Part shown: positions 1-64,000 of the stretch, in pieces
Position numbering within the stretch: position 1 is the stretch's first letter
How the letters are laid out: the number at the start of each line of letters is the position of its first letter
Origin: Bifidobacterium stellenboschense
GTDB lineage: Bacteria; Actinomycetota; Actinomycetes; Actinomycetales; Bifidobacteriaceae
Assembly (NCBI RefSeq): GCF_000741785.1
Contig: NZ_JGZP01000016.1
Span: forward strand, 1-64,000
Reading direction: 5' to 3'
DNA length: 64,000 bases
Program-made: the position numbers and the translations under genes
The notes under the pieces: model-generated
What the model was told of the DNA's origin: nothing
The model's database searches: none
What the model saw: the letters and a program-made list of their open reading frames with translations, nothing else

Positions 1-911
1 AGCGCAGCGCCGACGCGGCCGCCGCGAAGGCCGCGTCGCAGCGCAAGCCGGGCGAGCTGTTCTCCGCCGCGATCAAGCAGCAGCTCGGCGTCGTGTTCGG
101 TCGCATGGCGCGCCCGGTCACGCTCGCGTTGGAACTCGACGACACCCCGCTGTCCGCGGAATTGCAGGGATTCATCGGCGAGATGATCGCGCTGTCCGGC
201 GGCAAGCTGAATTCGGTGGCCGTGGATGCGTCCGGGGTGATCACGGCGGTGGATGGTGCGTCGGCGCCGGCCGGTCTGGTCGTCGGCGAGCCGTTGGAGA
301 TCGTCGCTTCGGCGGGCGGTGCCGGTGATGGTGGGACAGCTGGTACCGGTGATGCGGCTAGCGCCGGTGCCGTGCTGCCGGTGTACGGCACGCTCGACGA
401 TTCCGGCCGCGCCGAATTCGACCCGTCCGGCGTGATGCCGGCGGCCCGTCCGGCCGTGCGCATCTGCGTGGCCGATGATTCCGCTGGTGACGGCGCTGGT
501 GCTGGTGACGGGGCCCGTCTCGTCTTCACCGGGCTCGCCTTCCATGGCGTGCCGTCCGGCCACGAGTTCAACTCGTTCGTGCTGGGCCTGTACAACGCGG
601 CGGGCCCGGGCCAGCCGCTCGACGACGACCTCAAGGCGCGGGCCGCGGCGATTGCCGAGACGACCGATGTGATGATCCTCGTATCGCTCACCTGCACGAT
701 GTGCCCGGAGACGGTGCTCGCCTCGCAGCGCATCGCCTCGCTCAACCCGCTCGTGCGCGCCGAAGCCTACGACGTCTCGCACTTCCCGGAACTGCGTGAT
801 CAGTACGGCGCGATGAGCGTGCCCTGCATCGTCATCGACAAGGGCGGCGAGCAGAAGGTCGAGTTCGGCAAGAAGAACATCGCCCAGATGCTCGATTTGC
901 TGGGTGCGTAA
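1..911 (+). CDS. AhpF/thioredoxin reductase-like protein, C-terminal part (5' end outside window)
   Basis: The frame is open from the window edge (codons start at base 3), so the real start lies upstream. The last ~85 residues form a thioredoxin-like fold: a CTMC redox pair after LVSLT, then a cis-Pro loop (SVPCIVID) and an EFGKKN strand. This matches the redox-active N-terminal domain of AhpF, which passes electrons to peroxiredoxin AhpC. Before it lies an Ala/Gly-rich linker (GAGDGGTAGTGDAASAG). Bifidobacterial reductases carry this domain after, not before, the FAD/NAD(P) module; that module would be upstream and is not visible. Family assignment is fairly safe for the visible domain, inferred for the whole protein. 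Confidence 0.6.
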   Translation, partial: RSADAAAAKAASQRKPGELFSAAIKQQLGVVFGRMARPVTLALELDDTPLSAELQGFIGEMIALSGGKLNSVAVDASGVITAVDGASAPAGLVVGEPLEIVASAGGAGDGGTAGTGDAASAGAVLPVYGTLDDSGRAEFDPSGVMPAARPAVRICVADDSAGDGAGAGDGARLVFTGLAFHGVPSGHEFNSFVLGLYNAAGPGQPLDDDLKARAAAIAETTDVMILVSLTCTMCPETVLASQRIASLNPLVRAEAYDVSHFPELRDQYGAMSVPCIVIDKGGEQKVEFGKKNIAQMLDLLGA

Positions 912-941
912 CGGAGGTTGTGCCGCATCCTTCTCCGTCCG

Positions 942-998
942 CTTGCAATAGTTCTTACATGTAAGAACTAAGAGTTAACATGTTAGAACTATTGCAAG
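942..998. promoter_or_regulatory. Large inverted repeat, probable operator of the AlbA_2 gene
   Basis: Arms at 942-961 and 979-998 are 20-base inverted repeats with one mismatch. Nested in the left half is a perfect 20-base palindrome, AGTTCTTACATGTAAGAACT (950-969); a related imperfect copy is at 973-990. The block ends 26 bases before the chosen ATG at 1024. It is AT-rich against a GC-rich background. Most likely a two-site operator/promoter for the gene downstream; a transcribed hairpin is the alternative. Confidence 0.7.
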
Positions 999-1023
999 TA
1001 GATGAAAGATGAGAGGAGGCGGC

Positions 1024-2673
1024 ATGCTGCCGGATAAGGAAAGCCTGACGGTGGAGTTCAAGGGCGAACAGTACCGTCCTCAGACTGATGATGAGATCGT
1101 CGATAATGTGGTCGCATTGGCAAACACGAAGGGCGGTGCTCTATACCTCGGCGTCGAAGACGGGGGAACCGTAACAGGCGCGGACAGACGGCATTGCAAC
1201 ATCAACGGGTTGGCCGCGTTCATTTTCAACAAAACCGTTCCGCAGCTCTCAACGCGTGTCTCCTTGCTCCATGAGAACGGTTTGCCGGTGGTTTCCATCG
1301 AAGTGGACAATAGCCAGCAGATTGTCTCCACCAGCCAAGGAAAAACACTGCAACGACGCCTGAAAGCAGACGGTACGCCCGAAGTCGTTCCTCTGTTCGT
1401 GGCACAGTTCATCAGCCGTCTATCCCAGCAACGTTCGTATGATTTCAGTGCGCAACCGGCCCCCGAAGCACGGCTGTCTGATTTGAATCCGGAAGCGCGA
1501 AATAAATTACGGAGCAGTATCCGCAGCGCCAATGCCCAAAGCTCATTGCTGTCTTTTGACGATGTCGATTTCGACAGGGCGTTGGAATTGGTCGTTGACG
1601 GACCGGACGGTCCGCAGCCTTCCGTCGCCGGCTTGTTGACCATCGGCACAATTGATGCCATCCGACGTTCGGTCCCCGCGGCATCCGCCGTATTCCAAGT
1701 GATGAAGGGCATGTCCCCGAAGGTCAATACCGACCCGTTCGTACGGCCTTTGGTGGACATGTTTGACCGTATCGATGAGTTGATGACCCCATGGAATCCA
1801 AGTCACGAAATCATGAGCGGCCTGATTCGCGTCGATTTGCCGGACTTCGACCACACGGCGTTTCGCGAGGCTATGATCAACGCCTTCTGTCATCGGGACT
1901 ATGCGCAAATGGGCTCGGTAAGGTTCCTGATCGACGATGATGGATTAACCATAGCCAATCCCGGAGGATTCATCGAAGGCGTTTCCGAAGACAACTTGCT
2001 TACCGTGCAGCCACGTTCACGCAATCCCCAACTTGCGCTGATTCTGAAGGCCGCCGGGTACGTTGAACGGACCGGACGCGGAGTGGATGCCATCTATGCC
2101 GGATCCATCGCGTCAGGTGGGGCCTTCCCGGATTATTCCGAATCGAGCGCCGAAGAAGTGGTGCTGTTCCTACGCCGTGTAGTGCCGGATGAGGCGTTCA
2201 TCGGCATGATCAGCGCGGAGGAACGTCGACGGGGGGCGCCGCTGTCGGTTTGGTCGTTGATAGTGCTTTCCTTGCTGCGCGAGCATCGACGAATGACCAT
2301 GACGCAGTTGTGTGACTTCTCCCACCTTGAACGTAGACGTATCGTCTCTTCCATCGAAGCGCTTGTGGAGGCCGGCTTGGTGGAAGCCGTTGGTGGGGGA
2401 GCCTATCGGTCGTATATGCTGAGTGCCCAAGTGTATAAGCGTTCGGACGGGCTGAAGTCCTATATGCGTCAACGCAATATCGATGCCACACGGCGTGAGG
2501 GCCTTGTTCTGGGATTCATGGAGAACAATGATGGCATAGCCACTACCGCCGATGTCATGGATTTGTTCGGTCTGAGTTACATCAGCGCTTATCGGCTGCT
2601 GAAGAAACTCGAAGATGCCGGTACGATCCGTCGTGAAGGGAATGGCCCATCGTCTCGATACGTGCGTGTGTAA
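1024..2673 (+). CDS. AlbA_2 (Schlafen-type) domain protein with C-terminal ATPase-like and winged-helix parts; putative transcriptional regulator
   Basis: 549 aa from ATG 1024, chosen because AGGAGG (1013-1018) sits 5 bases upstream; ATG 1009 lies before that site. N-terminal ~130 residues match the AlbA_2 domain (ESLTVEFKGE, VVALANTKGGALYLGVED). Around residues 275-370 is the HATPase_c_4-like segment (FREAMINAFCHRDY, ANPGGFIEG, GYVERTGRGVDAI). The C-terminal ~150 residues contain two winged-helix-like units (REHRRMTMTQLCDFSHLERRRI; TTADVMDLFGLSYISAYRLLKKL). Such proteins are usually annotated as ATP-binding or DNA-binding regulators, often accessory. Gene is monocistronic and probably autoregulated through the palindrome at 942-998. 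Target genes unknown. Confidence 0.8.
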   Translation: MLPDKESLTVEFKGEQYRPQTDDEIVDNVVALANTKGGALYLGVEDGGTVTGADRRHCNINGLAAFIFNKTVPQLSTRVSLLHENGLPVVSIEVDNSQQIVSTSQGKTLQRRLKADGTPEVVPLFVAQFISRLSQQRSYDFSAQPAPEARLSDLNPEARNKLRSSIRSANAQSSLLSFDDVDFDRALELVVDGPDGPQPSVAGLLTIGTIDAIRRSVPAASAVFQVMKGMSPKVNTDPFVRPLVDMFDRIDELMTPWNPSHEIMSGLIRVDLPDFDHTAFREAMINAFCHRDYAQMGSVRFLIDDDGLTIANPGGFIEGVSEDNLLTVQPRSRNPQLALILKAAGYVERTGRGVDAIYAGSIASGGAFPDYSESSAEEVVLFLRRVVPDEAFIGMISAEERRRGAPLSVWSLIVLSLLREHRRMTMTQLCDFSHLERRRIVSSIEALVEAGLVEAVGGGAYRSYMLSAQVYKRSDGLKSYMRQRNIDATRREGLVLGFMENNDGIATTADVMDLFGLSYISAYRLLKKLEDAGTIRREGNGPSSRYVRV

Positions 2674-2675
2674 TC

Positions 2676-2712
2676 CACGGGGTCCGTGAATGGTGGCATC
2701 ACGGACCCCGTG
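2676..2712. terminator. Bidirectional hairpin between convergent genes
   Basis: Perfect 14-bp stem (2676-2689 with 2699-2712) starting two bases after the AlbA_2 stop, in the 75-base gap to the convergent permease gene. There is no clear U-run, so termination is inferred from position and stem strength. Confidence 0.55.
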
Positions 2713-2748
2713 ATTGGGCTGGTCGACCCGTGTATTGTCAGTAGCGCG

Positions 2749-4083
2749 TCAGGCGGCCTTGCCGATGGCGGGGCGAGCGGGACGTGCCGTCTCGGGGGCC
2801 GGAGTCGGGGCCGCGTCGCGGACGGTGACGCGCTTGCCGGCGGCCTTGACCAGGGTGACGCTCACCAGCGCCACCACGTACAGCGCGGTGAGCACCGGGA
2901 TCAGCGCGGCGTAGCGATGCGCCTGATCCGGCGCGTGCGTCACCACGAACGAAGCCAGCTGGTTGCCGGACAAGCCGGCGAACGCCCACGCGCTCAGCGT
3001 GAGTCCGTGCGTGGTGGAGACGGTCTTCGTGCCGAAGTGCTGGTCGAGCAGCACCGGCAGCGTGGAGAATCCGCCGCCGTAGCCCGCGTTGACGAGGAAC
3101 AGCATGGCGAGCACCGCCCACAGCAGGGCATTGTCGATGCTGTTAATCGCGATCTGCAGCAGGCAGACGGCGATCGACATGACGAAGAGCACCTGATACA
3201 CGCTCTCGCGGCGCTTCAAGTGGTCGGAAAGCGTGGAGAAGCCCACGCGGCCTGCCGTATTGAACACGGAGTCGACGGCCAGCACCAGTCCGATGACGCC
3301 CGCGGAGGCCGCGGAGAACGCGCTCGGACTCAGCGAGGAGTAACGGGGCAGCGCGGCCAGCACGTCGTGCAGGATGTCCTTCTCCTGGCTGATGAGCGCC
3401 AGACCGCAGGTGATGTTGAGGTAGAACGCGATCCAGATGCCCCAGAACACGGGCTTCGTGAGGATCGAACGGCGGCTGACATGCGAGGTGACCGGATCGT
3501 ACGTCCAGCCGGCCGGACGGCGGATGAGCAGGAATCCGGCGAGCATCATCACCGCGTAGATCGCGGCCAGCACGTAGAACATGTTCACGAGGCCGACCGC
3601 GCCGATCAGGAGCTCCATCAGCGGGCTGCCGATCGCCTTGGCGAGACCGAATCCGGCGACCGCGATACCCGTGGCGAGGCCCTTGTTGTCCGCGAACCAG
3701 AGCATCAGGTTCTTGACCGGCGTCAGATAGCCGACGCCGAGTCCCACGCCCATGATCGCGCCATAGCAGATGAACACGCCCGGCAGGAAGCCCAGCGCGA
3801 TGCTCGCGCCCGTGCCCGCGAATCCGGCCACGAAGCAGATCATCGAGACGAGCGCCGACTTGCGGATGTCCTTCTCCACCATCGGCCCCGCGAACGCGGC
3901 GGACATGCCGAGGAAGAAGATGGCGAGCGAGAACGCCCATTCCACGGAAGCGGGTGCGACGTGCATCTGGTCGGCGATGAGCTGCTTGAACACGCTCCAG
4001 CAGTAGACGGTGCCGATCGGGATGTGGATGAGCAGTGCAGGTGCGATCGCGCTGGTCCAACGGTTCGCGGTGATCTTCGCCAT
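2749..4083 (-). CDS. OFA-family major facilitator transporter
   Basis: 444 aa with about 12 hydrophobic segments and a start (ATG 4083) preceded by GAAAGGAA. Sequence features fit the oxalate/formate antiporter family: the N terminus NRWTSAIAPALLIHIPIGTVYCWSVF, the paired halves, GVGLGVGYLTPVKNLMLWF in TM4-5, and GYGGGFSTLPVLL in TM10. OFA members exchange or take up small carboxylates; the substrate here is not deducible. The C-terminal ~25 residues are Ala/Pro-rich and cytoplasmic. Monocistronic. The upstream region carries a GTCATATGAC palindrome (4231-4240) that could be an operator. Confidence 0.85.
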   Translation of the reverse strand: MAKITANRWTSAIAPALLIHIPIGTVYCWSVFKQLIADQMHVAPASVEWAFSLAIFFLGMSAAFAGPMVEKDIRKSALVSMICFVAGFAGTGASIALGFLPGVFICYGAIMGVGLGVGYLTPVKNLMLWFADNKGLATGIAVAGFGLAKAIGSPLMELLIGAVGLVNMFYVLAAIYAVMMLAGFLLIRRPAGWTYDPVTSHVSRRSILTKPVFWGIWIAFYLNITCGLALISQEKDILHDVLAALPRYSSLSPSAFSAASAGVIGLVLAVDSVFNTAGRVGFSTLSDHLKRRESVYQVLFVMSIAVCLLQIAINSIDNALLWAVLAMLFLVNAGYGGGFSTLPVLLDQHFGTKTVSTTHGLTLSAWAFAGLSGNQLASFVVTHAPDQAHRYAALIPVLTALYVVALVSVTLVKAAGKRVTVRDAAPTPAPETARPARPAIGKAA

Positions 4084-4790
4084 GCGCGGGGTTCCTTTCG
4101 TAGCGGGATACGATGGCCTGCCGGCATGCGCAAGGGGTGGATGGGCGCCGAGCCGTTCCGCGCGGAACGGTCATGCGAAACGATTGCGTGCACGCTGATC
4201 GTGCGATGATGCGGAATCCGCATGTCATAGGTCATATGACGTGCACGATGATTCACATCATGCGCATCGCGGATATCCGATGTTTCAACCGAACATCTCC
4301 GATGTGTGTTTCGCCGGCGTTCTTGCCCCCTGTCGACGCCGACAAAAAGCACTATAACGAGGATTCATACCATGGCTCGCGGAAGGGCGGTGGTGTCCCG
4401 TGTGAGAAAGTTCACACGCTTTCGCAAGGGTGGCCGTGTCGTGATGCGGACTCGGAAAACGCCCCCGCCGGCGGGGCTGGCGGTGCGGGCGTGGATGGTG
4501 AGGGCGCGGTGCCGGAAACGCCCCCGCCGGCTGGGGCTGGCATTGAAGTGGAGGCACCTGACAACGCGCCCGGGGAGCGCCCCCGCTGGCGGGGGCTGGC
4601 AGCCGAAGGCTGACTGGGGGTGGTTCGCGTCGCCGGTGTGCAGGCCCCGCCCGGATTGCCCGTCCGGATCACCCGTCTGGACCACCCCCACCCGCTTCGC
4701 CGGGAGCCCCCGCCGGCGGGGCGGTTGTGTGGACTTGCCTTCGGCGAGACTGTGTTGATTCGCGGCTTCGCCGCGGTGACGGGAAAAGGA
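4084..4790. repeat. Gene-free stretch with GC-rich palindromic repeats
   Basis: No convincing gene. 4084-4380 is the upstream region of the permease. From about 4450 to 4730 there are at least four degenerate copies of the window-wide element whose core is GCCCCCGCNGGCGGGGGC: near 4456-4480, 4513-4537, 4577-4625 (with the trailing stem GCAGCCGAAGGCTGACTGGGGGTGG) and an inverted copy at 4677-4725. Apparent ORFs here only translate the repeat. Confidence 0.7.
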
Positions 4791-4816
4791 AAGGGACCGC
4801 TGAGTCGCGGTCCCTT
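4791..4816 (-). terminator. Probable ppc terminator
   Basis: Perfect 10-bp stem (4791-4800 with 4807-4816, loop TGAGTC). Read on the minus strand it is followed by TTCCTTTTCCC, a pyrimidine tract that suits termination of leftward ppc transcription about 130 bases past its stop. Confidence 0.6.
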
Positions 4817-4824
4817 GCTGTATT

Positions 4825-4950
4825 GGCGGTGATTTGCGCGCGCGAAGCGCACAAGCGCAAATCACCGCCTACGTTTGCGGGTTTGGAAGCCCACTGGGCT
4901 TCCAAACCGGTTGTTGCAGCGCGAGCTGCAACAACCGACCGCAAACGTCA
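4825..4950 (-). other. Multi-hairpin element joined to the ppc stop codon
   Basis: Four perfect stems lie between the ppc stop and its terminator. One is 15 bp (4825-4839 with 4855-4869) with an inner GCGC-GAA-GCGC hairpin. Next to it is a 10-bp outer stem (4871-4880 with 4939-4948) enclosing two hairpins: 14 bp (4880-4893 with 4895-4908) and 12 bp (4909-4920 with 4925-4936). The outer stem reaches the last base of the stop codon, giving a cloverleaf-like fold in the mRNA 3' end or in single-stranded DNA. Confidence 0.7.
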
Positions 4951-7704
4951 GCCCGTGTTCTGCAGGCCGGCGGCGACGCCCGACACGGTGCAGAGGATGA
5001 GATAGATGAACTCGGCCTGCTGGCTCTTGGAGAGCTCTTCCTTGTCCACCTTCTTACGCAGCGAACGCAGCGCGAGCACCTGGGTGACGGACAGCGCGTC
5101 CACGTAGGGGGAGCGGATTCGGATGGCCTGGCCGAGCACGTGACGGTGCTGGAGCGGCCACTTGTCGCCGACGATGGCGAGCACCCACTTGCGGGTGAGC
5201 TCCATCTCGTGCATGACCTTCTCCGGCAGATCGGTGCGGTCGTCCAGCGCCAGGTACATCTTCGCGATGCGCTCGTCGGTCTTGGCGAGCGACATCTCGA
5301 TGTTGTCGATGAACGTGGAGAACAGCGGCCACTCCTCGTAGGCCTGGCGCATCGTCTCCAGATTGCCGAACTTCTCGCATGCGGTGCCGAGGCCGTACCA
5401 GGCGGCCAGGTTGATGCGGGCCTGGGCCCAGGAGAAGATCCACGGAATCGTGCGCAGATCGTCGAGCGACTTCGCGCCGAGGCCGCGCTTGGCCGGGCGG
5501 GAGCCGATCGGCAGCAGACCGATCTCGGTCAGCGGCGTCACGGTGGAGAACCACTGCGCGAAATCGGGCGTGTGCAGCAGGTCGAGGAAGCGCTCGTGCG
5601 CTGCCTCGTCGAGCTCGTGCGCCATCTCCGCGTACTTGACGGTCATGTCCGTGTTGCGCTTCTCGACGCTCGGCGCGGACTGGAGCAGGGTCGCCGCCGC
5701 GACGGACTCGACGTGGCGGATGGCCAGCACCGGGTTGCCGTAGCGGGCGAAGATGACCTCGCCCTGTTCGGTGAGCTTGAAGCGGCACTTGACGGAACCG
5801 ACCGGCTGGGCGAGCACCGCACGGTTGGCGGGGCCGCCGCCACGACCGACGGCGCCGCCGCGGCCATGGAACAGGGTCAGGTCGATGTCGTGCGACTTCG
5901 CCCACTTGGCGATGCGCTCCTGCGCGGAGTGCAGGGCCAGCGTCGCGGAGGTCGGGCCGGCGTCCTTCGAGGAGTCGGAGTAGCCGAGCATGACCTCGAG
6001 CTTGTTGCCGGTGGCCTTGAGACGAGCCTGCACTTCGGGGATCTTGATCATGTCCTCGAGCACGTCCACCGAGTTCTGGAGATCCTCGAGCTGCTCGAAC
6101 AGCGGAATCACGTCGATGGTCGGCACGTCCTCCGGATGCGCGAAGGCGAGACGGTTCAGCTCGTAGACGTCCTTGATGTTCTGGGCGCTCTTCGTGAACG
6201 AGATGATGTAGCGGCGGGCGGCCTTCGTGCCGTTGCGCTTCTGGATGGAACCGAGGGCGCGGAAGGTGTCGAGCACCTCCTGGGTCATCGGCTGCAGATC
6301 GCCGCGCTCGCCGTGCAGGCCGTGCTCGCGGATGTCCGCGAGAGCGCGCGAATGTACGACGGAGTGCTGACGGAACTCCATCTCGACCATGTGGAAGCCG
6401 AAGGTCTCGGCCTGCCAGATGAGGTCCTGCAGCGGGCCGTAGGCGGAGCGCTTGGCGCCCGCGTCGGCCAGCGACTTCTGGACCGTCTTCAGATCGGCGA
6501 TGTAGTCCTCGCACGTGTGGTACATGAGGTCGGCGTCGCGCTCGATCGTGTAGTGCAGGCGGTCGGCGATCACCAGCATGACGGCGCGGTGCAGCTCCTT
6601 GGTGGAGATCAGCGCGGCCTTGTCGGTGAGCCTCTCGCTCATCTCCTTCTGGTGGCTCCACAGCACCTTGAGCTCGGAGCTCGGCGGCGTGGTCTCCGCT
6701 TCCATCGTGAGGTTGCGGCCCACGGTGCGGGTGGCCTCCTCAAGGGCGGCGAGCACATGGTCGGAGAACTTGCGGGCCACCTGACGGCTCACCTTGGCGG
6801 TGACGTTCGGGTTGCCGTCGCGGTCGGAGCCGATCCAGCTGCCCGGGTGGAAGAACGCGGGGCAGACGGGCTCGACGAGTCCGGCCTTGTCGCCCAGCAC
6901 CCAGTCGTCGAAACGACGGTAGACCTGCGGAATCGTGTGGAACAGCGTGTTGTCGAAGATGTCGAGGATCGTGTCCGCCTCCTCGACCGGGGTCGGCTTC
7001 TTCAGCGCGATCGGCGAGGTGCGGAACAGCGCGTCGATCTCGTTGTAGAGGCGGCGGCTGTTCTCCTTCTTGTCCGAGCCGCCGAGCGTCTTGTGCGCGG
7101 TGAGCAGTTCGGAGATGCGGCGGATCTTGCCTTCGACGGCCTTGCGTCGGGCTTCGGTCGGGTGCGCGGTGAACACCGGGTGGAACTCGAGTCGGTCGAG
7201 CAGTTCCTTCGCCTTCGCCGGGCCCATCTCGTTGATGAGCTGGTGGTAGGCGACGGTGAGCTCGTTGATCGGGTCCACGGCGCTGTCCTCGGTCACCTTG
7301 GCCTCGCGTGCGTGCAGCACGGAGACGCGGTAGTCCTCCTCGCACAGGTTCGCGAGGTGGAAGTAGGTGGCGAATGCACGGGCCAGCAGCTGGGCGTCGT
7401 GGAGCTTCATCTTGTCGATGGTCTCCACTGCCTTCTTCAGTCCGTCGTGATCCGGATCGGGATCGACCATGACGCCTTCGAAGTGTTCGGCGCTGGCCTC
7501 GACCGCATACTGGCGCACTTCATCGAAAGTGGCGAGCAATTTGGGATCGAACTCGCCGAGCACGTCGCGCAGAATGCGCAGGCACAGATCCATATCGCTG
7601 GCGAGTGATTCAGGAAGATGACGCTCTTCGGGACCCTTGGTTCCGGTGCCGGTCGAGACTATCGTCGCGTCGGCGGGCGTGATCTGCTGATCGTTATCTG
7701 TCAT
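4948..7704 (-). CDS. ppc: Phosphoenolpyruvate carboxylase
   Basis: 918 aa. Start ATG 7704 is chosen because AGGAGG precedes it by 5 bases; a longer open frame upstream has no such site. It adds bicarbonate to phosphoenolpyruvate to give oxaloacetate, replenishing the partial TCA pathway. Hallmarks in order: VFTAHPTEARRK (catalytic His), GSWIGSDRDGNPNVTAK, GYSDSSKDAG, LFHGRGGAVGRGGGP (catalytic loop), LRTIPWIFSWAQ, and the conserved C-terminal QNTG. Full family length. Monocistronic, with hairpins and a terminator downstream. Confidence 0.97.
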   Translation of the reverse strand: MTDNDQQITPADATIVSTGTGTKGPEERHLPESLASDMDLCLRILRDVLGEFDPKLLATFDEVRQYAVEASAEHFEGVMVDPDPDHDGLKKAVETIDKMKLHDAQLLARAFATYFHLANLCEEDYRVSVLHAREAKVTEDSAVDPINELTVAYHQLINEMGPAKAKELLDRLEFHPVFTAHPTEARRKAVEGKIRRISELLTAHKTLGGSDKKENSRRLYNEIDALFRTSPIALKKPTPVEEADTILDIFDNTLFHTIPQVYRRFDDWVLGDKAGLVEPVCPAFFHPGSWIGSDRDGNPNVTAKVSRQVARKFSDHVLAALEEATRTVGRNLTMEAETTPPSSELKVLWSHQKEMSERLTDKAALISTKELHRAVMLVIADRLHYTIERDADLMYHTCEDYIADLKTVQKSLADAGAKRSAYGPLQDLIWQAETFGFHMVEMEFRQHSVVHSRALADIREHGLHGERGDLQPMTQEVLDTFRALGSIQKRNGTKAARRYIISFTKSAQNIKDVYELNRLAFAHPEDVPTIDVIPLFEQLEDLQNSVDVLEDMIKIPEVQARLKATGNKLEVMLGYSDSSKDAGPTSATLALHSAQERIAKWAKSHDIDLTLFHGRGGAVGRGGGPANRAVLAQPVGSVKCRFKLTEQGEVIFARYGNPVLAIRHVESVAAATLLQSAPSVEKRNTDMTVKYAEMAHELDEAAHERFLDLLHTPDFAQWFSTVTPLTEIGLLPIGSRPAKRGLGAKSLDDLRTIPWIFSWAQARINLAAWYGLGTACEKFGNLETMRQAYEEWPLFSTFIDNIEMSLAKTDERIAKMYLALDDRTDLPEKVMHEMELTRKWVLAIVGDKWPLQHRHVLGQAIRIRSPYVDALSVTQVLALRSLRKKVDKEELSKSQQAEFIYLILCTVSGVAAGLQNTG

Positions 7705-7995
7705 CAGACCTCCTTCTGCCACGTTGAGGGTTGCTCGGTCTGCCGATCGTCCATGGCTCCTCCATGGTTGTTGAGATCGGCCGTTGCGAGCCCACAGCCC
7801 TGCGCAGCGTTTGGTTGTGGTCGTCATTGTAGCCACGCGTAATCGCACTTCATGTTACGAAGTCCATTTTTTGTGCGCGATAGTGAGTGGATTTTGTGCG
7901 TTTGTCGAATCGTGACGCCGGAAAGTCCGGTATGTGGACTCAGTGGTGGGCGACGGCGATTGTGCCGATGATTGCGGGCATGCCGCGCGGTAGTA

Positions 7996-9939
7996 ATGGA
8001 CAGCGTGAGTGAGAGCCAAGAACACAGCCAGCATCAGGGCGGCGAAACCCCGATCCAGGGGCATGCCGACATCAGGAACAGCCATGAGCACGGCGCGATC
8101 GCCGTCCAGCATTTCCACACCCACTCCATCCCGTTGGACATGGAGGACATCGAACGCGATTGGGACAAGCCGATCGCCGAGGCGGGCATCGCCGCGAAGG
8201 CCAGCGTGATCGTGCGCGTCGGCCTGCTCGACCTGTCGGCCGGCACCGGATCGTTCCGCGTGCGCGAGATGATGCACCGCATCGCCTACCCGCTCGGCGT
8301 GCATGTGCGCGCCGACGTCAACCTCACCGACATCGAAGCCGCCTGCACGGACGGCAAGGACCGCATCACCGAGGTCATCGACCTGCCGAGCACCGGCGTC
8401 AACACCGAACGCATCTGGCTGCTCGAGCATTTCGCCGATTGGTTCAGCGTGAACCTCGGCGAGGAGAGCATGTACCACGTGCAGCCCGAGGTCTCGCAGG
8501 GCCTCATGCAGCATCTCGACGCGAAGGACGCCTCGCAGGTCTCCGCCGACCTCTCCAAGCAGTTGCGCAAAGAGGAGAAGGAAGAGAAGGAGGAGGCTCG
8601 CGAGGAGGCTCGCGAGGAGCGCGTCGCCTCCCGCCCCGGTCAGGACGCCGTGCTCGACGCGTTGGAGGACGCCAGCCGCCACAGCGATCCCGGCGATCCG
8701 CGCGCCCACCAGCTGCGCGTGCACGAGGACGACTGGTCGCAGTCCGCGATGACCCAGTCGCTCGCCGCGCGCGCCGCCGACGAACAGGCGCGCGAGGCCG
8801 AGCGCGAAGCGGGACGCACGGCGGGCGCCGCCGAATCCGCCGTCAAACCGTCGCGCCGCCGCAAGTCGAAACTGGCCGACAGCAAACCGCCGAAGGAATA
8901 CGCCGAACACTTCGCCGACGGCTCGTCCGCGGCGAACGGCCGCGGCAGCCGCGGCATCACCGTGCGTCAGGCGCACCATCGCCTCGACATGATCGAGCAC
9001 CGCAAGCCGCTCTACTCGCCCGCCTTCGCCGGACTCGCCTCCGCGATCGCCTGCGCGTCCTTCGTGTTCCTGCTCGGCGGCGGCCCATACGACATGATCG
9101 GCGCGTTCTTCGGCGCCGGACTCGGCCACTGGCTGCGCCGCCGCCTGTTCAAGCACCATCTGAACCAGTTCTTCGTCACGTTCGTGTGCGTTGCACTCGC
9201 CGCGCTCGTCTGCACCGGCACGCTGCGTCTGATCGGCCTGTTCGACCCGATCGCATTGCAGCACGACACCGCGTACATCGGCGCGATGCTGTTCGTCATC
9301 CCCGGATTCCCGCTCATCACCAGCGGCCTCGACATGGCGAAGATCGACTTCCCGTCCGGCATCCAACGTCTCACGTACTTCCTGTGCATCGTGCTGATGG
9401 CCACGCTCGCCGGCTGGATGGTCGCCTCGATCGTGCACCTCAACCCGACCGGATTCGAGCCGCTCGGCCTCAACGTGTGGGTGAACGGCGCGTTGCGCTT
9501 CGTGTTCGCGTTCCTCGGTGTCTGGGGCTTCTCCGTGATGTTCAACTCGCCGCAGCGCATGTGCCTCGTCGCCGCGATCATCGGCGCCATCACCGATACG
9601 CTGCGACTCGAGCTCGTCGACCACGGCGTGCCGGCCGAGGCGGGCGCGTTCATCGGCGCCCTCCTCGCCGGCCTGCTCGCCACCGCGTGGCGCTCGTCCG
9701 TGCGCAAGGGCTGGCTCGCGCCGCACTTCGGCTACCCGCGCATCTGCCTGACCGTGCCGTCGATCGTGATCATGGTGCCCGGCCTGTACATGTACCAGGC
9801 TATGTTCCACCTCGGCTCGTTCGACACGCTGACCGCGCTCGACTGGGCGTTCAAGGCGTTCATGGTCATCGTCTGCCTGCCGATCGGACTGGCGATGGCC
9901 CGCGTCATCACCGACAAGTCCTGGCGCTACGACATCTGA
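7996..9939 (+). CDS. Threonine/serine exporter (ThrE/DUF1212 family)
   Basis: 647 aa from ATG 7996 (a TTG 24 bases upstream is also open; no strong ribosome site for either). Residues ~55-170 are the N-terminal DUF1212 start (VIVRVGLLDLSAGTGSFRVREMMHRIAYPLGVHV). A charged linker (~190-310, KEEKEEKEEAREEAREE) follows, then ten or so membrane segments covering the ThrE and ThrE_2 halves. The family exports Thr/Ser by proton motive force. The long charged linker and His-rich N terminus (HSQHQGGE, HFHTHS) make it longer than the corynebacterial ThrE (~490 aa). Confidence 0.82.
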   Translation: MDSVSESQEHSQHQGGETPIQGHADIRNSHEHGAIAVQHFHTHSIPLDMEDIERDWDKPIAEAGIAAKASVIVRVGLLDLSAGTGSFRVREMMHRIAYPLGVHVRADVNLTDIEAACTDGKDRITEVIDLPSTGVNTERIWLLEHFADWFSVNLGEESMYHVQPEVSQGLMQHLDAKDASQVSADLSKQLRKEEKEEKEEAREEAREERVASRPGQDAVLDALEDASRHSDPGDPRAHQLRVHEDDWSQSAMTQSLAARAADEQAREAEREAGRTAGAAESAVKPSRRRKSKLADSKPPKEYAEHFADGSSAANGRGSRGITVRQAHHRLDMIEHRKPLYSPAFAGLASAIACASFVFLLGGGPYDMIGAFFGAGLGHWLRRRLFKHHLNQFFVTFVCVALAALVCTGTLRLIGLFDPIALQHDTAYIGAMLFVIPGFPLITSGLDMAKIDFPSGIQRLTYFLCIVLMATLAGWMVASIVHLNPTGFEPLGLNVWVNGALRFVFAFLGVWGFSVMFNSPQRMCLVAAIIGAITDTLRLELVDHGVPAEAGAFIGALLAGLLATAWRSSVRKGWLAPHFGYPRICLTVPSIVIMVPGLYMYQAMFHLGSFDTLTALDWAFKAFMVIVCLPIGLAMARVITDKSWRYDI

Positions 9940-10095
9940 TTCGCTCAGCATACGAGACGTCGCCGTGGGATTGTCCGCACTTTCGGGGAAGGTCGGCGAC
10001 AGTACTAGGAATTCCCAGAGAGAAACCCACGGTCGTCACCTGCCGGCATCACGCGTCTGCGCGGCACCGTGGATATTTCGGATAAGGCGGTTAGC

Positions 10096-11772
10096 GTGGC
10101 GAACGATTTCTGGATTCTGCTGGCCATGGTCATCTATTTCGCGGCCATGCTGTCCATCGGATTCATCTACTCGAAGCGGTCCAACTCCTCCTCCAAGGAG
10201 TACTTCGCGGGCGGCCGCGGCGTCGGGCCGTGGCTGACCGCCCTGTCCGCCGAAGCCTCCGACATGTCCGGCTGGCTGCTCATGGGCCTGCCCGGCCTCG
10301 CCTACTTCACCGGCGCCGCCGACCCGATGTGGACCGCGCTCGGCCTCGCCATCGGCACCTACCTCAACTGGAAGATTGTCGCCCGTCGACTGCGCCGCTA
10401 CTCGGTCGTCGCCGGCGACGCGATCACCATCCCCGACTTCTTCGCCAAACGATTCCACGACAAGAAAGGCGTCATCTCGACGATCTCCGCGATCATCATC
10501 CTCGTCTTCTTCTGCGTGTACGTGGGCAGCTGCTTCGTGACCGTCGGCAAACTATTCACCGCCCTGTTCGGCTTCGACTACCACCTGATGATGGTGCTCG
10601 GCGCGCTTGTCGTATTCGTGTACACGATCGTCGGCGGCTACCTGTCCGTCGTGATGACCGACTTCATCCAGGGTCTGCTCATGTTCTTCGCGCTCGCCGT
10701 CGTGTTCGTCGGCACGGTCGCCTCCGCCGGCGGCATCGGCGAGACCGTCGCGTTCCTGCGCGCGATCCCCGGCTTCATCTCCGGCACGCAGGTCGCCTCC
10801 CCGACGCTCGACCCCGAGACCGGCAAGCAGATCGTCGAGGCCGGCAAGGCCGTGTTCGGCGCTCCGACCGACTATGGCATCATCACGATCGTCTCGATGC
10901 TCGCGTGGGGTCTCGGCTACTTCGGCATGCCGCAGGTGCTCGTGCGGTTCCTGTCGATCCGCGACGCCGAGGAGGTGCGCAAGTCGCGTATCATCGCCAC
11001 CTCCTGGTGCGTGCTGTCGCTCGCCAGCGCCGTGTGCATCGGCCTCGTCGGCCGCGCGATGATGCCGACCCACCTGCTCACCGGCACGGACGCGGAGACC
11101 ATCTTCATCGTGCTCGCGCAGACGCTGCTGCCGAGCTTCGTGTGCGGCGTGGTCGTCTCCGGCATCTTCGCCGCGTCGATGAGCTCCAGCTCCTCGTACA
11201 TGATCATCGGCGCCTCCGCGATGGGCGAGAACATCTTCCGCGGCCTGCTCCACAAGAAGGCCACCGACCGTCAGGTGATGATCGTCGCGCGCATCACGCT
11301 GGTCCTCATGTTCCTGTTCGGCTGCCTCGTCGCCTACGACCAGAACTCCTCGATCTTCCAGGTCGTCTCCTACGCGTGGGCCGGCCTCGGCGCCTCGTTC
11401 GGCCCGCTCATGCTGTGCGCGCTGTACTGGCGCCGCGCGAACAAGGTGGGCGCCGTCGCCGGCATGGTCTCCGGCACCGCCACCGTGTTCATCTGGCACA
11501 ATCTCGTCAAGCCACTGGGCGGCGTGTTCGCGATCTACGAGCTGCTGCCCGCGTTCCTCGTCTCGCTGCTGTGCATCGTCGTGTTCTCGCTCGTCACCGA
11601 GAAGCCGAACGACCGGATGCTCTACGAGTTCGACCACTACATGGACGACCCGCTCCCCGGCACCCTGCCATCCGGTTCCGTGCTCGTCGACGAGCCGATG
11701 GAGGCCATGGCCGAGGAGGTGAGTGGACAGCACGGTGTGCTGTCCACCGACTCGGCCGGAGAGAGGCGATAG
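10096..11772 (+). CDS. Sodium:solute symporter, PutP-like (sodium/proline)
   Basis: 558 aa from GTG 10096, chosen for AAGG 8 bases upstream and because TM1 then begins at once as in PutP; GTG 10069 is the alternative. Thirteen or so membrane segments. SSS-family marks: KEYFAGGRGVGPWLTALSAEASDMSGWLLMGLPG, YLNWKIVARRLRRYS, the Na+-site region FAASMSSSSSYMIIGASA, and FGPLMLCALYW. Closest to proline permeases; substrate inferred. A Met/Glu-rich cytoplasmic tail follows the last helix. Monocistronic, with a repeat element downstream. Confidence 0.85.
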   Translation: MANDFWILLAMVIYFAAMLSIGFIYSKRSNSSSKEYFAGGRGVGPWLTALSAEASDMSGWLLMGLPGLAYFTGAADPMWTALGLAIGTYLNWKIVARRLRRYSVVAGDAITIPDFFAKRFHDKKGVISTISAIIILVFFCVYVGSCFVTVGKLFTALFGFDYHLMMVLGALVVFVYTIVGGYLSVVMTDFIQGLLMFFALAVVFVGTVASAGGIGETVAFLRAIPGFISGTQVASPTLDPETGKQIVEAGKAVFGAPTDYGIITIVSMLAWGLGYFGMPQVLVRFLSIRDAEEVRKSRIIATSWCVLSLASAVCIGLVGRAMMPTHLLTGTDAETIFIVLAQTLLPSFVCGVVVSGIFAASMSSSSSYMIIGASAMGENIFRGLLHKKATDRQVMIVARITLVLMFLFGCLVAYDQNSSIFQVVSYAWAGLGASFGPLMLCALYWRRANKVGAVAGMVSGTATVFIWHNLVKPLGGVFAIYELLPAFLVSLLCIVVFSLVTEKPNDRMLYEFDHYMDDPLPGTLPSGSVLVDEPMEAMAEEVSGQHGVLSTDSAGERR

Positions 11773-11845
11773 CCGAGCGACGGCAGGAGATCGCCTCGCC
11801 GTAGGCGAGTCGTTGCGTCACCGGCAAGTAGCCTCGGCTCTTTTC

Positions 11846-12067
11846 GGCCCCCTCTGACGAGGGGGCTCCCGGCGTAGCCGGGTGGGGGAGAGATACCGTC
11901 GACGTTACGTTCCGGCTATCTCTCCCCCAGTCTCACTGCGTTCGACAGCCCGACCGCAATCAAGGACAGCCTGCGGCTGGCTTCATATCAGCTCGCTGTC
12001 GCTCGCCTTCGCCTACGGAGAGCCCGCCGGGCTCTCCGCTTCACGGCTCAGCCTGTCAGAGGGGGCC
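11846..12067. repeat. 222-bp palindromic element with 13-bp terminal inverted repeats
   Basis: Ends are perfect inverted repeats, GGCCCCCTCTGAC (11846-11858) and its complement (12055-12067). Inside are two more perfect pairs: 13 bp (11883-11895 with 11917-11929) and 11 bp (12016-12026 with 12028-12038). No protein coding. Related pieces recur at 41829 and 43450. It fills the gap between the symporter and the amidohydrolase and may act as a shared terminator. A MITE-like origin is inferred. Confidence 0.65.
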
Positions 12068-12084
12068 AAGAGAGGCATCGTTCC

Positions 12085-13602
12085 TCAGTACGTCCGTCGT
12101 CCGGCGAGGAACGTCATCGCGACGTGGTTGCGCATCGCGCGCATCGCCTCCGGCGTCTCCATCGCGTACGGATCGGCGTCCAGCAGCACGAAATCCGCGT
12201 CATCGCCGGAACGCAGATACCCGCGACCGACCTCGGTGGATGCCGCGAGCGCGACGCGCAGCGGCAGACGCTGCTCCGGCTGGAACGGTTCGCGCGCGGA
12301 ACTCTCCGTCGCGAACACGGCCGCCGAAATCGCCATCCACGGATCGAGCGGCGCGACCGGCGCATCGGAGCCCAGACGAAGCCGCGTGCCCGCCGCATGC
12401 AGCGAGCGGAACGCGTACGGGACGCCGGCCGGATTCGCCCAGAACCGGTCGATCACGTCGCGGTCGTCCATCGCATGCTGCGGCTGGACGCTCGCCTCAA
12501 GGCCGAGCGCGGCCAGACGTGGGATGTCCTCGCGGCGCAGCATCTGCGCGTGCTCGATTGACCCGCGTGCGTGCGTGAGCTCCGCCGCGTCGAGCACGAC
12601 CGCGTTCGCCTCGTCGCCGATTGCGTGGCAGGCGATACGGAAGCCGTGTTCGGTGGCGAGCCGCATGTAGCGCGCGATCTGGCTCGGCGTATAGCTGAGC
12701 GTGCCGTACGTGGCCGGCGTGATGCCCGAATACGGCTTGGAACAGTAGGCGGAACGCGTGTTGAGCGAGCCGTCGGAGATGAGCTTCATCGCGCCGACCT
12801 CGCCGAGTCCGCGGCTGCCGGGCAACGGCTTGCCGGTATGCCAGCCGGCTGCGATGGCGGCCTCCATCCGTTCCGGGTAGACGCCCGCCTTCACGCGCAG
12901 TCCGTCGATGCCAGCGGCGAAGCGCGCGATCCACGTGTCGATGTTCTCCGCCATCTCGTAGTCGCGGATTGCGGTGACGCCCTTGCTTGCGGCATCCTTC
13001 TCCGCCTCGCGCAGCAGCCGATCGGTCTCCTCGGCCGCGCCCGGCGCCTTGTCGAACTTCGTGTATGCGTCGAACCATTCGAGCTCGCCGACGAGCCCGG
13101 TCTTCGCGTCCGCATGCACGCCGAGACGGCGTGCGGCCGCCGAATTCACCCATCCGCAGTGCATGTCCGCGCTCGACAGCGCCACCGGCTGCTCGCCGGC
13201 CGCCGCATCGATCGCGGCGAGCGTGGGCTGCTCGTCATCGGCCCACAGCGAGTGGCGGAAGCGCATGCCCACCACGAACGCGTCCGGGTCGAGCGTGCCG
13301 GCCGCACGGCGCGCGTCGAGATGCGCGCGCAGCATCGCCATCGCCTCGGTGGCGGATTTCGCGTCGATGAGATCGAGACGGCCGAGCGTCTTCGACCATT
13401 GCGTGAAATGCGTGTGGCAGTCGACCAGCCCGGGGATGACCCACAGGCCGGTCGCGTCGATGGTTTCGTCCGTGTCGGGCCGTGCGACGGCGGGGCCGAC
13501 GGCCGTGATCTTCCCGTCGCGGACGACGAGGTCCACACGCTCGTCGCCGCCGGGGACGAGCGCGTTGAGGATGTTCAGCGATGTACCCATGAACGCCATC
13601 AT
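12085..13602 (-). CDS. Amidohydrolase family protein (YtcJ-like, Amidohydro_3)
   Basis: 505 aa from ATG 13602; ATG 13599 and 13590 are equally possible as no strong ribosome site is seen. Composite beta domain at the N terminus (VVRDGKITAVGPAVA), then a metal-dependent TIM barrel: VDCHTHF supplies the first metal His pair, MKLISDGSLNTRSAY, AIGDEAN, and LGSDAPVAPLDPW supplies the metal Asp. Ends with the returning beta strand (DADFVLLDADPY). Family members hydrolyse C-N bonds in diverse substrates; the substrate cannot be told. Soluble, no signal peptide. Confidence 0.85.
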   Translation of the reverse strand: MMAFMGTSLNILNALVPGGDERVDLVVRDGKITAVGPAVARPDTDETIDATGLWVIPGLVDCHTHFTQWSKTLGRLDLIDAKSATEAMAMLRAHLDARRAAGTLDPDAFVVGMRFRHSLWADDEQPTLAAIDAAAGEQPVALSSADMHCGWVNSAAARRLGVHADAKTGLVGELEWFDAYTKFDKAPGAAEETDRLLREAEKDAASKGVTAIRDYEMAENIDTWIARFAAGIDGLRVKAGVYPERMEAAIAAGWHTGKPLPGSRGLGEVGAMKLISDGSLNTRSAYCSKPYSGITPATYGTLSYTPSQIARYMRLATEHGFRIACHAIGDEANAVVLDAAELTHARGSIEHAQMLRREDIPRLAALGLEASVQPQHAMDDRDVIDRFWANPAGVPYAFRSLHAAGTRLRLGSDAPVAPLDPWMAISAAVFATESSAREPFQPEQRLPLRVALAASTEVGRGYLRSGDDADFVLLDADPYAMETPEAMRAMRNHVAMTFLAGRRTY

Positions 13603-13648
13603 GCCACTTGGATGTGAGCGCACACACCTGCTATCCGACCCATGGAAA

Positions 13649-13697
13649 ACAAGCCGGCCAACTCCGGAGGATACGTTTCCGAGGTTGGCCGGCTTGT
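13649..13697 (-). terminator. trpS terminator
   Basis: Perfect 14-bp stem (13649-13662 with 13684-13697), loop of 21 bases, and TTTTCC after the stem on the minus strand. Lies ~55 bases past the trpS stop and before the amidohydrolase start. Confidence 0.7.
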
Positions 13698-13752
13698 TGT
13701 TGTGTCGGTCAACCCCTGGAATCCCCAAATGCAGGTTGGCCGGCGAATTGGA

Positions 13753-14880
13753 TCAGTACTTCATGCCCATCGCCTCGCGCACCTCGTCGAGGGTGGCGTT
13801 GGCGATCTCGTTGGCGCGCTTGTTGCCGTCGTGCAGCACGTCGCGGATGTAGTCCATGTCCTTGGCGAGCTCTTCGCGGCGCTCGCGGTGCGGGGCGAGG
13901 AACTCGTTCACGGACTCGGTGACGTATGCCTTGAGCGCGCCGGCGCCGGCGGAGCCGATCTCGGCGGCGATGTCCTTCGGGTCGCGGCCGGTGACGAGGC
14001 CCGCGGTGGTGAGCAGCGCGGAGACCTCCGGACGGTTGACCGGGTCGAAGGTGATTGTGCGCTCGGCGTCGGTCTTGCTCTTCTTGATGAGCTTCGCGGT
14101 CTCGGCCGCGGTGGCGCCCAGCATGATCGAGTTGCCGTAGGACTTGCTCATCTTGCGGCCGTCGAGGCCCGGAATCTCCGGGGCATCGGACAGGATCGCG
14201 GCCGGCTCCGGGAACACCGGGTGCTTCTTCGCGTAGCGCTCGTTGAAACGGCGGGCGATCGTGCGCGTGATCTCGATGTGCGGCAGGTTGTCCTTGCCGA
14301 TCGGCACGACGTTCGCCTTGCAGAAGAGGATGTCGCACGCCTGATGCACCGGGTAGGTGAGCAGCAGGCCGGTCAGCGCGTGGCCGGAGGCCTCCATCTC
14401 CGACTTGACGGTCGGGTTGCGGTGCAGTTCGGCCTCGGTGACGAGGGAGAGGAACGGCAGCAGCAGCTGGTTCTCGGCCGGCACGGCGGAGTGCGCGTAG
14501 ATCATCGTCTTCTTCGGGTCGATGCCGGCGGCCATGTAGTCGAGCACGAGGTTGAGGACGTTGTCCTGGATGTGTTCGGTGGTGTCGCGGTCGGTGATCA
14601 CCTGGTAGTCGGCGATGATGATGTTCGAGTGCACGCCCTTGTTCTGCATGGCCACGCGCTCGCGGATGGAGCCGAAGTAGTGGCCGAGGTGCAGGCGGCC
14701 GGTCGGGCGGTCGCCGGTGAGCATCGTGAACTTGCCCGGGTCGGCTTCGAGCTTGGCGAGCGTCGCGTCCGAGCGCTTCTTCGCCGCCAGGAAGCTTGCG
14801 CTCATCTCGTTGCCGGCCGCCGTGACCTGCGGTTCGGTGGTCTGCGCCTGCGTGGTCTGCGCCTGCGTTTCGTCCGTCAT
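13753..14880 (-). CDS. trpS: Tryptophan--tRNA ligase
   Basis: 375 aa from ATG 14880, which has AAAGGA 8 bases upstream; ATG 14886 is only 2 bases from it. Charges tRNA-Trp in the cytoplasm. Class I signatures: PTGRLHLGHYFGSI (HIGH-like) and DGRKMSKSYGNSI (KMSKS). The N-terminal ~20 residues are low-complexity (TQAQTTQAQTTEPQ), an extension before the catalytic domain. Length is otherwise normal. Faces the divergent DUF3073 gene across 185 bases. Confidence 0.96.
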   Translation of the reverse strand: MTDETQAQTTQAQTTEPQVTAAGNEMSASFLAAKKRSDATLAKLEADPGKFTMLTGDRPTGRLHLGHYFGSIRERVAMQNKGVHSNIIIADYQVITDRDTTEHIQDNVLNLVLDYMAAGIDPKKTMIYAHSAVPAENQLLLPFLSLVTEAELHRNPTVKSEMEASGHALTGLLLTYPVHQACDILFCKANVVPIGKDNLPHIEITRTIARRFNERYAKKHPVFPEPAAILSDAPEIPGLDGRKMSKSYGNSIMLGATAAETAKLIKKSKTDAERTITFDPVNRPEVSALLTTAGLVTGRDPKDIAAEIGSAGAGALKAYVTESVNEFLAPHRERREELAKDMDYIRDVLHDGNKRANEIANATLDEVREAMGMKY

Positions 14881-14962
14881 GCTCATCGTCCTTTGATTGA
14901 TGGGGGCAGCCCGATCGGGCGCGTGTCGCCGTCGCGGGTTGTGTCAAAACCGTGCAAAATAT

Positions 14963-14981
14963 CGCTTTTATCGTAAAAGCG
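14963..14981. promoter_or_regulatory. AT-rich inverted repeat between divergent genes
   Basis: CGCTTTTA-TCG-TAAAAGCG, a perfect 8-bp inverted repeat in the trpS/DUF3073 intergenic region. Could be an operator. No known site is recognised. Confidence 0.3.
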
Positions 14982-15065
14982 CGAGCCGACAAGCCCGCAG
15001 CGGAAAACAAGTGGTACTCTTCTTAGTTGATGAATCGATAGCAAGCATTATTTTCAGGGGGTCAC

Positions 15066-15473
15066 ATGGGCCGCGGACGTCAGAAAGCCAAGCAGCAGAA
15101 AATTGCCCGTAAGCTCAAGTATCTGACAACCGACACCGATTACGACGAGCTTGCCAAGGAGTTGAGCGGCCAGGAGCCGGGGACCGGCTCGGTCGACCCG
15201 TTCGCCGACCTCGACGATCACTACGATGACCACTATGCGGACGTCGCTTCGAGCGATTCCGCCCGCGACGCGGATGATGCCGCCGGCAAGTCCGCCGCCC
15301 CCGCCGAGGACGACCTCGACGAGTACGCCAAGTGGGCCGCCGAGGCCGCGGCGAAGGCGACCAGCGGCGAATTCCCGAAGACGTCGGCCAAGCCGGCCGC
15401 GCCGAAGCCGATGCCTCCGCACAAGCCGATTCGGATGCCGATGCCCAGCGCCCTCAAGCCCAAGAAGGCCTGA
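15066..15473 (+). CDS. DUF3073 family protein
   Basis: 135 aa. The N terminus MGRGRQKAKQQKIARKLKY followed by a TDYDELAKEL segment is the actinobacterial DUF3073 signature. The rest is acidic and Ala/Asp-rich (DDHYDDHYADVASSD), ending in a Pro/Lys/Met-rich tail. Small, soluble, highly charged; function unknown in the family. Start ATG 15066 has CAGGGGGT just upstream. Convergent with the next gene, the two stops lying 3 bases apart. Confidence 0.8.
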   Translation: MGRGRQKAKQQKIARKLKYLTTDTDYDELAKELSGQEPGTGSVDPFADLDDHYDDHYADVASSDSARDADDAAGKSAAPAEDDLDEYAKWAAEAAAKATSGEFPKTSAKPAAPKPMPPHKPIRMPMPSALKPKKA

Positions 15474-15475
15474 GC

Positions 15476-15931
15476 TCACGCCTCCAGCGGCAGCAGCCAT
15501 CCCAGATCGTCACGTTCGCCGACCGCGCTGATGCGGCCGGCGTCCTTTTCCTCCGCCCACGTGGTCACGCCGGTCGCGACGCGCAGCCACACGTCCGGAT
15601 CGAGTTCGATCACATCCGGCGGCGTGAGGTTGTGCGGATCGGATGCCGGTCCGTCGAGGATCTTCACCGCGCCCCACGGCGCCACGCGCACCTCCACGCC
15701 CGGCCCGGGCGCCTTGCGTTCCAGCAGGTGCAGCGAGTAGCGCACGGCCATCGCCGTCGTCGGACGTGCCAGCCGCGGCGCGATCGACAGCCGCGCGTCG
15801 CGCGTCGCGTCGTCGTCGCCGCCTGCCGCGCGCGCGTCCGTCATCATCGTGTATGCCGCGGCGCGCCACGCGTCGTACGACTGCCTGCCGCGCGCCAAAT
15901 CCTTCTCCAGAATCACTGCCATAACCGCCAT
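15476..15931 (-). CDS. Sterol-carrier-like (SCP2) family protein
   Basis: 151 aa. The segment EVRVAPWGAVKILDGPASDPHNLTPPDVIELDPDVWLRVATGVTTWAEEKDAGRISAVGERDDLGWLLPL matches in pattern the actinobacterial sterol carrier family proteins (VEVRVPP..., NVVE.DP..WL.LATG...W..A...G.I.ASG.R.DL...LPL). Probably a small hydrophobic-ligand-binding protein; no biochemical role can be stated. ATG 15931 or 15922; no strong ribosome site. Recognition is from memory of the family, moderate confidence. Confidence 0.6.
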   Translation of the reverse strand: MAVMAVILEKDLARGRQSYDAWRAAAYTMMTDARAAGGDDDATRDARLSIAPRLARPTTAMAVRYSLHLLERKAPGPGVEVRVAPWGAVKILDGPASDPHNLTPPDVIELDPDVWLRVATGVTTWAEEKDAGRISAVGERDDLGWLLPLEA

Positions 15932-16146
15932 TGTGCCGCGACCCCTGCCGTGCCATGCGCGCGGCGAACACGCGCCTTGGCGCTCTCGTTGGGGCTACGT
16001 AGTAGAGTGGCCAGTGTTGACCGATGAAAACGTATGCACGATGCCGTGCGAATGTAACGCACTGTTCATGTATGTGTTGGGATGCGCCCCGCGGCGCGTC
16101 TTATGATGGTCAGGGAAGTCCCTCCCCGGAAGGAAACGAGAATACT

Positions 16147-18591
16147 ATGACCGAGATTACCGCTCCGAAATCTCCTGTCACGGCAGAGCAGTTCGCCGAT
16201 GAGATTCGTGAACAACTGAAGTACAGCCAGGGCGTTACCGTCGAGCAGGCCACCGCCGCCGACGTGTACGTCGCCGCTTCGAAGGCCGTCCGCAACCATC
16301 TGCAGGATGTGTGGATGGACACCCAGGCCAGGACCGCCAAGGGCGAGACCAAGACCGTCGCCTACTTCTCCGCCGAGTTCCTCATGGGCAAGCAGCTGGA
16401 GAACGCGCTGCTCAACGCCGGCCTGACCGACCAGTTCGACAAGGCCGTCGAAGCCCTCGGCTTCGAGCCGAAGGACATCGTCGACGCCGAGTACGAGCCG
16501 GGCCTCGGCAACGGCGGCCTCGGCCGTCTCGCCGCCTGCTACGTCGACTCCCTCGCCTCGCTGGGCGTGCCGGCGTTCGGCTACGGCATCCAGTACCGTT
16601 ACGGCATCTTCAAGCAGACCTTCGATGAGAACGGCAAGCAGGTGGAGACCCCGGACTACTGGCTCAAGAACGAGGAGCCGTGGGGCCACATCGACTACAA
16701 CCGCGACCAGAAGGTCTCCTTCGGCGGCGAGGTCGTCGAGGAGAACGGCAAGCGCGTGTGGAAGCCGGCCTGGTCGGTGCGCGCCATCCCGGTCGACTAC
16801 CTCGTGCCCGGCTACAAGTCCGGCAACGTGAACACGCTGCGCCTGTGGACCGCCCGCGCCTACGACGAGTTCGATCTGCTCGCCTTCAACCGTTCCGAGT
16901 ACATGGAGGCCGTCAAGCCGCAGGTCGCCGCCGAGAACATCTCCAAGATCCTCTACCCGGAGGATTCCACCAAGGTCGGCAAGGAGCTGCGCCTCGAGCA
17001 GCAGTACTTCTTCGTCTCCGCCTCCCTGCACGACGCCATCCGCTTCTTCTACCCGGGCGAGGACAAGCCGGATCTGACCACCTTCGCCGACAAGATCTGC
17101 TTCCAGCTCAACGACACCCACCCGGTGATCGGCATCCCCGAGCTGATGCGCATCCTCATCGACGAATACGACTACGACTGGGACACCGCCTGGAGCATCA
17201 CCACCAAGGCGTTCAACTACACCTGCCACACGCTGCTGCCGGAAGCCCTCGAAGTCTGGCCGGCCAGCCTGATCGGCGAGCTGCTGCCGCGTCACCTCGA
17301 GATCATCGAGAAGATCAGCGACCAGTTCAAGGCCGAGCTCAAGGGCAAGGGCGTGGACGACGCGACCATCAACGACATGGCGATCTACACCGGCGACGCC
17401 GTGCGCATGGCCTACCTCGCCACCTACGGCGGCTCTTACGTCAACGGCGTGGCCGCGCTGCACTCCCAGCTGCTCAAGGACATGACGCTGAAGAACTTCT
17501 CCGACGCCTACCCGTCCAAGTTCACCAACGTGACCAACGGCGTCACCCCGCGTCGCTTCATCAAGCTCGCCAACCCGCGCCTGTCCGACCTCATCACCGA
17601 AGGCCTCGGCACCGACAAGTGGATCTCCGACCTCGACCTGCTCGAAGGCCTGGAGCCGCTGGCCAACGACGACGAGTTCGTCAAGAAGTTCGCCGCCGTC
17701 AAGCAGGCCAACAAGCACGCCTTCGTCGGCTTCGCCAAGGATCACTACGGCATCGACATCGACGAGAACACCATGTTCAACACGATGTGCAAGCGCCTGC
17801 ACGAGTACAAGCGCCAGAGCCTGAAGATCCTCGCCGTCATCTCCCGCTACGCCGGCATCAAGAACGGCACCATCAACGCCGACGACGTGCTGCCGCGCAC
17901 CGTGTTCTTCGGCGCCAAGGCCGCCCCGGGCTACTACCTGGCCAAGATGACCATCCAGCTCATCAACAACGTCGCCCGCGTCGTCAACAACGATCCGGAC
18001 GTTAAGGGCAAGCTGGCCGTCCACTTCCTGCCGAACTACAACATCGAGATGGCCCAGAACCTCATCCCGGCCACCGAGCTCGACGAGCAGATCTCCCAGG
18101 CCGGCAAGGAGGCCTCCGGCACCGGCAACATGAAGTTCGCCCTCAACGGCGCGCTCACCGTCGGCACCCTCGACGGCGCGAACGTCGAGATCCGCGAACG
18201 CGTCGGCGCCGAGAACTTCTTCCTCTTCGGCATGAACGTCGACGAGGTCGAGTCCCTCTACGCGACCGGCTACGATCCGGCGAAGTACTACGAGTCCGAT
18301 CCGCGCCTCAAGCAGGCCATCGACCTCGTCGCCGGCGGCACCTTCTCCGAGGGCGACCGCAACGCCTACGCGCCGCTCGTCGCCGACTGGCTGACCAAGG
18401 ACTGGTTCATGACGCTCGCGGACTTCTCCTCCTACGCCAACATCCAGGCCCAGATCGAGGAGCTGTACACCCACCCGCTCGACTGGAACCGTAAGGCCCT
18501 CCTCAACGTCGCCCGCTCCGGCTTCTTCAGCTCCGACCGCGCGATCGAGGATTACCTCAAGGACATCTGGCACACCGGCCCGCTCGCCTGA
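16147..18591 (+). CDS. glgP: Glycogen/maltodextrin phosphorylase
   Basis: 814 aa, family length. Start ATG 16147 with GGAAGGAAACG upstream; a longer open frame has no ribosome site. Releases glucose-1-phosphate from alpha-1,4-glucans. Key motifs: AYFSAEFLMG near the N terminus, EYEPGLGNGGLGRLAACYVDSLA, KRLHEYKRQSL, and the pyridoxal-phosphate site EASGTGNMKFALNG with Lys663. Very strong codon bias (almost all C-ending) suggests high expression. Monocistronic; a repeat pair and a strong terminator follow. Confidence 0.97.
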   Translation: MTEITAPKSPVTAEQFADEIREQLKYSQGVTVEQATAADVYVAASKAVRNHLQDVWMDTQARTAKGETKTVAYFSAEFLMGKQLENALLNAGLTDQFDKAVEALGFEPKDIVDAEYEPGLGNGGLGRLAACYVDSLASLGVPAFGYGIQYRYGIFKQTFDENGKQVETPDYWLKNEEPWGHIDYNRDQKVSFGGEVVEENGKRVWKPAWSVRAIPVDYLVPGYKSGNVNTLRLWTARAYDEFDLLAFNRSEYMEAVKPQVAAENISKILYPEDSTKVGKELRLEQQYFFVSASLHDAIRFFYPGEDKPDLTTFADKICFQLNDTHPVIGIPELMRILIDEYDYDWDTAWSITTKAFNYTCHTLLPEALEVWPASLIGELLPRHLEIIEKISDQFKAELKGKGVDDATINDMAIYTGDAVRMAYLATYGGSYVNGVAALHSQLLKDMTLKNFSDAYPSKFTNVTNGVTPRRFIKLANPRLSDLITEGLGTDKWISDLDLLEGLEPLANDDEFVKKFAAVKQANKHAFVGFAKDHYGIDIDENTMFNTMCKRLHEYKRQSLKILAVISRYAGIKNGTINADDVLPRTVFFGAKAAPGYYLAKMTIQLINNVARVVNNDPDVKGKLAVHFLPNYNIEMAQNLIPATELDEQISQAGKEASGTGNMKFALNGALTVGTLDGANVEIRERVGAENFFLFGMNVDEVESLYATGYDPAKYYESDPRLKQAIDLVAGGTFSEGDRNAYAPLVADWLTKDWFMTLADFSSYANIQAQIEELYTHPLDWNRKALLNVARSGFFSSDRAIEDYLKDIWHTGPLA

Positions 18592-18614
18592 TGATGGAGT
18601 GTCCTCCGCGGTGT

Positions 18615-18728
18615 GATCTGGCCCCCGCCGGCGGGGGCTGTCGGCGGTAGCCGACTGGGGGTGGTCTTTTCCGTTTGCGGAGCGGCCACCCCCACCCGCT
18701 TCGCGGAAGCCCCCGCCAGCGGGGGCGA
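18615..18728. repeat. Facing pair of GC-rich palindromic repeats
   Basis: One copy (about 18619-18664) has the core CCCCCGCCGGCGGGGGC, then the stem TCGGCGGTAGCCGA and CTGGGGGTGG. An inverted copy (about 18685-18728) begins CCACCCCCACCCGCTTCGC and ends in CCCCCGCCAGCGGGGGC. Together they could fold into one large stem. Confidence 0.75.
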
Positions 18729-18751
18729 GTCCGTTGTCTGTCGGAAACGCA

Positions 18752-18790
18752 GGAAAGCCCCGCAACCTTTATCAGGTTGCGGGGCTTTCC
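18752..18790. terminator. Bidirectional terminator
   Basis: Perfect 17-bp stem (18752-18768 with 18774-18790), loop TTATC, GGAAA on one side and TTTCC on the other. Serves glgP from the left and the small membrane-protein gene from the right. Confidence 0.8.
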
Positions 18791-18875
18791 GTATGCTCAC
18801 GTGGGTATTCACGGGCGGTCATCACGCATATCATGCATGGATGCCCACCCGAGGAAACACTCCCGAGGGAAACAC

Positions 18876-19109
18876 TCAGGCTTCGGCGGCGGCTTCCGGA
18901 GCATCCTCGGCGGGAGCCTCATCGGCCTCCTCGTCCTTGCCCTTGTTCAGGCCCAGATCGACCGGCGAGGAGCTGTTCTCCCACGGCTCCTCCCACGGAT
19001 CGTAATCCGGGTTCTGCTGCTTGTAGATGTACAGGCCCACCAGACCTGCGAGCAGCGCGCCGAACAGCAGCGCAAAGAACTTCCAACCGTTCGAAGACTT
19101 GTTCTCCAT
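18876..19109 (-). CDS. Small single-pass membrane protein
   Basis: 77 aa, start ATG 19109 with AAAGGAG 6 bases upstream. One membrane segment (FFALLFGALLAGLVGLYIY, residues ~10-29) follows a short polar N terminus. It is followed by a Trp/Pro/Glu patch (DYDPWEEPWENSSSP) and an acidic Ala/Glu-rich tail. Topology suggests a cytoplasmic or exposed acidic tail of ~45 residues. No family recognised; it resembles short conserved hypothetical membrane proteins of actinobacteria. Divergent from the rhomboid gene. Confidence 0.7.
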   Translation of the reverse strand: MENKSSNGWKFFALLFGALLAGLVGLYIYKQQNPDYDPWEEPWENSSSPVDLGLNKGKDEEADEAPAEDAPEAAAEA

Positions 19110-19236
19110 GACGGCTCCTTTCCCATTCTCGTCGGCCTGTCCGTTCAAGCCAACCCTGCAACCCATCATAGGCGCGGTTATGTGTGGATTGGGTGGAACG
19201 ACACCGGGGATTCTCCCCGCCCGATACGATGACACC

Positions 19237-19950
19237 ATGCAGATGCGATTCCCGACGAAACGGCAGATCCAATACGAGTGGCGCAACGGCGGCCCGGTCG
19301 TCACATGGACGATCATCGGTCTGTGCGTGGCCGTGTGGGCGGTCGAGATGCTGCTCAGTCTCGTCGCGCCCGCCGCGTTCAACGCGTTCGTCGGTTCCGG
19401 CATGGTGATGCCGCTCACGATGCTCGCCAAACCGTGGACGATTCTCACATCGATGTTCCTGCATGCGCCGAACTTCATGCACATCCTGTTCAACATGATC
19501 GCGCTCTGGTCGGTCGGCCCGATGCTCGAACGGCTGATGGGCCATTGGCGGTTCCTCGCGCTGTATCTGATCTCCGGGTTCGGCGGCGCCGTCGGCATGC
19601 TCGTCTGGTCGCGCGTGACCGGCGATTGGATGACCGCCGCCTATGGTGCGTCCGGCGCGCTGTTCGGCCTGTTCGCCGCGGTACTCGTCGTGTACCGTCG
19701 CGTCGGCGAGGACATTCGGTCGATGATGATCTGGATGGCCGTCAACTTCCTGCTGCCGTTCGTGGTCGGCGGCATCGCATGGCAGGCGCATGTCGGCGGA
19801 TTCGTGGTCGGCGGTGCACTCACCTGGCTGCTCGTCGCCGGTGTACCGGCGCTGCGGCGTCGTTCCTTCACCCAGCGCATGTGGATCTACGGTGGTGCGA
19901 TGGTCGTGCTCCTGATCGCCGTGATGCTGCTCTGCGCGCCGGTATGGTGA
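19237..19950 (+). CDS. Rhomboid family intramembrane serine protease
   Basis: 237 aa from ATG 19237, with six or seven membrane segments. Catalytic pattern is present: HAPNFMHILFNMIALW (oxyanion-helping His and Asn), YGASGALFGLFA (catalytic Ser in GASG), and AWQAHVGGFVVG (catalytic His). Cleaves within or near membrane-spanning helices of other proteins; substrates unknown. Its stop is 10 bases before the first palindrome of the oriC-like region. Confidence 0.9.
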   Translation: MQMRFPTKRQIQYEWRNGGPVVTWTIIGLCVAVWAVEMLLSLVAPAAFNAFVGSGMVMPLTMLAKPWTILTSMFLHAPNFMHILFNMIALWSVGPMLERLMGHWRFLALYLISGFGGAVGMLVWSRVTGDWMTAAYGASGALFGLFAAVLVVYRRVGEDIRSMMIWMAVNFLLPFVVGGIAWQAHVGGFVVGGALTWLLVAGVPALRRRSFTQRMWIYGGAMVVLLIAVMLLCAPVW

Positions 19951-19960
19951 GCACAACGGC

Positions 19961-20395
19961 TCACCCATATATGGGTGATTCGGTGGATAATCACACATAT
20001 GTAGTTTTCCACAAATGTGGAAAAACGTGTGGATAACTTGGGGATAACCAGTTGATAACCGGTGGACAACAGTGGATAGATTCCGTGGATAAGTCACATA
20101 ATCGTTGATATCGCAACGATTATGCGTTGTGGACAACGCGCGTCCGAAGTTATCCACAACGTTGTTGTTCACCGTGGATTACACCGTTTTCCGCACATGC
20201 TGGCCCTTCGCGGTGGATAACCTGTGGATTTCGGTGGACAACCGGTGGATAAGTTGTGCACAACTGTGGATAACCTGTGGATAACCCTGTGAGTGTCGTC
20301 CGCAGTCCCAGTATTTCCAATGTCTGAGGCTCTGTGGATAACTGTGGATAATTATCCCCGTCTGTTATCCACAGTTATCCACTGTGGTGGTGGGA
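19961..20395. other. Candidate chromosomal replication origin (oriC): DnaA-box cluster
   Basis: Seven perfect TTATCCACA boxes: 20028-20036, 20150-20158, 20265-20273, 20276-20284, 20333-20341, 20343-20351 and 20365-20373, on both strands. At least eight one-mismatch boxes (e.g. 19982-19990, 20084-20092, 20128-20136, 20212-20220, 20244-20252, 20375-20383). Two TTTTCCACA-type boxes face each other at 20005-20024. Also present: an 18-base palindrome (19961-19978) and an 11-bp AT-rich inverted repeat (20097-20107 with 20114-20124) that could be the unwinding element. dnaA itself is not in this window. Confidence 0.85.
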
Positions 20396-20487
20396 TGCGA
20401 GCTTCGGTCCGGTCCACGTGCTCGGACGGGATTGAACCACGCGGATTGCTCGCATGCGAGGGCGATTGCGCCACATAAGGGGCGCCT

Positions 20488-20780
20488 GGAGCTTGTGTGG
20501 CATGGTCCCATGCCACACAAGCTCCGAAACGGTCGATTGCGTCTTGCGTGGCGTTCGTATGGTGCGATACTGCTCCACGTAAGCGCCGAAAGGCCGTGTG
20601 ACGCCTGTTGTGGCACGGGCAGTTCGCCACACAAAGCTCACGAATGTGATTCCGCGTCTTGTGTGGCATGAAATCGCGCCGCACAATCCCTCATTCGCCC
20701 GATTCCGCCCTTGTGTGGCGCATCGCCGTGCCACACAAGACCCGCCGGAGCTGTTGTGGCACGGCAGTCCGTGCGCAAAG
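20488..20780. repeat. Array of six TTGTGTGGC/GCCACACAA hairpins beside the origin
   Basis: Six inverted repeats in a row, centres 42-59 bases apart. They lie at 20488-20525 (perfect 18 bp), 20543-20583 (degenerate), 20608-20636, 20659-20686, 20710-20739 and 20754-20779. Arms share TTGTGTGGC or TTGTGGC and GCCACACAA; loops differ. No gene is seen in 20396-20806. Partial homology of a seventh lies at 20449-20480. Confidence 0.7.
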
Positions 20781-20806
20781 GATTTGCGCGCGGGTGATAT
20801 GACGAA

Positions 20807-20844
20807 GGGGTGCGGCTCATTCATGCATGAATGAGCCGCACCCC
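20807..20844. terminator. Perfect 38-base palindrome, probable crgA terminator
   Basis: A 19-bp stem starting 31 bases past the crgA stop (minus strand). No U-run, so terminator use is inferred from position and strength. Confidence 0.55.
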
Positions 20845-20874
20845 CGACAACTAATACGCTGGACGCGCTGTCGT

Positions 20875-21330
20875 TCAGCGCCACCACATGGTCATGAGGA
20901 AGCCGATCATGATGATCACGAAGCCGATGAGCAGGTTCCAGGCGCCGATGTTCGGAATCGGGTAATTGCTGGTCAGGTAGTAGCAGACGACCCACACGAG
21001 GCCGATCACCATGAGGATGCAGAACAGCGGCACGAACCAGCGTGGGTTCGACTTGGTGCCCTTGATCGTCTCCTCGACGCGGCGGGTGTTCTCCTCCTGA
21101 CGGGCCATCATGCGCTTCATCTGCGGCGTCATCGACGACTTGTCGGCGGTGGCGTTCAGGACGGCTTCGACCTGATCCATGTCCACGGTGAACCCGTTGT
21201 CGGTGGAAGCCTCATCAGAGGAATCGGACTTGGCGTCCGCGTCCGCAGTCGTGGCCGCATCCGTCGCGGTCTCGGACTGCCAGTCCTTCTGTCCCCTCGA
21301 ATCGTTCTCGTTGAGCTCTTCGTCAGCCAT
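20875..21330 (-). CDS. crgA: Cell division protein CrgA
   Basis: 151 aa. Start ATG 21330, with GGAG 11 bases upstream, is preferred over ATG 21345. CrgA is a small divisome membrane protein of actinobacteria that coordinates FtsZ, FtsI and septal wall synthesis. Two C-terminal membrane helices (VPLFCILMVIGLVWVVCYYLT and AWNLLIGFVIIMIGFLMTMWW) flank the signature loop NYPIPNIGAWN. The preceding SNPRWFVP is also typical. The N-terminal ~65 residues are an acidic, low-complexity extension, longer than the ~90-residue mycobacterial form. Position beside DUF881, sortase, trpG and pknB matches other actinobacteria. Confidence 0.93.
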   Translation of the reverse strand: MADEELNENDSRGQKDWQSETATDAATTADADAKSDSSDEASTDNGFTVDMDQVEAVLNATADKSSMTPQMKRMMARQEENTRRVEETIKGTKSNPRWFVPLFCILMVIGLVWVVCYYLTSNYPIPNIGAWNLLIGFVIIMIGFLMTMWWR

Positions 21331-21430
21331 CAGCGTAGTCTCCATTTCAATAGGCTAGAAGTCATCATAGTGGTTACACTCGAAAGCGGCGAACAATGCC
21401 CGCCATGATGGTCTCGGGTGCGGAACCTAT

Positions 21431-21478
21431 GCGCGAATATCGTGCGCGAATCGCACGATTCGCGCACGATATTCGCGC
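21431..21478. promoter_or_regulatory. Perfect 23-bp inverted repeat between crgA and the DUF881 gene
   Basis: Arms 21431-21453 and 21456-21478 are perfect complements with a two-base centre. Each arm contains GCGCGAAT twice. It lies 100 bases upstream of both divergent starts, so an operator or a cruciform/hairpin control site is plausible. Confidence 0.7.
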
Positions 21479-21528
21479 GGAGACGGGATGATGGCGGGAC
21501 GGCCGGGGCACAGACGAAAGGCGAGCGT

Positions 21529-22356
21529 ATGGCCAGACACGGCGGCAGGCATATCGCGAAACGATCCTTGCGGGGGAGCGTCACCGTCATGGTCGTCGTG
21601 GCGCTCACCGGCTATCTGCTCGTGACGAATCTGCGCGCGAACCGTACCGCCGTCGTCAATTCGGACACGGCGCAGCTGGTCGAGCAGCGTGTCAAGGAGG
21701 TCGACGGCCTGTCCGCCGACGTGAAGAAGCTCAGCTCCGACGTGAGCACGCTCACCGAACTCACCGCGAAGAACAGCGACATTCCGGCCACCAGCGAGGA
21801 TTCCGGTACCGGCACCACGCTGCCGAAAGTGGAGGGTCCCGGCATCGCCGTCACGCTCGACGATTCGCCGATGTGGGAGCAGGCGGTCGATTCGTCCGGT
21901 TCCAGCGACGATATCGACAAGTACGTGATTCACCAGCAGGATCTCGAAGCGGTCATCAACGCCCTGTGGGCGGGCGGCGCCGATTCGATGCAGTTCATGG
22001 ATCAGCGCATGCTGTTCAATTCGGCGGTCATCTGTTCCGGCAACGTGGTCTCGTTGCACGGCAAGAAATATTCGCCGCCGTTCACGATCTCCGCGATCGG
22101 CGACCCGGATCAGCTCGTCAAGGCGCTCGACGATTCTCCGGCGATCGAAATCTACAAGCAGTATGTGAGCGCGTTCGGCCTCGGATGGAAAGTGGAACGC
22201 AAGAAGAGCCTCACGTTCGACGAGACGCCGTCCCTGCTGCAGCCGCTCAAATACGCGACGGTGGTCAAAGGCAAGAACGACGAGACCAGCACGGACACGA
22301 CGGACGCGCAGTCCGGCGACACCGCGTCAGGCCGATCCGCGACGGAAGGGAAGTAA
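21529..22356 (+). CDS. DUF881 family membrane-anchored protein
   Basis: 275 aa from ATG 21529 (GAAAGGCGAG upstream). One N-terminal membrane segment (VTVMVVVALTGYLLVTNL), then a coiled-coil-like stretch (QLVEQRVKEVDGLSADVKKLSSDVSTL). The DUF881 body follows: GPGIAVTLDDSP, HQQDLEAVINALWAGGADSMQFMDQRM, CSGNVVSLHGKKYSPPFTISAIGDP. Function unknown; gene order between crgA and pknB is conserved in actinobacteria, which points to cell division or envelope work. The last ~35 residues are Thr/Ser/Asp-rich. Six bases separate it from the sortase gene, so the two are co-transcribed. Confidence 0.88.
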   Translation: MARHGGRHIAKRSLRGSVTVMVVVALTGYLLVTNLRANRTAVVNSDTAQLVEQRVKEVDGLSADVKKLSSDVSTLTELTAKNSDIPATSEDSGTGTTLPKVEGPGIAVTLDDSPMWEQAVDSSGSSDDIDKYVIHQQDLEAVINALWAGGADSMQFMDQRMLFNSAVICSGNVVSLHGKKYSPPFTISAIGDPDQLVKALDDSPAIEIYKQYVSAFGLGWKVERKKSLTFDETPSLLQPLKYATVVKGKNDETSTDTTDAQSGDTASGRSATEGK

Positions 22357-22362
22357 CGACAG

Positions 22363-23559
22363 ATGAAGCACAGCGCACGTCACGGCGGCAGCACACCCGT
22401 CACCACGCCCGTAACCACCACCGCTCCCAGAACAACCGGAACCACTCCCGGCCCCCGCGCCTCCCGCGGCAGGTCCGCGCGCCGCAACGGCCCGTTCTGG
22501 CAGGCGATCGGCATCCTCGCGGAGATCCTCATCACGCTCGCCGCGATCTGCGCGCTGTACATCGTGTGGCAGATGTGGTGGACCGGCGTCGAGGCGGAAC
22601 GCACGCAGGTCGAGACCCGCCAGCAGGTCTCCTGGTCCGACCCGTCCAAGAACGGCGGCGAGACGACGATCGCGAAGGCGCAGTCCGGCGACGCCCCCGT
22701 GCAGCCGGAGTCGGCGAGCTACGGCGACCTGATCGCGCAACTGTACGTGCCGCGCTTCGGTTCGGGCTGGCAGCGCAACATCGTCGAAGGCACGGACGCC
22801 GCCCAGCTGGCCCGCCACGGTCTCGGCCACTACGAGAACACGCAGATGCCCGGTCAGGTCGGCAACTTCGCCGTCGCCGGACACCGCAACGGCTACGGCG
22901 AGCCGCTCGGCGACGTCGACAAGCTCCAGACGGGCGACGCGATCGTCGTGCGCACGAAGGACTACTGGTACGTGTACACGTTCACCCAGTACAAGATCGT
23001 GCTGCCCGAAGACGTGTACGTGATCGCCCCCGACCCGTTCAACAGCGGCCAGCAGGCCACGAAACGCATGATCACGCTCACCACCTGCGAGCCGAAATAC
23101 TCGACGCCGACGCATCGTTGGATCGTGTGGGGCGAACTCAAATACTGGGCGAAGGTGTCCGACGGCATCCCGCAGGAGCTTGCCACCACCGACGCGTCCG
23201 GCAAGGTGAAGTTCGCGAGCAACAGCACCACCGCCATGTCGCTGCCCGCGCGCATGGGCTCGATGAAGCCGGTTGTGATCGGCGCGCTCGTCGCCTGGAT
23301 CGTCCTGTTCATCGCCGCCGCGGTCGCATGGCGTTGGCCGGCGCGCGCCGCAATCCGCGCCGGTCGCCGCCCGCGTCCCGACGCGAGCATCTACGGCGGC
23401 CTGCTGCGGCTCCAGCCCGGCGTGCTGCCGGTGCGCGTCGTGCTGCTCGCGCTGCTGTGCGTCGCCGCCGCGGCGGCCTTGTTCGAGTGGACGTTCCCGT
23501 GGGCGGCCACCACTATCCCGTTCCTCCAGCAGATGAGCAATTTCGCGGTGACGTCGTGA
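22363..23559 (+). CDS. Class E sortase
   Basis: 398 aa. N-terminal low-complexity Thr/Pro/Arg region, membrane segment around residues 48-68 (ILAEILITLAAICALYIVWQMWW), then the sortase barrel. Catalytic triad visible: His in AVAGHRNGYG, Cys in TLTTCEPKYST, Arg in THRWIVWGEL. Two more membrane helices lie at the C terminus (VVIGALVAWIVLFIAAAVAW and VLPVRVVLLALLCVAAAAALF), unusual for sortases but seen in this actinobacterial group. It attaches LAXTG-type surface proteins to the wall. Start ATG 22363 has GGAAG 8 bases upstream. Confidence 0.92.
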   Translation: MKHSARHGGSTPVTTPVTTTAPRTTGTTPGPRASRGRSARRNGPFWQAIGILAEILITLAAICALYIVWQMWWTGVEAERTQVETRQQVSWSDPSKNGGETTIAKAQSGDAPVQPESASYGDLIAQLYVPRFGSGWQRNIVEGTDAAQLARHGLGHYENTQMPGQVGNFAVAGHRNGYGEPLGDVDKLQTGDAIVVRTKDYWYVYTFTQYKIVLPEDVYVIAPDPFNSGQQATKRMITLTTCEPKYSTPTHRWIVWGELKYWAKVSDGIPQELATTDASGKVKFASNSTTAMSLPARMGSMKPVVIGALVAWIVLFIAAAVAWRWPARAAIRAGRRPRPDASIYGGLLRLQPGVLPVRVVLLALLCVAAAAALFEWTFPWAATTIPFLQQMSNFAVTS

Positions 23560-23565
23560 CGCGTC

Positions 23566-23591
23566 CGTGGCGCGGGAATCCCGCGGCCACG
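23566..23591. terminator. GC-rich hairpin after the sortase gene
   Basis: A near-perfect stem (about 23567-23576 with 23580-23590, one bulge) just past the sortase stop. No U-run. Confidence 0.35.
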
Positions 23592-23689
23592 TCGCGCGCG
23601 CGGCGGTAGACTGTCGGTCAGTACGTCCCCATTTCCCGCGACGGGAGCCTGTGACAGGACGCCCGTGAGGATGCCGTAAAGGAGCCATC

Positions 23690-24334
23690 GTGACCGATTC
23701 CGCGCATATTCTGGTGATCGACAACTATGATTCGTTCGTCTACACGATCGTCGGCTATCTGAAGACGCTCGGCGCGACCGTGGACGTGGTGCGCAACGAC
23801 GCCGTCGATCCGCACGACGAGCACGTGACCGACGGCTACGACGGCGTACTCATCAGCCCCGGCCCCGGTGCCCCCGCCGATTCCGGCGCCAGCGAGGACA
23901 TGATTCGACTGTGCGCCAAGCAGGGCAAACCGATGTTCGGCGTGTGCCTCGGACTGCAGGCGCTCGCCGAAGTGTATGGCGCCACCGTCGACCATGCGCC
24001 GACGATCATGCACGGCAAGACGAGCCTCGTCGAGCATGTCGATGATGAGATCTTCGCGGGCGTTGCGAACCCGATGACCGCGACCCGCTATCATTCGCTC
24101 GCCGTCGAGCCGGATTCCGTGCCGGACACGCTCGAAGTGACCGCGTGGACGCAGGGCGACCACATCGTGCAGGGCATCCGCGTGAAGGGCAAGCCGATGT
24201 TCGCGGTCCAGTTCCACCCCGAATCGGTGATGACGCAGGACGGCTACCGCCTGCTCGCCAACTGGCTGGCCGTCTGCGGCCAGACCAGCGCCGTGGCCAA
24301 CGCCCAAGGCCTCCAGCCCAAAGTAGTGAAGTAA
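23690..24334 (+). CDS. trpG: Glutamine amidotransferase, anthranilate/aminodeoxychorismate synthase component II
   Basis: 214 aa, GTG start 23690 with AAAGGAG 7 bases upstream. Class I glutaminase: ILVIDNYDSFVYTIVGYL, LISPGPGAPADSG, nucleophile in GVCLGLQALAEVYG, then YHSLAVEP and the catalytic His-Glu in VQFHPESVMTQDGYRLLANWL. Supplies ammonia to a TrpE or PabB partner, which is not in the window. In actinobacteria this gene typically sits alone between crgA and pknB and is called trpG or pabA, so its partner pathway is ambiguous. Confidence 0.9.
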   Translation: MTDSAHILVIDNYDSFVYTIVGYLKTLGATVDVVRNDAVDPHDEHVTDGYDGVLISPGPGAPADSGASEDMIRLCAKQGKPMFGVCLGLQALAEVYGATVDHAPTIMHGKTSLVEHVDDEIFAGVANPMTATRYHSLAVEPDSVPDTLEVTAWTQGDHIVQGIRVKGKPMFAVQFHPESVMTQDGYRLLANWLAVCGQTSAVANAQGLQPKVVK

Positions 24335-24344
24335 CGGCCCGTTG

Positions 24345-24460
24345 TGCTCCCGCTGGCGGGAGCTGTCCCGCGAAGCGGGACTGAGGATGGTTGGATGGGT
24401 TGTCGTGGACCACCCCCAGTCGGCCTGCGGCCGACAGCCCCCGCCAGCGGGGGCACGGGT
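24345..24460. repeat. Facing pair of GC-rich palindromic repeats
   Basis: A short-form copy (CTCCCGCTGGCGGGAG, about 24347-24395) faces an inverted long-form copy (about 24410-24460: CCACCCCCAGTCGGCC, GCCCCCGCCAGCGGGGGC). They fill the gap between convergent trpG and pknB and may serve as terminators. 24460-24578 has a further fragment (GCCCCGCTGGCGG) and nothing else. Confidence 0.7.
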
Positions 24461-24578
24461 ACACGTAAGCCTATCTACGCGCCAGCCCCGCTGGCGGCCG
24501 CACGGGAATATCGCATCGGCCGACGGCCGATTCCATTTCCGTTGGCCTACGGCCGATGTCTCTCCCTCTCCCGTCGAA

Positions 24579-26654
24579 TCACTGGTTGCTGGAGTTGGAA
24601 CCGGTGGTGCCGGAACCGTTTTCGCCGGAGTCATCCGAATCGGAACCCGAGCTGGAGCCCTGCGTGGTGAGCGTAATCGTCGCGCCCTTCTCGGCCTGAC
24701 CGGCCTGCGGGTTCTGTGCGGTCACCTTGTCATTCGTGCCGGTCGAACCGGACTGCGCGACGGTGAAGCCGAGCGCCTCCAGCTGGGCCTTCGCGGAGGA
24801 GTACGTCTGGCCGGTCACGTTGGGCACCGTCACCTGCTCCTTGCCTCTCGACACGACGATCGTGACCGCGGAGCCTTGGGCGACGGACGAGCCCGAACCC
24901 GGGTTGACGCTCATCACCGTGCCGGCGGCGATCGTGTCCGAATACTCCTCGGTGATCGTCACCGTGAAGCCGAGCGATTGCAGCGTGGAGGTGGCCGCGT
25001 CCTTGTTCTGGCCGACGATGCCGTCCGGGATCTTCGTCATGCCGGAGGAGACGAACAGCTGGATTGCGGTGCCCTTCGGCTGCGAGGTGCCGGCCGCCGG
25101 ATCGGTGCGCGTCACGTCGTTCTGGTCGATGTCGGCGCTGTCTTCGGTCTGCACGTTGGCCATGACCTTGAAGCCGGCCTTCTCCAGCGTGGCCTTCGCC
25201 TCCGACTGCGACATGCCCTTCACATCGGGCACGGTCGTGCTCTGCGGGCCCGAGGAGAACCACACCTTCACGGTGGAGCCCTTGCGCGCCTTCTCGCCGC
25301 CCTTCGGGCTCTGCTTGGTGAACGTGCCCTCCGGTTCGGTCGAATCGTTGTCGACCATCGCTTGGAACTGGAATCCGGCTGCCTCGATCGTCGACTTGGC
25401 GCGGTCCTTCGTCATCGCGGAGGTGATCGTCGGCACGGTCGCGGTCTGCGTGGCCGCCTTCTCGCCGCCCATCGCGAAGAACACGGCGATGAGGATCGCG
25501 ACGACGACGAGGCCGCCGATCACCGAACCGATGATGATCTGCTTCTTGCGTTTCGCCTTCGCGGCCGCCTCGCGCTGCGCGGCGCGCGTGCGGGCCGCCG
25601 CGGCGGCGGTCTGCTGGCCCGCGCCGACGTTCGCCGGCACGCGGTCGAACTGGCCGGTCACCGGGTTGAACGCCTGCGTCGAGTTCTTGTCGTTCGGGTT
25701 GAGCGGCACGGTGGCGGCGTCCTGCTCGGCCTGCTTGCGCGCCTTCATGTTCGCCAGATCGGTGAGCGGGTTGAACGCGGCGGCCACCGGCACGCCGCCG
25801 TTCATGTACGTGAGGATGTCGTTCTTGAAGTCGGCGGCCGTCGCGTAGCGGTTCTGACGGTCCTTCGCCATCGCCTTCGCGCAGATCGAATCCCACATCT
25901 TCGGCAGTCCCGGCACGACGGCGCTCGGCGGCGTCGCCACTTCGGAGACGTGCTGGTAGGCGATCGCCACCGCCGAATCGCCGGTGAACGGCGGACGGCC
26001 GGTGAGCATCTCGTACAGCACGCAGCCGGCCGAATACAGGTCGGAGCGCATGTCGACGGTCTCGCCGCGCGCCTGCTCGGGGGAGAGGTACTGCGCGGTG
26101 CCGACCACGCCCTGCGACTGGGTCATCGTGGCGGCGGAGTCGTCGAGCGCGCGGGCGATGCCGAAGTCCATGACCTTGACCATGCCCTGCTCGGAGATCA
26201 TGATGTTGCCGGGCTTGATGTCGCGGTGGATGACGCCCATGCGGTGCGAGTATTCGAGCGCGTTGAGCACGCCGAGCATCACCTGTTCGGCGTCGCGCTG
26301 GCTCAGGGCGCCGTTCACGCGGATGATGTCGCGCAGCGTCTGGCCCTTCACATACTCCATGACGAGGTACGGCAGGCGCTCCGCCTGACCGTTGTCGCCC
26401 ATCACCGTCTCTTCGCCGGAATCGTAGATGTTGACGATGTTCGGGTTGTTCATCTGCGCGACCGAATGCGCCTCGCGGCGGAACCGCTTGAGGAAGATCT
26501 CGTCGTTGGCGAGGTCGGCGCGCATGATCTTGATGGCGACGGTGCGTCCCAGTCGCGTGTCCGTGGCGACGTGCACCTCGGCCATGCCGCCGCGGCCGAC
26601 CAGCTGTCCCAGCTGGTAGCGGCCCTGGGCGAGAGAAGAGGGCATGTTGCTCAT
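24579..26654 (-). CDS. pknB: Serine/threonine protein kinase PknB with PASTA repeats
   Basis: 691 aa, ATG 26654 with AAGGAG 6 bases upstream. Kinase domain (residues ~13-285): GRGGMAEV loop, Lys42, HRDIKPGN with Asp145, DFG 163-165, and activation loop with TMTQSQGVVGTAQYLSPEQ. A basic juxtamembrane segment precedes one membrane helix (~373-395). Four extracellular PASTA repeats follow (~400-665), which sense muropeptides or lipid II, then a Ser/Gly/Asp-rich tail. Regulates division and wall synthesis with PknA and the phosphatase upstream. Its start overlaps the pknA stop (ATGA). Confidence 0.96.
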   Translation of the reverse strand: MSNMPSSLAQGRYQLGQLVGRGGMAEVHVATDTRLGRTVAIKIMRADLANDEIFLKRFRREAHSVAQMNNPNIVNIYDSGEETVMGDNGQAERLPYLVMEYVKGQTLRDIIRVNGALSQRDAEQVMLGVLNALEYSHRMGVIHRDIKPGNIMISEQGMVKVMDFGIARALDDSAATMTQSQGVVGTAQYLSPEQARGETVDMRSDLYSAGCVLYEMLTGRPPFTGDSAVAIAYQHVSEVATPPSAVVPGLPKMWDSICAKAMAKDRQNRYATAADFKNDILTYMNGGVPVAAAFNPLTDLANMKARKQAEQDAATVPLNPNDKNSTQAFNPVTGQFDRVPANVGAGQQTAAAAARTRAAQREAAAKAKRKKQIIIGSVIGGLVVVAILIAVFFAMGGEKAATQTATVPTITSAMTKDRAKSTIEAAGFQFQAMVDNDSTEPEGTFTKQSPKGGEKARKGSTVKVWFSSGPQSTTVPDVKGMSQSEAKATLEKAGFKVMANVQTEDSADIDQNDVTRTDPAAGTSQPKGTAIQLFVSSGMTKIPDGIVGQNKDAATSTLQSLGFTVTITEEYSDTIAAGTVMSVNPGSGSSVAQGSAVTIVVSRGKEQVTVPNVTGQTYSSAKAQLEALGFTVAQSGSTGTNDKVTAQNPQAGQAEKGATITLTTQGSSSGSDSDDSGENGSGTTGSNSSNQ

Positions 26655-27625
26655 TGCTGCTCCTTCCAATGCGCTTGGCGGTCCGTGCCGTCGGCACGCC
26701 TGTCAGGCGTCGAGACGAGGGGGATGTGCGGGGTGCTGGAGATCCTGCGCGGCAGGCGCCGCCCCGTGATGATGGTGGAGTCGTTGAGTTCGGTCTGCTG
26801 GTCGAGCAGACGGCGTTCGATGCGCGCGAGCGTGCGAGAGACGACGAGCGCGTCCTTCGGGCGGTCGAGCGGGTCCTTGGCGAGCATCGACATGACGAAT
26901 TCGCGTAGCTGCACGTCGATGTCCGCGGGAAGCGGCGGCACCGGGTCGTTCACGTGCGCGGCGGCGATGTCGACGGGCGTCGCGCCGGTGAACGGGCGGT
27001 GCCCGCACAGGCCCTCGTAGGCGACCACGCCGAGCGAGTAGATGTCCGATTGGGGCGTGGCCTGCTGGCCCTGCGCCTGTTCGGGGGAGATGTACTGGGC
27101 GGTGCCGACGACCATGCCGTCCTGCGTGATCTGCTCCTGGTTGGTGGAGTAGGAGACGCCGAAGTCGGTGATCTTCACTTCGCCGTTGTCCGCGACCATG
27201 ATGTTCGCGGGCTTCACGTCGCGGTGGATCACGCCGTGGCTGTGCGCGACGAACAGGCCGCGCGCGGTCTGGATGAGGATCGGCAGCAGTTCGAGCGGGT
27301 CCATGGCGCCCTTCTCGTGGAAGATGTCCGCCAGGGATTTCGACGGCACGTACTCCATGATGAGGAACCCGATGCCGTCATGCTCGTAGTATTCGAACAG
27401 CGCGGCGATGTTCGGGTGCGCGAGGTTCGCGGAATTGTGCGCCTCGGCGCGAAGCCTGCGCAGTTTCGCCTCCGCGTTCGTCAGGTCGGATCGCAGCGCC
27501 TTGATGGCGACCGGCCGGCCGAGCTGGATGTCCCAGCCTTTCCACACTTCGCCCATGCCGCCCTTCGCGATGCGCGAGTCGAGGCGGTATCGGCGATGGA
27601 TGAGCTGTCCTTCGATCAGTTTCAT
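26651..27625 (-). CDS. pknA: Serine/threonine protein kinase PknA-like
   Basis: 324 aa, ATG 27625, overlapping the upstream pbpA stop by ATGA. Complete kinase domain: KGGMGEV loop, Lys42, HRDVKPAN with Asp136, DFGVSYSTNQEQITQDGMVVGTAQYISPEQ. After the domain only ~50 polar residues follow (SSTPHIPLVSTPDRRADGTD), and no membrane helix is seen, unlike mycobacterial PknA. It may therefore be soluble. Operon position between pbpA and pknB supports the name. Confidence 0.9.
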   Translation of the reverse strand: MKLIEGQLIHRRYRLDSRIAKGGMGEVWKGWDIQLGRPVAIKALRSDLTNAEAKLRRLRAEAHNSANLAHPNIAALFEYYEHDGIGFLIMEYVPSKSLADIFHEKGAMDPLELLPILIQTARGLFVAHSHGVIHRDVKPANIMVADNGEVKITDFGVSYSTNQEQITQDGMVVGTAQYISPEQAQGQQATPQSDIYSLGVVAYEGLCGHRPFTGATPVDIAAAHVNDPVPPLPADIDVQLREFVMSMLAKDPLDRPKDALVVSRTLARIERRLLDQQTELNDSTIITGRRLPRRISSTPHIPLVSTPDRRADGTDRQAHWKEQQ

Positions 27626-29088
27626 TGCTTGAGCGCCTCCTCGAGTACGGAACGGAAGATCGGGCCGGCGGAGGTGATGCCGTAGCCGGTGGTGTTGTGG
27701 ACGACGACGGCGATCGCGATCTTCGGATCGTCGGCGGGGGCGAAGCCCATCACCCATGCGTCGATCGCGCTGTTGTCGGCGCCGATCTGCGCGGTGCCGG
27801 TCTTCGCCGCCACGCTCACGCCGTCCGGGGCGAGCGTCGGGGAATCCTTCGTGACGACCGCCTGCATCATCTGCGTGAGCTTGTTCGCCGTGTCCGAGCT
27901 GAACGGTTCGGACATCGTCGAGGCCTTCGTCTCGGACAATACGGACAGGTCGCTGGCGCGCACGCGGTCGACGAGCGTGGGCCGTATCAGCGTGCCGTCG
28001 TTCGCGATCGCGGCGGCGATCATCGCGTTCTGCAGCGGCGTTTCGGTGACGTCGCCCTGGCCGATCGAGGCGAGCGCGAGCTTGTCGTCGGTCATCGACG
28101 TCGGGAAGTTCGAGGCGACGGCCTTCGACGGCGATCCGGTTGAGTCGGTGCCGTCCACGACGATCGAGCTGCCGAAGCCGAGCTTCGTGGCCATGTCGGC
28201 GATCTTGTCCTCGCCGAGCGCGACGCCGAGCTGCGCGAACGCCGTGTTCGACGAGTAGGCGAGGGCGTCCTCGAAGCTGATCGTGCCGTTCGAGCCGTTC
28301 GCCTGGTATTCGACGTTGGTGAGGTTCGTGACCGTGCCGGGCAGCGTGTAGCTCGCACCGGCCGGGATCTGCGTGTCCGTCTGGTACTGGCCGGTCTCCA
28401 GCGCGGTGGCCGCGACGACCGTCTTGAACGTCGATCCGGGCGGGAACAGCTGGCTGGTCGCGTTGTTGAGCATCGGATTGTTCGGATCCTGCGTGAGCTC
28501 CGCGTAGTTCTTGGTCAGCGTCTTGCCGTCATGCGTGGCGAGCACGTTCGGATCGTAGCTGGGCGTCGACACCATCGCGAGGATGCGGCCGGTCTTCGGT
28601 TCGATCGCGACGACCGAGCCGGACTGGTTGCCGAGCGCGTTGTACGCGACCTGCTGGAGGCCCGTGCTGATCGACGTCTCGATGTTCGCGCCCTTGTTCT
28701 CGGACCCGGTGAGCGTCGACTTGATGCGCTGCCAGAACAGGCTGTCCGATTCGCCGGAGAGCAACGAGTTGCGCGACGCCTCGATGCCGCGGTCGGCGCG
28801 CTGGCTGATCGAGAAGTAGCCGGTCACGGGCGCGTACAGCGGGCCGTTCGAGTAGGAGCGCTGGTATTTGAACGCGTCGTTCGACGGGTCGGACTTCGCG
28901 AGCACCGTGCCGTCGGCGGCGAGGATCGAGCCGCGCGGCGCGCCGAACTCATGGTAGAAGGCGCGCGAGTTGCGCGTGTCCGAGTTGAGTTCGGTCGCGC
29001 GGATCGCGGTGATGATCGTCGTGGAGAGGCCGAGGATCGTGAACAGCACGATCACGGCGGTGAACAGTTGGCGCAGCGTCTTGTTCAT
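27622..29088 (-). CDS. pbpA: Penicillin-binding protein (class B transpeptidase, PbpA/FtsI family)
   Basis: 488 aa, ATG 29088 with GGGAGG upstream, overlapping the rodA stop (ATGA). One N-terminal membrane anchor (LFTAVIVLFTILGLSTTIITAI), a dimerisation region (GAPRGSILAADGTVLAKS), then the transpeptidase: Ser219 in STFK, SSN 279-281, and KTG 429-431. Cross-links peptidoglycan, working with the SEDS protein encoded just upstream. Short for class B PBPs; no PASTA domain. Confidence 0.95.
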   Translation of the reverse strand: MNKTLRQLFTAVIVLFTILGLSTTIITAIRATELNSDTRNSRAFYHEFGAPRGSILAADGTVLAKSDPSNDAFKYQRSYSNGPLYAPVTGYFSISQRADRGIEASRNSLLSGESDSLFWQRIKSTLTGSENKGANIETSISTGLQQVAYNALGNQSGSVVAIEPKTGRILAMVSTPSYDPNVLATHDGKTLTKNYAELTQDPNNPMLNNATSQLFPPGSTFKTVVAATALETGQYQTDTQIPAGASYTLPGTVTNLTNVEYQANGSNGTISFEDALAYSSNTAFAQLGVALGEDKIADMATKLGFGSSIVVDGTDSTGSPSKAVASNFPTSMTDDKLALASIGQGDVTETPLQNAMIAAAIANDGTLIRPTLVDRVRASDLSVLSETKASTMSEPFSSDTANKLTQMMQAVVTKDSPTLAPDGVSVAAKTGTAQIGADNSAIDAWVMGFAPADDPKIAIAVVVHNTTGYGITSAGPIFRSVLEEALKQ

Positions 29089-30671
29089 CGGGCGCCTCCC
29101 CTGCGCGCGTGGGTGCCGGCGTGCCGCGGCAGCGCCTCGGTCTCCGCCTCGACGCGCGGCGCCTGACTGGTGTCGTCGATTGGCTCGTCGATCTCGTAGG
29201 CGAACGCGCCTTCCGGCTGGTAGGCGCCGTGGCGGCCGCGGCGCGCGTTGCGGCGTTCGCGCTCCGCGTCGGCCTCGTCGGCCGCGGCGCGCTCCGCCTG
29301 GCGCTCCTTCAACTCGTGGTCGCGCAGCACGGCCATCGCCTCGTACTGGAACGTCTCCGAATCGGTGTCCGGCGCGGGCTTGTTCGCCGCGTTCGAGATG
29401 ATGAGCAGCAGCGTCGCGAGGATGTAGTTCGCGATGAGCGATGAGCCGCCTGCCGCCATGTACGGCAGGGTGAGGCCGGTCAGGGGGATGACGAGCGTGA
29501 TGCCGCCGACCACGGTGAACACCTGGAACGCCATCGTGAACACGAGACCGGAGGCGAGCAGCTTGCCGAATCCGTCCTTGATCTTCATCGCGGTGATGAA
29601 GCCGGAGGCGATGATGACGACGTACAGCACGAGCACGCCCATGCAGCCGACGAGTCCCAGCTCCTCGCCGACGGAGGCGTAGATGTAGTCGGAGTTCGCG
29701 AACGGGGTGATGTTCGGATGCCCCTGGCCGAGTCCGGTGCCGAGCAGGCCGCCGGAGGCGAGGCCGAACAGGCCGGTCACGATCTGGTAGGAGCCGCCGT
29801 ACGCGCGGTTGTACAGCTCGTTGTCGAACGGATGCAGCCAGGCGTCCACGCGGGCGCCCACATGGCTGAACACGCTCGCGGAGAGCACGGCGCCCGCGGC
29901 GAACGCGATGAAGCCGATGACGATCCAGCTCAGACGGCCGGTCGCCACGTACAGCATCGAGACGAACATCGCGAAGAACATGAGCGAGGTGCCGAGGTCG
30001 TGCTGCATGATGAGCACGCCCATCGAAGCCACCCACACGATGATGATCGGGCCGAGGTCCTTGATGCGCGGCAGCTGCAGGCCGAGAATCTTCTTGCCGC
30101 CGACGGCCAGCTGGTCGCGGTGGTCGAACAGGTAGGCGGCGAAGAAGAACGCGAGGAACAGCTTCGCGAACTCGCCCGGCTGGATCTGCCCGATGCCGGG
30201 GATGCGGATCCAGATGCGCGCGCCGTTGATCTCCTGGCCGAGACCGGGCAGCATCGGGGAGAGCAGCAGCACGAGGCCCACCACCATGCTCACGTAGGAG
30301 AACCGGCGCAGCACGCGGTAGTCCTTGAGTCCGATGACGAGCGCCGCGCACAGCACGACCGCGACGCATACGAACATAATCTGGCGCAGGCCGGTCGACG
30401 TCTCGTTCTCATGGTCGATGCGCGCGATCATCAGCACGCCGATGCCGGTGAGCAGCAGCACGCACGGCTGGATCACCTGGCTCGCATACGGCTGGAACCG
30501 GTCCACGAGGATCCAGAACACGAGGGAGAGCGCGACGGCCACGCCCAGCGCGACCAAGTACTCCTGCGGGAAGGAGCCGTCGATACGGTAGAACATCTGA
30601 TAGAACGCGACGCCGCAGATCGCGAGCGATGCCAGCAGCAGCGCGATCTGTCGCAGACGGAGGGCGATCAT
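29085..30671 (-). CDS. rodA: SEDS-family peptidoglycan glycosyltransferase (RodA/FtsW)
   Basis: 528 aa, ATG 30671 overlapping the phosphatase stop (ATGA). About ten to twelve membrane segments. Family marks: ARIWIRIPGIGQIQPGEFAKLFLAFFFAAYL, HDLGTSLMFFAMF, the long extracellular loop with SYQIVTGLFGLASGGLLGTGLGQG, and DYIYASVGEELGLVG, ending in MAAGGSSLIANYILATLLL. Polymerises glycan strands together with the adjacent PBP. A cytoplasmic, Arg/Glu-rich tail of ~90 residues follows the last helix and could be a kinase target (inference). Confidence 0.95.
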   Translation of the reverse strand: MIALRLRQIALLLASLAICGVAFYQMFYRIDGSFPQEYLVALGVAVALSLVFWILVDRFQPYASQVIQPCVLLLTGIGVLMIARIDHENETSTGLRQIMFVCVAVVLCAALVIGLKDYRVLRRFSYVSMVVGLVLLLSPMLPGLGQEINGARIWIRIPGIGQIQPGEFAKLFLAFFFAAYLFDHRDQLAVGGKKILGLQLPRIKDLGPIIIVWVASMGVLIMQHDLGTSLMFFAMFVSMLYVATGRLSWIVIGFIAFAAGAVLSASVFSHVGARVDAWLHPFDNELYNRAYGGSYQIVTGLFGLASGGLLGTGLGQGHPNITPFANSDYIYASVGEELGLVGCMGVLVLYVVIIASGFITAMKIKDGFGKLLASGLVFTMAFQVFTVVGGITLVIPLTGLTLPYMAAGGSSLIANYILATLLLIISNAANKPAPDTDSETFQYEAMAVLRDHELKERQAERAAADEADAERERRNARRGRHGAYQPEGAFAYEIDEPIDDTSQAPRVEAETEALPRHAGTHARRGGAR

Positions 30672-32464
30672 TGCTGGGATCCGCCTTCCTTCTCCATCGT
30701 CTTCAACTCGTCGCGGATGAGCTTGACATGATCCTGCGCCTCGCCGAGGCTGTCGCGCACGATGCCCTGCTTGAGCTCGGTGCGCCACGTGGACGGCAGC
30801 TTGCTCACCTGGATCGACGTGCGCTCCACCTCATGCGACAGTTCGAAGCCCGCGAGGTTCGTGGGCACGCCCTGATAGATCGCGACGACGCCGTCCGCCT
30901 CGCCGACGTAGTACTTCGACTGGCTGTAGCGGTACGCGCCGAACAGGCCGCCCGCGATCGCCGCGAGCAGCGCGATCACCACGATGACGACGACCACGCG
31001 GCGGCGCTTGCGACGCCCGTGCTCGGTCTTGCGCTTCTCGACCTGCTCCTCGCGGATCGCCTGCCTGACGGCCGGATCGTTCGGATCGGTGGTGACTTCG
31101 CCGTCGCTTTTCTTGACGACCGGGATTTCGCCCGTATCCGGGTTCCTGCGTTCGCCCGCCTCATCGCGCACGATGGACGGCTGCGCGACGCGCGGCGTCT
31201 CGTCCTGCGCCTGCGGGGCGTTCGCGGAGGCCGCGTCGTGCGCCTCCTGCGTGAGCGCGGCGGCGCGACGGGCCGGAGAGCCGTCGTCGCGCAGCGCGGG
31301 CGCCGTCGCGACCGGCTCGTTGACGATGTCGGCGAGCGGTTCGAGGCTCGCGCTTGCCGCGCCGCCGACGAGCGGCGTCTGCTGCGGCAGCGCGAACGCG
31401 TGCGCGTCGAGCGCGAGCGTCGCGTCGCCGATCACGGCGGTCACATTGTCGGTGCTGCCGGCGCGCAACGCCATCGCGACGAGACGCTGGGCACATTCGG
31501 CCGGGTCGGACAGTTCCGTCATCGTCTCGCAGATCGTGGAATCCTCGAGCACGCCGCACAGGCCGTCGGAGCACAGCATCCAACGGTCGGCCGGATGCGC
31601 CTTGAGGATCGCGATGTCCGGATGCGGGTCGATGTCGAAATCGCCGAGCACGCGCATCACGACGTTGCGCTGCGGATGGTTCTTCGCCTCGGACGGCGTG
31701 ATGCGGCCCGTGTCGATGAGATGCTGGACGTAGCTGTGGTCCTGCGTGGCGCGGCTGAGCACGCCGTCGCGCAGCAGGTAGGCGCGGGAGTCGCCGATGT
31801 GCGCGAGCACCCACCAGCCGTTGACGAGCGCCACGGCGGTCACCGTGGTGCCCATGCCGGCGAGCTTGCGTTCGCGGCGGGCCTTGCCGACGATCGCGTC
31901 GTGCGCGGCCATCACCGACGTCTCCATCATCGACGCGATGGCGGCGACGTCGTCGGTCACGTCGTCGCGTTCGATGTGCGCGAGCGAGCGGATGGCGATC
32001 GTCGAGGCGGTGTCGCCGCCCGCATGGCCGCCCATGCCGTCGCAGATCGCGATGAAATGCTCGCCGGCGAACGAGGAATCCTGGTTGTTCGCGCGCACCG
32101 TGCCCACGTCGGAGACGGTGGTCGAGCACAGGAAGAGCTTCTGGTCGGCGGTGTCGGCGGTGGCCGCGCGATCGGTCTCGGCGCGCTCGTCGGCGTCGTT
32201 GATCGTGTCGCCGATCGTGTCGCCGTCGAACAGCTCGTGGCTGGCGGCGGTGCCGTGCAGGACCGACGCGATCGTGTCGCCGTCATCGTCGTAGTCGTCG
32301 TGCGCGGCGGCGTTCACGACGAGCGGCGTCGTGGTCTCGACGTCGCTCGCGTTGACGTGCAGCGCCTGCGTGGCCTGCGCGTCCTGATCGGCGCGCGCGG
32401 ACGGTTCCGCGGCGGCGTGCTGCGGCATCGGCGTGGTGGGCGACTGGTCGGCGGATCCTGTCAT
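30668..32464 (-). CDS. pstP: PP2C-type serine/threonine phosphatase (PstP/PppA)
   Basis: 598 aa; GAGGTGA about 7 bases upstream of ATG 32464. Removes phosphate from PknA/PknB targets. An unusual acidic, low-complexity N-terminal extension of ~105 residues precedes the catalytic domain: VGTVRANNQDS, CDGMGGHAGGDTAS, GTTVTAVAL, HIGDSRAYLL, MLCSDGL and AGSTDNVTAVIGD hold the metal-binding Asp residues. Then a Pro/Ala-rich linker, a membrane helix (~488-510) and an 85-residue external tail. Family members usually start at the catalytic domain, so the extension is odd; ATG-initiated shorter forms are possible. Confidence 0.93.
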   Translation of the reverse strand: MTGSADQSPTTPMPQHAAAEPSARADQDAQATQALHVNASDVETTTPLVVNAAAHDDYDDDGDTIASVLHGTAASHELFDGDTIGDTINDADERAETDRAATADTADQKLFLCSTTVSDVGTVRANNQDSSFAGEHFIAICDGMGGHAGGDTASTIAIRSLAHIERDDVTDDVAAIASMMETSVMAAHDAIVGKARRERKLAGMGTTVTAVALVNGWWVLAHIGDSRAYLLRDGVLSRATQDHSYVQHLIDTGRITPSEAKNHPQRNVVMRVLGDFDIDPHPDIAILKAHPADRWMLCSDGLCGVLEDSTICETMTELSDPAECAQRLVAMALRAGSTDNVTAVIGDATLALDAHAFALPQQTPLVGGAASASLEPLADIVNEPVATAPALRDDGSPARRAAALTQEAHDAASANAPQAQDETPRVAQPSIVRDEAGERRNPDTGEIPVVKKSDGEVTTDPNDPAVRQAIREEQVEKRKTEHGRRKRRRVVVVIVVIALLAAIAGGLFGAYRYSQSKYYVGEADGVVAIYQGVPTNLAGFELSHEVERTSIQVSKLPSTWRTELKQGIVRDSLGEAQDHVKLIRDELKTMEKEGGSQQ

Positions 32465-32471
32465 GGATGCA

Positions 32472-33053
32472 TCACCTCAGCTCGAAGGTAGTGGCGCCGA
32501 TGCGCACGGGCACACGGGCGGGAAGTACGGTTGGCACGGTCAGGCGCTGGTTGTTGACGACGGTTCCGTTCGTGGAACCGAGATCCTCGATCGCCCACTG
32601 GCCGGAATGTGGATCGGCGTACACGCGGGCGTGATGCGAGGAGACGAATTCGTCGTCGAGCACGACCGTGTTCGACGCGGCGCGGCCGAGCGTGATCGCC
32701 TCGCCGGTCAACGGCACCGACGAACCCGCCAACGGGCCGTCGATGATGACCAGCAGCGACGGACCCTGCGCCGCCGCAGGACGCTGCTGCACGGGCGCGG
32801 AAGCGCGTTGGCTACGGCGCGGCGATTCGCCGGCGGGGGAGGAGGGCGCCACGACGGGAGCGCCGCCCGTCACCGGAACGGCGGGGGCGGCGGCCTTGCG
32901 GGCGGCGTGGCGCTCCTTGCGGCGACGCGAACGCGAGGGACGCGGACTGAAGGACTCGATGTCCTTGTGCAAAGAACGCACGGCCAGCCATACGAACACC
33001 CACAGCAGGATCAGGAATCCATACTTGAGCAGTGCGAATGTCAGTTCGGTCAT
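32472..33053 (-). CDS. fhaB: FHA-domain protein FhaB/FipA
   Basis: 193 aa. One N-terminal membrane segment (FALLKYGFLILLWVFVWLAV), a basic Arg-rich linker, then an FHA domain (~110-190): ITLGRAASNTVVLDDEFVSSHHARVY and IEDLGSTNGTVVNNQRL, with the Arg/Ser/Asn residues that bind phosphothreonine. In mycobacteria the orthologue joins FtsZ and division proteins under kinase control. Seven bases before pstP. Confidence 0.93.
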   Translation of the reverse strand: MTELTFALLKYGFLILLWVFVWLAVRSLHKDIESFSPRPSRSRRRKERHAARKAAAPAVPVTGGAPVVAPSSPAGESPRRSQRASAPVQQRPAAAQGPSLLVIIDGPLAGSSVPLTGEAITLGRAASNTVVLDDEFVSSHHARVYADPHSGQWAIEDLGSTNGTVVNNQRLTVPTVLPARVPVRIGATTFELR

Positions 33054-33108
33054 GCGGTTTCGACCTTACTCTCTACGGGCCTGCACGGGTTTCACGCCGT
33101 GGGGCGCG

Positions 33109-33810
33109 TCACTCCTGCTCCTGGGAGGAGGCCCAGTAGAGGATGCGCGTGCGGCCGATCGTGATGGTGTTGCCGTCCAGCAGCGTGGCGGCGGGCACCT
33201 GATGGCCTTCGACGTACGTGCCGTTCGTGGAACCGAGATCGCGGGCGATCACGCCGTTCGGGGTGATGTCGATCTCGAGATGCTTGCGGGAGATGCCCGG
33301 GTCGTCGATGACGATGTCGCAGCCGGAGCCGCGGCCCAGGATCGTCTTCTCCTTGGTGAGCAGGTACTGGCTGCCGTTGATCTCCAGCAGCGGGCTGTCC
33401 TGGTTCTGGTCGTTCGTGGTGACCGGTACCGCGTTGCCCTGCACCGAGGCGGAGGTCAGCTTGAAGCTGCCCTTGCTCAGGTCGAGGTCCTCCTCGAAGA
33501 TCACGACCACCGGGCCGACGAACGCGTAGTGCTGGGTGCGCGCGTAGTTCGTCAGGTTGTCGGCCAGCTCGTCGGCGAGGGTCTCGCTGCCCCACTGTTC
33601 GATGCGGTCGAAGTCGGGCGTGCTCAGCTTGAAGCGGTATTCGTTCGGGGCGACCGTGCGGTCGCGGCCCACGGGCATGGCCTCGTTGTCGATCTCGCGC
33701 TCAAGTGCGCTGGACAAATCGACGGGCTGCAGGTCCTTGGAGCCGAACTTCGAGAACACTCCGTTCACTGCGCCTTCCACGCTTTTCTCAAAACGGTCGA
33801 GAACGCTCAT
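33109..33810 (-). CDS. fhaA: FhaA-like protein (DUF3662 plus FHA domain)
   Basis: 233 aa from ATG 33810, with AAAGGG 6 bases upstream. N-terminal ~120 residues are DUF3662 (VLDRFEKSVEGAVNGVFSKFGSKDLQPVDLSSALEREID), followed directly by a C-terminal FHA domain (ILGRGSGCDIVIDDPGISRKHLEI, RDLGSTNGTYVEGH). Mycobacterial FhaA (~527 aa) has a long Pro-rich linker that is missing here. Binds phosphorylated PknB, MviN or PbpA in relatives. First gene of the seven-gene leftward run. Confidence 0.92.
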   Translation of the reverse strand: MSVLDRFEKSVEGAVNGVFSKFGSKDLQPVDLSSALEREIDNEAMPVGRDRTVAPNEYRFKLSTPDFDRIEQWGSETLADELADNLTNYARTQHYAFVGPVVVIFEEDLDLSKGSFKLTSASVQGNAVPVTTNDQNQDSPLLEINGSQYLLTKEKTILGRGSGCDIVIDDPGISRKHLEIDITPNGVIARDLGSTNGTYVEGHQVPAATLLDGNTITIGRTRILYWASSQEQE

Positions 33811-34320
33811 AGTCATCCCTTTCTATCCTTGACTAGTGTACGCATGGGTTGGAACGGGCCATATTTCACGCGTCGATACTTGCAAAAGCAACAAATCACG
33901 GCGTGTTCCGGCGCGTGTCCCGCATCGTTTTAGGGCCGATTCCCCACCCAGTGCCCACTCACCTTCCTCCTCGCCCTGCCGACGGGGGCGTCGGCGGAGG
34001 ACGGACGGCCAAGGATCTCGCCCCCGCTGGCGGGGGCTGTCGGCGGAGCCGACTGGGGGTGGTCTCGCGCGTGGCGACGGGGGTTGCCGTCGACCACCCT
34101 CCGGCACTGCGTGCCACCTCCCGCCAGCGGGAGGAAGCAGACGTCCCGCGATTTGGCCTCCGTTAGCGGGGGGTTGTCGGCGGAGCCGGGCAGATAAGAA
34201 CCTTGCCCCCGCTGGCGGGGGCTGTCGGCGGAGCCGACTGGGGGTGGTTCCGCGGAGCGGCAACGGGCCCCGGTGGTCAGTCGTCCGGCCTTCCGCGCGA
34301 GTACGGGTATCGTGGCCCGT
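33811..34320. repeat. Gene-free stretch with three or more palindromic repeats
   Basis: Long-form copies at about 34018-34072 and 34203-34252 (GCCCCCGCTGGCGGGGGC then TGTCGGCGGAGCCGACTGGGGGTGG), and degenerate inverted or partial copies near 34095-34135 and 34150-34190. The first ~150 bases must hold the fhaA promoter; the last ~60 that of the peptidase. No gene seen. Confidence 0.75.
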
Positions 34321-36879
34321 ATGAGTGTTATCGATGAGTTCCCCCGCGCGAAGGCGCGCACCCTGCGGTTCACCTGCGGAGCCCCGCGATCCGCCACGGT
34401 GATCGGCGACGGTTCCGAAGCCCTGTTCCTCCGCTCCGACGGCCCCGAGGATCTGGTGACCGCCCTGTGGCTCAGCTGGTTCGACGCGGACGGCCGTCAT
34501 CACGAGACGAAGCTCGCCGACCCGCGCGACCTGCTCGGCGCGCACGCGGACAGCGAGGACGTGCCAGCCGAGGAGAAGGCCCGCCGCGAACGCGCCCGCG
34601 AAGGCGGCGCCGGCATCGTCTCCTATTCGGTGTGCGCCGACGGCGACCGCGTCGTGTTCACCATCAACGGCCGTCTGTATCTCACCGAAATCGACTGGAA
34701 CGACGAGACGCCGGAAGATGACGGAACCGGCGACAGCGCGGCCCGATACGGCCATGCGTCCGCGCCGGACGTCGTCACGCGCGGCCATGCCGTTGCGCCG
34801 GACGTCGTCACGCGCGAACTCGCCGGCGCATGGCTCGCCGAGGATCCGGCGCTGTACACGCCGGTGCTCAACCCGCGCATCAGCCCGGACGGCGACCACG
34901 TGCTGTACACCACCGGCGAACGGCTCATGCTCGTCGACATCGGCGACTGGCCGGACGACAACGAATCCCGCTCCCGCCAGCGGGAGGAAGAGGCCGATTC
35001 CCGCTCCCGCTGGCGGGAGCTGTCGGCGGAGCCGACTGAGGGTGGTTATGAGGATGACGACTACGAGCCGCTCGACGACCGTGTGACCGCGATCTATGGT
35101 GTTTCCGTCGAGGATGAGGACGGCAATCCTGCCGAGAACACGTGGCGGATCGGCCTCGCCGAATTCGTCGCCGGCGAGGAGATGGACCGCTACGACGGCT
35201 TCTGGTGGGCGCCCGATTCGCATCATGTGCTCTTCGAATCCTTCGACACCGCCGACGAACCCGTCTGGTACATCTCCGATCCCGCCGACCCGGAACAGCC
35301 GGCCGCGGGCCGCCGCTACCCGCGCGCACTCACCCGCAACGCCGACGTCTACCTGACCGCGCTCACGCTCGACTTCGACGCGGACGGACGCTACACGGGC
35401 ATCCTCGCGAACGCCGACATCGATTGGGACAGCGAATCCTACGAATACGTGGCCGCCGTGCGTTGGACGCGCGGCCACGACCCGATCGTGCTCGTCCAGA
35501 ACCGCCGTCAGACGCGTGACCAGGTGCTCCAGATCACGGTCGCGCGCCCGACCGCCGACCATCCGTTCGGCTCCACCCACGTGATGGAGGAGCATGCGAA
35601 CGACCAGTGGATCGACCTCGTCGCCGGAACGCCCGCGCTCACGCCCGACGGACGGCTCGTCAGCGCGTGGAACGACATGGACGGCGACACGAACCGGCTC
35701 ACTGTCGACGGCCACGCGTTCACGCCGCTCGGCTGGAACGTGCGCACCGTGCTCGATGTGACCGACGACGACGTGCTCGCCGTCGTCCAGCGCGACGCCC
35801 GCAGCTTCGACGTGGTGAGCCTCGGCTACGACGGTTCGGCGACGCCGGTCACGACGACGCCCGGCGTGTGGACCGCGTCGCGCGCCGCCCGCGGCATCGT
35901 CGTCTCCGGCCGCGACATGGACCACGCGCACGCGTTGATGGCCCATAACGGGCAGGGCATCGCGAACCACGCGGCCGAACCTGGATTCACGCCGAACGTG
36001 ACGTTCACGCGGCTCGGCGAGCATCGCCTGTACACGGCGATCGTCGCGCCGAGCGCCGGAAGCCCGTACGCGCGCGCCGAGAAGCTGCCCGTGCTGATGA
36101 AGCCGTACGGCGGCCCCGGATTCCAGCAGGTCGTCGACGCGCAGTCCTTCTACTGGGACGCGCAATGGTGGGCCGACCAAGGCTTCCTCGTCGTCACCGC
36201 GGACGGCCGCGGCACCACCGGCCGCGGACCGCGCTGGGACCGCGAGATCTTCGAGAACATGAAGGACGTGACCCTCGCCGACCAGATCGAGGCCGTGCGC
36301 GCCCTGCCCGACGCCGTCGCCGCGCTCAACGCGGACGCCGATTCCCGCTCCCGCCAGCGGGAGGAAGAGGACGTGTCCCGCGATTCCCGCTCCCGCCGGC
36401 GGGAGCTGTCGGCGGAGCCGACTGAGGGTGGTCTCGTTCGGTCGTACATCCCCGTGCCGGACCTCGACAGGGTGGCGATGATCGGGTGGTCGTACGGCGG
36501 GTTCCTTTCCGCGCTCGCCGTGCTCGACGCGCCCGACGTGTTCGCCGCCGCGTGCGCCGGCGCGCCGCCCACCGACTGGACGCTCTACGACACCCACTAC
36601 ACCGAGCGGTATCTCGGTCTCGACCCGGCCGTGTACGAACGCAACTCGATCATCGCGGATGCGCCGAAACTGAGCCGCCCGCTCATGCTCATCCACGGGT
36701 TCGCCGACGACAACGTGACCATCGCGCACAGTCTGCGCCTCTCCCAGGCGCTGATGGCCGCCGGACGCCCGCATACGTTCCTCCCGCTCACCGGCATCAC
36801 CCATATGACCAACGACGAGACCGTCGCCGAGAACCTGCTCACGCTGCAGCGCGACTTCCTCAAGGACGCGCTCGCGTAA
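34321..36879 (+). CDS. S9-family serine peptidase (dipeptidyl peptidase IV-like) carrying two in-frame repeat insertions
   Basis: 852 aa from ATG 34321. N-terminal part fits a DPP IV-type beta-propeller (YTPVLNPRISPDGDHVLYTTGERLMLVDI, FWWAPDSHHVLFESFDT, LTLDFDADGRYTGIL); residues ~570-852 are the alpha/beta-hydrolase domain. Triad: Ser724 in GWSYGGFLS, Asp in HGFADDNVT (796/797), His828 in GITHMTND. Cytoplasmic, no signal peptide. Probably trims Xaa-Pro peptides. Residues ~216-243 and ~674-705 (DSRSRQREEE...SRRRELSAEPTEGG) are translated copies of the genomic repeat. A small tandem repeat (GHA-APDVVTR twice) lies at ~142-160. Confidence 0.85.
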   Translation: MSVIDEFPRAKARTLRFTCGAPRSATVIGDGSEALFLRSDGPEDLVTALWLSWFDADGRHHETKLADPRDLLGAHADSEDVPAEEKARRERAREGGAGIVSYSVCADGDRVVFTINGRLYLTEIDWNDETPEDDGTGDSAARYGHASAPDVVTRGHAVAPDVVTRELAGAWLAEDPALYTPVLNPRISPDGDHVLYTTGERLMLVDIGDWPDDNESRSRQREEEADSRSRWRELSAEPTEGGYEDDDYEPLDDRVTAIYGVSVEDEDGNPAENTWRIGLAEFVAGEEMDRYDGFWWAPDSHHVLFESFDTADEPVWYISDPADPEQPAAGRRYPRALTRNADVYLTALTLDFDADGRYTGILANADIDWDSESYEYVAAVRWTRGHDPIVLVQNRRQTRDQVLQITVARPTADHPFGSTHVMEEHANDQWIDLVAGTPALTPDGRLVSAWNDMDGDTNRLTVDGHAFTPLGWNVRTVLDVTDDDVLAVVQRDARSFDVVSLGYDGSATPVTTTPGVWTASRAARGIVVSGRDMDHAHALMAHNGQGIANHAAEPGFTPNVTFTRLGEHRLYTAIVAPSAGSPYARAEKLPVLMKPYGGPGFQQVVDAQSFYWDAQWWADQGFLVVTADGRGTTGRGPRWDREIFENMKDVTLADQIEAVRALPDAVAALNADADSRSRQREEEDVSRDSRSRRRELSAEPTEGGLVRSYIPVPDLDRVAMIGWSYGGFLSALAVLDAPDVFAAACAGAPPTDWTLYDTHYTERYLGLDPAVYERNSIIADAPKLSRPLMLIHGFADDNVTIAHSLRLSQALMAAGRPHTFLPLTGITHMTNDETVAENLLTLQRDFLKDALA
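34965..35048. repeat. Palindromic repeat inserted in frame in the S9 peptidase gene, copy 1
   Basis: Contains CTCCCGCCAGCGGGAG, then CTCCCGCTGGCGGGAG followed by the stem TGTCGGCGGAGCCGACTGA and GGGTGGT. The insertion keeps the frame, adding about 28 residues to the propeller region. Confidence 0.85.
36339..36435. repeat. Palindromic repeat inserted in frame in the S9 peptidase gene, copy 2
   Basis: Same unit order as copy 1 (CTCCCGCCAGCGGGAG, CTCCCGCCGGCGGGAG, then the TGTCGGCGGAGCCGACTGA stem). It adds about 32 residues ending ~19 residues before the catalytic Ser724. Confidence 0.85.
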
Positions 36880-36908
36880 CGCCGCGAAGGTCGCGTAGGA
36901 TGGGCGGC

Positions 36909-37997
36909 ATGACGCAGCTGAACATGATCGACGAACGCCGATACGCCGAGACGATGCGCGGCACCGTGATTCCCGCGTTGGAGGCGTGCCGCGACGAAGG
37001 CTGGTTCGACCCGTCGGCCGCCGAGCGGGCCGCCGGGCTCGAACCGTTGCCCGGCAACATGGACACCGGCGGCCGTTCCGGCCAGCTGCACTACCTGTGC
37101 TACGACGCGGCCAAGTTCGATGCCCAGCGGGAGGCCGGCGCCACCGCCGCCTTCCGCGGCGCGATCGTCATCAGCCACGGGTTCACCGAGTTCGCCGAGA
37201 AATACGACGAGCTCGTCTGGTATTTCCTGCTCGCCGGCTACTCGGTGTGCGTGCTCGACCATCGCGGGCACGGCAAGTCCGCGCGCGACGTCGACAATCC
37301 GTGCCTCGTGTGGATCGACGACTGGCGGCGGTACGTCGCCGACCTCGCCGGATTCGCCGAGACGATCGGACAGTCGTATGCGGACGGCCGCCCGCTCAAC
37401 CTGTTCTGTCATTCGATGGGCGGCGGCATCGGCGCGGCCGTGCTGGAACGCTACCCGTCGCTGTTCGACCGGGCCGTGCTGTCCGCGCCGATGATCGCGC
37501 CGCAGACCGGCATGGCGATGTGGCTGGCGCGCGCGCTCGTCGGCGCGCTGTGCGCGTGCGGATTGGGACGCCACCGCGTGTTCGGGCAGAAGGACTTCGA
37601 CGGCGTGCTCGACCTGGGCCCGTACCAGCTGTCGAGCGAGCCGCGCGAACGCTGGTATCATCAGCTGCGCTGCGACAATCCCGAGTATCAGACGTACTGC
37701 GCCTCGTTCGAATGGGTGCGGCAGGCGATGCACATGAACCGCGCCGTGCTCAACCCGGCCGCGTGCGCCGAGATCGAGACGCCGATCCTGCTGTTCCAGT
37801 GCGGGCACGACATCTGGGTGCGCAACCAGCCGCAGACCGAGTTCGTGCGCCGCGTCAAGGACGGTTCCGGCCAGGCGACTCTCGTGCATCTGCCTGATTC
37901 GGAGCATGAGGTGTTCTCGATGCCGAACAAGGTCTACGAGCCGTATCTGGAGCGGATCCTTGCCTTCTACGGCGAGAAGGTGTTGGCCGAAGACTAG
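36909..37997 (+). CDS. Alpha/beta hydrolase, lysophospholipase-like
   Basis: 362 aa from ATG 36909 (AGGA 9 bases upstream). Hydrolase_4-type fold: AIVISHGFTEFAEKYDELVWYFLLAGYSVCVLDHRGHGKS, nucleophile in FCHSMGGGIGAAVLERYP, Asp in CGHDIWVRNQPQ, His in PDSEHEVFSMP. Resembles PldB-like lysophospholipases and monoacylglycerol lipases; the substrate is inferred. Thirty bases after the peptidase stop, so possibly co-transcribed. Cytoplasmic. Confidence 0.85.
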   Translation: MTQLNMIDERRYAETMRGTVIPALEACRDEGWFDPSAAERAAGLEPLPGNMDTGGRSGQLHYLCYDAAKFDAQREAGATAAFRGAIVISHGFTEFAEKYDELVWYFLLAGYSVCVLDHRGHGKSARDVDNPCLVWIDDWRRYVADLAGFAETIGQSYADGRPLNLFCHSMGGGIGAAVLERYPSLFDRAVLSAPMIAPQTGMAMWLARALVGALCACGLGRHRVFGQKDFDGVLDLGPYQLSSEPRERWYHQLRCDNPEYQTYCASFEWVRQAMHMNRAVLNPAACAEIETPILLFQCGHDIWVRNQPQTEFVRRVKDGSGQATLVHLPDSEHEVFSMPNKVYEPYLERILAFYGEKVLAED

Positions 37998-38104
37998 TGG
38001 CGGCAAAGCCGGCTACGTAGGCGGGTGTAGTTTTTCATCCATTGTTCACCTTGATGTCGCTTGGCGGTCCCGGTGACGAAAGAACCGCGTTCGACAATGG
38101 AACC

Positions 38105-39829
38105 ATGGATAAGAAAGTTGGGTTTCGCCGTCGAATCGCCGCAGCGGCGGCAGTGATCTGCGCCGCCGCCATGATGCTCACCGGATGCGCGTCGGGCGGC
38201 AACGGATCGAATGGTTCGGGCAACGGTTCCGCCCCCGCCGGCGCCTCATCGACGAGCAACAGCGGCACCACGCAGACGTTCAAGCCCGGTTCCGGCTCGG
38301 CGGGCGACATCCGCATCGCCTCCGGCTCCGAGAACAAGGAGGTGGCCGACGCGATCCAGAAGGCCGCCGACGAGTCCGGTGTGACCGTGACCGTCGACTA
38401 CATGGGTTCGCTCGACATCATGAACGTGCTCGAATCCGGCGCGGCCGAATACGACGCCGTCTGGCCCGCCTCATCGATGTGGATCTCGATGGGCGACACC
38501 AAGCATCTCGTCAAGGACGCGCAGAGCACGTCCACCACGCCGATCGTGTTCGGCATCGCGAAGAAGAAGGCCGAACAGCTCGGCTGGGCGGACTCCTCCG
38601 GCAAGACGAAGGCCGTCTCCACCGCCGACGTGCTCGCCAAAGTGCAGAGCGGCGACCTCAAGTTCTCGATGACCTCCGCCACGCAGTCCAACTCGGGTGC
38701 CTCCGCATACCTCGCGTTCATGACCGCGCTGCGCGGCGGCACCGGCCCGATCACCGACTCCGACCTCTCCGACAGCTCGCTCACCTCGTCGGTCGCGCAA
38801 CTGCTCAAGGGCGTCGACCGCTCCTCCGGCTCCTCCGACTGGTTGAAGGACATGGTCGTCGCCAGCCCCGACCGCTTCGACTCGATGGTCAACTACGAGT
38901 CGCTCGTCATCCAGGCCGACAAGACGCTCACCAAGAACGGCCATGATCCGCTCCTCACCATCTACCCGTCCGATGGCATCGCGGTGTCCGATTCGCCACT
39001 CGGCTACGTGGACCGCGGCCAGGCCTCCGGCAAGCGCAAGGCGTACGACGCGTTCGCGAAGGCGCTGCGCTCCAAGGACTCCAAGCTCGAATTCGAGCGC
39101 GCGGGCCGCCGCACCGGACTCGGCGGCGCCCTCACCTACGCCTCCGACGGCGAGGTCAGGCAGTCGTTCCGCGCCGAATGGGGCATCAACACGGACGCGA
39201 GCACCCTCAAGGCGATCCCGCTGCCTACCGCGAAGACCATCACCAAGGCGCTCGACGTGTACCAGACCGCGCTGCGCAAGCCCAGCTGGACCGTGTGGGT
39301 CGTCGACTACTCCGGTTCGATGAGCGGCGACGGCAAGAACGGCGTCGTCAAGGGCCTCAACGCGGCGCTCGACCCGAACGAATCCGCGAAGGCGCACATC
39401 CAGCCCGCCGGCAACGACGTCAACATCCTCATCCCGTTCGAAAGCGCCCCGCACGATCCGGTCCGCGCCGACGGCGCCAACACCGGCGGCCTGCTCAACA
39501 CTGCCAACGCGACCGCGGCCGACGGCGGCACCGACATCTACGCGGGCCTCGAAGCCGCGTATAAGCAGCTGCCGGCCGACGCTCAGAAGAACGACTACAC
39601 GACCGCGATCGTGCTGATGACCGACGGCCGTTCCGAGGTCAGCAACCGTGACGCCGCGCTCGCCCAGTACAAGGACTCCAAGCTCGACGTGCCGATCTTC
39701 TCGATCATGTTCGGCGACGCCGACTCCGCGCAGCTCGACCCGATCGCGAAGATGTCGAACGCGAAGGTGTTCGACGGCCGCACCGGCGACCTCGCCGACG
39801 TGTTCCGCACCGTCAAGGGATTCAACTGA
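38105..39829 (+). CDS. Lipoprotein with solute-binding-like and von Willebrand factor A domains
   Basis: 574 aa from ATG 38105. Signal peptide with lipobox MLTGC (Cys near 27), then a Ser/Gly-rich linker. Residues ~65-370 look like an extracellular solute-binding fold (IRIASGSENKEVADAIQKAADESGVTVTVDYMG...YDAVWPASSMW). Residues ~395-570 are a VWA domain with a MIDAS motif (VVDYSGSMSGDGKNG, ...GGTDIYAGL, VLMTDGRSE). Probably membrane-anchored, outside the cell, binding metal and a partner. First of a set with XpaC-like, second binding protein and TelA; its stop overlaps the next start (TGATG). Confidence 0.85.
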   Translation: MDKKVGFRRRIAAAAAVICAAAMMLTGCASGGNGSNGSGNGSAPAGASSTSNSGTTQTFKPGSGSAGDIRIASGSENKEVADAIQKAADESGVTVTVDYMGSLDIMNVLESGAAEYDAVWPASSMWISMGDTKHLVKDAQSTSTTPIVFGIAKKKAEQLGWADSSGKTKAVSTADVLAKVQSGDLKFSMTSATQSNSGASAYLAFMTALRGGTGPITDSDLSDSSLTSSVAQLLKGVDRSSGSSDWLKDMVVASPDRFDSMVNYESLVIQADKTLTKNGHDPLLTIYPSDGIAVSDSPLGYVDRGQASGKRKAYDAFAKALRSKDSKLEFERAGRRTGLGGALTYASDGEVRQSFRAEWGINTDASTLKAIPLPTAKTITKALDVYQTALRKPSWTVWVVDYSGSMSGDGKNGVVKGLNAALDPNESAKAHIQPAGNDVNILIPFESAPHDPVRADGANTGGLLNTANATAADGGTDIYAGLEAAYKQLPADAQKNDYTTAIVLMTDGRSEVSNRDAALAQYKDSKLDVPIFSIMFGDADSAQLDPIAKMSNAKVFDGRTGDLADVFRTVKGFN

Positions 39830-40704
39830 TGCTCCAGATCATCTGCGGAATCATCGCCGGCGGCGTGCTCGCCGCGCTCGGCTTCGCCGTATCCGGCGGC
39901 GGCTTCGTCGGACTCATCGTCTCCCTGTTGCTCGCCGCGCTCGGCTACGTCGCCGGGTCGACGCTCACCGAGCCGGAGAGGCGCATCGGACACATGCTTG
40001 CCAGCGCGCTGCCCAACGGGCAGAAGGCCGCCGACGCGATCGACGCCGCCAACTCGCGCCTCAACGCGATCGCCATGCTCACGCGGCAGGTGAACGACCC
40101 GCAGGTGAAGGCGGAGGCGGACGATTTCGTCGCCGCGACGCGCAGCCTCGTCGACTACGTCGCCAAGGACACGTCCGCGTATCAGATCCTGCGCCACTAC
40201 ATCACCGTGTACGGCGAACAGACGCAGAAACTGCTGCGCTCCTACGTGGATGTCGAATCGTCCGGCGCACGGGACCAGACCGAGAAGGCGAGAGTGGAGA
40301 CCATCGAGGCGCTGCAGGTGCTGGAACGCACCGCGGCCGGCGAACTGAGCCGCGCCGTCAGCTCGAAGACGCTCGGCATCGCCGCCGACTCCGACGCGAT
40401 CCAACGCCTCGCCAGCATGGACGGCTACCAGACCGCGGCGCCCTCCGGGCCGGGAACCACCCTCAGTCGGCCTGCGGCCGACAGCTCCCGCCAGCGGGAG
40501 CAAGATAGCGCGGCCTCCTTCTCCACTCCGGCTTACGGGGAGCAGGATAGTGCGGTTTCCTTCTCCACCCCGGTTCGGCGGGAGCGGGATGGTGCGGTTT
40601 CCTTCTCCACCCCCGCTGGCGGGGGTCGGCAGGCTCCGCATGCCGGGGGGTGGTCCGGCGAGTCATCAGAGCAGCCAGAGCAGAAAGTCGAATCACAACA
40701 ATGA
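39829..40704 (+). CDS. XpaC-like membrane protein with a repeat-derived C-terminal tail
   Basis: 291 aa. Two N-terminal membrane segments (LQIICGIIAGGVLAALGFAV; GLIVSLLLAALGYVAG) and a helical cytoplasmic body (~50-205: NDPQVKAEADDFVAATRSLVDYVAKD, LRHYITVYGEQTQKLLRSYVDVE). This matches the 5-bromo-4-chloroindolyl phosphate hydrolysis (XpaC) family, often beside TelA genes (as in B. subtilis xpaC-yaaN). Residues ~210-285 (LSRPAADSSRQREQDSAASF..., three SFSTP units) are translated genomic repeat. Start overlaps the previous stop by one base and its own stop overlaps the next ATG. Confidence 0.7.
   Translation: MLQIICGIIAGGVLAALGFAVSGGGFVGLIVSLLLAALGYVAGSTLTEPERRIGHMLASALPNGQKAADAIDAANSRLNAIAMLTRQVNDPQVKAEADDFVAATRSLVDYVAKDTSAYQILRHYITVYGEQTQKLLRSYVDVESSGARDQTEKARVETIEALQVLERTAAGELSRAVSSKTLGIAADSDAIQRLASMDGYQTAAPSGPGTTLSRPAADSSRQREQDSAASFSTPAYGEQDSAVSFSTPVRRERDGAVSFSTPAGGGRQAPHAGGWSGESSEQPEQKVESQQ
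40461..40660. repeat. Repeat elements forming the coding end of the XpaC-like gene
   Basis: An inverted short-form copy (40461-40500: CCACCCTCAGTCGGCC, GACAGCTCCCGCCAGCGGGAG) then three direct units of about 55 bases containing GTTTCCTTCTCCAC (about 40505-40610), then CCCCCGCTGGCGGGGG and GGGGGGTGG. All are read in frame. Confidence 0.7.
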
Positions 40705-41810
40705 AACTGTCGAAATCGAAGATCATCGGATTGGTGGCGCTGCTCGCCATCGTCGCCATCATCGGCGGCACGCTCGTCTGGCGGCAGGCGCAGCCCAAGC
40801 CGGCCGCACCCGTCGAAACGGTGAAGGTGAACGGCTACCTCGGCGGCGAGAAAATCGGACTGTTCGACGATCCGGCCTTCCAGAAGGCCGCCGCCGCGCA
40901 GGGCATCAGCATCGACTACCGCAAGGCCGGCAGTCTCGCGATGATGACCTCGGACATGAAGGGTATGGACTACCTGTTCCCCTCCTCCCGCGCCGCCGTC
41001 GAATACGGCGCGGACAAGGGTGTGAAGGCCGCGCAGAGCGACATCGTGTTCAACTCGCCGATCGTGCTGTACACGCACAAGGCCGTCGCCGACGGACTCG
41101 TCTCCGGCGGACTGATGAGCAAAAACAAGGACGGCGTCTACTCGATGGACATGGCCAAGGCCGTCGACGCGATGATCCACGACAAGACGTGGGCGGACGT
41201 CGGCTACACGGCCGGCTACGGGCAGTTCCGCATCGACTCCACCGACCCGGTCCAATCGAACTCCGGCAACGAGTACGCGGCGCTCATCGCCAACGTGCTC
41301 AACGGCGGACAGCCCGCCACCACCGACTCGCTCGCCCGCGACAAGGAGACCATCAAGTCGATCTTCGCGAAATCCGGATGGATGGAGACCTCCTCCGAGG
41401 ACTCGTTCAACCAGTTCCTCACGCTCGGCGTCGGGTCCAAGCCGATGATGGTCGGCTACGAATCGCAGATCCTCGACCTTGCCGCCAACCAGCCGGACGC
41501 GTTCAAGCAAATCAAGGACGACGTGGTCATCGTCTACCCGACGCCCACCGTGTGGAGCACGCACACGCTCATGGCGCTCGACAAGAAGGGGGAGAAGCTG
41601 CTCACCGTGCTCAAATCGCCCGCGATCCAGAAGCTCGCCTGGGAGAAGCATGGGTTCCGTGCAGCCAACTTCACCGGCACCGACTCGATCAAACGCTTCA
41701 AGGTGAACGGCACGCTCGACCAGATTCCCGCCGTCTCCGAACTGCCCCGCAACAACGCCATGCAGGAGCTGATCGAGGCGCTCAAAGGAGTGACGCCGCA
41801 GCCGCAGTGA
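40701..41810 (+). CDS. Membrane-anchored solute-binding-like protein
   Basis: 369 aa, ATG 40701 overlapping the previous stop (ATGA). One N-terminal membrane segment (IIGLVALLAIVAIIGGTLVW) with no lipobox Cys, then a periplasmic-binding-like fold (VNGYLGGEKIGLFDDPAFQKAAAAQGISIDYRKAGSLAMM...MDYLFPSSRAAVEYG). It looks related to the N-terminal part of the VWA lipoprotein (both have a DSTDPVQSNSG/ATQSNSG-like segment). Likely a membrane-tethered binding partner of the same complex; ligand unknown. Confidence 0.7.
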   Translation: MKLSKSKIIGLVALLAIVAIIGGTLVWRQAQPKPAAPVETVKVNGYLGGEKIGLFDDPAFQKAAAAQGISIDYRKAGSLAMMTSDMKGMDYLFPSSRAAVEYGADKGVKAAQSDIVFNSPIVLYTHKAVADGLVSGGLMSKNKDGVYSMDMAKAVDAMIHDKTWADVGYTAGYGQFRIDSTDPVQSNSGNEYAALIANVLNGGQPATTDSLARDKETIKSIFAKSGWMETSSEDSFNQFLTLGVGSKPMMVGYESQILDLAANQPDAFKQIKDDVVIVYPTPTVWSTHTLMALDKKGEKLLTVLKSPAIQKLAWEKHGFRAANFTGTDSIKRFKVNGTLDQIPAVSELPRNNAMQELIEALKGVTPQPQ

Positions 41811-41828
41811 CGCTGTAACGGACTCCAA

Positions 41829-42175
41829 GGCCCCCTCTGACGGGACAACGCCGTGAAGCGAATGCCGGAGGCATTCGTAGGCGGTGTGTGAGCCGACAGG
41901 CGAGCCGATGTCAGGTCGGGCCGTAGGCCCGTCCTCAATTGCGGACGGGCTCCCGCGAAGCGGGTGGGGGAGAGACCTGCTCCCGCTGGCGGGAGCTGTC
42001 AGCCGCAGGCTGACTGAGGGTGGTTCCCGCCAGCCCCAATCGCCACTCATAACTCACCCAACAGACCACCCCCAGTCGACTACCGTCGACAGCCCCCGCC
42101 AGCGGGGGCGGGAACCCCGCGTCGTGACTTTCCCGCCCATTCGCTCGCGACAGCCCCCGCCAGCGGGGGCGGGGC
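41829..42175. repeat. Gene-free stretch between operon genes filled with both repeat families
   Basis: 41829-41970 resembles the 222-bp element (GGCCCCCTCTGAC start; TCCCGCGAAGCGGGTGGGGGAGAGA). Then come palindromic-repeat copies near 41975-42027, 42068-42113 (inverted) and 42150-42175. No gene. It separates telA by ~420 bases from the genes it likely works with, and may attenuate transcription between them. Confidence 0.75.
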
Positions 42176-42228
42176 CGTGCGATAGCCGCTATCCGGGACG
42201 GAACTTGTACCGAAAGGAACCAAACATC

Positions 42229-43419
42229 ATGGCAAAACAGATTTCACTCGCCGACCTCTCCGGCGGCAACACGGTCACGAATCCCGCGCTCGCCGGGCTG
42301 AACGGCCCCGGCGATGCCGCCGCGAACGGCGAACTCGTCCCCACCGCCGCGCAGGCCGTCGCCGACGCGCGGCAGCTCACCCCCGACCAGCAGATCGCGA
42401 AGCTGCCGCCCGCCGACCAGCAGGCCGTCGCGCAGCTGGCCGACCAGATCGACTTCACACGCACCGGCATCGAATCCAGCTACGGCAAGGACGCGCAGCG
42501 CGCCACCAGCACGTTCGCCGACGAAATCCTCTCCGAAACCCGTTCGAAGGACACCGGCGAGGCGGGCGAACTGCTCGGCACGATGCTCGTCACCATCGAC
42601 GAGGCCGAACTCGGCGGATTCCGCAAGATTCCGATCATCGGCCAGGTCGCCGTCTCCATCGACAAGCTGCGCCGTCGCTACCAGAAGGTCGACTCGCAGA
42701 TCGACGAGATCATCACCAAGCTGGAAGCCGCGCAGGCGCGTCTCGTCGCCGACATCTCCATGTACAACACGATGTACGAGCAGAACGCGCAGCAGTACCG
42801 CGAACTCAAGATCACCGTGCTCGCCGGCAAGAAGGCGCTCGCTGACTTCCGTGCGACGCAGCTGCCCGCGCTCGAAGCGGAGGCGGCGAAGAGCGGCGAC
42901 CCGATGCAGGCGCAGCTGCTCAAGGACTTCAAGGCGAAGCTCGACCGGTTCGAGAAGCGCCTCGACGACCTCGACCGCATCTCCGTCGTCACGTTGCAGA
43001 CCGCGCCGCAGATCAAGATCATCCAGAACGCGGATCAGACCATCGTCGACAAGATCGACACGACCATCTCCACGACGATCCCGGTGTGGAAGTCGCAGAT
43101 GGTGATCGCGCTCGGCCTGTCCAACCAGCGCAAGGCGCTCGACCTGCAGAACAAGGCCGACGATGTGACCAACAAGCTGCTGCAGCGCAACGCGGCCGCC
43201 CTGCACAAGGGCGCGGTGGACGCGGAGAAGGCGAACCAGCGGTCCGTGGTGGAGATCGAGACGCTGGAGAAGATCAACTCGGAGCTCATCGCCACGCTGA
43301 AGGAGACCGTGCAGATCCAGCGTCAGGGCAAGGCGAACCGCGAGGCCGCGCAAATCAAGATGCGTCAGATCGAATCCGACCTCAAGACCGCCCTCCTCGA
43401 AAACGCCCAAGCCATGTGA
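42229..43419 (+). CDS. telA: TelA/KlaA-family (toxic anion resistance) protein
   Basis: 396 aa, ATG 42229 preceded by GAAAGGAAC. TelA signatures: DQIDFTRTGIESSYGKDAQRATSTFADEIL, GFRKIPIIGQVAVSIDKLRRRYQKVDSQIDEI, and the long helical body ending in LKETVQIQRQGKANREAAQIKM. Almost wholly helical and soluble. The family is linked to tellurite and cell-envelope stress resistance and is found with XpaC-like and VWA proteins in stress-response loci; direct activity unknown. Confidence 0.88.
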   Translation: MAKQISLADLSGGNTVTNPALAGLNGPGDAAANGELVPTAAQAVADARQLTPDQQIAKLPPADQQAVAQLADQIDFTRTGIESSYGKDAQRATSTFADEILSETRSKDTGEAGELLGTMLVTIDEAELGGFRKIPIIGQVAVSIDKLRRRYQKVDSQIDEIITKLEAAQARLVADISMYNTMYEQNAQQYRELKITVLAGKKALADFRATQLPALEAEAAKSGDPMQAQLLKDFKAKLDRFEKRLDDLDRISVVTLQTAPQIKIIQNADQTIVDKIDTTISTTIPVWKSQMVIALGLSNQRKALDLQNKADDVTNKLLQRNAAALHKGAVDAEKANQRSVVEIETLEKINSELIATLKETVQIQRQGKANREAAQIKMRQIESDLKTALLENAQAM

Positions 43420-43439
43420 CCCGTCACCGGCCCCCTTGC

Positions 43440-43552
43440 CTCCCCTGCCTCCCTCTGACGAGGGAGGTGGCACGCGAAGCGTGACGGAGGGAGAGACCTC
43501 ACTTTGCGCCCCTCTTCAGGGGGAGCTGGCGCCGAAGGCGACTGAGGGGGTA
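43440..43552. repeat. Repeat of the CCTCTGACGAGG family
   Basis: CTCCCTCTGACGAGGGAG, then a GCACGCGAAGCGTG stem, CGGAGGGAGAGA, and a second unit CCCTCTTCAGGGGG with the GGCGCCGAAGGCGACTGAGGGGG stem. Sits between convergent telA and the small membrane-protein gene and may act as terminator. Confidence 0.65.
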
Positions 43553-43563
43553 CAGGAAGAGCC

Positions 43564-43890
43564 CTACTTCCGCTTCCCGGTGAACGGCTCGAGCAGCGTG
43601 TTCGGATTCGAGACGCCGAACATGCTGCGCCCGCCGGTCTTCTCCGGGTGACGCGCGACGATCGCCATCGAGATCGCGCCCGGAATCATGATGATCGCGA
43701 AGATCGCCGCAAGCCCCCAATGCACGAAGAAGCCCAATGCGAGGAACACGACGACCAGACCGATTACGGTCGCGATGATGGTGACGGTGCGCGTCTTCGC
43801 GCTCACCGGCTTGAGTCCATTCTCGTCCGTGTTCTCGTCGGCCCGCGGGTGAGATCGTGGCTGCTGCTTGGATCCTTGTGCTTCGCTCAT
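43564..43890 (-). CDS. Small two-helix membrane protein
   Basis: 108 aa from ATG 43890 (GGGGCG upstream). Polar N terminus, then two hydrophobic segments (VTIIATVIGLVVVFLALGFFV; LAAIFAIIMIPGAISMAIV) separated by a short HWG turn, and a cytoplasmic tail (RHPEKTGGRSMFGVSNPNTLLEPFTGKRK). No family recognised. Divergent from the EamA transporter gene. Confidence 0.65.
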   Translation of the reverse strand: MSEAQGSKQQPRSHPRADENTDENGLKPVSAKTRTVTIIATVIGLVVVFLALGFFVHWGLAAIFAIIMIPGAISMAIVARHPEKTGGRSMFGVSNPNTLLEPFTGKRK

Positions 43891-44021
43891 ACGCCCCAGC
43901 ATAGTGCCGCCCCACAGTGCGGTCGGCGCGGTTCGACGTATCCGGCGCGATTCGGCGCATCCGGGCGGAACGGCACTATGCCGGAGCGGGCCGATAATCG
44001 GCTGGTGCCATACTGGTATCC

Positions 44022-44933
44022 ATGAGTGAGAAGAACACCCCCACATTCGAACGCACGCCACGCGACATCCTGATCGGCGCCGGTCTCGTCCTGTTCGGCG
44101 GCCTGCTGTGGGGCTGCAACGCCACCGTGTCGAAGGTGCTGATGGGGCCGTACCACGTCGATCCGCTGTGGCTCGCCTGCATGCGCGAACTGTTCGCCGG
44201 CATCCTGTTCCTCGCCGCTGCCGGCATCCGCACGCCGAAACTCGTCGCCGGCGCGGTACGCGACCGCAAATCGTACCTGTCGTTCTTCGTGTGCTCGCTC
44301 GTATGCGTGCTCGCTGTGCAGGTCGCCTACCTCTCCTCGATCAACTGGACGAACGCCGGAACCGCCACGGTATTGCAGTCGCTGAACCTGCTGTTCGTGC
44401 TGCTGTTCGTCTGCATCCGCGGACGGCGGTTGCCGGGGCTGCGCGAAAGCGTGGGCGTCGCGCTCGCGTTCGCCGGCACCGTGCTCATCGCCACCGGCGG
44501 CGACCTCGCCACGTTGAAACTGCCGGCCATGGGACTCATGTGGGGGCTCATCAATGCGGCGGCGACCGGTGCGATGTCGATTCTGCCGATGCGGCTCGTG
44601 CAGCGGTGGGGCAACATGGTGGTCAATGGCGTGATGTTCGTCATCTCGGGGCTGGTGCTGCTGCCGATCGTGCGGCCGTGGGCCGGGTCGCCCGCGTTCG
44701 ACGGGCTCGGCTGGGCGCTGATGGCGTTCACCGTGGTACTGGGCACGTTCGGGGCGTTCGGCCTGTTCCTCGCGGGCGTGGTGCGGGTCGGCGCGATGCG
44801 CGCCACGATGCTCGGCACGGTCGAACCGATCGCCGCCACCGTCTCGTCGGTATTGTTCCTCGGGGCCGTGTTCACGCCCACCGATCTGGTGGGCTTCGTG
44901 CTCATCCTCGCCATGGTGTTCCTGGTGCGGTGA
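44022..44933 (+). CDS. EamA/DMT-family transporter
   Basis: 303 aa, ten membrane segments in two five-helix halves. EamA marks: GGLLWGCNATVSKVLM in TM1, YLSSINWTNAGTATVLQSLNLLFVLLF, and the second-half equivalent GAMRATMLGTVEPIAATVSSVLFLGAVFTPTDLVG. Drug/metabolite superfamily; substrate unknown, commonly an amino-acid or metabolite exporter. Monocistronic. Confidence 0.88.
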   Translation: MSEKNTPTFERTPRDILIGAGLVLFGGLLWGCNATVSKVLMGPYHVDPLWLACMRELFAGILFLAAAGIRTPKLVAGAVRDRKSYLSFFVCSLVCVLAVQVAYLSSINWTNAGTATVLQSLNLLFVLLFVCIRGRRLPGLRESVGVALAFAGTVLIATGGDLATLKLPAMGLMWGLINAAATGAMSILPMRLVQRWGNMVVNGVMFVISGLVLLPIVRPWAGSPAFDGLGWALMAFTVVLGTFGAFGLFLAGVVRVGAMRATMLGTVEPIAATVSSVLFLGAVFTPTDLVGFVLILAMVFLVR

Positions 44934-45059
44934 CAGGCGCGCGTTCGGGGCATTTCCCTCTTCCTTCCTCGCAGCCTCTCCCGATTCCTGCCCTTTCCTC
45001 CTTCCCGTTCCTTTCCTTGTGAAGGGGACACCGGACCTATCGAACGATTGGAATGATTA

Positions 45060-45437
45060 ATGATGAGTGATGAGATCATCCGCGTGCATGCCGTGGTGAC
45101 GGGCATGGTGCAGGGCGTGGGATTCCGCTACTTCGTGGTGATGAAGACCCGTTCGATCGGCGGGCTCTCCGGATGGGTGCGCAACCGGTATGACGGGTCC
45201 GTGGAGGTCGAGGCGCAGGGGCCGAGGGGCTCTGTCGCGCAGCTGATCAGCGCGCTGAAGGTCGGCCCCCGCTGGTCGCAGGTCGAGCATGTGCAGGTGC
45301 GCGAGATTCCGACGGAGGGTGACGACGGCGCCGGGATGGGTGACGGAGCCGGTTCCAAGAGAGGTTTCCGTGCCGGAGGCGGTTCGCGACGCGCGGCGGA
45401 ACAGGCCGATTCCTTCCGCGTCTATCCCGATGCCTGA
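45060..45437 (+). CDS. acyP: Acylphosphatase
   Basis: 125 aa. Family core in residues ~7-85: VVTGMVQGVGFRYFVVMKTRSIGGLSGWVRNRYDGSVEVEAQGP, with catalytic Arg (GFRYF) and Asn (WVRNR). The C-terminal half is unusual: after EHVQVREIP comes a Gly/Asp/Arg-rich insertion (GDDGAGMGDGAGSKRGFRAGGGSRRAAEQ) before the closing strand SFRVYPDA. Standard acylphosphatases are ~90 residues. Either of two tandem ATGs (45060, 45063) could be the start. Confidence 0.85.
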   Translation: MMSDEIIRVHAVVTGMVQGVGFRYFVVMKTRSIGGLSGWVRNRYDGSVEVEAQGPRGSVAQLISALKVGPRWSQVEHVQVREIPTEGDDGAGMGDGAGSKRGFRAGGGSRRAAEQADSFRVYPDA

Positions 45438-45594
45438 ATGGTGTTGATTATGCGGGGGTGCTTCGCTTCGTTGCCCTTTGGGCCGCGGGATATCCCTTAT
45501 GCCGGCGGACGCATAGACCATCGGGCATCACGGCACGGGTATTCACCCTCGACGACCTATATCCGGCGGGCACATGGACCATCCGCCTGGCGAA

Positions 45595-45967
45595 TGTGTA
45601 TGGTTTGCAGAGCGTTGTGTAGGGTTTTCGACCGGTTGTGTATGGTTTCGGGACGAACGTGCATGGTTTCGGAACGAATGTGCAGTCCATCCGAGTGAAT
45701 CTGTGGGGGTAGGGGCGTGAAGAGCCGCCTGTTTGCCCTGTCGGCCGGTAGGGCATTTGTTGGAATTCCGGGCTTTTGCGCAGGTGTCTGTGTCTGTGCC
45801 ATGGCGTTCTTCAGCACCACACCGTACACGTTCGGCCCAGAGGACTACACATTGTTTCGGAAACCATGCAGGTTGCCCCGGAAATCATGCAGGTTGCGTT
45901 CCGAACCATGCACATCGCCCCGCGGACCATACACGTTTGCGGATTCGTGGTCATATTCGCGGATTCA
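45595..45967. repeat. Two opposed arrays of 21-bp-period degenerate repeats
   Basis: First array: five units of exactly 21 bases at 45595-45699, each starting with TGTGTATGGTTT-like sequence. Second array: seven units of exactly 21 bases at 45821-45967, each starting with ACCATRCAC-like sequence, i.e. the reverse complement of the first motif. A 121-base spacer lies between. Because 21 is a multiple of 3, every frame gives heptapeptide repeats, so short ORFs here are not convincing genes. The gene-free region spans 45438-46187. Confidence 0.75.
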
Positions 45968-46187
45968 CGGGTATGTCGCTCGTCGATTCCCGCGCATGTT
46001 CACTGTGGGTAAAACCTTGGAATGATTCGCCGCCCCGGGAATTGAGGGAAGTGAAAGGCGAAGGTGAGAGCCCCGGGAGGGGTTCCGGAACCGGCCACGA
46101 TATCCGCTTCCGTTCGCCGCCTATGGCAGGGCGGTGGGTGGGACGGTAGCCAAGCCGTGTTCTCTCCTTGTTGAAGGAGTACCGATT

Positions 46188-46718
46188 ATGGCGATGTTTC
46201 CGGCTTTGATGAATGACACGATGTTCTCCGATCTGTTCGACGACCCGTTCTTCGAAGGTTGGCGCAACATGGACAACCAGATGGGTTCCATGATGCCGGC
46301 GAACACGATGGCGAACATGATGACCACGGATGTGCGTGAGACCGACAAGGGCTACGACGTGGACATCGATATGCCGGGCTTCAAGAAGGACGACATCAAG
46401 CTTGAACTGAACAACGGCTACCTGACCGTGTCCGCCTCGCGTTCCAGCGAGCATGAGGACAAGGCTCCGGAGTCCGCGAACGGCTCCGACGCCCAGGGCA
46501 AGGGCGAGCAGTGCGCCTGCGGTTCGGACGAGTCCGGTCGTTGGCTGCGTCGCGAACGCTACATGGGTTCTTGCTCTCGTAGCTTCTATGTGGGCGACGA
46601 GGTGAAGGAATCCGACATCCACGCCAGCTACAACAACGGCACGCTGTGCATCCAGGTTCCGAAGATGCAGGCCCAGCCCCAAGTCGAGTCCAAGCACCAG
46701 ATCGCGATTGAGGGCTGA
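46188..46718 (+). CDS. hsp20: Hsp20-family small heat-shock protein
   Basis: 176 aa, ATG 46188 with GAAGGAG 7 bases upstream. Alpha-crystallin domain (~45-165): DVRETDKGYDVDIDMPGFKKDDIKLELNNGYLTVSASR, then SFYVGDEVKESDIHASYNNGTLCIQVPK. A Cys-containing insertion (EDKAPESANGSDAQGKGEQCACGSDESGRW) breaks the domain where many homologues have a short loop; this long form is typical of bifidobacterial Hsp20. ATP-independent holdase in the cytoplasm. No HspR (HAIR) or CIRCE site was recognised upstream. Confidence 0.93.
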   Translation: MAMFPALMNDTMFSDLFDDPFFEGWRNMDNQMGSMMPANTMANMMTTDVRETDKGYDVDIDMPGFKKDDIKLELNNGYLTVSASRSSEHEDKAPESANGSDAQGKGEQCACGSDESGRWLRRERYMGSCSRSFYVGDEVKESDIHASYNNGTLCIQVPKMQAQPQVESKHQIAIEG

Positions 46719-46720
46719 CG

Positions 46721-46947
46721 CGTTAAGCGGACACCCCGGTGGGGTGTCCGTAGCGTCAGCCTGAGCGAGGCGGGAGCCGAGCGAGGGCAGGATTGAGTCC
46801 GGCCGTAGGCCGGTCCGCAATTGCAGGGCCGGAGGAGACGCCGTTAAGCGGACACCCCGGTGGGGTGTCCGTAGCGTCAGCCTGAGCGAGGCGGGAGCCG
46901 AGCGAGGGCAGGTCTGAGTCCGGCCGTAGGCCGGTCCGCAATTGCAG
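46721..46947. repeat. Tandem near-identical copies, 121-bp period
   Basis: Copy 1 is 46721-46826 and copy 2 is 46842-46947, about 106 bases each and nearly identical. Each contains a GGACACCCC-GGT-GGGGTGTCC hairpin and a CGGCCGTAGGCCG stem. The first hairpin starts 11 bases past the hsp20 stop and may be its terminator. Confidence 0.8.
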
Positions 46948-47062
46948 GACTGACGCGTTGCTGAAGACGCGCCAGATGCTGTGCGTTACGTCGTCCGCCC
47001 CATACGTCCCCCTTCCTTGGGATTGAGTAGACGGGCGACGCGGAAACAATGCCAGCTAACAG

Positions 47063-47109
47063 GAGGCCGGCGCATCGGGTTGATTCCCGATGTGCCGGCC
47101 TCTTTTGTT
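47063..47109 (+). terminator. Strong Rho-independent terminator
   Basis: 17-bp stem with one G-U pair (47063-47079 with 47086-47102), loop TTGATT, then TCTTTTGTTT. It points right but is ~345 bases past hsp20 with only repeats between, so either hsp20 reads through or a small RNA ends here. Confidence 0.75.
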
Positions 47110-47194
47110 TGAGCTTGCGGGGACGGCCCCGGGAAACCTACCCGCGGGGACAACCCCGGGGAATCACTTGTGGGAAATCACCTGCGGGAACCAC

Positions 47195-47365
47195 CCTCAG
47201 TCAGACTTCGTCTGACAGCTCCCGCCAGCGGGAGCGGGAATGGATGGTGGATGCGTCTGACTGTGCGGGCTTCTGCCGGCGGGAGCGGGGATGGTATGGC
47301 AATGTCCGCCAGTGGGAGGGGGAATGGTATGCCGGCTTCCGCCGGCGGGAGCGGAGAGGGGGGAG
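47195..47365. repeat. Degenerate palindromic repeats upstream of the esterase
   Basis: An inverted short-form copy (CCACCCTCAGTCAGAC, CTCCCGCCAGCGGGAG) near 47199-47240, then three decayed cores (GCCGGCGGGAGCGG type) spaced 40-55 bases. No gene seen in 46948-47469. Confidence 0.6.
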
Positions 47366-47469
47366 TCTGCGGGGTGCCGGCGGCAACACTCTACCTGAAG
47401 GAATTATGGGAATCGTCGGGGAGAATCGTGGGTTTTCTCGGCTCTTCCTGAATCGCGCGTTAGGCTTAC

Positions 47470-49143
47470 GTGCGCATTGTGAAGTACGTCATGGGGATGA
47501 TCGAGATGGGTTCTGCTTCGGTCTCAACTGCGGTTGCGTCGTCGGCATGGCTGATGCAGGTGTCACTGGTCCGGGGCGTATTGCCACGAACCGTGTTCGC
47601 GGTCACCGCATGCGCCGCGATTGCGCTCGTCATATCACTCGTCATCGCGCTCGTCCGCCCAGCTCCCGGCAAGCCCGTAGATTCCGTCAGCGGTGCTGAT
47701 TGCGCCGGTTCCGTCGGCTCCGCCGAATCATCCAGCCCCACCCGCCGCGCGGCCACTCCGACCGAGACCGTTCCGACCACGGTCATCCCGACTCTGTCCG
47801 AGATGGTTCCGACCACGGTCGCCCCGACTCCGACCTCGACCCCGGCCGCCCCACCCGCCCTCCTCCTCCCCATTCTCGCCATCCCCGCCACCACAGCGAT
47901 CGCCGGCCTCGCCGGCCTGCTGCTCGCCTGGTTCCTTTCCGACGGCATCATGGTGTTCGGCGTTTCGCTCGGCTGGCCGGTCATCATCACCGCGGCCTGT
48001 GGATTCGCCGGTCTCGGCGCGATCGCGGCCACAATCGTCGTCGCGAACCGTCGCCGTGCGCCCCGCGCCGCCGCCCGCCGCATCACCCGCGCGATCGCCG
48101 TCATCCTCATCCCGCTCACGCTCGTCGCCACCGGACTCAGAATCGACGCGATCTTCGGCGAATACCAGACCATCGGCAGTCTCGTCGGATACACGCCGTA
48201 CCCGTCGCTCGACTCGGTGACCGTCCACCGCGCGGCGATGACGGTCGCGCAGTGGCGCGCCGCCGCCGCGCGCCACGCCGCGCCGGACCATCCCGCGCAC
48301 GGCCGCATACTGTCCGTGACCATCCCGAACACGAAATCCCATTTCAACGCGCGCAAGGCGATGGTGTACCTGCCGCCGGCCGCGCTCGCGAAGCGGCCGC
48401 CGCGACTGCCGGTCATGGAACTGCTCGCCGGGCAGCCGGGCAGCCCGGGGCGGCTGGTCGCCGCCGCCGGACTCGCGCGCATGATGGACGCGTACGCCGA
48501 CGCGCATGACGGTCTCGCGCCGGTCGTCGTCGTGCCGGACCAGAACGGTGCCGACACGCACAACAGCCTGTGCGCCGACACCAGCCAAGGCAACGCCGAA
48601 ACGTATCTCACGCGCGACGTCGTCGCGTGGACGAAACGCACGCTGCCCGTTGCGGCCACTCCGCGCATGTGGGCGATTGGCGGATTCTCGCAGGGTGGCA
48701 CGTGCACGACGCAGCTCGCGCCGCGCCACCCCGACCTGTACAGCGCGATGCTGCCCGTCGACGGCGAACTCAAGCCGACCAACGGGTCCGTCGCCGACAT
48801 GACGACGAACTACTTCCGCGGCCGCCGCGCCGACTACGACGCGCAGGTGCCGGTCAACGCGCTCGCCGCGCTCGACCCCGACGAGGCGCGCGGGCTCGCG
48901 CTGTTCGCCGGCGCGGGGGAGCGCGACAAGGATTCCATCCGCAACATGCGCACAATCGCCGCGGCCGCGCGCAAGGCCGGTGTGAGCGATATAACCGAGA
49001 TCGTCGTACCCGGGCGCGGCCACGACTGGCATGCGGTACAGGCCGTGTGGCGCCCCGGTGTCGATTGGTTCGGCGCGCGCACCGGACTCGGTGAGATGAC
49101 GAAGAGCATCAAGGAGTACCCGCAAGTGGAGGTACAGCAATGA
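47470..49143 (+). CDS. Membrane-anchored alpha/beta hydrolase (esterase D-like)
   Basis: 557 aa from GTG 47470; ATG 47491, 47497 or 47506 are also possible and none has a clear ribosome site. Four or so N-terminal membrane segments (VFAVTACAAIALVISLVIALV, LLLPILAIPATTAIAGLAGLLLAWFL, VIITAACGFAGLGAIAATIVV, AIAVILIPLTLVATGL) with a Thr/Pro-rich loop. The hydrolase follows (~275-545): YLPPAAL, GQPGSPGRL, VVVPDQNG, nucleophile in GGFSQGGTC, His in PGRGHDWH. Its stop overlaps the next ATG. A similar hydrolase next to an aminoacyl-phosphatidylglycerol synthase is known in corynebacteria, suggesting work on aminoacylated lipids (inference). Confidence 0.75.
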   Translation: MRIVKYVMGMIEMGSASVSTAVASSAWLMQVSLVRGVLPRTVFAVTACAAIALVISLVIALVRPAPGKPVDSVSGADCAGSVGSAESSSPTRRAATPTETVPTTVIPTLSEMVPTTVAPTPTSTPAAPPALLLPILAIPATTAIAGLAGLLLAWFLSDGIMVFGVSLGWPVIITAACGFAGLGAIAATIVVANRRRAPRAAARRITRAIAVILIPLTLVATGLRIDAIFGEYQTIGSLVGYTPYPSLDSVTVHRAAMTVAQWRAAAARHAAPDHPAHGRILSVTIPNTKSHFNARKAMVYLPPAALAKRPPRLPVMELLAGQPGSPGRLVAAAGLARMMDAYADAHDGLAPVVVVPDQNGADTHNSLCADTSQGNAETYLTRDVVAWTKRTLPVAATPRMWAIGGFSQGGTCTTQLAPRHPDLYSAMLPVDGELKPTNGSVADMTTNYFRGRRADYDAQVPVNALAALDPDEARGLALFAGAGERDKDSIRNMRTIAAAARKAGVSDITEIVVPGRGHDWHAVQAVWRPGVDWFGARTGLGEMTKSIKEYPQVEVQQ

Positions 49144-52034
49144 GCGGAGGTGCAGGAATGAGCGGAGAGACCCAGCAGACCAGCCAGACAAGTCAGACCA
49201 CCCAGACAGGCCCGGCTACCCAGACAAGTCAGGCCCCCCAGACAGGCCAGGCCAGCCGGACCGGTCAGACTAGCCAGGCCGCCCAGGGCACGCAGATTAG
49301 CCGAGCCGGCCAAACTAGTCAGGCCAGCCGGACCGGCCGACCGCAATCCCGTCAGACCGGTAATCCCCGTCAGACCGGTAATCCCCGCCTGGCCGGCAAG
49401 TCCCGTCAGACTGGCAAGTCCCGTCGGAACAGCCAGGCGTGGCAGGCGCTCGCCGGCGACGCGCGGCGATGGGTTGCCGCGCACCGGTTCGCCGTCGGCG
49501 CGACGCTCGCGTTCGTGGCGGTGAACCTCGTCGCGTGGATCGTGGCGGCCATCACCGGATTCGACTTCCCGCTGCGACTGCACACCAGCATGGCCGAGTT
49601 CAGCCTCGACAAGCTCGTATGCTCGCTGTTCCTCGCGCGCGGCATCATCCAGTTGGTCTTCGACGCGTTGCTGTGGCTCGTCATGCTGTCCCTCGCCGAA
49701 CGATGGCTGGGCCGCGCGCGCACCGTGCGCATCGCCGTCGCATGCGCGTTCGGCGGCGTGATCGTCGGACTGGCGCTGTGCGCCGCGACCGGGTCGCTGT
49801 TGCACGACACCCGCATCGTCGAACGCATCTCGTTCGTGCTGAGCCCGCTCACGCTGCCGGTCGGCGCGCTGATGGCCGCCAGCGCGTACTGCACGCACCT
49901 GTGGCGGCAGCGCATCCGCCTCGTCGGCTACGTGGCGATTCTGGTCACGCTGCTGTACAGCGGCAATCCCGGCGGCTACTGCATCCTCGCCGCCGCGATC
50001 ATCGGACACGTCGCCGGCGTGGTGCTGCGGCAGCGCGAACGGCGGCTGCGCGCGTTCGACGAGGATTCTGACGAATCCGCCGAAATCCGCTGGCACTGGC
50101 TGCGCGGCACCTCGTACGAGATTCGCCGCCTCTACGCCGCGATCGCCGTCGTGCTCGCGCTCGGCCCGGTGCTCGCCATCACCGCGCACACGCACGCCGG
50201 ACCGTTGAGCACGCTGGGACTCATCATGAGCCCCGCCGCGGCCGACGACGGCACGCTCGCCCGCTGCATCGCCGGCTCCACACGCACCGACTGCTTCCTC
50301 CAGTTCGACCTGCTGCGCACGTCGATGCCCGGCGCGGTGCTGCGCTCGCTGCTGCCCACCGCCGTCACGCTCGTGCTCGCGTGGGGCCTGTACCGCGGCC
50401 GCCGGTTCGCCGCGGTCGCCTCCATCGCCGTCAATCTCGTCACGGCGGGCGTCGCGATCGCCTACTATCTCGTCGTGCCGCTGCGGTTCGCGCCGGACGG
50501 CGTCTACTCGCTCGTCGACCATGGCGCGTTCGCCGCGTGCGTCGCGAACGCGCTGCCGCCGTTCGCATTCGCCGTGGCGCTGATCGTCGGCCTGCGCCGG
50601 TTCCCGGTGCGCGTCGGATGGCGGCGTCTCGCCGGCGGCGCGGCGGCGTGCGTGCTCGCGCTGCTCGCATGCACGGCCGTGTACCTGCTGTACGGCCTTG
50701 CGCTTCCGGGCGAGTTCGCGCCGCGCGCCACGGCCGCGACGCTGCTCGCCGAGCTGCCGGGACGGTTCCTGCCGATCGGGTTTCTCAGTCACGTGCGACT
50801 CGCGTTCGTGCCGGTCACGCCGCTCGCGTCGATCGTGTACCAGGGCGTGGGACTCGTGTTCTGGATCGTCGTGCTGGTGGTCGTCGTGCGGTGGATGGGC
50901 GACGTGACGGCGGTCGACGAGCGTGCGCGCGCCCGTGCGGAACGGCTCGTCGAGGCCGGCGGCGAGTCGATGAGCTTCATGACCACGTGGGAGGGCAACG
51001 AGTATTGGATGTCCGATTCCGGGCGGTCCGCGGTCGCGTACCGTGTGTGGGGCGGCGTGGCGCTCACCTGCACCGGGCCGTTCGGTGATCCGTCCGAGTG
51101 GGATGACGATCTGATCGCGTTCTCGAAGTATTGCGCGTCGCGGTCGCTGACGCCCGCGTTCTACGCGGTGCACCGCGAACAGCGCGACCGACTGCTCGCG
51201 ATGGGATGGCAGTCGATCGAAGTGGGCGGCGAGATGGTCGTCGACCCGCGGCAGTGGAAGACGACCGGCAAGAAATGGCAGGACATCCGCACCGCGATCA
51301 ACAAGGCGAAGCGTCAGGGCGTCGTGGACGTGTGCTCCACGTTCCTTGATGCGCCGCTCGACGTGCGCGAGCAGATCGAGGACATCTCCGAGGAGTGGGC
51401 GCAAGGCAAGGCGCTGCCGGAGATGAAGTTCACGCTGGGCGGCGTCGAGGAGCTGCGCGACCCGCGCGTGCGGCTGCTGTACGCGGTGGATGCGGGCGGT
51501 CGCGTGCTCGGCGTGACCAGCTGGCTGCCCACGTGGCGCGACGGGCGGATCGTCGGATGGACGCTCGACTTCATGCGGCATCGGACGGACAGCCCGAACG
51601 GCGTGATGGAGTTCCTGATCGCGCGCATGGCGGAACGGTTGCGGGATGAGGGGGCTTCGGCTGGGGTTTCGGCTTCGGCTGGGGCTGGTGTTTCGGCTGG
51701 GGCGGGCTCGGCCGTCGAGTTCATGAGCCTGTCCGCCGCGCCGCTGGCCGGCATGAATCCGGAGCGAGACAACACGCTGCCGGGCGGTGGCGGCGAGGGC
51801 GTCGCGGTGCTGCAACATGCGCTCCAGCTCGTGGCCGACTGGATGGAACCCGCGTACGGCTTCCACTCGCTGTTCAACTTCAAACGCAAGTTCCAACCGA
51901 GCGAGGAACCCGTGTACGTGTGCTACCCGGATCCGGCGAAGCTCGCGCAGATCGGCCTGGCCGTCACGCACGCCTACGTGCCGTCCGTCACGCCCGGCGA
52001 GATAGCCGGCATGCTCAGGACCCTGCGCAAGTAG
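49140..52034 (+). CDS. MprF-like membrane protein (phosphatidylglycerol aminoacyltransferase, DUF2156)
   Basis: 964 aa. N-terminal ~100 residues are a Gln/Thr/Ser-rich degenerate repeat ([12 protein letters not shown]...[14 protein letters not shown]), likely cytoplasmic. Multiple membrane helices follow to ~600; then the soluble GNAT-like DUF2156 domain (~610-940): [78 protein letters not shown], and [13 protein letters not shown]. Transfers an amino acid from tRNA to phosphatidylglycerol in relatives, reducing surface negative charge. A Ser/Ala/Gly repeat ([17 protein letters not shown]) interrupts the domain. Coupled to the esterase by ATGA. Confidence 0.85.
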
Positions 52035-52044
52035 TCTTGGGCGT

Positions 52045-53061
52045 ATGACTGATACGAACGAGAACAAGAACAACGCGACGAACGTCGCCTATTTCGCGGG
52101 CGGCTGCTTCTGGGGGCTGGAACGCTACTTCCAGAACGTGGACGGCGTGACCGACACGACCGTCGGTTACGCGCAGTCCACCGTCGAGAACCCGACCTAC
52201 GAGCAGGTGTGTGCGGGCCAGACCGACGCCGCCGAAACCGTGAAGGTGACGTTCGACCCGTCGCGCGTGAGCCTGCGCACGCTTTCGCTGCTGTTCCTCG
52301 AGGTCATCGACCCGTTCTCCGTGGACCGTCAGGGCGAGGATTCCGGTCGACAGTACCGCACTGGCATGTTCTTCACGTCCGATGCGCAGCGGTCGACCTA
52401 TATCGCCGCGATCGAGCAGCTGATCGACCGCCAGCCGCAGCGTCCGGCCGTGCTCATCGAGCCGCTACGCAACTTCTACCCGGCGGAGGCGCATCATCAA
52501 GATTATCTGGTGAACAATCCCGGCGGCTACTGCCATATCCCGCTCGCCGCGATCGCGAACGTGAAGCGCCGCCAGAAGTACGTGGAGAAGATCTGGGATC
52601 TGACGCTCGAACAGTTCGCGGTGACGCAGAACGCCGCCACCGAACGCCCGTTCGTCAACGAATACGACCACACGTTCGAGCCGGGCATCTACGTGGACAT
52701 CGTGAGCGGCGAGCCGCTGTTCTCGTCGCGTGACAAGTTCGATTCCGGCTGCGGCTGGCCCGCGTTCTCGAAGCCGATTGCGGCGTCGTCGCTGACCGAG
52801 CATGCCGACGACCGTGTGCCCGGCCGCCCGCGCATCGAGATCCGCACCGCGGACACGCAGATTCATCTCGGCCACGTGTTCGAGGACGGTCCCGCCGACC
52901 GCGGCGGCCTGCGCTACTGCATGAACAGCGCCGCATTGCGTTTCGTGCCGCTCTCCCGTATGGAGGAGGAGGGCTACGCCAAGTGGATCCCGGTGGTCGA
53001 CGGCGATGCCGACGGTGATGGTGCCGGTGCGGCTGGTGTGGCCGGCGTGACCAGCGAGTGA
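52045..53061 (+). CDS. msrAB: Bifunctional peptide methionine sulfoxide reductase MsrA/MsrB
   Basis: 338 aa. MsrA domain (~12-170): [13 protein letters not shown] with the catalytic Cys, [18 protein letters not shown], and [15 protein letters not shown]. MsrB domain (~180-310): [24 protein letters not shown], and catalytic Cys in [14 protein letters not shown]. The CXXC zinc pairs of many MsrB proteins are not seen. Repairs both S- and R-methionine sulfoxide. The C-terminal Asp/Gly/Ala-rich tail (~25 residues) lies in the 88-base overlap with the convergent Fic gene. Confidence 0.95.
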
Positions 53062-54275
53062 CGCCGCGGCTCGGTCAGCATCCGTTCCACCAAATCGATC
53101 ATCACGTCCTTTTCGTCAGGGTCGCTTACCGCTACGAGTAACGTGATGGCCGCGAGATCGTTGTTGGTGATTTCCGGCGTATGGCCGCCGGCGAAGGCGT
53201 CGGCGTTTCCTTCAAGGAATCGCACGAACAGTGCGGCGGCCATGCGTTTATTGCCGTCGGCGAATGGATGGTCCTTGACCATGAAATACAGCAGATGCGC
53301 GGCTTTCTCCTCGACTGTCGGGTACAGGTCCTGACCGTCGAAGCTCTGATAGATGGCGCCGATGATGCGTTCCACGGATTCGCCCCGTTCCTGCCCGAGC
53401 AACGAATCGGCGGGGTATGCCTGTCTCAGACGCATCGACAGAGCATGGACGTCATCAGTCCCGAGCTTCCAGACCGGATGTGTTTGCGGTTCAGGAGACA
53501 GTTCGCGCGCATCGTAGTCGCGCAGCATGTCCAATCCCGGCAGGTAGCTTGATACCACATCCGCGATGCCGACTGCCAGCTGGTTGTCGCTGCGGGCAAG
53601 CACGTTGACGATTCTTCCCAGCTGTTCCAGACGTCGCTTGTTGGCCGCATAGCCCTCGATGAGATATCGCCTCAGCACGGTGGTGGCCCAGCGGCGGAAT
53701 TGCACGCCGCGTTGCGATTTCACGCGATAACCCACGGAGATGATGACGTCGAGATCGTAGTAGGTGACAGGCTTGTCGGATTGGGCAATTTGCACTTTTT
53801 GCAAATTGCTTTCTCCGTTGATTTCTCCTTCCGCAATGGCGTTGGTGATATGCCGGGAAATCGACGCTACGGAACGGCCGAACAGCTCCGCCATCTGGGC
53901 CTGAGTCAGCCATACCGTGTCGCCATTCACATTGACTTCCAGTTGTATGGTGCCATCCTCGGAACGGTACAGTTCAATGTTCTTGGCTGATTCGTGGGGC
54001 GGCGTTTTCGTGACGATGTCTGATGATGCGGCCACGTCGGGCTCATCATCGACATCGGGCAAGATGATGCCGGTGAAGCTTGCCGTGGCCGGCGTGAGCG
54101 GGCTGGCGAGGGCGTCGAGCGCCTGCTCGTACCGTTGCAGGAAATCCTGTGTCGGATTCCCTTCGCGTTCCGCGCGCGACAGCGCCGACTGGGTGGTCCC
54201 CATGGCCTTCGCCACCGCGCCCTGCGTGACGTGCAGTCGCCGGCGCTCCTCGCGCAGCTCCTCAATGCTTTTCAT
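52974..54275 (-). CDS. XRE-RhuM-Fic fusion protein
   Basis: 433 aa, ATG 54275. Three modules: an XRE-type helix-turn-helix (~1-60, [26 protein letters not shown]), a RhuM-like domain (~100-235, [54 protein letters not shown]), and a Fic/Doc domain (~300-400, [19 protein letters not shown]). The Fic motif has Lys before Arg, as in Doc kinases, not the AMPylator GNGR. Probably a toxin with its own DNA-binding and self-control part. The last 88 bases overlap the end of msrAB; the last residues ([16 protein letters not shown]) look appended. Confidence 0.88.
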
Positions 54276-54282
54276 GTCTTTA

Positions 54283-54302
54283 ATATAGCATATGCGCTAT
54301 AT
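54283..54302. promoter_or_regulatory. Inverted repeat at the Fic-fusion promoter
   Basis: ATATAGC (54283-54289) and GCTATAT (54296-54302) flank ATATGC, 8 bases upstream of the start codon. It probably overlaps the -10 region, so it suits autorepression by the protein's XRE domain (inference). Confidence 0.55.
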
Positions 54303-54446
54303 GAGACACGGCGGGGACTGCTTCGATGTGGATGCGAATCTGATGCGGGGTGAGTGTCGACATGAGGTGAATGTCGGCATAAGGCGCGCGTGGGGCGCGG
54401 TTGCGCCGGTCGACGTGGATGTAGGGCGCGATGGTTTTCGCGGTGA

Positions 54447-54462
54447 TGTTTCACGTGAAACA
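54447..54462. other. parS centromere site
   Basis: TGTTTCACGTGAAACA is an exact match to the bacterial parS consensus bound by ParB. It lies in the gap between the Fic gene and the metallophosphoesterase gene, ~34 kb from the oriC candidate, as expected for origin-proximal parS. Confidence 0.92.
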
Positions 54463-54512
54463 CCATGATGAAATCATCGCCTGTCGCGGCCGTGATGCCT
54501 GTCGTCGTCGCG

Positions 54513-55544
54513 TCACTGCGTGTGCGGCGTGACGCTCCACGCGCCGCCGGCGGCACGGTCGTACAGTAGCAGTGAGTCGTCGCCGATCGGCCGTCCGTTG
54601 CGATACAGCGAATGAGTGTCGCAATACCACAGTTCCGCGCGATGGCGCCCCGACTGGCGTCCGGCTGCGGCAGGCGCACCCGTGCCGATGCCACAGCGGC
54701 GGTAGAGCGTCGTGGTGACCGGCGTGTGGCCGACGATCTGCCGGTATCCGGCGAGCGGGTCGAGCGCCAACTCCTCCATGCCGGTCCAGACTGGCGACGG
54801 AATCGATCCGGGCCAGCCGCCGCGCTCATATCCGACCATTACGCCGAACGGCCGGATGCCGCCGGCGATATGCCCTTGCGCGAACGCGTCGATCGCATCG
54901 GCTACCTGTGCCGCGCCGGGGATGGGGGAGCGGGCGCCGGTCTTTTCGGCGGAGTCGCCGCCCGGCAGTGTCTCATCCGGCAGCGGCTTGTTTGACAATG
55001 GTTCTCCCGGCAGTGGTTCGCCCGCGTCGGCGAGTTTGCCGATCATCCATTCCCACCATGCCTGCGTGACGCCGGCATGCGAGGCGAGCACCTGATTCCC
55101 CCGCGCATCCGCGAACCCGTAGGCGAGTCGCGGGCGCATCATGTGCAGCAGATAATGCACGTCCGGATAGGCGCCATCGTTGTAGCCGGGGCAGGTGTCG
55201 CGGAACGCGCGATGGTCGGCCATCGCGGAATCCGCCCAGTAGGTGAGGTCGTGATGGCCGAGCAGGACGACGACCTCGCGCTGCTCACGTTGCCGATTCA
55301 CCCACTCCGCAAGCCGCTCGAACGCGGCGATCTCGCCGGCGGCGCTGATGCCCCACTCGTTGAGCAGGTCGCCAAGCAGGACGATCGTGCCGGCGTCAGT
55401 GCGATCCGCCGCCTCCTCGATGATCGGGCAGATCTTCGTGCCCTTGCAGTGGATGTCGCCGGAGAAGAGGATGTGGTCGGCGCGCGAACCATCCTGTCCA
55501 AGTCCGCGCCGCCATCGTTTCGCACGCTGCGGCGGTTCGGGCAA
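54513..55544 (-). CDS. Metallophosphoesterase (calcineurin-like), probable 5' truncation by an in-frame stop
   Basis: 343 aa from a TTG start (55544) without ribosome site. Motifs of the two-metal phosphoesterase fold: FSGDIHCKG, VLLGDLLNEWG, LLGHHDLTYWADS, LASHAGVTQAWWEW, and VGHTPVTTTLYRRCG. All are intact. A better start, ATG 55625 with GGAAAGGAACGGA, is in the same frame but a TAA follows after 15 codons (55580-55578). The ATG overlaps the end of the upstream gene, so the two form an operon. Either the TAA makes this a recent nonsense allele, or the 15-codon ORF is a translated leader and re-initiation follows. A Pro/Leu-rich low-complexity loop (GEPLPGEPLSNKPLPDETLPG) is also present. 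Confidence 0.7.
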   Translation of the reverse strand: MPEPPQRAKRWRRGLGQDGSRADHILFSGDIHCKGTKICPIIEEAADRTDAGTIVLLGDLLNEWGISAAGEIAAFERLAEWVNRQREQREVVVLLGHHDLTYWADSAMADHRAFRDTCPGYNDGAYPDVHYLLHMMRPRLAYGFADARGNQVLASHAGVTQAWWEWMIGKLADAGEPLPGEPLSNKPLPDETLPGGDSAEKTGARSPIPGAAQVADAIDAFAQGHIAGGIRPFGVMVGYERGGWPGSIPSPVWTGMEELALDPLAGYRQIVGHTPVTTTLYRRCGIGTGAPAAAGRQSGRHRAELWYCDTHSLYRNGRPIGDDSLLLYDRAAGGAWSVTPHTQ

Positions 55545-55580
55545 TACGCGCGCCTTGGCGACGGCCGCAGACCCGTCTTA

Positions 55581-55625
55581 GTCGTCGGCATCGTACGTGC
55601 CGAAGATGAGATCGTCAATCCGCAT
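55581..55625 (-). other. 15-codon reading frame before the in-frame TAA
   Basis: Encodes MRIDDLIFGTYDADD. It has the strong ribosome site the metallophosphoesterase ORF lacks and is in frame with it. One base change (TAA to CAA) would join the two into one protein. Confidence 0.55.
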
Positions 55626-57036
55626 GATTCCGTTCCTTTCCTTGTGGCTGATCGTACTGCGGTCTCGCTGTCTTCGTTTGTTTCGTTTGTTCTGCCGGCG
55701 TCGCTAGTTCCGGCGTTCGTTCCGGTGTCCGTTTCGGTGATTGTTCTGATTGCCCCGTTTCGTTCAGACACGTCGCAATCAGCCCGTGGATGCGCAAAGC
55801 GTCGAATCCGAGTTCACGAAGTCGCCTGGCCATGTACCGGGTCTGCTGATCGTCGAGCACGTTGTCGGGGATCGGTTTGAACTCGTCCCATTCGCGCCTC
55901 CAGTATCGCGACGTGCGTACGCACCTCCTGCAGAGCGGTTTCCGCCAGTCGCGGGGGCGGCGGATGAGCCAGCGAACGTCATGCTGGGTGCCGCAGCTGA
56001 AGCATGTCCGCGAGGCAAGCATCTCATAAAGCCGTGCGACGAGATGCAATGATTCGGGCAGTGCGTCCGGCATGAGACGTGACCCCCTGTTCGTTGGTGT
56101 GAAGACGAAGCGCGGCAGGCCGTCGACATGCTGGTACTGCACGATGCGGAAGGGGCGGTCCAATGAGTCCAGGACGGTTTGGAAGTCCATATACATGTCG
56201 ACGCCGAACCGGATGTGCCAGCCGGCCTGCAGGTGGCCGGTCTCAGGCAGCCACGGCCAGTATTGGTGCTCGAACACGGTCGCGTCGTATCGGGTGGTGC
56301 CCAAGTGCAGCGCCGCGCGCATGATCGAGGTGGGCGGAACGGGAGATGTGTCGGCGTGTGATCGCAGCCATGGTGCGAGATCATGGTTCGACGTGGGATA
56401 GTAGTCGGCGACCATGGTCTGCAGTTGGGCGGCGCACTCGTGCAGGCAGTCGGCCATGAACGCGATGGCCTTGCGGCGGTTGTTCGGGTTGAGTCGGGTG
56501 AATCGGCGTTCGTAGCCGTAGCGAATCCGGTCGATTCGGTCGGCGTCGTCGACATCTCCGCTGTCGCGACGGTTCGCGGCCATGATGAGCAGCACGTCCA
56601 TCGCGCCGTGGTAGGCATCCGTGGCACGGTGGAACAGCTGCTCCTTGTTGAACTGGCAGGTGTCCACGGGAGCCCAGAGCGGGATTTCGTCGAGCAGCGA
56701 CCGCTCCTCGGCGGTGAACCGCGGCCACGGATCCGGGTCGGATGATCGCGCCAACGCGGCGTCGCGCGTGGCGCTCAGCATCGACCGGCGGGTGATTGCA
56801 TCGGCGTTCGTGTGGAGCGGCTTGGGGATCGGTTCGATTGAATCGCGCAGACGGGTGAGATAGTAACGGATGTCCTGTTTTGTCCGTCGCAGCAGCTGGT
56901 CGGCATACGGCGATGATTCAGGATTGCGGAACGGCATCTCGTCACAGGTGATGAAGAACTCCAATCGACGTTCCGACCATGCGAACCGGTACGTGTACGT
57001 GTCGGCGATGCCGTCGAACGATGATCGTTCCTGCAT
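55615..57036 (-). CDS. Hypothetical protein with CxxC pairs
   Basis: 473 aa, ATG 57036, with GAAAGAAG upstream. Not recognised. Mostly polar, no membrane segment. Arg- and Trp-rich; contains a probable zinc site: CFSCGTQHDVRWLIRRPRDWRKPLCRRC (two CxxC pairs ~20 residues apart, ~residues 370-400). The C terminus is Thr/Pro/Gln-rich and disordered (SPKRTPERTPELATPAEQTKQTK). Overlaps the start of the metallophosphoesterase unit by 11 bases. Controlled from the shared divergent region at 57097-57209. Confidence 0.6.
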   Translation of the reverse strand: MQERSSFDGIADTYTYRFAWSERRLEFFITCDEMPFRNPESSPYADQLLRRTKQDIRYYLTRLRDSIEPIPKPLHTNADAITRRSMLSATRDAALARSSDPDPWPRFTAEERSLLDEIPLWAPVDTCQFNKEQLFHRATDAYHGAMDVLLIMAANRRDSGDVDDADRIDRIRYGYERRFTRLNPNNRRKAIAFMADCLHECAAQLQTMVADYYPTSNHDLAPWLRSHADTSPVPPTSIMRAALHLGTTRYDATVFEHQYWPWLPETGHLQAGWHIRFGVDMYMDFQTVLDSLDRPFRIVQYQHVDGLPRFVFTPTNRGSRLMPDALPESLHLVARLYEMLASRTCFSCGTQHDVRWLIRRPRDWRKPLCRRCVRTSRYWRREWDEFKPIPDNVLDDQQTRYMARRLRELGFDALRIHGLIATCLNETGQSEQSPKRTPERTPELATPAEQTKQTKTARPQYDQPQGKERNHAD

Positions 57037-57096
57037 GATTCACTTCTTTCCGCGTGAGGTCGTTCCGTGCGGGCGTCGTGTCCGTATCGTTCCGCA

Positions 57097-57209
57097 CTCA
57101 CTTCTTATAACCGGACAAACCACTGTTCGTACGATTCGGCGACGTATCGACACGCCGGTCGTCCGCCATCCGCTGTCGTCCCGCCATTTGTCCGGTTATA
57201 GGAAGTGAG
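57097..57209. promoter_or_regulatory. Divergent promoter region with a 23-bp inverted repeat (shared motif set)
   Basis: Two 23-base arms (57097-57119 and 57187-57209), inverted with one mismatch, each holding TTTGTCCGGTTATA. Between them is CGACACGCCGG (57148-57158). Each arm lies 38-60 bases from the start of one of the divergent genes. The same motifs recur upstream of three other transcription units to the right. Confidence 0.8.
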
Positions 57210-57247
57210 AGCGACGGTCGCGACGAGCGGAAAGGAACGTGTGCATC

Positions 57248-58063
57248 ATGTCGAGTGTGTCGCGCGGGAACGACGACGAAGGCAGGGCCGTGCTTGCCTT
57301 GCGGTATGCACAGGGCTTTCGGCCCATGCGTATGATGAACCATGATGCCGGTCTCATCAATGCCAGACTCGGTACTGATTTCCATGTGTACCGTTTCCGT
57401 CGTCCGCGCCGTATGCCGGACGGCGAATGGGATTGCCGGTTCCAACTGCCTGTGCTCGTATACCGGTACGGCGAGGTGGCGTATACGATGCACAGTCCGC
57501 ACCGTATGTTCGACGTTCGGTATCTGCGTGCGAACGTGCAGCGGGGCAGGCGGTCTTCGACGACGCGACTGCATATCACGTACGCCGATCCGCTGGCGCT
57601 GCATGTTGCCGACATCCGCATCACCGGCATCGATATGGTGCCTACATTCGCGGACGTGCGGAATGCAAACCTGCTGATCGAGGACGATGATGACACGGCT
57701 GACGGTGGCACATGCATGCCGTGGGTGTGCGCGGTCTCGGAACGACGATGCGGTCTTGTGTTCCCGCTCACGTATGATACGCAGCTGACGTGCCGGTCAC
57801 GCAGGACGGACGGCATGCACAGGGACGTGGAGATCGGCGTCGAACGTTCGGAACCGTACCGGTACGGCAACCCGGCGGCTGTCAGCGTGTACTCCCGGTA
57901 TCCGGAGGGACCGGACGTGGTCGGCGACGAGGAGGTGCTCGCACGGCTGGAGGAGGATTCCGCGCTGTTGCATCGTCTCGTGATGATGCGCGAATCCGAG
58001 GGGTACGGGATTGTCACGCAGGCGTTGGTGCGGTTGCGTGCGGAGAATCGGGAGAACGTGTGA
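57248..58063 (+). CDS. Hypothetical protein
   Basis: 271 aa from ATG 57248, GGAAAGGAA upstream (GTG 57239 is also open). Not recognised. Predicted soluble and beta-rich, Arg-rich (VYRFRRPRRMPDGEWDCRFQLPVLVYRYGEVAYTMHSPHRMFDVRYLRANVQRGRR). A middle Cys cluster (GGTCMPWVCAVSERRCGLVFPLTYDTQLTC) and a C-terminal helical end (GDEEVLARLEEDSALLHRLVMMRESEGYGIVTQALVRLRAE). Its stop overlaps the next start, so the two are one operon. No homology recognised to the divergent 473-aa protein. Confidence 0.6.
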   Translation: MSSVSRGNDDEGRAVLALRYAQGFRPMRMMNHDAGLINARLGTDFHVYRFRRPRRMPDGEWDCRFQLPVLVYRYGEVAYTMHSPHRMFDVRYLRANVQRGRRSSTTRLHITYADPLALHVADIRITGIDMVPTFADVRNANLLIEDDDDTADGGTCMPWVCAVSERRCGLVFPLTYDTQLTCRSRRTDGMHRDVEIGVERSEPYRYGNPAAVSVYSRYPEGPDVVGDEEVLARLEEDSALLHRLVMMRESEGYGIVTQALVRLRAENRENV

Positions 58064-58527
58064 TGTTGATGACTGGCGCGGTGATGACGCGGGGAACGGT
58101 GACGCGAGACATCACTCGGGGACTGGCGGTGGATTCGCCGGAACAGGTGACGACCGGAGGCCCCGTTGACGTCGATTTCCCACCGGATCCGGATGGTCGG
58201 GGAAAAGGTAAACCGTTCTGCGTCTACGTCGACGATGGCCCCGAGCCGATACCCTGCATTAAGGATCCGGAGTATTTCATCCGCGGATACTGTTGGGATC
58301 CCGCCTGCCTGCACGTGCATACGTGGTATTACTGCCTGCGCCACTATGCCGTGACCATCGGCAAGCTTGCGCACCAGTGGTGCGTCCTTGGGGCCTCATT
58401 CGAGGTGGCGATGCAAATTCGCGCCGGCAACGTGCCCGTACGCTACCAAATCCTGGAATGGGGCCGCATGGGCGAAGAAGGCGAGCATCCGCTCCCCGCC
58501 CCGCCCGATATCAGACAGCTTGGGTGA
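58063..58527 (+). CDS. Hypothetical Cys/His-rich protein
   Basis: 154 aa from ATG 58063 (TGATG overlap; GGGAGAA upstream). Not recognised. Five Cys and several His in the middle (FCVYVDDGPEPIPCIKDPEYFIRGYCWDPACLHVHTWYYCLRHYAVTIG), suggesting metal binding. Its 3' end overlaps the small minus-strand gene by 17 bases. Confidence 0.55.
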   Translation: MLMTGAVMTRGTVTRDITRGLAVDSPEQVTTGGPVDVDFPPDPDGRGKGKPFCVYVDDGPEPIPCIKDPEYFIRGYCWDPACLHVHTWYYCLRHYAVTIGKLAHQWCVLGASFEVAMQIRAGNVPVRYQILEWGRMGEEGEHPLPAPPDIRQLG

Positions 58528-58693
58528 TTCTATCGAGCTTGGGGTTCTCCTTCAATATTTGCTCGGCGGTGCGGGTCAACGCCGCGAGTGTCTGTTCCCC
58601 CGGGCCCCTGTTGGAGGCGATTTCCCTGCCAATGGAATAATCGTGGCGTGGTGGTTCATATGTCTCATCCAAATAACGAGGTGCACAACTCAT
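58511..58693 (-). CDS. Small protein sharing a segment with the 367-aa protein at 61987
   Basis: 60 aa. DETYEPPRHDYSIGREIASNRGPGEQTLAALTRTAEQILKENPKLD matches ETYRPPQHQRPDYSIGQEIIDCKGPNEHIIAMLLPIAERLLKNKPNF of the larger protein in order and spacing. That conservation supports real coding despite the weak ribosome site (GGGGAATGAT). Either a stand-alone domain gene or a remnant. Confidence 0.55.
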   Translation of the reverse strand: MSCAPRYLDETYEPPRHDYSIGREIASNRGPGEQTLAALTRTAEQILKENPKLDRITQAV

Positions 58694-58772
58694 ATCATTC
58701 CCCTTCGTCGCGGGATCCCACGCAGCATGGCAAACAGCTTAGCACTGCAATGTCGTCCGGTGGCGTACGGAA

Positions 58773-59570
58773 TCACTCGTTGGTCCGGGCCAGACACTTG
58801 TTCGTACGGACATCCTCCGTGATTTGATGCAAGCTATATGATTGGGCTTTGATGTCCTGCTCGCTTGCGGTTCCACTGGTCAGCATATCCTGTGATGCGG
58901 CGAGTACGTCTGCCAGACGACCGCGGTCATACGGATTGCAGAGGCCGCCATTCGCCGTATTTTTCAGCACGGCTTTCGCTTGGGCGATGCGGGATTCGAG
59001 GGAGTCGTCGGTGGGCAGCGTGGATGGATCGGTGGAAGTGCTGAGTTCGTCTTCCGCCTTGCTAATGAGCTTCTTGACTTCGATGAGTTTATCCTTGTAC
59101 GACTTCTCCAGTTTCTGCGCCGACTTCACCGTCTGTTGCATCGATTCGACTGAGCCGTCACAAGACAGATCCGGTTTCGTCAGATTCTCAGAGGCGATCT
59201 CCCATTGCACTTCCAGATTCGGGTCTTTGGCGAGCAGCATATCTGTATTGATGTCGGCGTTGTCGACTTCCTCCTTGAGCGCGTTGAACGCCTTGATCGT
59301 GTCATCGACCACTGCCTGGCAGGCCTCCGACGCATCCGACGTGCCTGCTGAATTGTCGGAATCCGTGGAAGCGTCATCTCCAGTGGTGTTGCTCCGCTCG
59401 GACGCGGCGGACGACTGCTCGCCGCTATCGTCGGTGGCTCCGGATGCATACGTGTACGGCTGCGTGCATGCGGACAAGCTTGCGATGACCAGCACCGATG
59501 CCGCCAACGCCACCAACCTGCTCATGCTCATGATTCGACGATTCCGATGCTGCTGTTGGTTCCCGTTCAT
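58773..59570 (-). CDS. Hypothetical lipoprotein
   Basis: 265 aa from ATG 59570, with GGAGG 8 bases upstream. Signal peptide (MSRLVALAASVLVIASLSAC) with lipobox LSAC, preceded by a polar His/Arg-rich N terminus. Then a Ser/Asp/Thr-rich linker and a mainly helical domain (ACQAVVDDTIKAFNALKEEVDNADIN, KSAQKLEKSYKDKLIEVKKLISKAEDEL). Three further Cys could form disulphides. Exported and lipid-anchored; function unknown. Monocistronic, with a motif-bearing promoter region at 59617-59679. Confidence 0.7.
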   Translation of the reverse strand: MNGNQQQHRNRRIMSMSRLVALAASVLVIASLSACTQPYTYASGATDDSGEQSSAASERSNTTGDDASTDSDNSAGTSDASEACQAVVDDTIKAFNALKEEVDNADINTDMLLAKDPNLEVQWEIASENLTKPDLSCDGSVESMQQTVKSAQKLEKSYKDKLIEVKKLISKAEDELSTSTDPSTLPTDDSLESRIAQAKAVLKNTANGGLCNPYDRGRLADVLAASQDMLTSGTASEQDIKAQSYSLHQITEDVRTNKCLARTNE

Positions 59571-59616
59571 GGCGAGACCTCCATTCGTTTCCTCCGAATT
59601 CCTTGTCACTCATCTC

Positions 59617-59679
59617 AACCGGACAAACGCAATGAATGACATGCGAATCGTTGAAAACACAGGGCTTTATCGGCGTGTC
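59617..59679 (-). promoter_or_regulatory. Lipoprotein upstream region with shared motifs
   Basis: On the minus strand, TTTGTCCGGTT (59627-59617) lies 46 bases from the ATG; GACACGCCG (59679-59671) is 43 bases further upstream. Confidence 0.65.
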
Positions 59680-59696
59680 ACGCGCTGATACAGGTA

Positions 59697-60437
59697 TTAA
59701 TGCCGCTGTGCTAGTGCTTTAACCGGATTTATCATCAGCATGCCGAGCAGCATCAGCGCGAGAATCACCACTTGCGTCATTGTGAGCAACGGCAGCGGCA
59801 CGGGGGCGGCGTCCCCTCTGAGCCAGTCTTCGGTGAATCGTGCCGCCGCGCAGCAGCACGTCAGTATCGTCAGCAGACGTTCTGGCGTTATGCGTGCGGA
59901 GAGTATGTGCATGACGCCGAACAACACGAACATGATGATGGAATCGATGATTTGCGTCGGAACCAGCGGGATGCCGTTGGGGGCGACGGGGGATTCGTGG
60001 AATACGATGCCGTATGCGAACGGCTTCCCGTAGCAGCATCCCTCGAACAGGCACCCGATGCGGATAATCGATATCGCCAACGGCAGCGCAGGCGCCAGAC
60101 GAGGCAGGAACGAGAAGATATTCCAGCCGAAGAACCGGCACGTCACTATCGCTCCGATACCGGCACCGGTTATGCCTCCTACGACGGAGGAGCCTCCGAA
60201 AATCTCCGATGGAGAGTGAGCCTTACCGCTGGCGAATGTGATGAGTGCATACACAAGTTTCGCTCCCACGATTGCGCCGATCGCGGTCAATGCGTACAGG
60301 TAGATCGCGTCTTCGACGGATTGTCGTTCATGCCATGTGCGGAGCGTGATGTACCCGCCGGCGGCAAACGCGGCCGTGACGAACAAAACGCCGTATGTGG
60401 ATAGGACGGTCGTGCCGAATATCAGATAAGGATACAT
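59697..60437 (-). CDS. Lgt-like membrane protein (prolipoprotein diacylglyceryl transferase family)
   Basis: 246 aa, about seven membrane segments. ATG 60437 shares one base with the preceding stop. The Lgt pattern is recognisable (VVGGITGAGIGAIVTCRFFGWN; ISIIRIGCLFEGCCYGKPFAYGIVFHESP; LVPTQIIDSIIMFVLF), but the canonical GRxGNxxNxE is replaced by RIGCLFEGCCYG. This is the divergent Lgt-like clade; whether it modifies lipoproteins is unknown. A lipoprotein gene next door makes that attractive but unproved. Confidence 0.75.
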   Translation of the reverse strand: MYPYLIFGTTVLSTYGVLFVTAAFAAGGYITLRTWHERQSVEDAIYLYALTAIGAIVGAKLVYALITFASGKAHSPSEIFGGSSVVGGITGAGIGAIVTCRFFGWNIFSFLPRLAPALPLAISIIRIGCLFEGCCYGKPFAYGIVFHESPVAPNGIPLVPTQIIDSIIMFVLFGVMHILSARITPERLLTILTCCCAAARFTEDWLRGDAAPVPLPLLTMTQVVILALMLLGMLMINPVKALAQRH

Positions 60438-61030
60438 CAGGTATTACGTGAAGAGCTATCGGAGGATGCAACGCAGCCGAAGCATGTGATGAGGATGACC
60501 GCGCTGACGGACAGTGCGACTACGGAGATGGCGAATCCGGCCGTTCTCACTGTGCCCTTGTATCCAAGCTTTTTCGATATGGTGGCGGCCACAATCCCCA
60601 TGATTCCCAAGAAGGCTGCAGGAATCAAAAAGTCGAGATTGGAAATTCCCAGACAACAGAAAATTGCGCCGAGAATGCCGATACTGAGACTGACAATAGC
60701 AAGAGCTAATCCAGCGGCCGAGTCCGGCTTTTTCTGCGGTGCCTGATTCGGTACCACATACGGATAGCTGTTGTATGGTCCAGTTCCGTTCGGCGGATAC
60801 GGATCATTCGGATATCCTGGGTTCGAATAAGCCGGCGGCACCGGCCCTGACGGCGGCACCGGCCCCGCAGGGTAAGACGCGTTCATCGGAGTTCCGACAT
60901 ATCCCGGGGCCGTCGGCGCGTTCATGGGGACGGTGGACGGACCATACCCATAGCCATATGACTGCGCGGGATCCGCCTGTTGGGTTTGCGGCGGCAGAGG
61001 GATCGTGGGTTGCTGATTGGGGTTGCTCAT
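60437..61030 (-). CDS. Membrane protein with Pro/Tyr-rich N terminus (DUF4190-like)
   Basis: 197 aa from ATG 61030 (GGAG upstream). N-terminal ~105 residues are Pro/Tyr/Asn/Gln-rich and disordered. Two C-terminal membrane pairs with Cys and Gly (AGLALAIVSLSIGILGAIFCCLGI, LIPAAFLGIMGIVAATI, TAGFAISVVALSVSAVILITCFGC) fit DUF4190-type proteins. Often found in actinobacteria as sensors or scaffolds; no function known. In an operon with the Lgt-like and zinc-ribbon genes. Confidence 0.65.
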   Translation of the reverse strand: MSNPNQQPTIPLPPQTQQADPAQSYGYGYGPSTVPMNAPTAPGYVGTPMNASYPAGPVPPSGPVPPAYSNPGYPNDPYPPNGTGPYNSYPYVVPNQAPQKKPDSAAGLALAIVSLSIGILGAIFCCLGISNLDFLIPAAFLGIMGIVAATISKKLGYKGTVRTAGFAISVVALSVSAVILITCFGCVASSDSSSRNT

Positions 61031-61058
61031 TCCGTTCTCCTTCCGTTCTGGCTGCTGC

Positions 61059-61778
61059 TCAGACCCAACTCCAGACTTGCAGGACCGTGGGCAGCTGTGG
61101 ATTGTTGGCATCGCGCCATAGGCAGTATAGGGCGAAGATGAGCGTCGCCACCGGCGTGATGAGGCGATAGTGCGTCCAGTTGTTGTATTCGAGCTGTACG
61201 GTGTCCCAGTTCAGGATGATTGCCGATTCGATGTCGGAGAACCCTACGGAAGCGAATCCCGTCGTGGCGGGGCGGAGTGTCTCTTTCCCGCTCCAGAACG
61301 AGTGCCCGCTGACCAAAGCCGTGGGAAGATAATAGAACCCGTGTTCGGTTACGGTGAGTGACCCCTGTGCGAGGAATCGGTAGAGATCCATGCCGGCCGT
61401 GCCCCAAGCCCTATATGTGCCTCCGCGATGGAAAGTCACGTCTCCGGATGAATCGACGGTTGCATGGTCACGAGTCGTGTACGTCCAGTGCCTGTGTTGG
61501 AGCAATTCGTAGGGAGCGTTGGCCATTCGTCGTTCATCGTCACTGAAATACCTCATAGGCGGACCGAACGATTCGGCACCTGTGTAGTGACCGTTGTCGG
61601 AGACATCGTTATAGGCGCGGATGAAGAACTGGTTCCACTCATGCTGCAACTGAGGGTCAATACCGCGATTCGGGTAGCAGAGCCGATCCGGCGTGGCGCT
61701 TCGGATGAGCTGACGGCGCTCACACGCTAGGCAACGTCCGTTGCCGGTCAGTTTCGCTCCGCATATCATGCATTGCAT
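61059..61778 (-). CDS. Zinc-ribbon protein with C-terminal membrane segment
   Basis: 239 aa from ATG 61778, preferred over ATG 61799 because GGAAAGGAG lies 6 bases upstream of it. N-terminal CMICGAKLTGNGRCLACERR is a zinc ribbon. The body is beta-rich and unrecognised (Trp/Tyr-rich, TYTTRDHATVDSSGDVTFHRGGTYRAWGTAGMD...). A likely membrane helix is near the C terminus (LITPVATLIFALYCLW). First gene of the three-gene operon; 28 bases before the next. Confidence 0.65.
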   Translation of the reverse strand: MQCMICGAKLTGNGRCLACERRQLIRSATPDRLCYPNRGIDPQLQHEWNQFFIRAYNDVSDNGHYTGAESFGPPMRYFSDDERRMANAPYELLQHRHWTYTTRDHATVDSSGDVTFHRGGTYRAWGTAGMDLYRFLAQGSLTVTEHGFYYLPTALVSGHSFWSGKETLRPATTGFASVGFSDIESAIILNWDTVQLEYNNWTHYRLITPVATLIFALYCLWRDANNPQLPTVLQVWSWV

Positions 61779-61802
61779 ATCGTTCTCCTTTCCGCTCATT
61801 AC

Positions 61803-61859
61803 AACCGGACAAAGGTTGCTGGAGGGCTATTTTCGTTGGAAACACTCGGCGTGTCGCAT
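61803..61859 (-). promoter_or_regulatory. Zinc-ribbon operon upstream region with shared motifs
   Basis: TTTGTCCGGTT (61813-61803) is 24 bases from the ATG; CGACACGCCG (61856-61847) is 33 bases further up. 61831-61859 is identical over 29 bases to 63159-63187. Confidence 0.75.
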
Positions 61860-61986
61860 ATTGGCCATCCTTGGCTAACTGTTTGGGGTTACGTAAAGAA
61901 ACGTGGGTCTTATCCGGGTGCGTCGTCGGTGTGTTCCTTTCCTTTATCGTCCGCAATCACAGGGCCGCGCACCCGGATTGGCTTGC

Positions 61987-63090
61987 TCAGGCCATCCAGG
62001 GGTCCGCATAGGTCGGGAACGTCGTATCGTCGATGAACGTCATCACGCGATCGGATATCCGATCCTCGAACTCATCCTGTTTGTCGGAGTACCGTTCGTC
62101 GTATTCCAGCGCCTTCTCCATGTTGGGGGACGGGTCGAAGCCGTCCTGGATCAGGTCGGGACGAAAGTCCACCATGACCTGGGCGACATCGTAGATGCTC
62201 AATGCCCCGTGGACGGTTTGAAACAGGAACATCAGCCATCGGTCGAATTCGCCGTACAACTCGGCCTCTGTTTTGTTCTTGCCGAGATTGCAGCCTCTGC
62301 ACCTGTCGATGCTGATGCCGTTGCCATCGTCATTCACGTGGTATTGGAACTGCATACGCTGCCGATGCTTGGCTTGCAGTTCCTCCTCGGACGGCATTTT
62401 AAGTTTTGTAAACGGGCGATAGACCTTCTCGTACACCGTTCTGCGTCGGGCTCGGACGATTCTGTCGGGGGCGCCCAGGAGCTTGTAGTACGTGCCTGTG
62501 GAGGCGTTCTGGTTCGACTGGTCGTCGAGATGATGGGCTTTCCTCTCAACGAAGAAGGCCTTGTTGGTGTCGCTGGTCAGGCGATGCCTGATGGTGGCGG
62601 CCAGACGACCGAAGTCCGTATCGTCGTAGACGTCCAGCAGCGCCCAATACATCGCCGTGCTGGCACGCGCCAGGAATGATGCGTCGCTGGTCGCCTCCGC
62701 GTACAGATCGACGAACTTGGGTCCCAATCCGATGGGGGTTCCGTCGCGGTCGCATTGGTAGCAGAGGTTCATCACCACGCCGTCAGGCTCGCTGAGCATG
62801 GCGTAATTGGGATTGCATTCGAGATGCTTGAGCTGGCGGCGGAAATTGGGCTTGTTCTTCAGCAAGCGCTCGGCGATGGGCAGCAGCATGGCGATGATGT
62901 GTTCGTTCGGTCCCTTGCAGTCGATGATCTCCTGACCGATGGAGTAGTCAGGTCGCTGGTGCTGCGGTGGCCGATAGGTCTCCTTCCAGAAGCGCAGCTG
63001 CTCGTTGACGATGGGGCATGCCGGATGGCGACGCCTGCGGGATGCCCCACGACGCCTACGCTGTGGATTGGTGCGACGTGACTTGTTCAT
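61987..63090 (-). CDS. Hypothetical protein with PDYSIG segment and Cys pairs
   Basis: 367 aa from ATG 63090 (GGAGG 8 bases upstream). Arg-rich N terminus (RRTNPQRRRRGASRRRRHP), then the segment shared with the 60-aa gene (ETYRPPQHQRPDYSIGQEI...LLKNKPNF). Cys pairs at LCYQC and RCRGCNLGKNK; the second faintly recalls HNH-type metal motifs but is not enough to call a nuclease. Acidic C terminus. No membrane segment. Monocistronic. Confidence 0.65.
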   Translation of the reverse strand: MNKSRRTNPQRRRRGASRRRRHPACPIVNEQLRFWKETYRPPQHQRPDYSIGQEIIDCKGPNEHIIAMLLPIAERLLKNKPNFRRQLKHLECNPNYAMLSEPDGVVMNLCYQCDRDGTPIGLGPKFVDLYAEATSDASFLARASTAMYWALLDVYDDTDFGRLAATIRHRLTSDTNKAFFVERKAHHLDDQSNQNASTGTYYKLLGAPDRIVRARRRTVYEKVYRPFTKLKMPSEEELQAKHRQRMQFQYHVNDDGNGISIDRCRGCNLGKNKTEAELYGEFDRWLMFLFQTVHGALSIYDVAQVMVDFRPDLIQDGFDPSPNMEKALEYDERYSDKQDEFEDRISDRVMTFIDDTTFPTYADPWMA

Positions 63091-63129
63091 GGTGATGACC
63101 TCCGTCCTTCTATTCCATTCATCATTCAC

Positions 63130-63187
63130 AACCGGATAAAAGCCATGAGAGTGGCCGATTTCGTTGGAAACACTCGGCGTGTCGCAT
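63130..63187 (-). promoter_or_regulatory. PDYSIG-gene upstream region with shared motifs
   Basis: TTTATCCGGTT (63140-63130) is 39 bases from the ATG and CGACACGCCG (63184-63175) 33 bases further upstream, with the same spacing as at 61803. Confidence 0.75.
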
Positions 63188-63331
63188 GTTGACCCTCCTT
63201 GACCAAACGTTCGTGTCGGCACTGTGCCGATGCTGGGTCGTCTCGCTTGTGTGGTTGCGCCGCGATGCACGGTGCGTTCGGGACGACCTGGGAAACAGTG
63301 TACATGAGTTTTGTGTGAGATAGTTTCACAA

Positions 63332-63361
63332 TTGACAAACGGGGGTCGCGCGCGGTAGGCT
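63332..63361 (+). promoter_or_regulatory. Possible sigma-70 promoter for the gene at the right edge
   Basis: TTGACA (63332-63337) and TAGGCT (63356-63361), 18 bases apart, 71 bases from the GTG start. Good -35, weak -10. The gap 63188-63331 shows nothing else. Confidence 0.4.
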
Positions 63362-63431
63362 TTCGTGTCCAACAGGCATTGACGAACATCGGCGGGTTCC
63401 GGCACCCGCCGCAAACAAGGAGCATGCGGTC

Positions 63432-64000
63432 GTGGGTGATAAATATTCCTATATGCTGTCCTCATCGGACATCGCCAGAATGGTCAACATGCGTCCCTCG
63501 GCGGTTTCCAATTGGAGAAAACGCGCGAACACCGGCTTCCCCCAGTCCGTTGCGACCAAGGACGGACGGCCGTTGTTCGACTACGGCGCAGTCGTCAAAT
63601 GGCTCGATTCGAGGGGTGTCAAGTATAAGGACATCCGTCTGGAACAGGGGATGTGGACGTTCCTCGAACACTGGCGCGGCGACGGCGATCCGGTCGAAGC
63701 CGTATCGATTGTGCTGTGGGCGATGTGCCTGCGCGTCGTCGTCGACGAATACGGTCTGTCCGCGCGTTGGAAAAAACTGGTCGATGGAACCAACGATCAG
63801 AATGACAGTACGCCGATCGGCAGCCGTCTGGCGCCGCTGGTCAAGCGCATCCTCGAAGGCGCCGGCTGCGGGGAAGGCAGCAGGCACGCCGACGAGGTCA
63901 TCCGCATGGCGTTGACCATGACGGACAGAGTGCGCGGGTTGACGCTCTATCAACTGCACGATCTGCTGATGTACGTCGATAGCCTCTTCAAGGTCGACGG
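63432..64000 (+). CDS. N-terminal part of a putative N-6 DNA methylase-like protein (runs off the window)
   Basis: GTG 63432 (AAGGAG 10 bases upstream) opens a frame with no stop to the window end, at least 189 residues. Residues ~9-65 look like a helix-turn-helix found at the start of actinobacterial N-6 DNA methylases: SSSDIARMVNMRPSAVSNWRKRANTGFPQ, PLFDYGAVVKWLDSRG. A helical region follows (TFLEHWRGDGDPVEAVSIVLWAMCLRVVV, VIRMALTMTDRVRGLTLYQLHDLLMYVDSLF). The catalytic NPPF/Y motif would be beyond the edge, so the call is an inference. Other possibility: an unrelated DNA-binding protein. Confidence 0.45.
   Translation, partial: MGDKYSYMLSSSDIARMVNMRPSAVSNWRKRANTGFPQSVATKDGRPLFDYGAVVKWLDSRGVKYKDIRLEQGMWTFLEHWRGDGDPVEAVSIVLWAMCLRVVVDEYGLSARWKKLVDGTNDQNDSTPIGSRLAPLVKRILEGAGCGEGSRHADEVIRMALTMTDRVRGLTLYQLHDLLMYVDSLFKVD

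Follow-up and report, generated by a model that had tools for sequence, protein, structure and literature searches.

In the window, a 64,000-nucleotide stretch of Bifidobacterium stellenboschense DNA, five transcription units are led by the same 11-base box, TTTRTCCGGTT, and across 112 genomes this box goes along with a single gene module. All five units are most likely governed by one trans-acting regulator, as a preliminary description of this DNA had supposed. The interpretation that we put forward tentatively, at a little short of an even chance, is that the TTGTCCGGTT box is the core promoter of a defence and DNA-repair regulon, with a sigma-like protein, FAM2, as its reader, a second protein, FAM6, that holds FAM2, and a protease, FAM4, that releases it upon DNA damage.

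The box is highly localized. Throughout the 2.81-Mb B. stellenboschense genome, exact TTTRTCCGGTT is found five times, all within the same 6 kb of the window and nowhere outside them, at precisely the places that had been reported, while a control pattern occurs twice genome-wide. At the control rate, the 6,032-bp span would hold 0.004 copies, compared with the five observed. When one mismatch is allowed, the window contains seven matches, a number that none of 100 shuffled sequences attained (mean 0.69). The longer form, TTGTCCGGTT-N7-GYR, has a sixth copy at G000:C6:426 that precedes sbcD by 90 bp.

Two of the five boxes are divergent. The one at 57109..57119 (minus strand, TTTGTCCGGTT followed by N7-GTG) leads a 473-aa protein with CxxC pairs (55615..57036, minus) and, in the same direction, a calcineurin-like metallophosphoesterase (54513..55544, minus; PF00149, 2e-4), whereas that at 57187..57197 (plus, TTTGTCCGGTT, N7-GTG) leads a 271-aa protein without a Pfam match (57248..58063, plus) and its Cys-rich, 152-aa partner (58069..58527, plus), one of a 20-member family in the loci compared. 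The box at 59617..59627 (minus, TTTGTCCGGTT, N7-GTG) precedes a lipoprotein gene (58773..59570, minus), whose start was placed by eye at the Shine-Dalgarno sequence before 59570. At 61803..61813 (minus, TTTGTCCGGTT, N7-GCG, with a Shine-Dalgarno sequence directly after the GCG), the box leads a unit encoding a zinc-ribbon protein without a Pfam match (61059..61778, minus), a membrane protein that the preliminary description called DUF4190-like and that has no Pfam match above the cut-off (60437..61030, minus), and an Lgt-like protein (59697..60437, minus; PF01790, 3.2e-30). The fifth box, TTTATCCGGTT at 63130..63140 (minus), stands before the gene for FAM2 itself, the 367-aa ‘PDYSIG protein’ (61987..63090, minus), which is the candidate box reader; autoregulation is the likely meaning of this position, and FAM2 is probably the regulator rather than a further target. 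A 60-aa remnant (58511..58693, minus) has its match confined to the N-terminal part of FAM2. In site order from 57109 to 63130, the boxes lie ~72, 41–50, 46, 24, and 39 bases from the start codon, in keeping with the 24–75 bases given earlier, and the 29 identical bases noted between the 61803 and 63130 regions are present.

Not all genes led by these boxes recur in the loci compared. The 473-aa protein (with relatives at six other places in four other genomes, some of them box-led), the 57248/58069 pair (the 271-aa protein having box-led relatives in five other loci), and the PDYSIG protein recur elsewhere, while BLAST finds no relative of the Lgt-like, DUF4190-like, and zinc-ribbon genes there. 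The units are better described as a patchy regulon than as the ‘one multi-part system’ first envisaged. A possible methylase on the right, which had been placed next to that system, belongs, by reading, to the neighbouring restriction-type genes, with no exact TTTRTCCGGTT before it.

The preliminary description paired the box with a second element, CGACACGCCG, as a joint signature, from which only the TTGTCCGGTT box emerges as the specific part: CGACACGCCG has 112 copies in the B. stellenboschense genome against 16 for the control and is a separate, genome-wide upstream element. Among 30 copies inspected, 25 are intergenic, and several, judged by eye, immediately precede ordinary -35/-10 promoters. 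In the window, CGACACGCCG lies at 57148..57157 (plus), 61847..61856 (minus), and 63175..63184 (minus), in helical phase with the box. Exact CGACACGCC is found at 57148 (plus), 61848 (minus), and 63176 (minus), no more often than by chance in the window (three found, 2.79 expected); the 59617 region instead reads TGACACGCC, and the divergent promoters 57109/57187 share one copy, which is reversed relative to 57109. WhiA sites (GACAC) occur in either orientation (PMC3781837, excerpted text). The genome-wide CGACACGCC includes a GACAC string and is likewise present in both directions, a likeness in sequence that touches the general upstream element only, not the box.

In other Bifidobacterium genomes, intergenic copies of the box follow the consensus TTGTCCGGTT-N7-G-Y-R, and no -10/-35 pattern lies at a fixed distance from it. 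Most boxes are single, at a median of 69 bases before the start codon (n = 79); ten divergent pairs form inverted repeats with 26–99 bases between them. The genes led belong to unrelated families on many contigs, up to seven contigs in one genome (G010), and many of these families are unrecognisable; led-gene counts carry gene-caller error, with some genes missed and some starts mis-set (for instance 59495, likely 59570). The recognisable ones include sbcD, RecB-like nucleases, Abi_2, and HsdR, and the earlier guess at defence was a good one in light of these DNA-end nucleases and defence genes. Palindromic box pairs in viral contigs (seven stretches with 25–52-base gaps) were taken as chance. 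RecA-NDp/PafBC promoters of mycobacteria have the consensus TTGTCRGTG-N8-TANNNT; this candidate was rejected, as each of the five boxes in the window reads C where the consensus has R and, by reading, lacks TANNNT at that spacing. The B. breve promoters named in the excerpted text of PMC5746004 are TTGACA/TATAAT only, and the 10-mer or its complement occurs in the full text of 65 papers, of which the 20 listed are unrelated, judged by title and opening of the abstract.

The link between box and module comes from the comparison of 112 genomes. In other genomes, FAM2 is the first gene of a triad with FAM6, which combines a MazF fold with an HTH-like part, and FAM4, a CapP-like protease (PADLOC capP, 1.2e-15 in Bifidobacterium and 4.8e-15 in Streptomyces; PF06114, 5.5e-10). 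The 12 genomes with FAM2 have a mean of 5.6 boxes versus 0.5 in the 100 genomes without it, from counts transcribed by hand and with an approximate control sum. In G028, whose FAM2 is the most divergent, the TTGTCCGGTT box is absent, and TTRTCCGGTGG precedes relatives of the same families instead, a joint change that again speaks for one regulator; here FAM6 and FAM4 match by BLAST at 31–37%, and FAM2 is found by profile only. The B. stellenboschense genome lacks FAM6 and has no FAM4 match. FAM6 has no PADLOC match and is absent from 50,697 phage records; bifidobacterial FAM6 has no Pfam HTH, and a Sinomonas homologue has an XRE-like HTH (HTH_31, 2.2e-4, below its cut-off). Among the papers listed in literature searches for the module, which include CapP papers, none deals with the FAM2-FAM6-FAM4 triad by title or abstract opening.

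Related triads in other actinobacteria stand upstream of CBASS cyclase genes, as in S. longwoodensis and Sinomonas, or of ThiF genes, the ThiF/multiubiquitin neighbours being identified by annotation. In Bifidobacterium, DrmD-like and HKD+Snf2 genes adjoin the module or are fused. In S. cathayae, a 12-mer is common to the sequence before FAM6 and that before the next gene; random windows shared a stretch of at least 12 bases in 20 of 4,785 draws within the L272 locus and in 14 of 5,000 between L272 and L274. The 12-mer is not very rare alone, and the case is made by a repeated box in the same kind of place at several plasmid loci. In two Mycolicibacterium loci, GTTGTCCCGTC precedes, by eye, both the FAM6-type and the multiubiquitin gene, with only the G of G-Y-R retained.

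Whether FAM2 is a sigma factor has been approached through structure and sequence. The predicted structure of a FAM2 relative has a sigma-2-like helical N-terminal domain, for which sigma region 2 is the best, albeit weak, match, and by our own reading the second half of the model has winged-helix-like and HTH-like elements. A region-4-type HTH was read by us in Streptomyces and Mycolicibacterium relatives, with a negative hhalign result, and was not seen in the window protein. FAM2 matches no sigma model in Pfam or NCBIfam, its sequence profiles give no tie to sigma factors, its profile has no match among PDB sequences, and a word-based protein search returned itself and one B. leontopitheci protein only. 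PF08281 (sigma region 4) was uninformative as a genus-wide marker, with matches in 111 of 112 genomes. Weak structural matches of a predicted model hint at a sigma identity. A promoter type of its own, so far a predicted one, is suggested by the box-N7-GYR consensus and by the changed box that accompanies a divergent FAM2.

In the mechanism we propose, FAM2 would bring RNA polymerase to the box, and transcription would start at G-Y-R; the box would then span roughly -19 to -10. FAM2 would also drive its own operon. In related genomes, the MazF-fold/HTH partner FAM6 may hold FAM2 until single-stranded DNA appears, when FAM4 would cut FAM6 (or FAM2) as CapP cuts CapH. With FAM6 missing and no FAM4 found here, the five units would either stay on all the time or depend on a leftover FAM2. 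In the fullest version, FAM2 is an immune sigma factor of divergent type, kept silent by a MazF-like domain until a DNA-damage protease sets it free to switch on scattered defence and DNA-end-processing genes together through a private, co-evolving promoter; this is possible but on balance unlikely.

A serious rival makes FAM6 a CapH-like repressor that sits on the box until the protease removes it, with FAM2 a helper or effector and the box an operator that covers the transcription start of housekeeping-sigma promoters. CapH+CapP is a known arrangement (PMC13373217, excerpted text) and is known next to CBASS cyclases, which the S. longwoodensis and Sinomonas triads precede; a FAM6 homologue carries an XRE-like HTH, and an operator at the position of the box would block initiation. 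We regard this as possible, if less likely than not, given that B. stellenboschense has boxes and FAM2 without FAM6, that the box letters differ in G028, yet FAM6 and FAM4 are still matched there by BLAST and FAM2 by profile only, and that -10/-35 elements are missing at any fixed distance from the box. The same missing elements, which housekeeping sigma would use, make it unlikely that FAM2 is an ordinary winged-HTH activator aiding housekeeping RNA polymerase; the second half of the model and the sequence profiles would suit such an activator, but nothing resembles the N-terminal domain more than sigma region 2 does, weak as the match is.

It is very improbable that the boxes stem from a mobile or recombination element that was spread along with these genes, such as the inverted repeats flanking an invertible promoter, and share no regulator. 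The ten inverted-repeat pairs and the 29 bases common to two window regions would fit, but most boxes are single at their usual distance from a start codon and precede families that are unrelated and lie on many contigs, such an element would not be expected to give the joint letter change in G028, and no recombinase was noticed among the window genes adjoining boxes.

A sigma-like FAM2 under protease control would resemble several known systems. As in CapH+CapP, a CapP-like M78 protease neighbours an HTH-like partner and immune genes that include CBASS cyclases, and single-stranded DNA may by analogy be the signal here too (PMC13373217 and PMC10904395, both in excerpt). The triad differs in adding a third gene, FAM2, with a predicted sigma-2-like domain, in having a partner with a MazF-fold domain, unmatched in PADLOC, and, in Bifidobacterium, in targeting a scattered one-box regulon and not only the next operon. 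Alternative sigma factors paired with anti-sigma factors are released by proteolysis, and a predicted promoter type of its own, a probably self-driven operon, a neighbour that may hold the factor, and a protease resemble such pairs; FAM2, in contrast, matches no sigma model in Pfam or NCBIfam, and FAM6 is a MazF fold. The DdrO regulon of Deinococcus has a shared DdrO site, and the PprI (IrrE)-DdrO system likewise ties an M78 protease to a one-promoter-sequence regulon with DNA-repair genes (for PprI, PMC10904395, in excerpt). DdrO, however, is a repressor, whereas here FAM2 is a candidate reader and the targets include defence genes. The damage-sensing immunity controllers CapW/BrxR, CapH+CapP, and CapK+CapS are described at the adjoining operon in the excerpted text of PMC13373217. 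In contrast to such operon-local controllers, one box ties loci on multiple contigs to one module, and in a relative both the letters of the box and the module are different. Should the mechanism be correct, gut bacteria would have a genome-wide immune regulon, and a simple search with its promoter string would bring up unknown defence genes; the mechanism also raises the question of whether a sigma-like factor is held by a MazF-like domain until that domain is removed by a CapP-like protease.

We confirmed by searching the window sequence that an 11-base box, TTTRTCCGGTT, lies exactly at each position noted in the preliminary description (57109-63140), and its reported placement 24-75 bases ahead of gene starts was borne out by the sequence. 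The 2.81-Mb genome of B. stellenboschense holds only five exact copies, all in the window and within a 6 kb span, far above chance expectation. Across the genus, at least one copy occurs in 73 of 112 Bifidobacterium genomes; the one or two copies present in many of them are roughly at the level of a control pattern, and some genomes carry clusters and divergent pairs. Loci with clusters or divergent pairs were fetched and their genes called with a simple hexamer model. Exact cores were intergenic in 98 of 111 cases read, many of which had been fetched for matching the pattern; ten divergent pairs were separated by 26-99 bases, and the median distance from box end to start codon was 69 bases (n = 79). 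In an alignment of 45 sites chosen by hand, the clearest conserved positions beyond the core were G, Y, and R, at a constant 7-base distance. Among loci fetched before the pattern was used, the full G-Y-R form followed 32 of 47 intergenic cores versus two of eight intragenic ones. Because the Shine-Dalgarno sequence at the 61803 box starts directly 3' of G-Y-R, we infer a -1/+1 step at Y-R, with the box spanning about -19 to -10. Genomes G046, G048, G053, and G060 have intergenic boxes with no triad detected (the gene set FAM2-FAM6-FAM4 described below), possibly because the module was lost, the assembly has a gap there, or the reader has diverged further.

The other half of the proposed promoter signature, CGACACGCCG, proved to differ in kind, with 112 copies in the genome versus 16 for a control pattern. 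It was intergenic in 25 of 30 copies read, several of which, by eye, lie directly ahead of ordinary -35/-10 promoters, and represents an upstream element general to bifidobacteria that may be a WhiA site. In the window, it occurs at 57148, 61847, and 63175; genome-wide, it precedes many ordinary promoters, of which a few seem, by eye, to belong to tRNA genes. Within the 80 bp upstream of 100 non-redundant boxes, exact GACACGCC was found 43 times (24 forward, 19 reverse) versus 0.75 expected from local background. Forward copies cluster 9-10, 20-23, and 30-36 bases from the box, i.e., with helical periodicity (Rayleigh test, p = 6e-4 at 11.0, 1e-4 at 11.5, 0.005 at 10.5, and 0.05 at 10.0 bases), and the reverse set gave no significant period (p at least 0.07). 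WhiA sites are GACAC, found in both orientations (PMC3781837); WhiA is a lead for the protein that may bind the upstream element.

The box regulon covers defence and the processing of DNA ends, and much of it consists of unrecognised genes. Families found first downstream of a box include relatives of three window proteins, namely FAM2, the candidate reader of the box, predicted to be sigma-like (61987-63090, minus strand), the 473-aa protein, and the 57248 protein, as well as HAD-like proteins and, by reading, lipoproteins and membrane proteins. SbcD is box-led in B. stellenboschense (L163; PF00149, 1.5e-12; SbcD_C, 8.1e-6), as are relatives in B. miconis and B. saguinibicoloris. Other box-led products are AddAB/RecB-type PD-(D/E)XK and UvrD proteins, Abi_2 (4.6e-46), the R subunit of a type I restriction system, and an ADP-ribosylglycohydrolase. 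Long repeat-domain proteins, PASTA-like by reading, recur in box islands (L066, L064, L071, L068, and L069). At window 52974-54275, XRE HTH, RhuM, and Fic domains are fused in one ORF, and another gene that reads as RhuM/Fic-like is located close to the G071 box island (L067:16907-17857). To the right of the window island (63432 to L006:1837, and L006:2134-6833), reading of the genes suggests an N6-methylase-like gene, an HNH-type gene, a C5 DNA methylase, and one more restriction-like gene.

Genome G028 carries two triads, comprising FAM2, detectable there by profile only, FAM6 (a MazF-fold, HTH-like protein), and FAM4 (a CapP-like ImmA/IrrE protease), the latter two still matched by BLAST at 31-37%. 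The boxes ahead of both triads read TTRTCCGGTGG, which occurs nine times in G028 and at most five times in any other of the 112 genomes (Poisson 4e-5, uncorrected for 112 genomes). Seven of the nine copies flank the two triads, and the altered box leads families FAM81, FAM5 with FAM1, FAM19, and the triad, whose relatives elsewhere carry the standard box. Another copy, at 2009616, leads a RecB-like gene (FAM57) whose relatives in B. biavatii and G097 have the standard box; the ninth (679077) is intragenic. An altered box paired with an altered FAM2 is the pattern expected of a reader and its site, which this single case suggests.

Beyond Bifidobacterium, FAM2 matched in three of 394 genomes of the class and in six plasmid records (Streptomyces, Mycolicibacterium, and Sinomonas), and FAM6 in four (Streptomyces and Mycolicibacterium). 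In all five plasmid loci read, a FAM6 gene (called by tblastn in two, and by hhalign at 3e-12 to 8e-16 in three) and an ImmA/IrrE protease lie directly upstream of immune-type genes: CBASS cyclases on the S. longwoodensis (L267:7762-12052; 5.6e-174) and Sinomonas (L274:6064-10202; 8.6e-167) plasmids, and genes annotated as ThiF or multiubiquitin in the remaining three, including multiubiquitin with ThiF on two Mycolicibacterium plasmids (L268:9103-13493 and L273:7145-11540). Four of these loci begin with a FAM2-like gene, M. chubuense having a dehydrogenase-like gene upstream instead. By eye, and with weaker statistics, TTACGTCGTC stands ahead of FAM6 and the next gene in S. cathayae and ahead of the cyclase in Sinomonas, TGACGTCA ahead of FAM2, FAM6, and the cyclase in S. 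longwoodensis, and GTTGTCCCGTC is repeated in both Mycolicibacterium loci; G-Y-R often lies 7-8 bases further on.

The HTH-bearing middle gene of these triads is a true FAM6 homologue, which, with CBASS cyclases downstream, strengthens the module's tie to immunity but also adds weight to the rival reading of FAM6 as a CapH-like DNA binder. That reading thus became less improbable than before, though we still consider it unlikely, and our estimate for a switch based on FAM2 slipped from an even chance to slightly below it. In the FAM2 switch, the likeliest mechanism, whose steps past the link between box and module we infer, single-stranded DNA arising from damage or infection would activate the CapP-like protease, which would cleave FAM6; the released FAM2 would bring RNA polymerase to box promoters, aided by the general upstream element, renew its own supply, and turn on nucleases and defence genes. 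In B. stellenboschense, expression would be constitutive or residual because the brake, FAM6, is missing.

In B. ramosum (L255:11182-15417) and B. jacchi (L256:11081-15469), the CapP-like protease is fused in a single ORF to an HKD+Snf2 helicase (PADLOC C3a139, 1e-113 and 9e-115), and a DrmD-like helicase is the next gene in two other genomes. B. saguinibicoloris, B. leontopitheci, B. ramosum, B. jacchi, B. biavatii, B. miconis, and B. reuteri are monkey-gut species. The trigger proposed for the FAM2 switch is modelled on the known behaviour of CapP and PprI (PMC13373217, PMC10904395).
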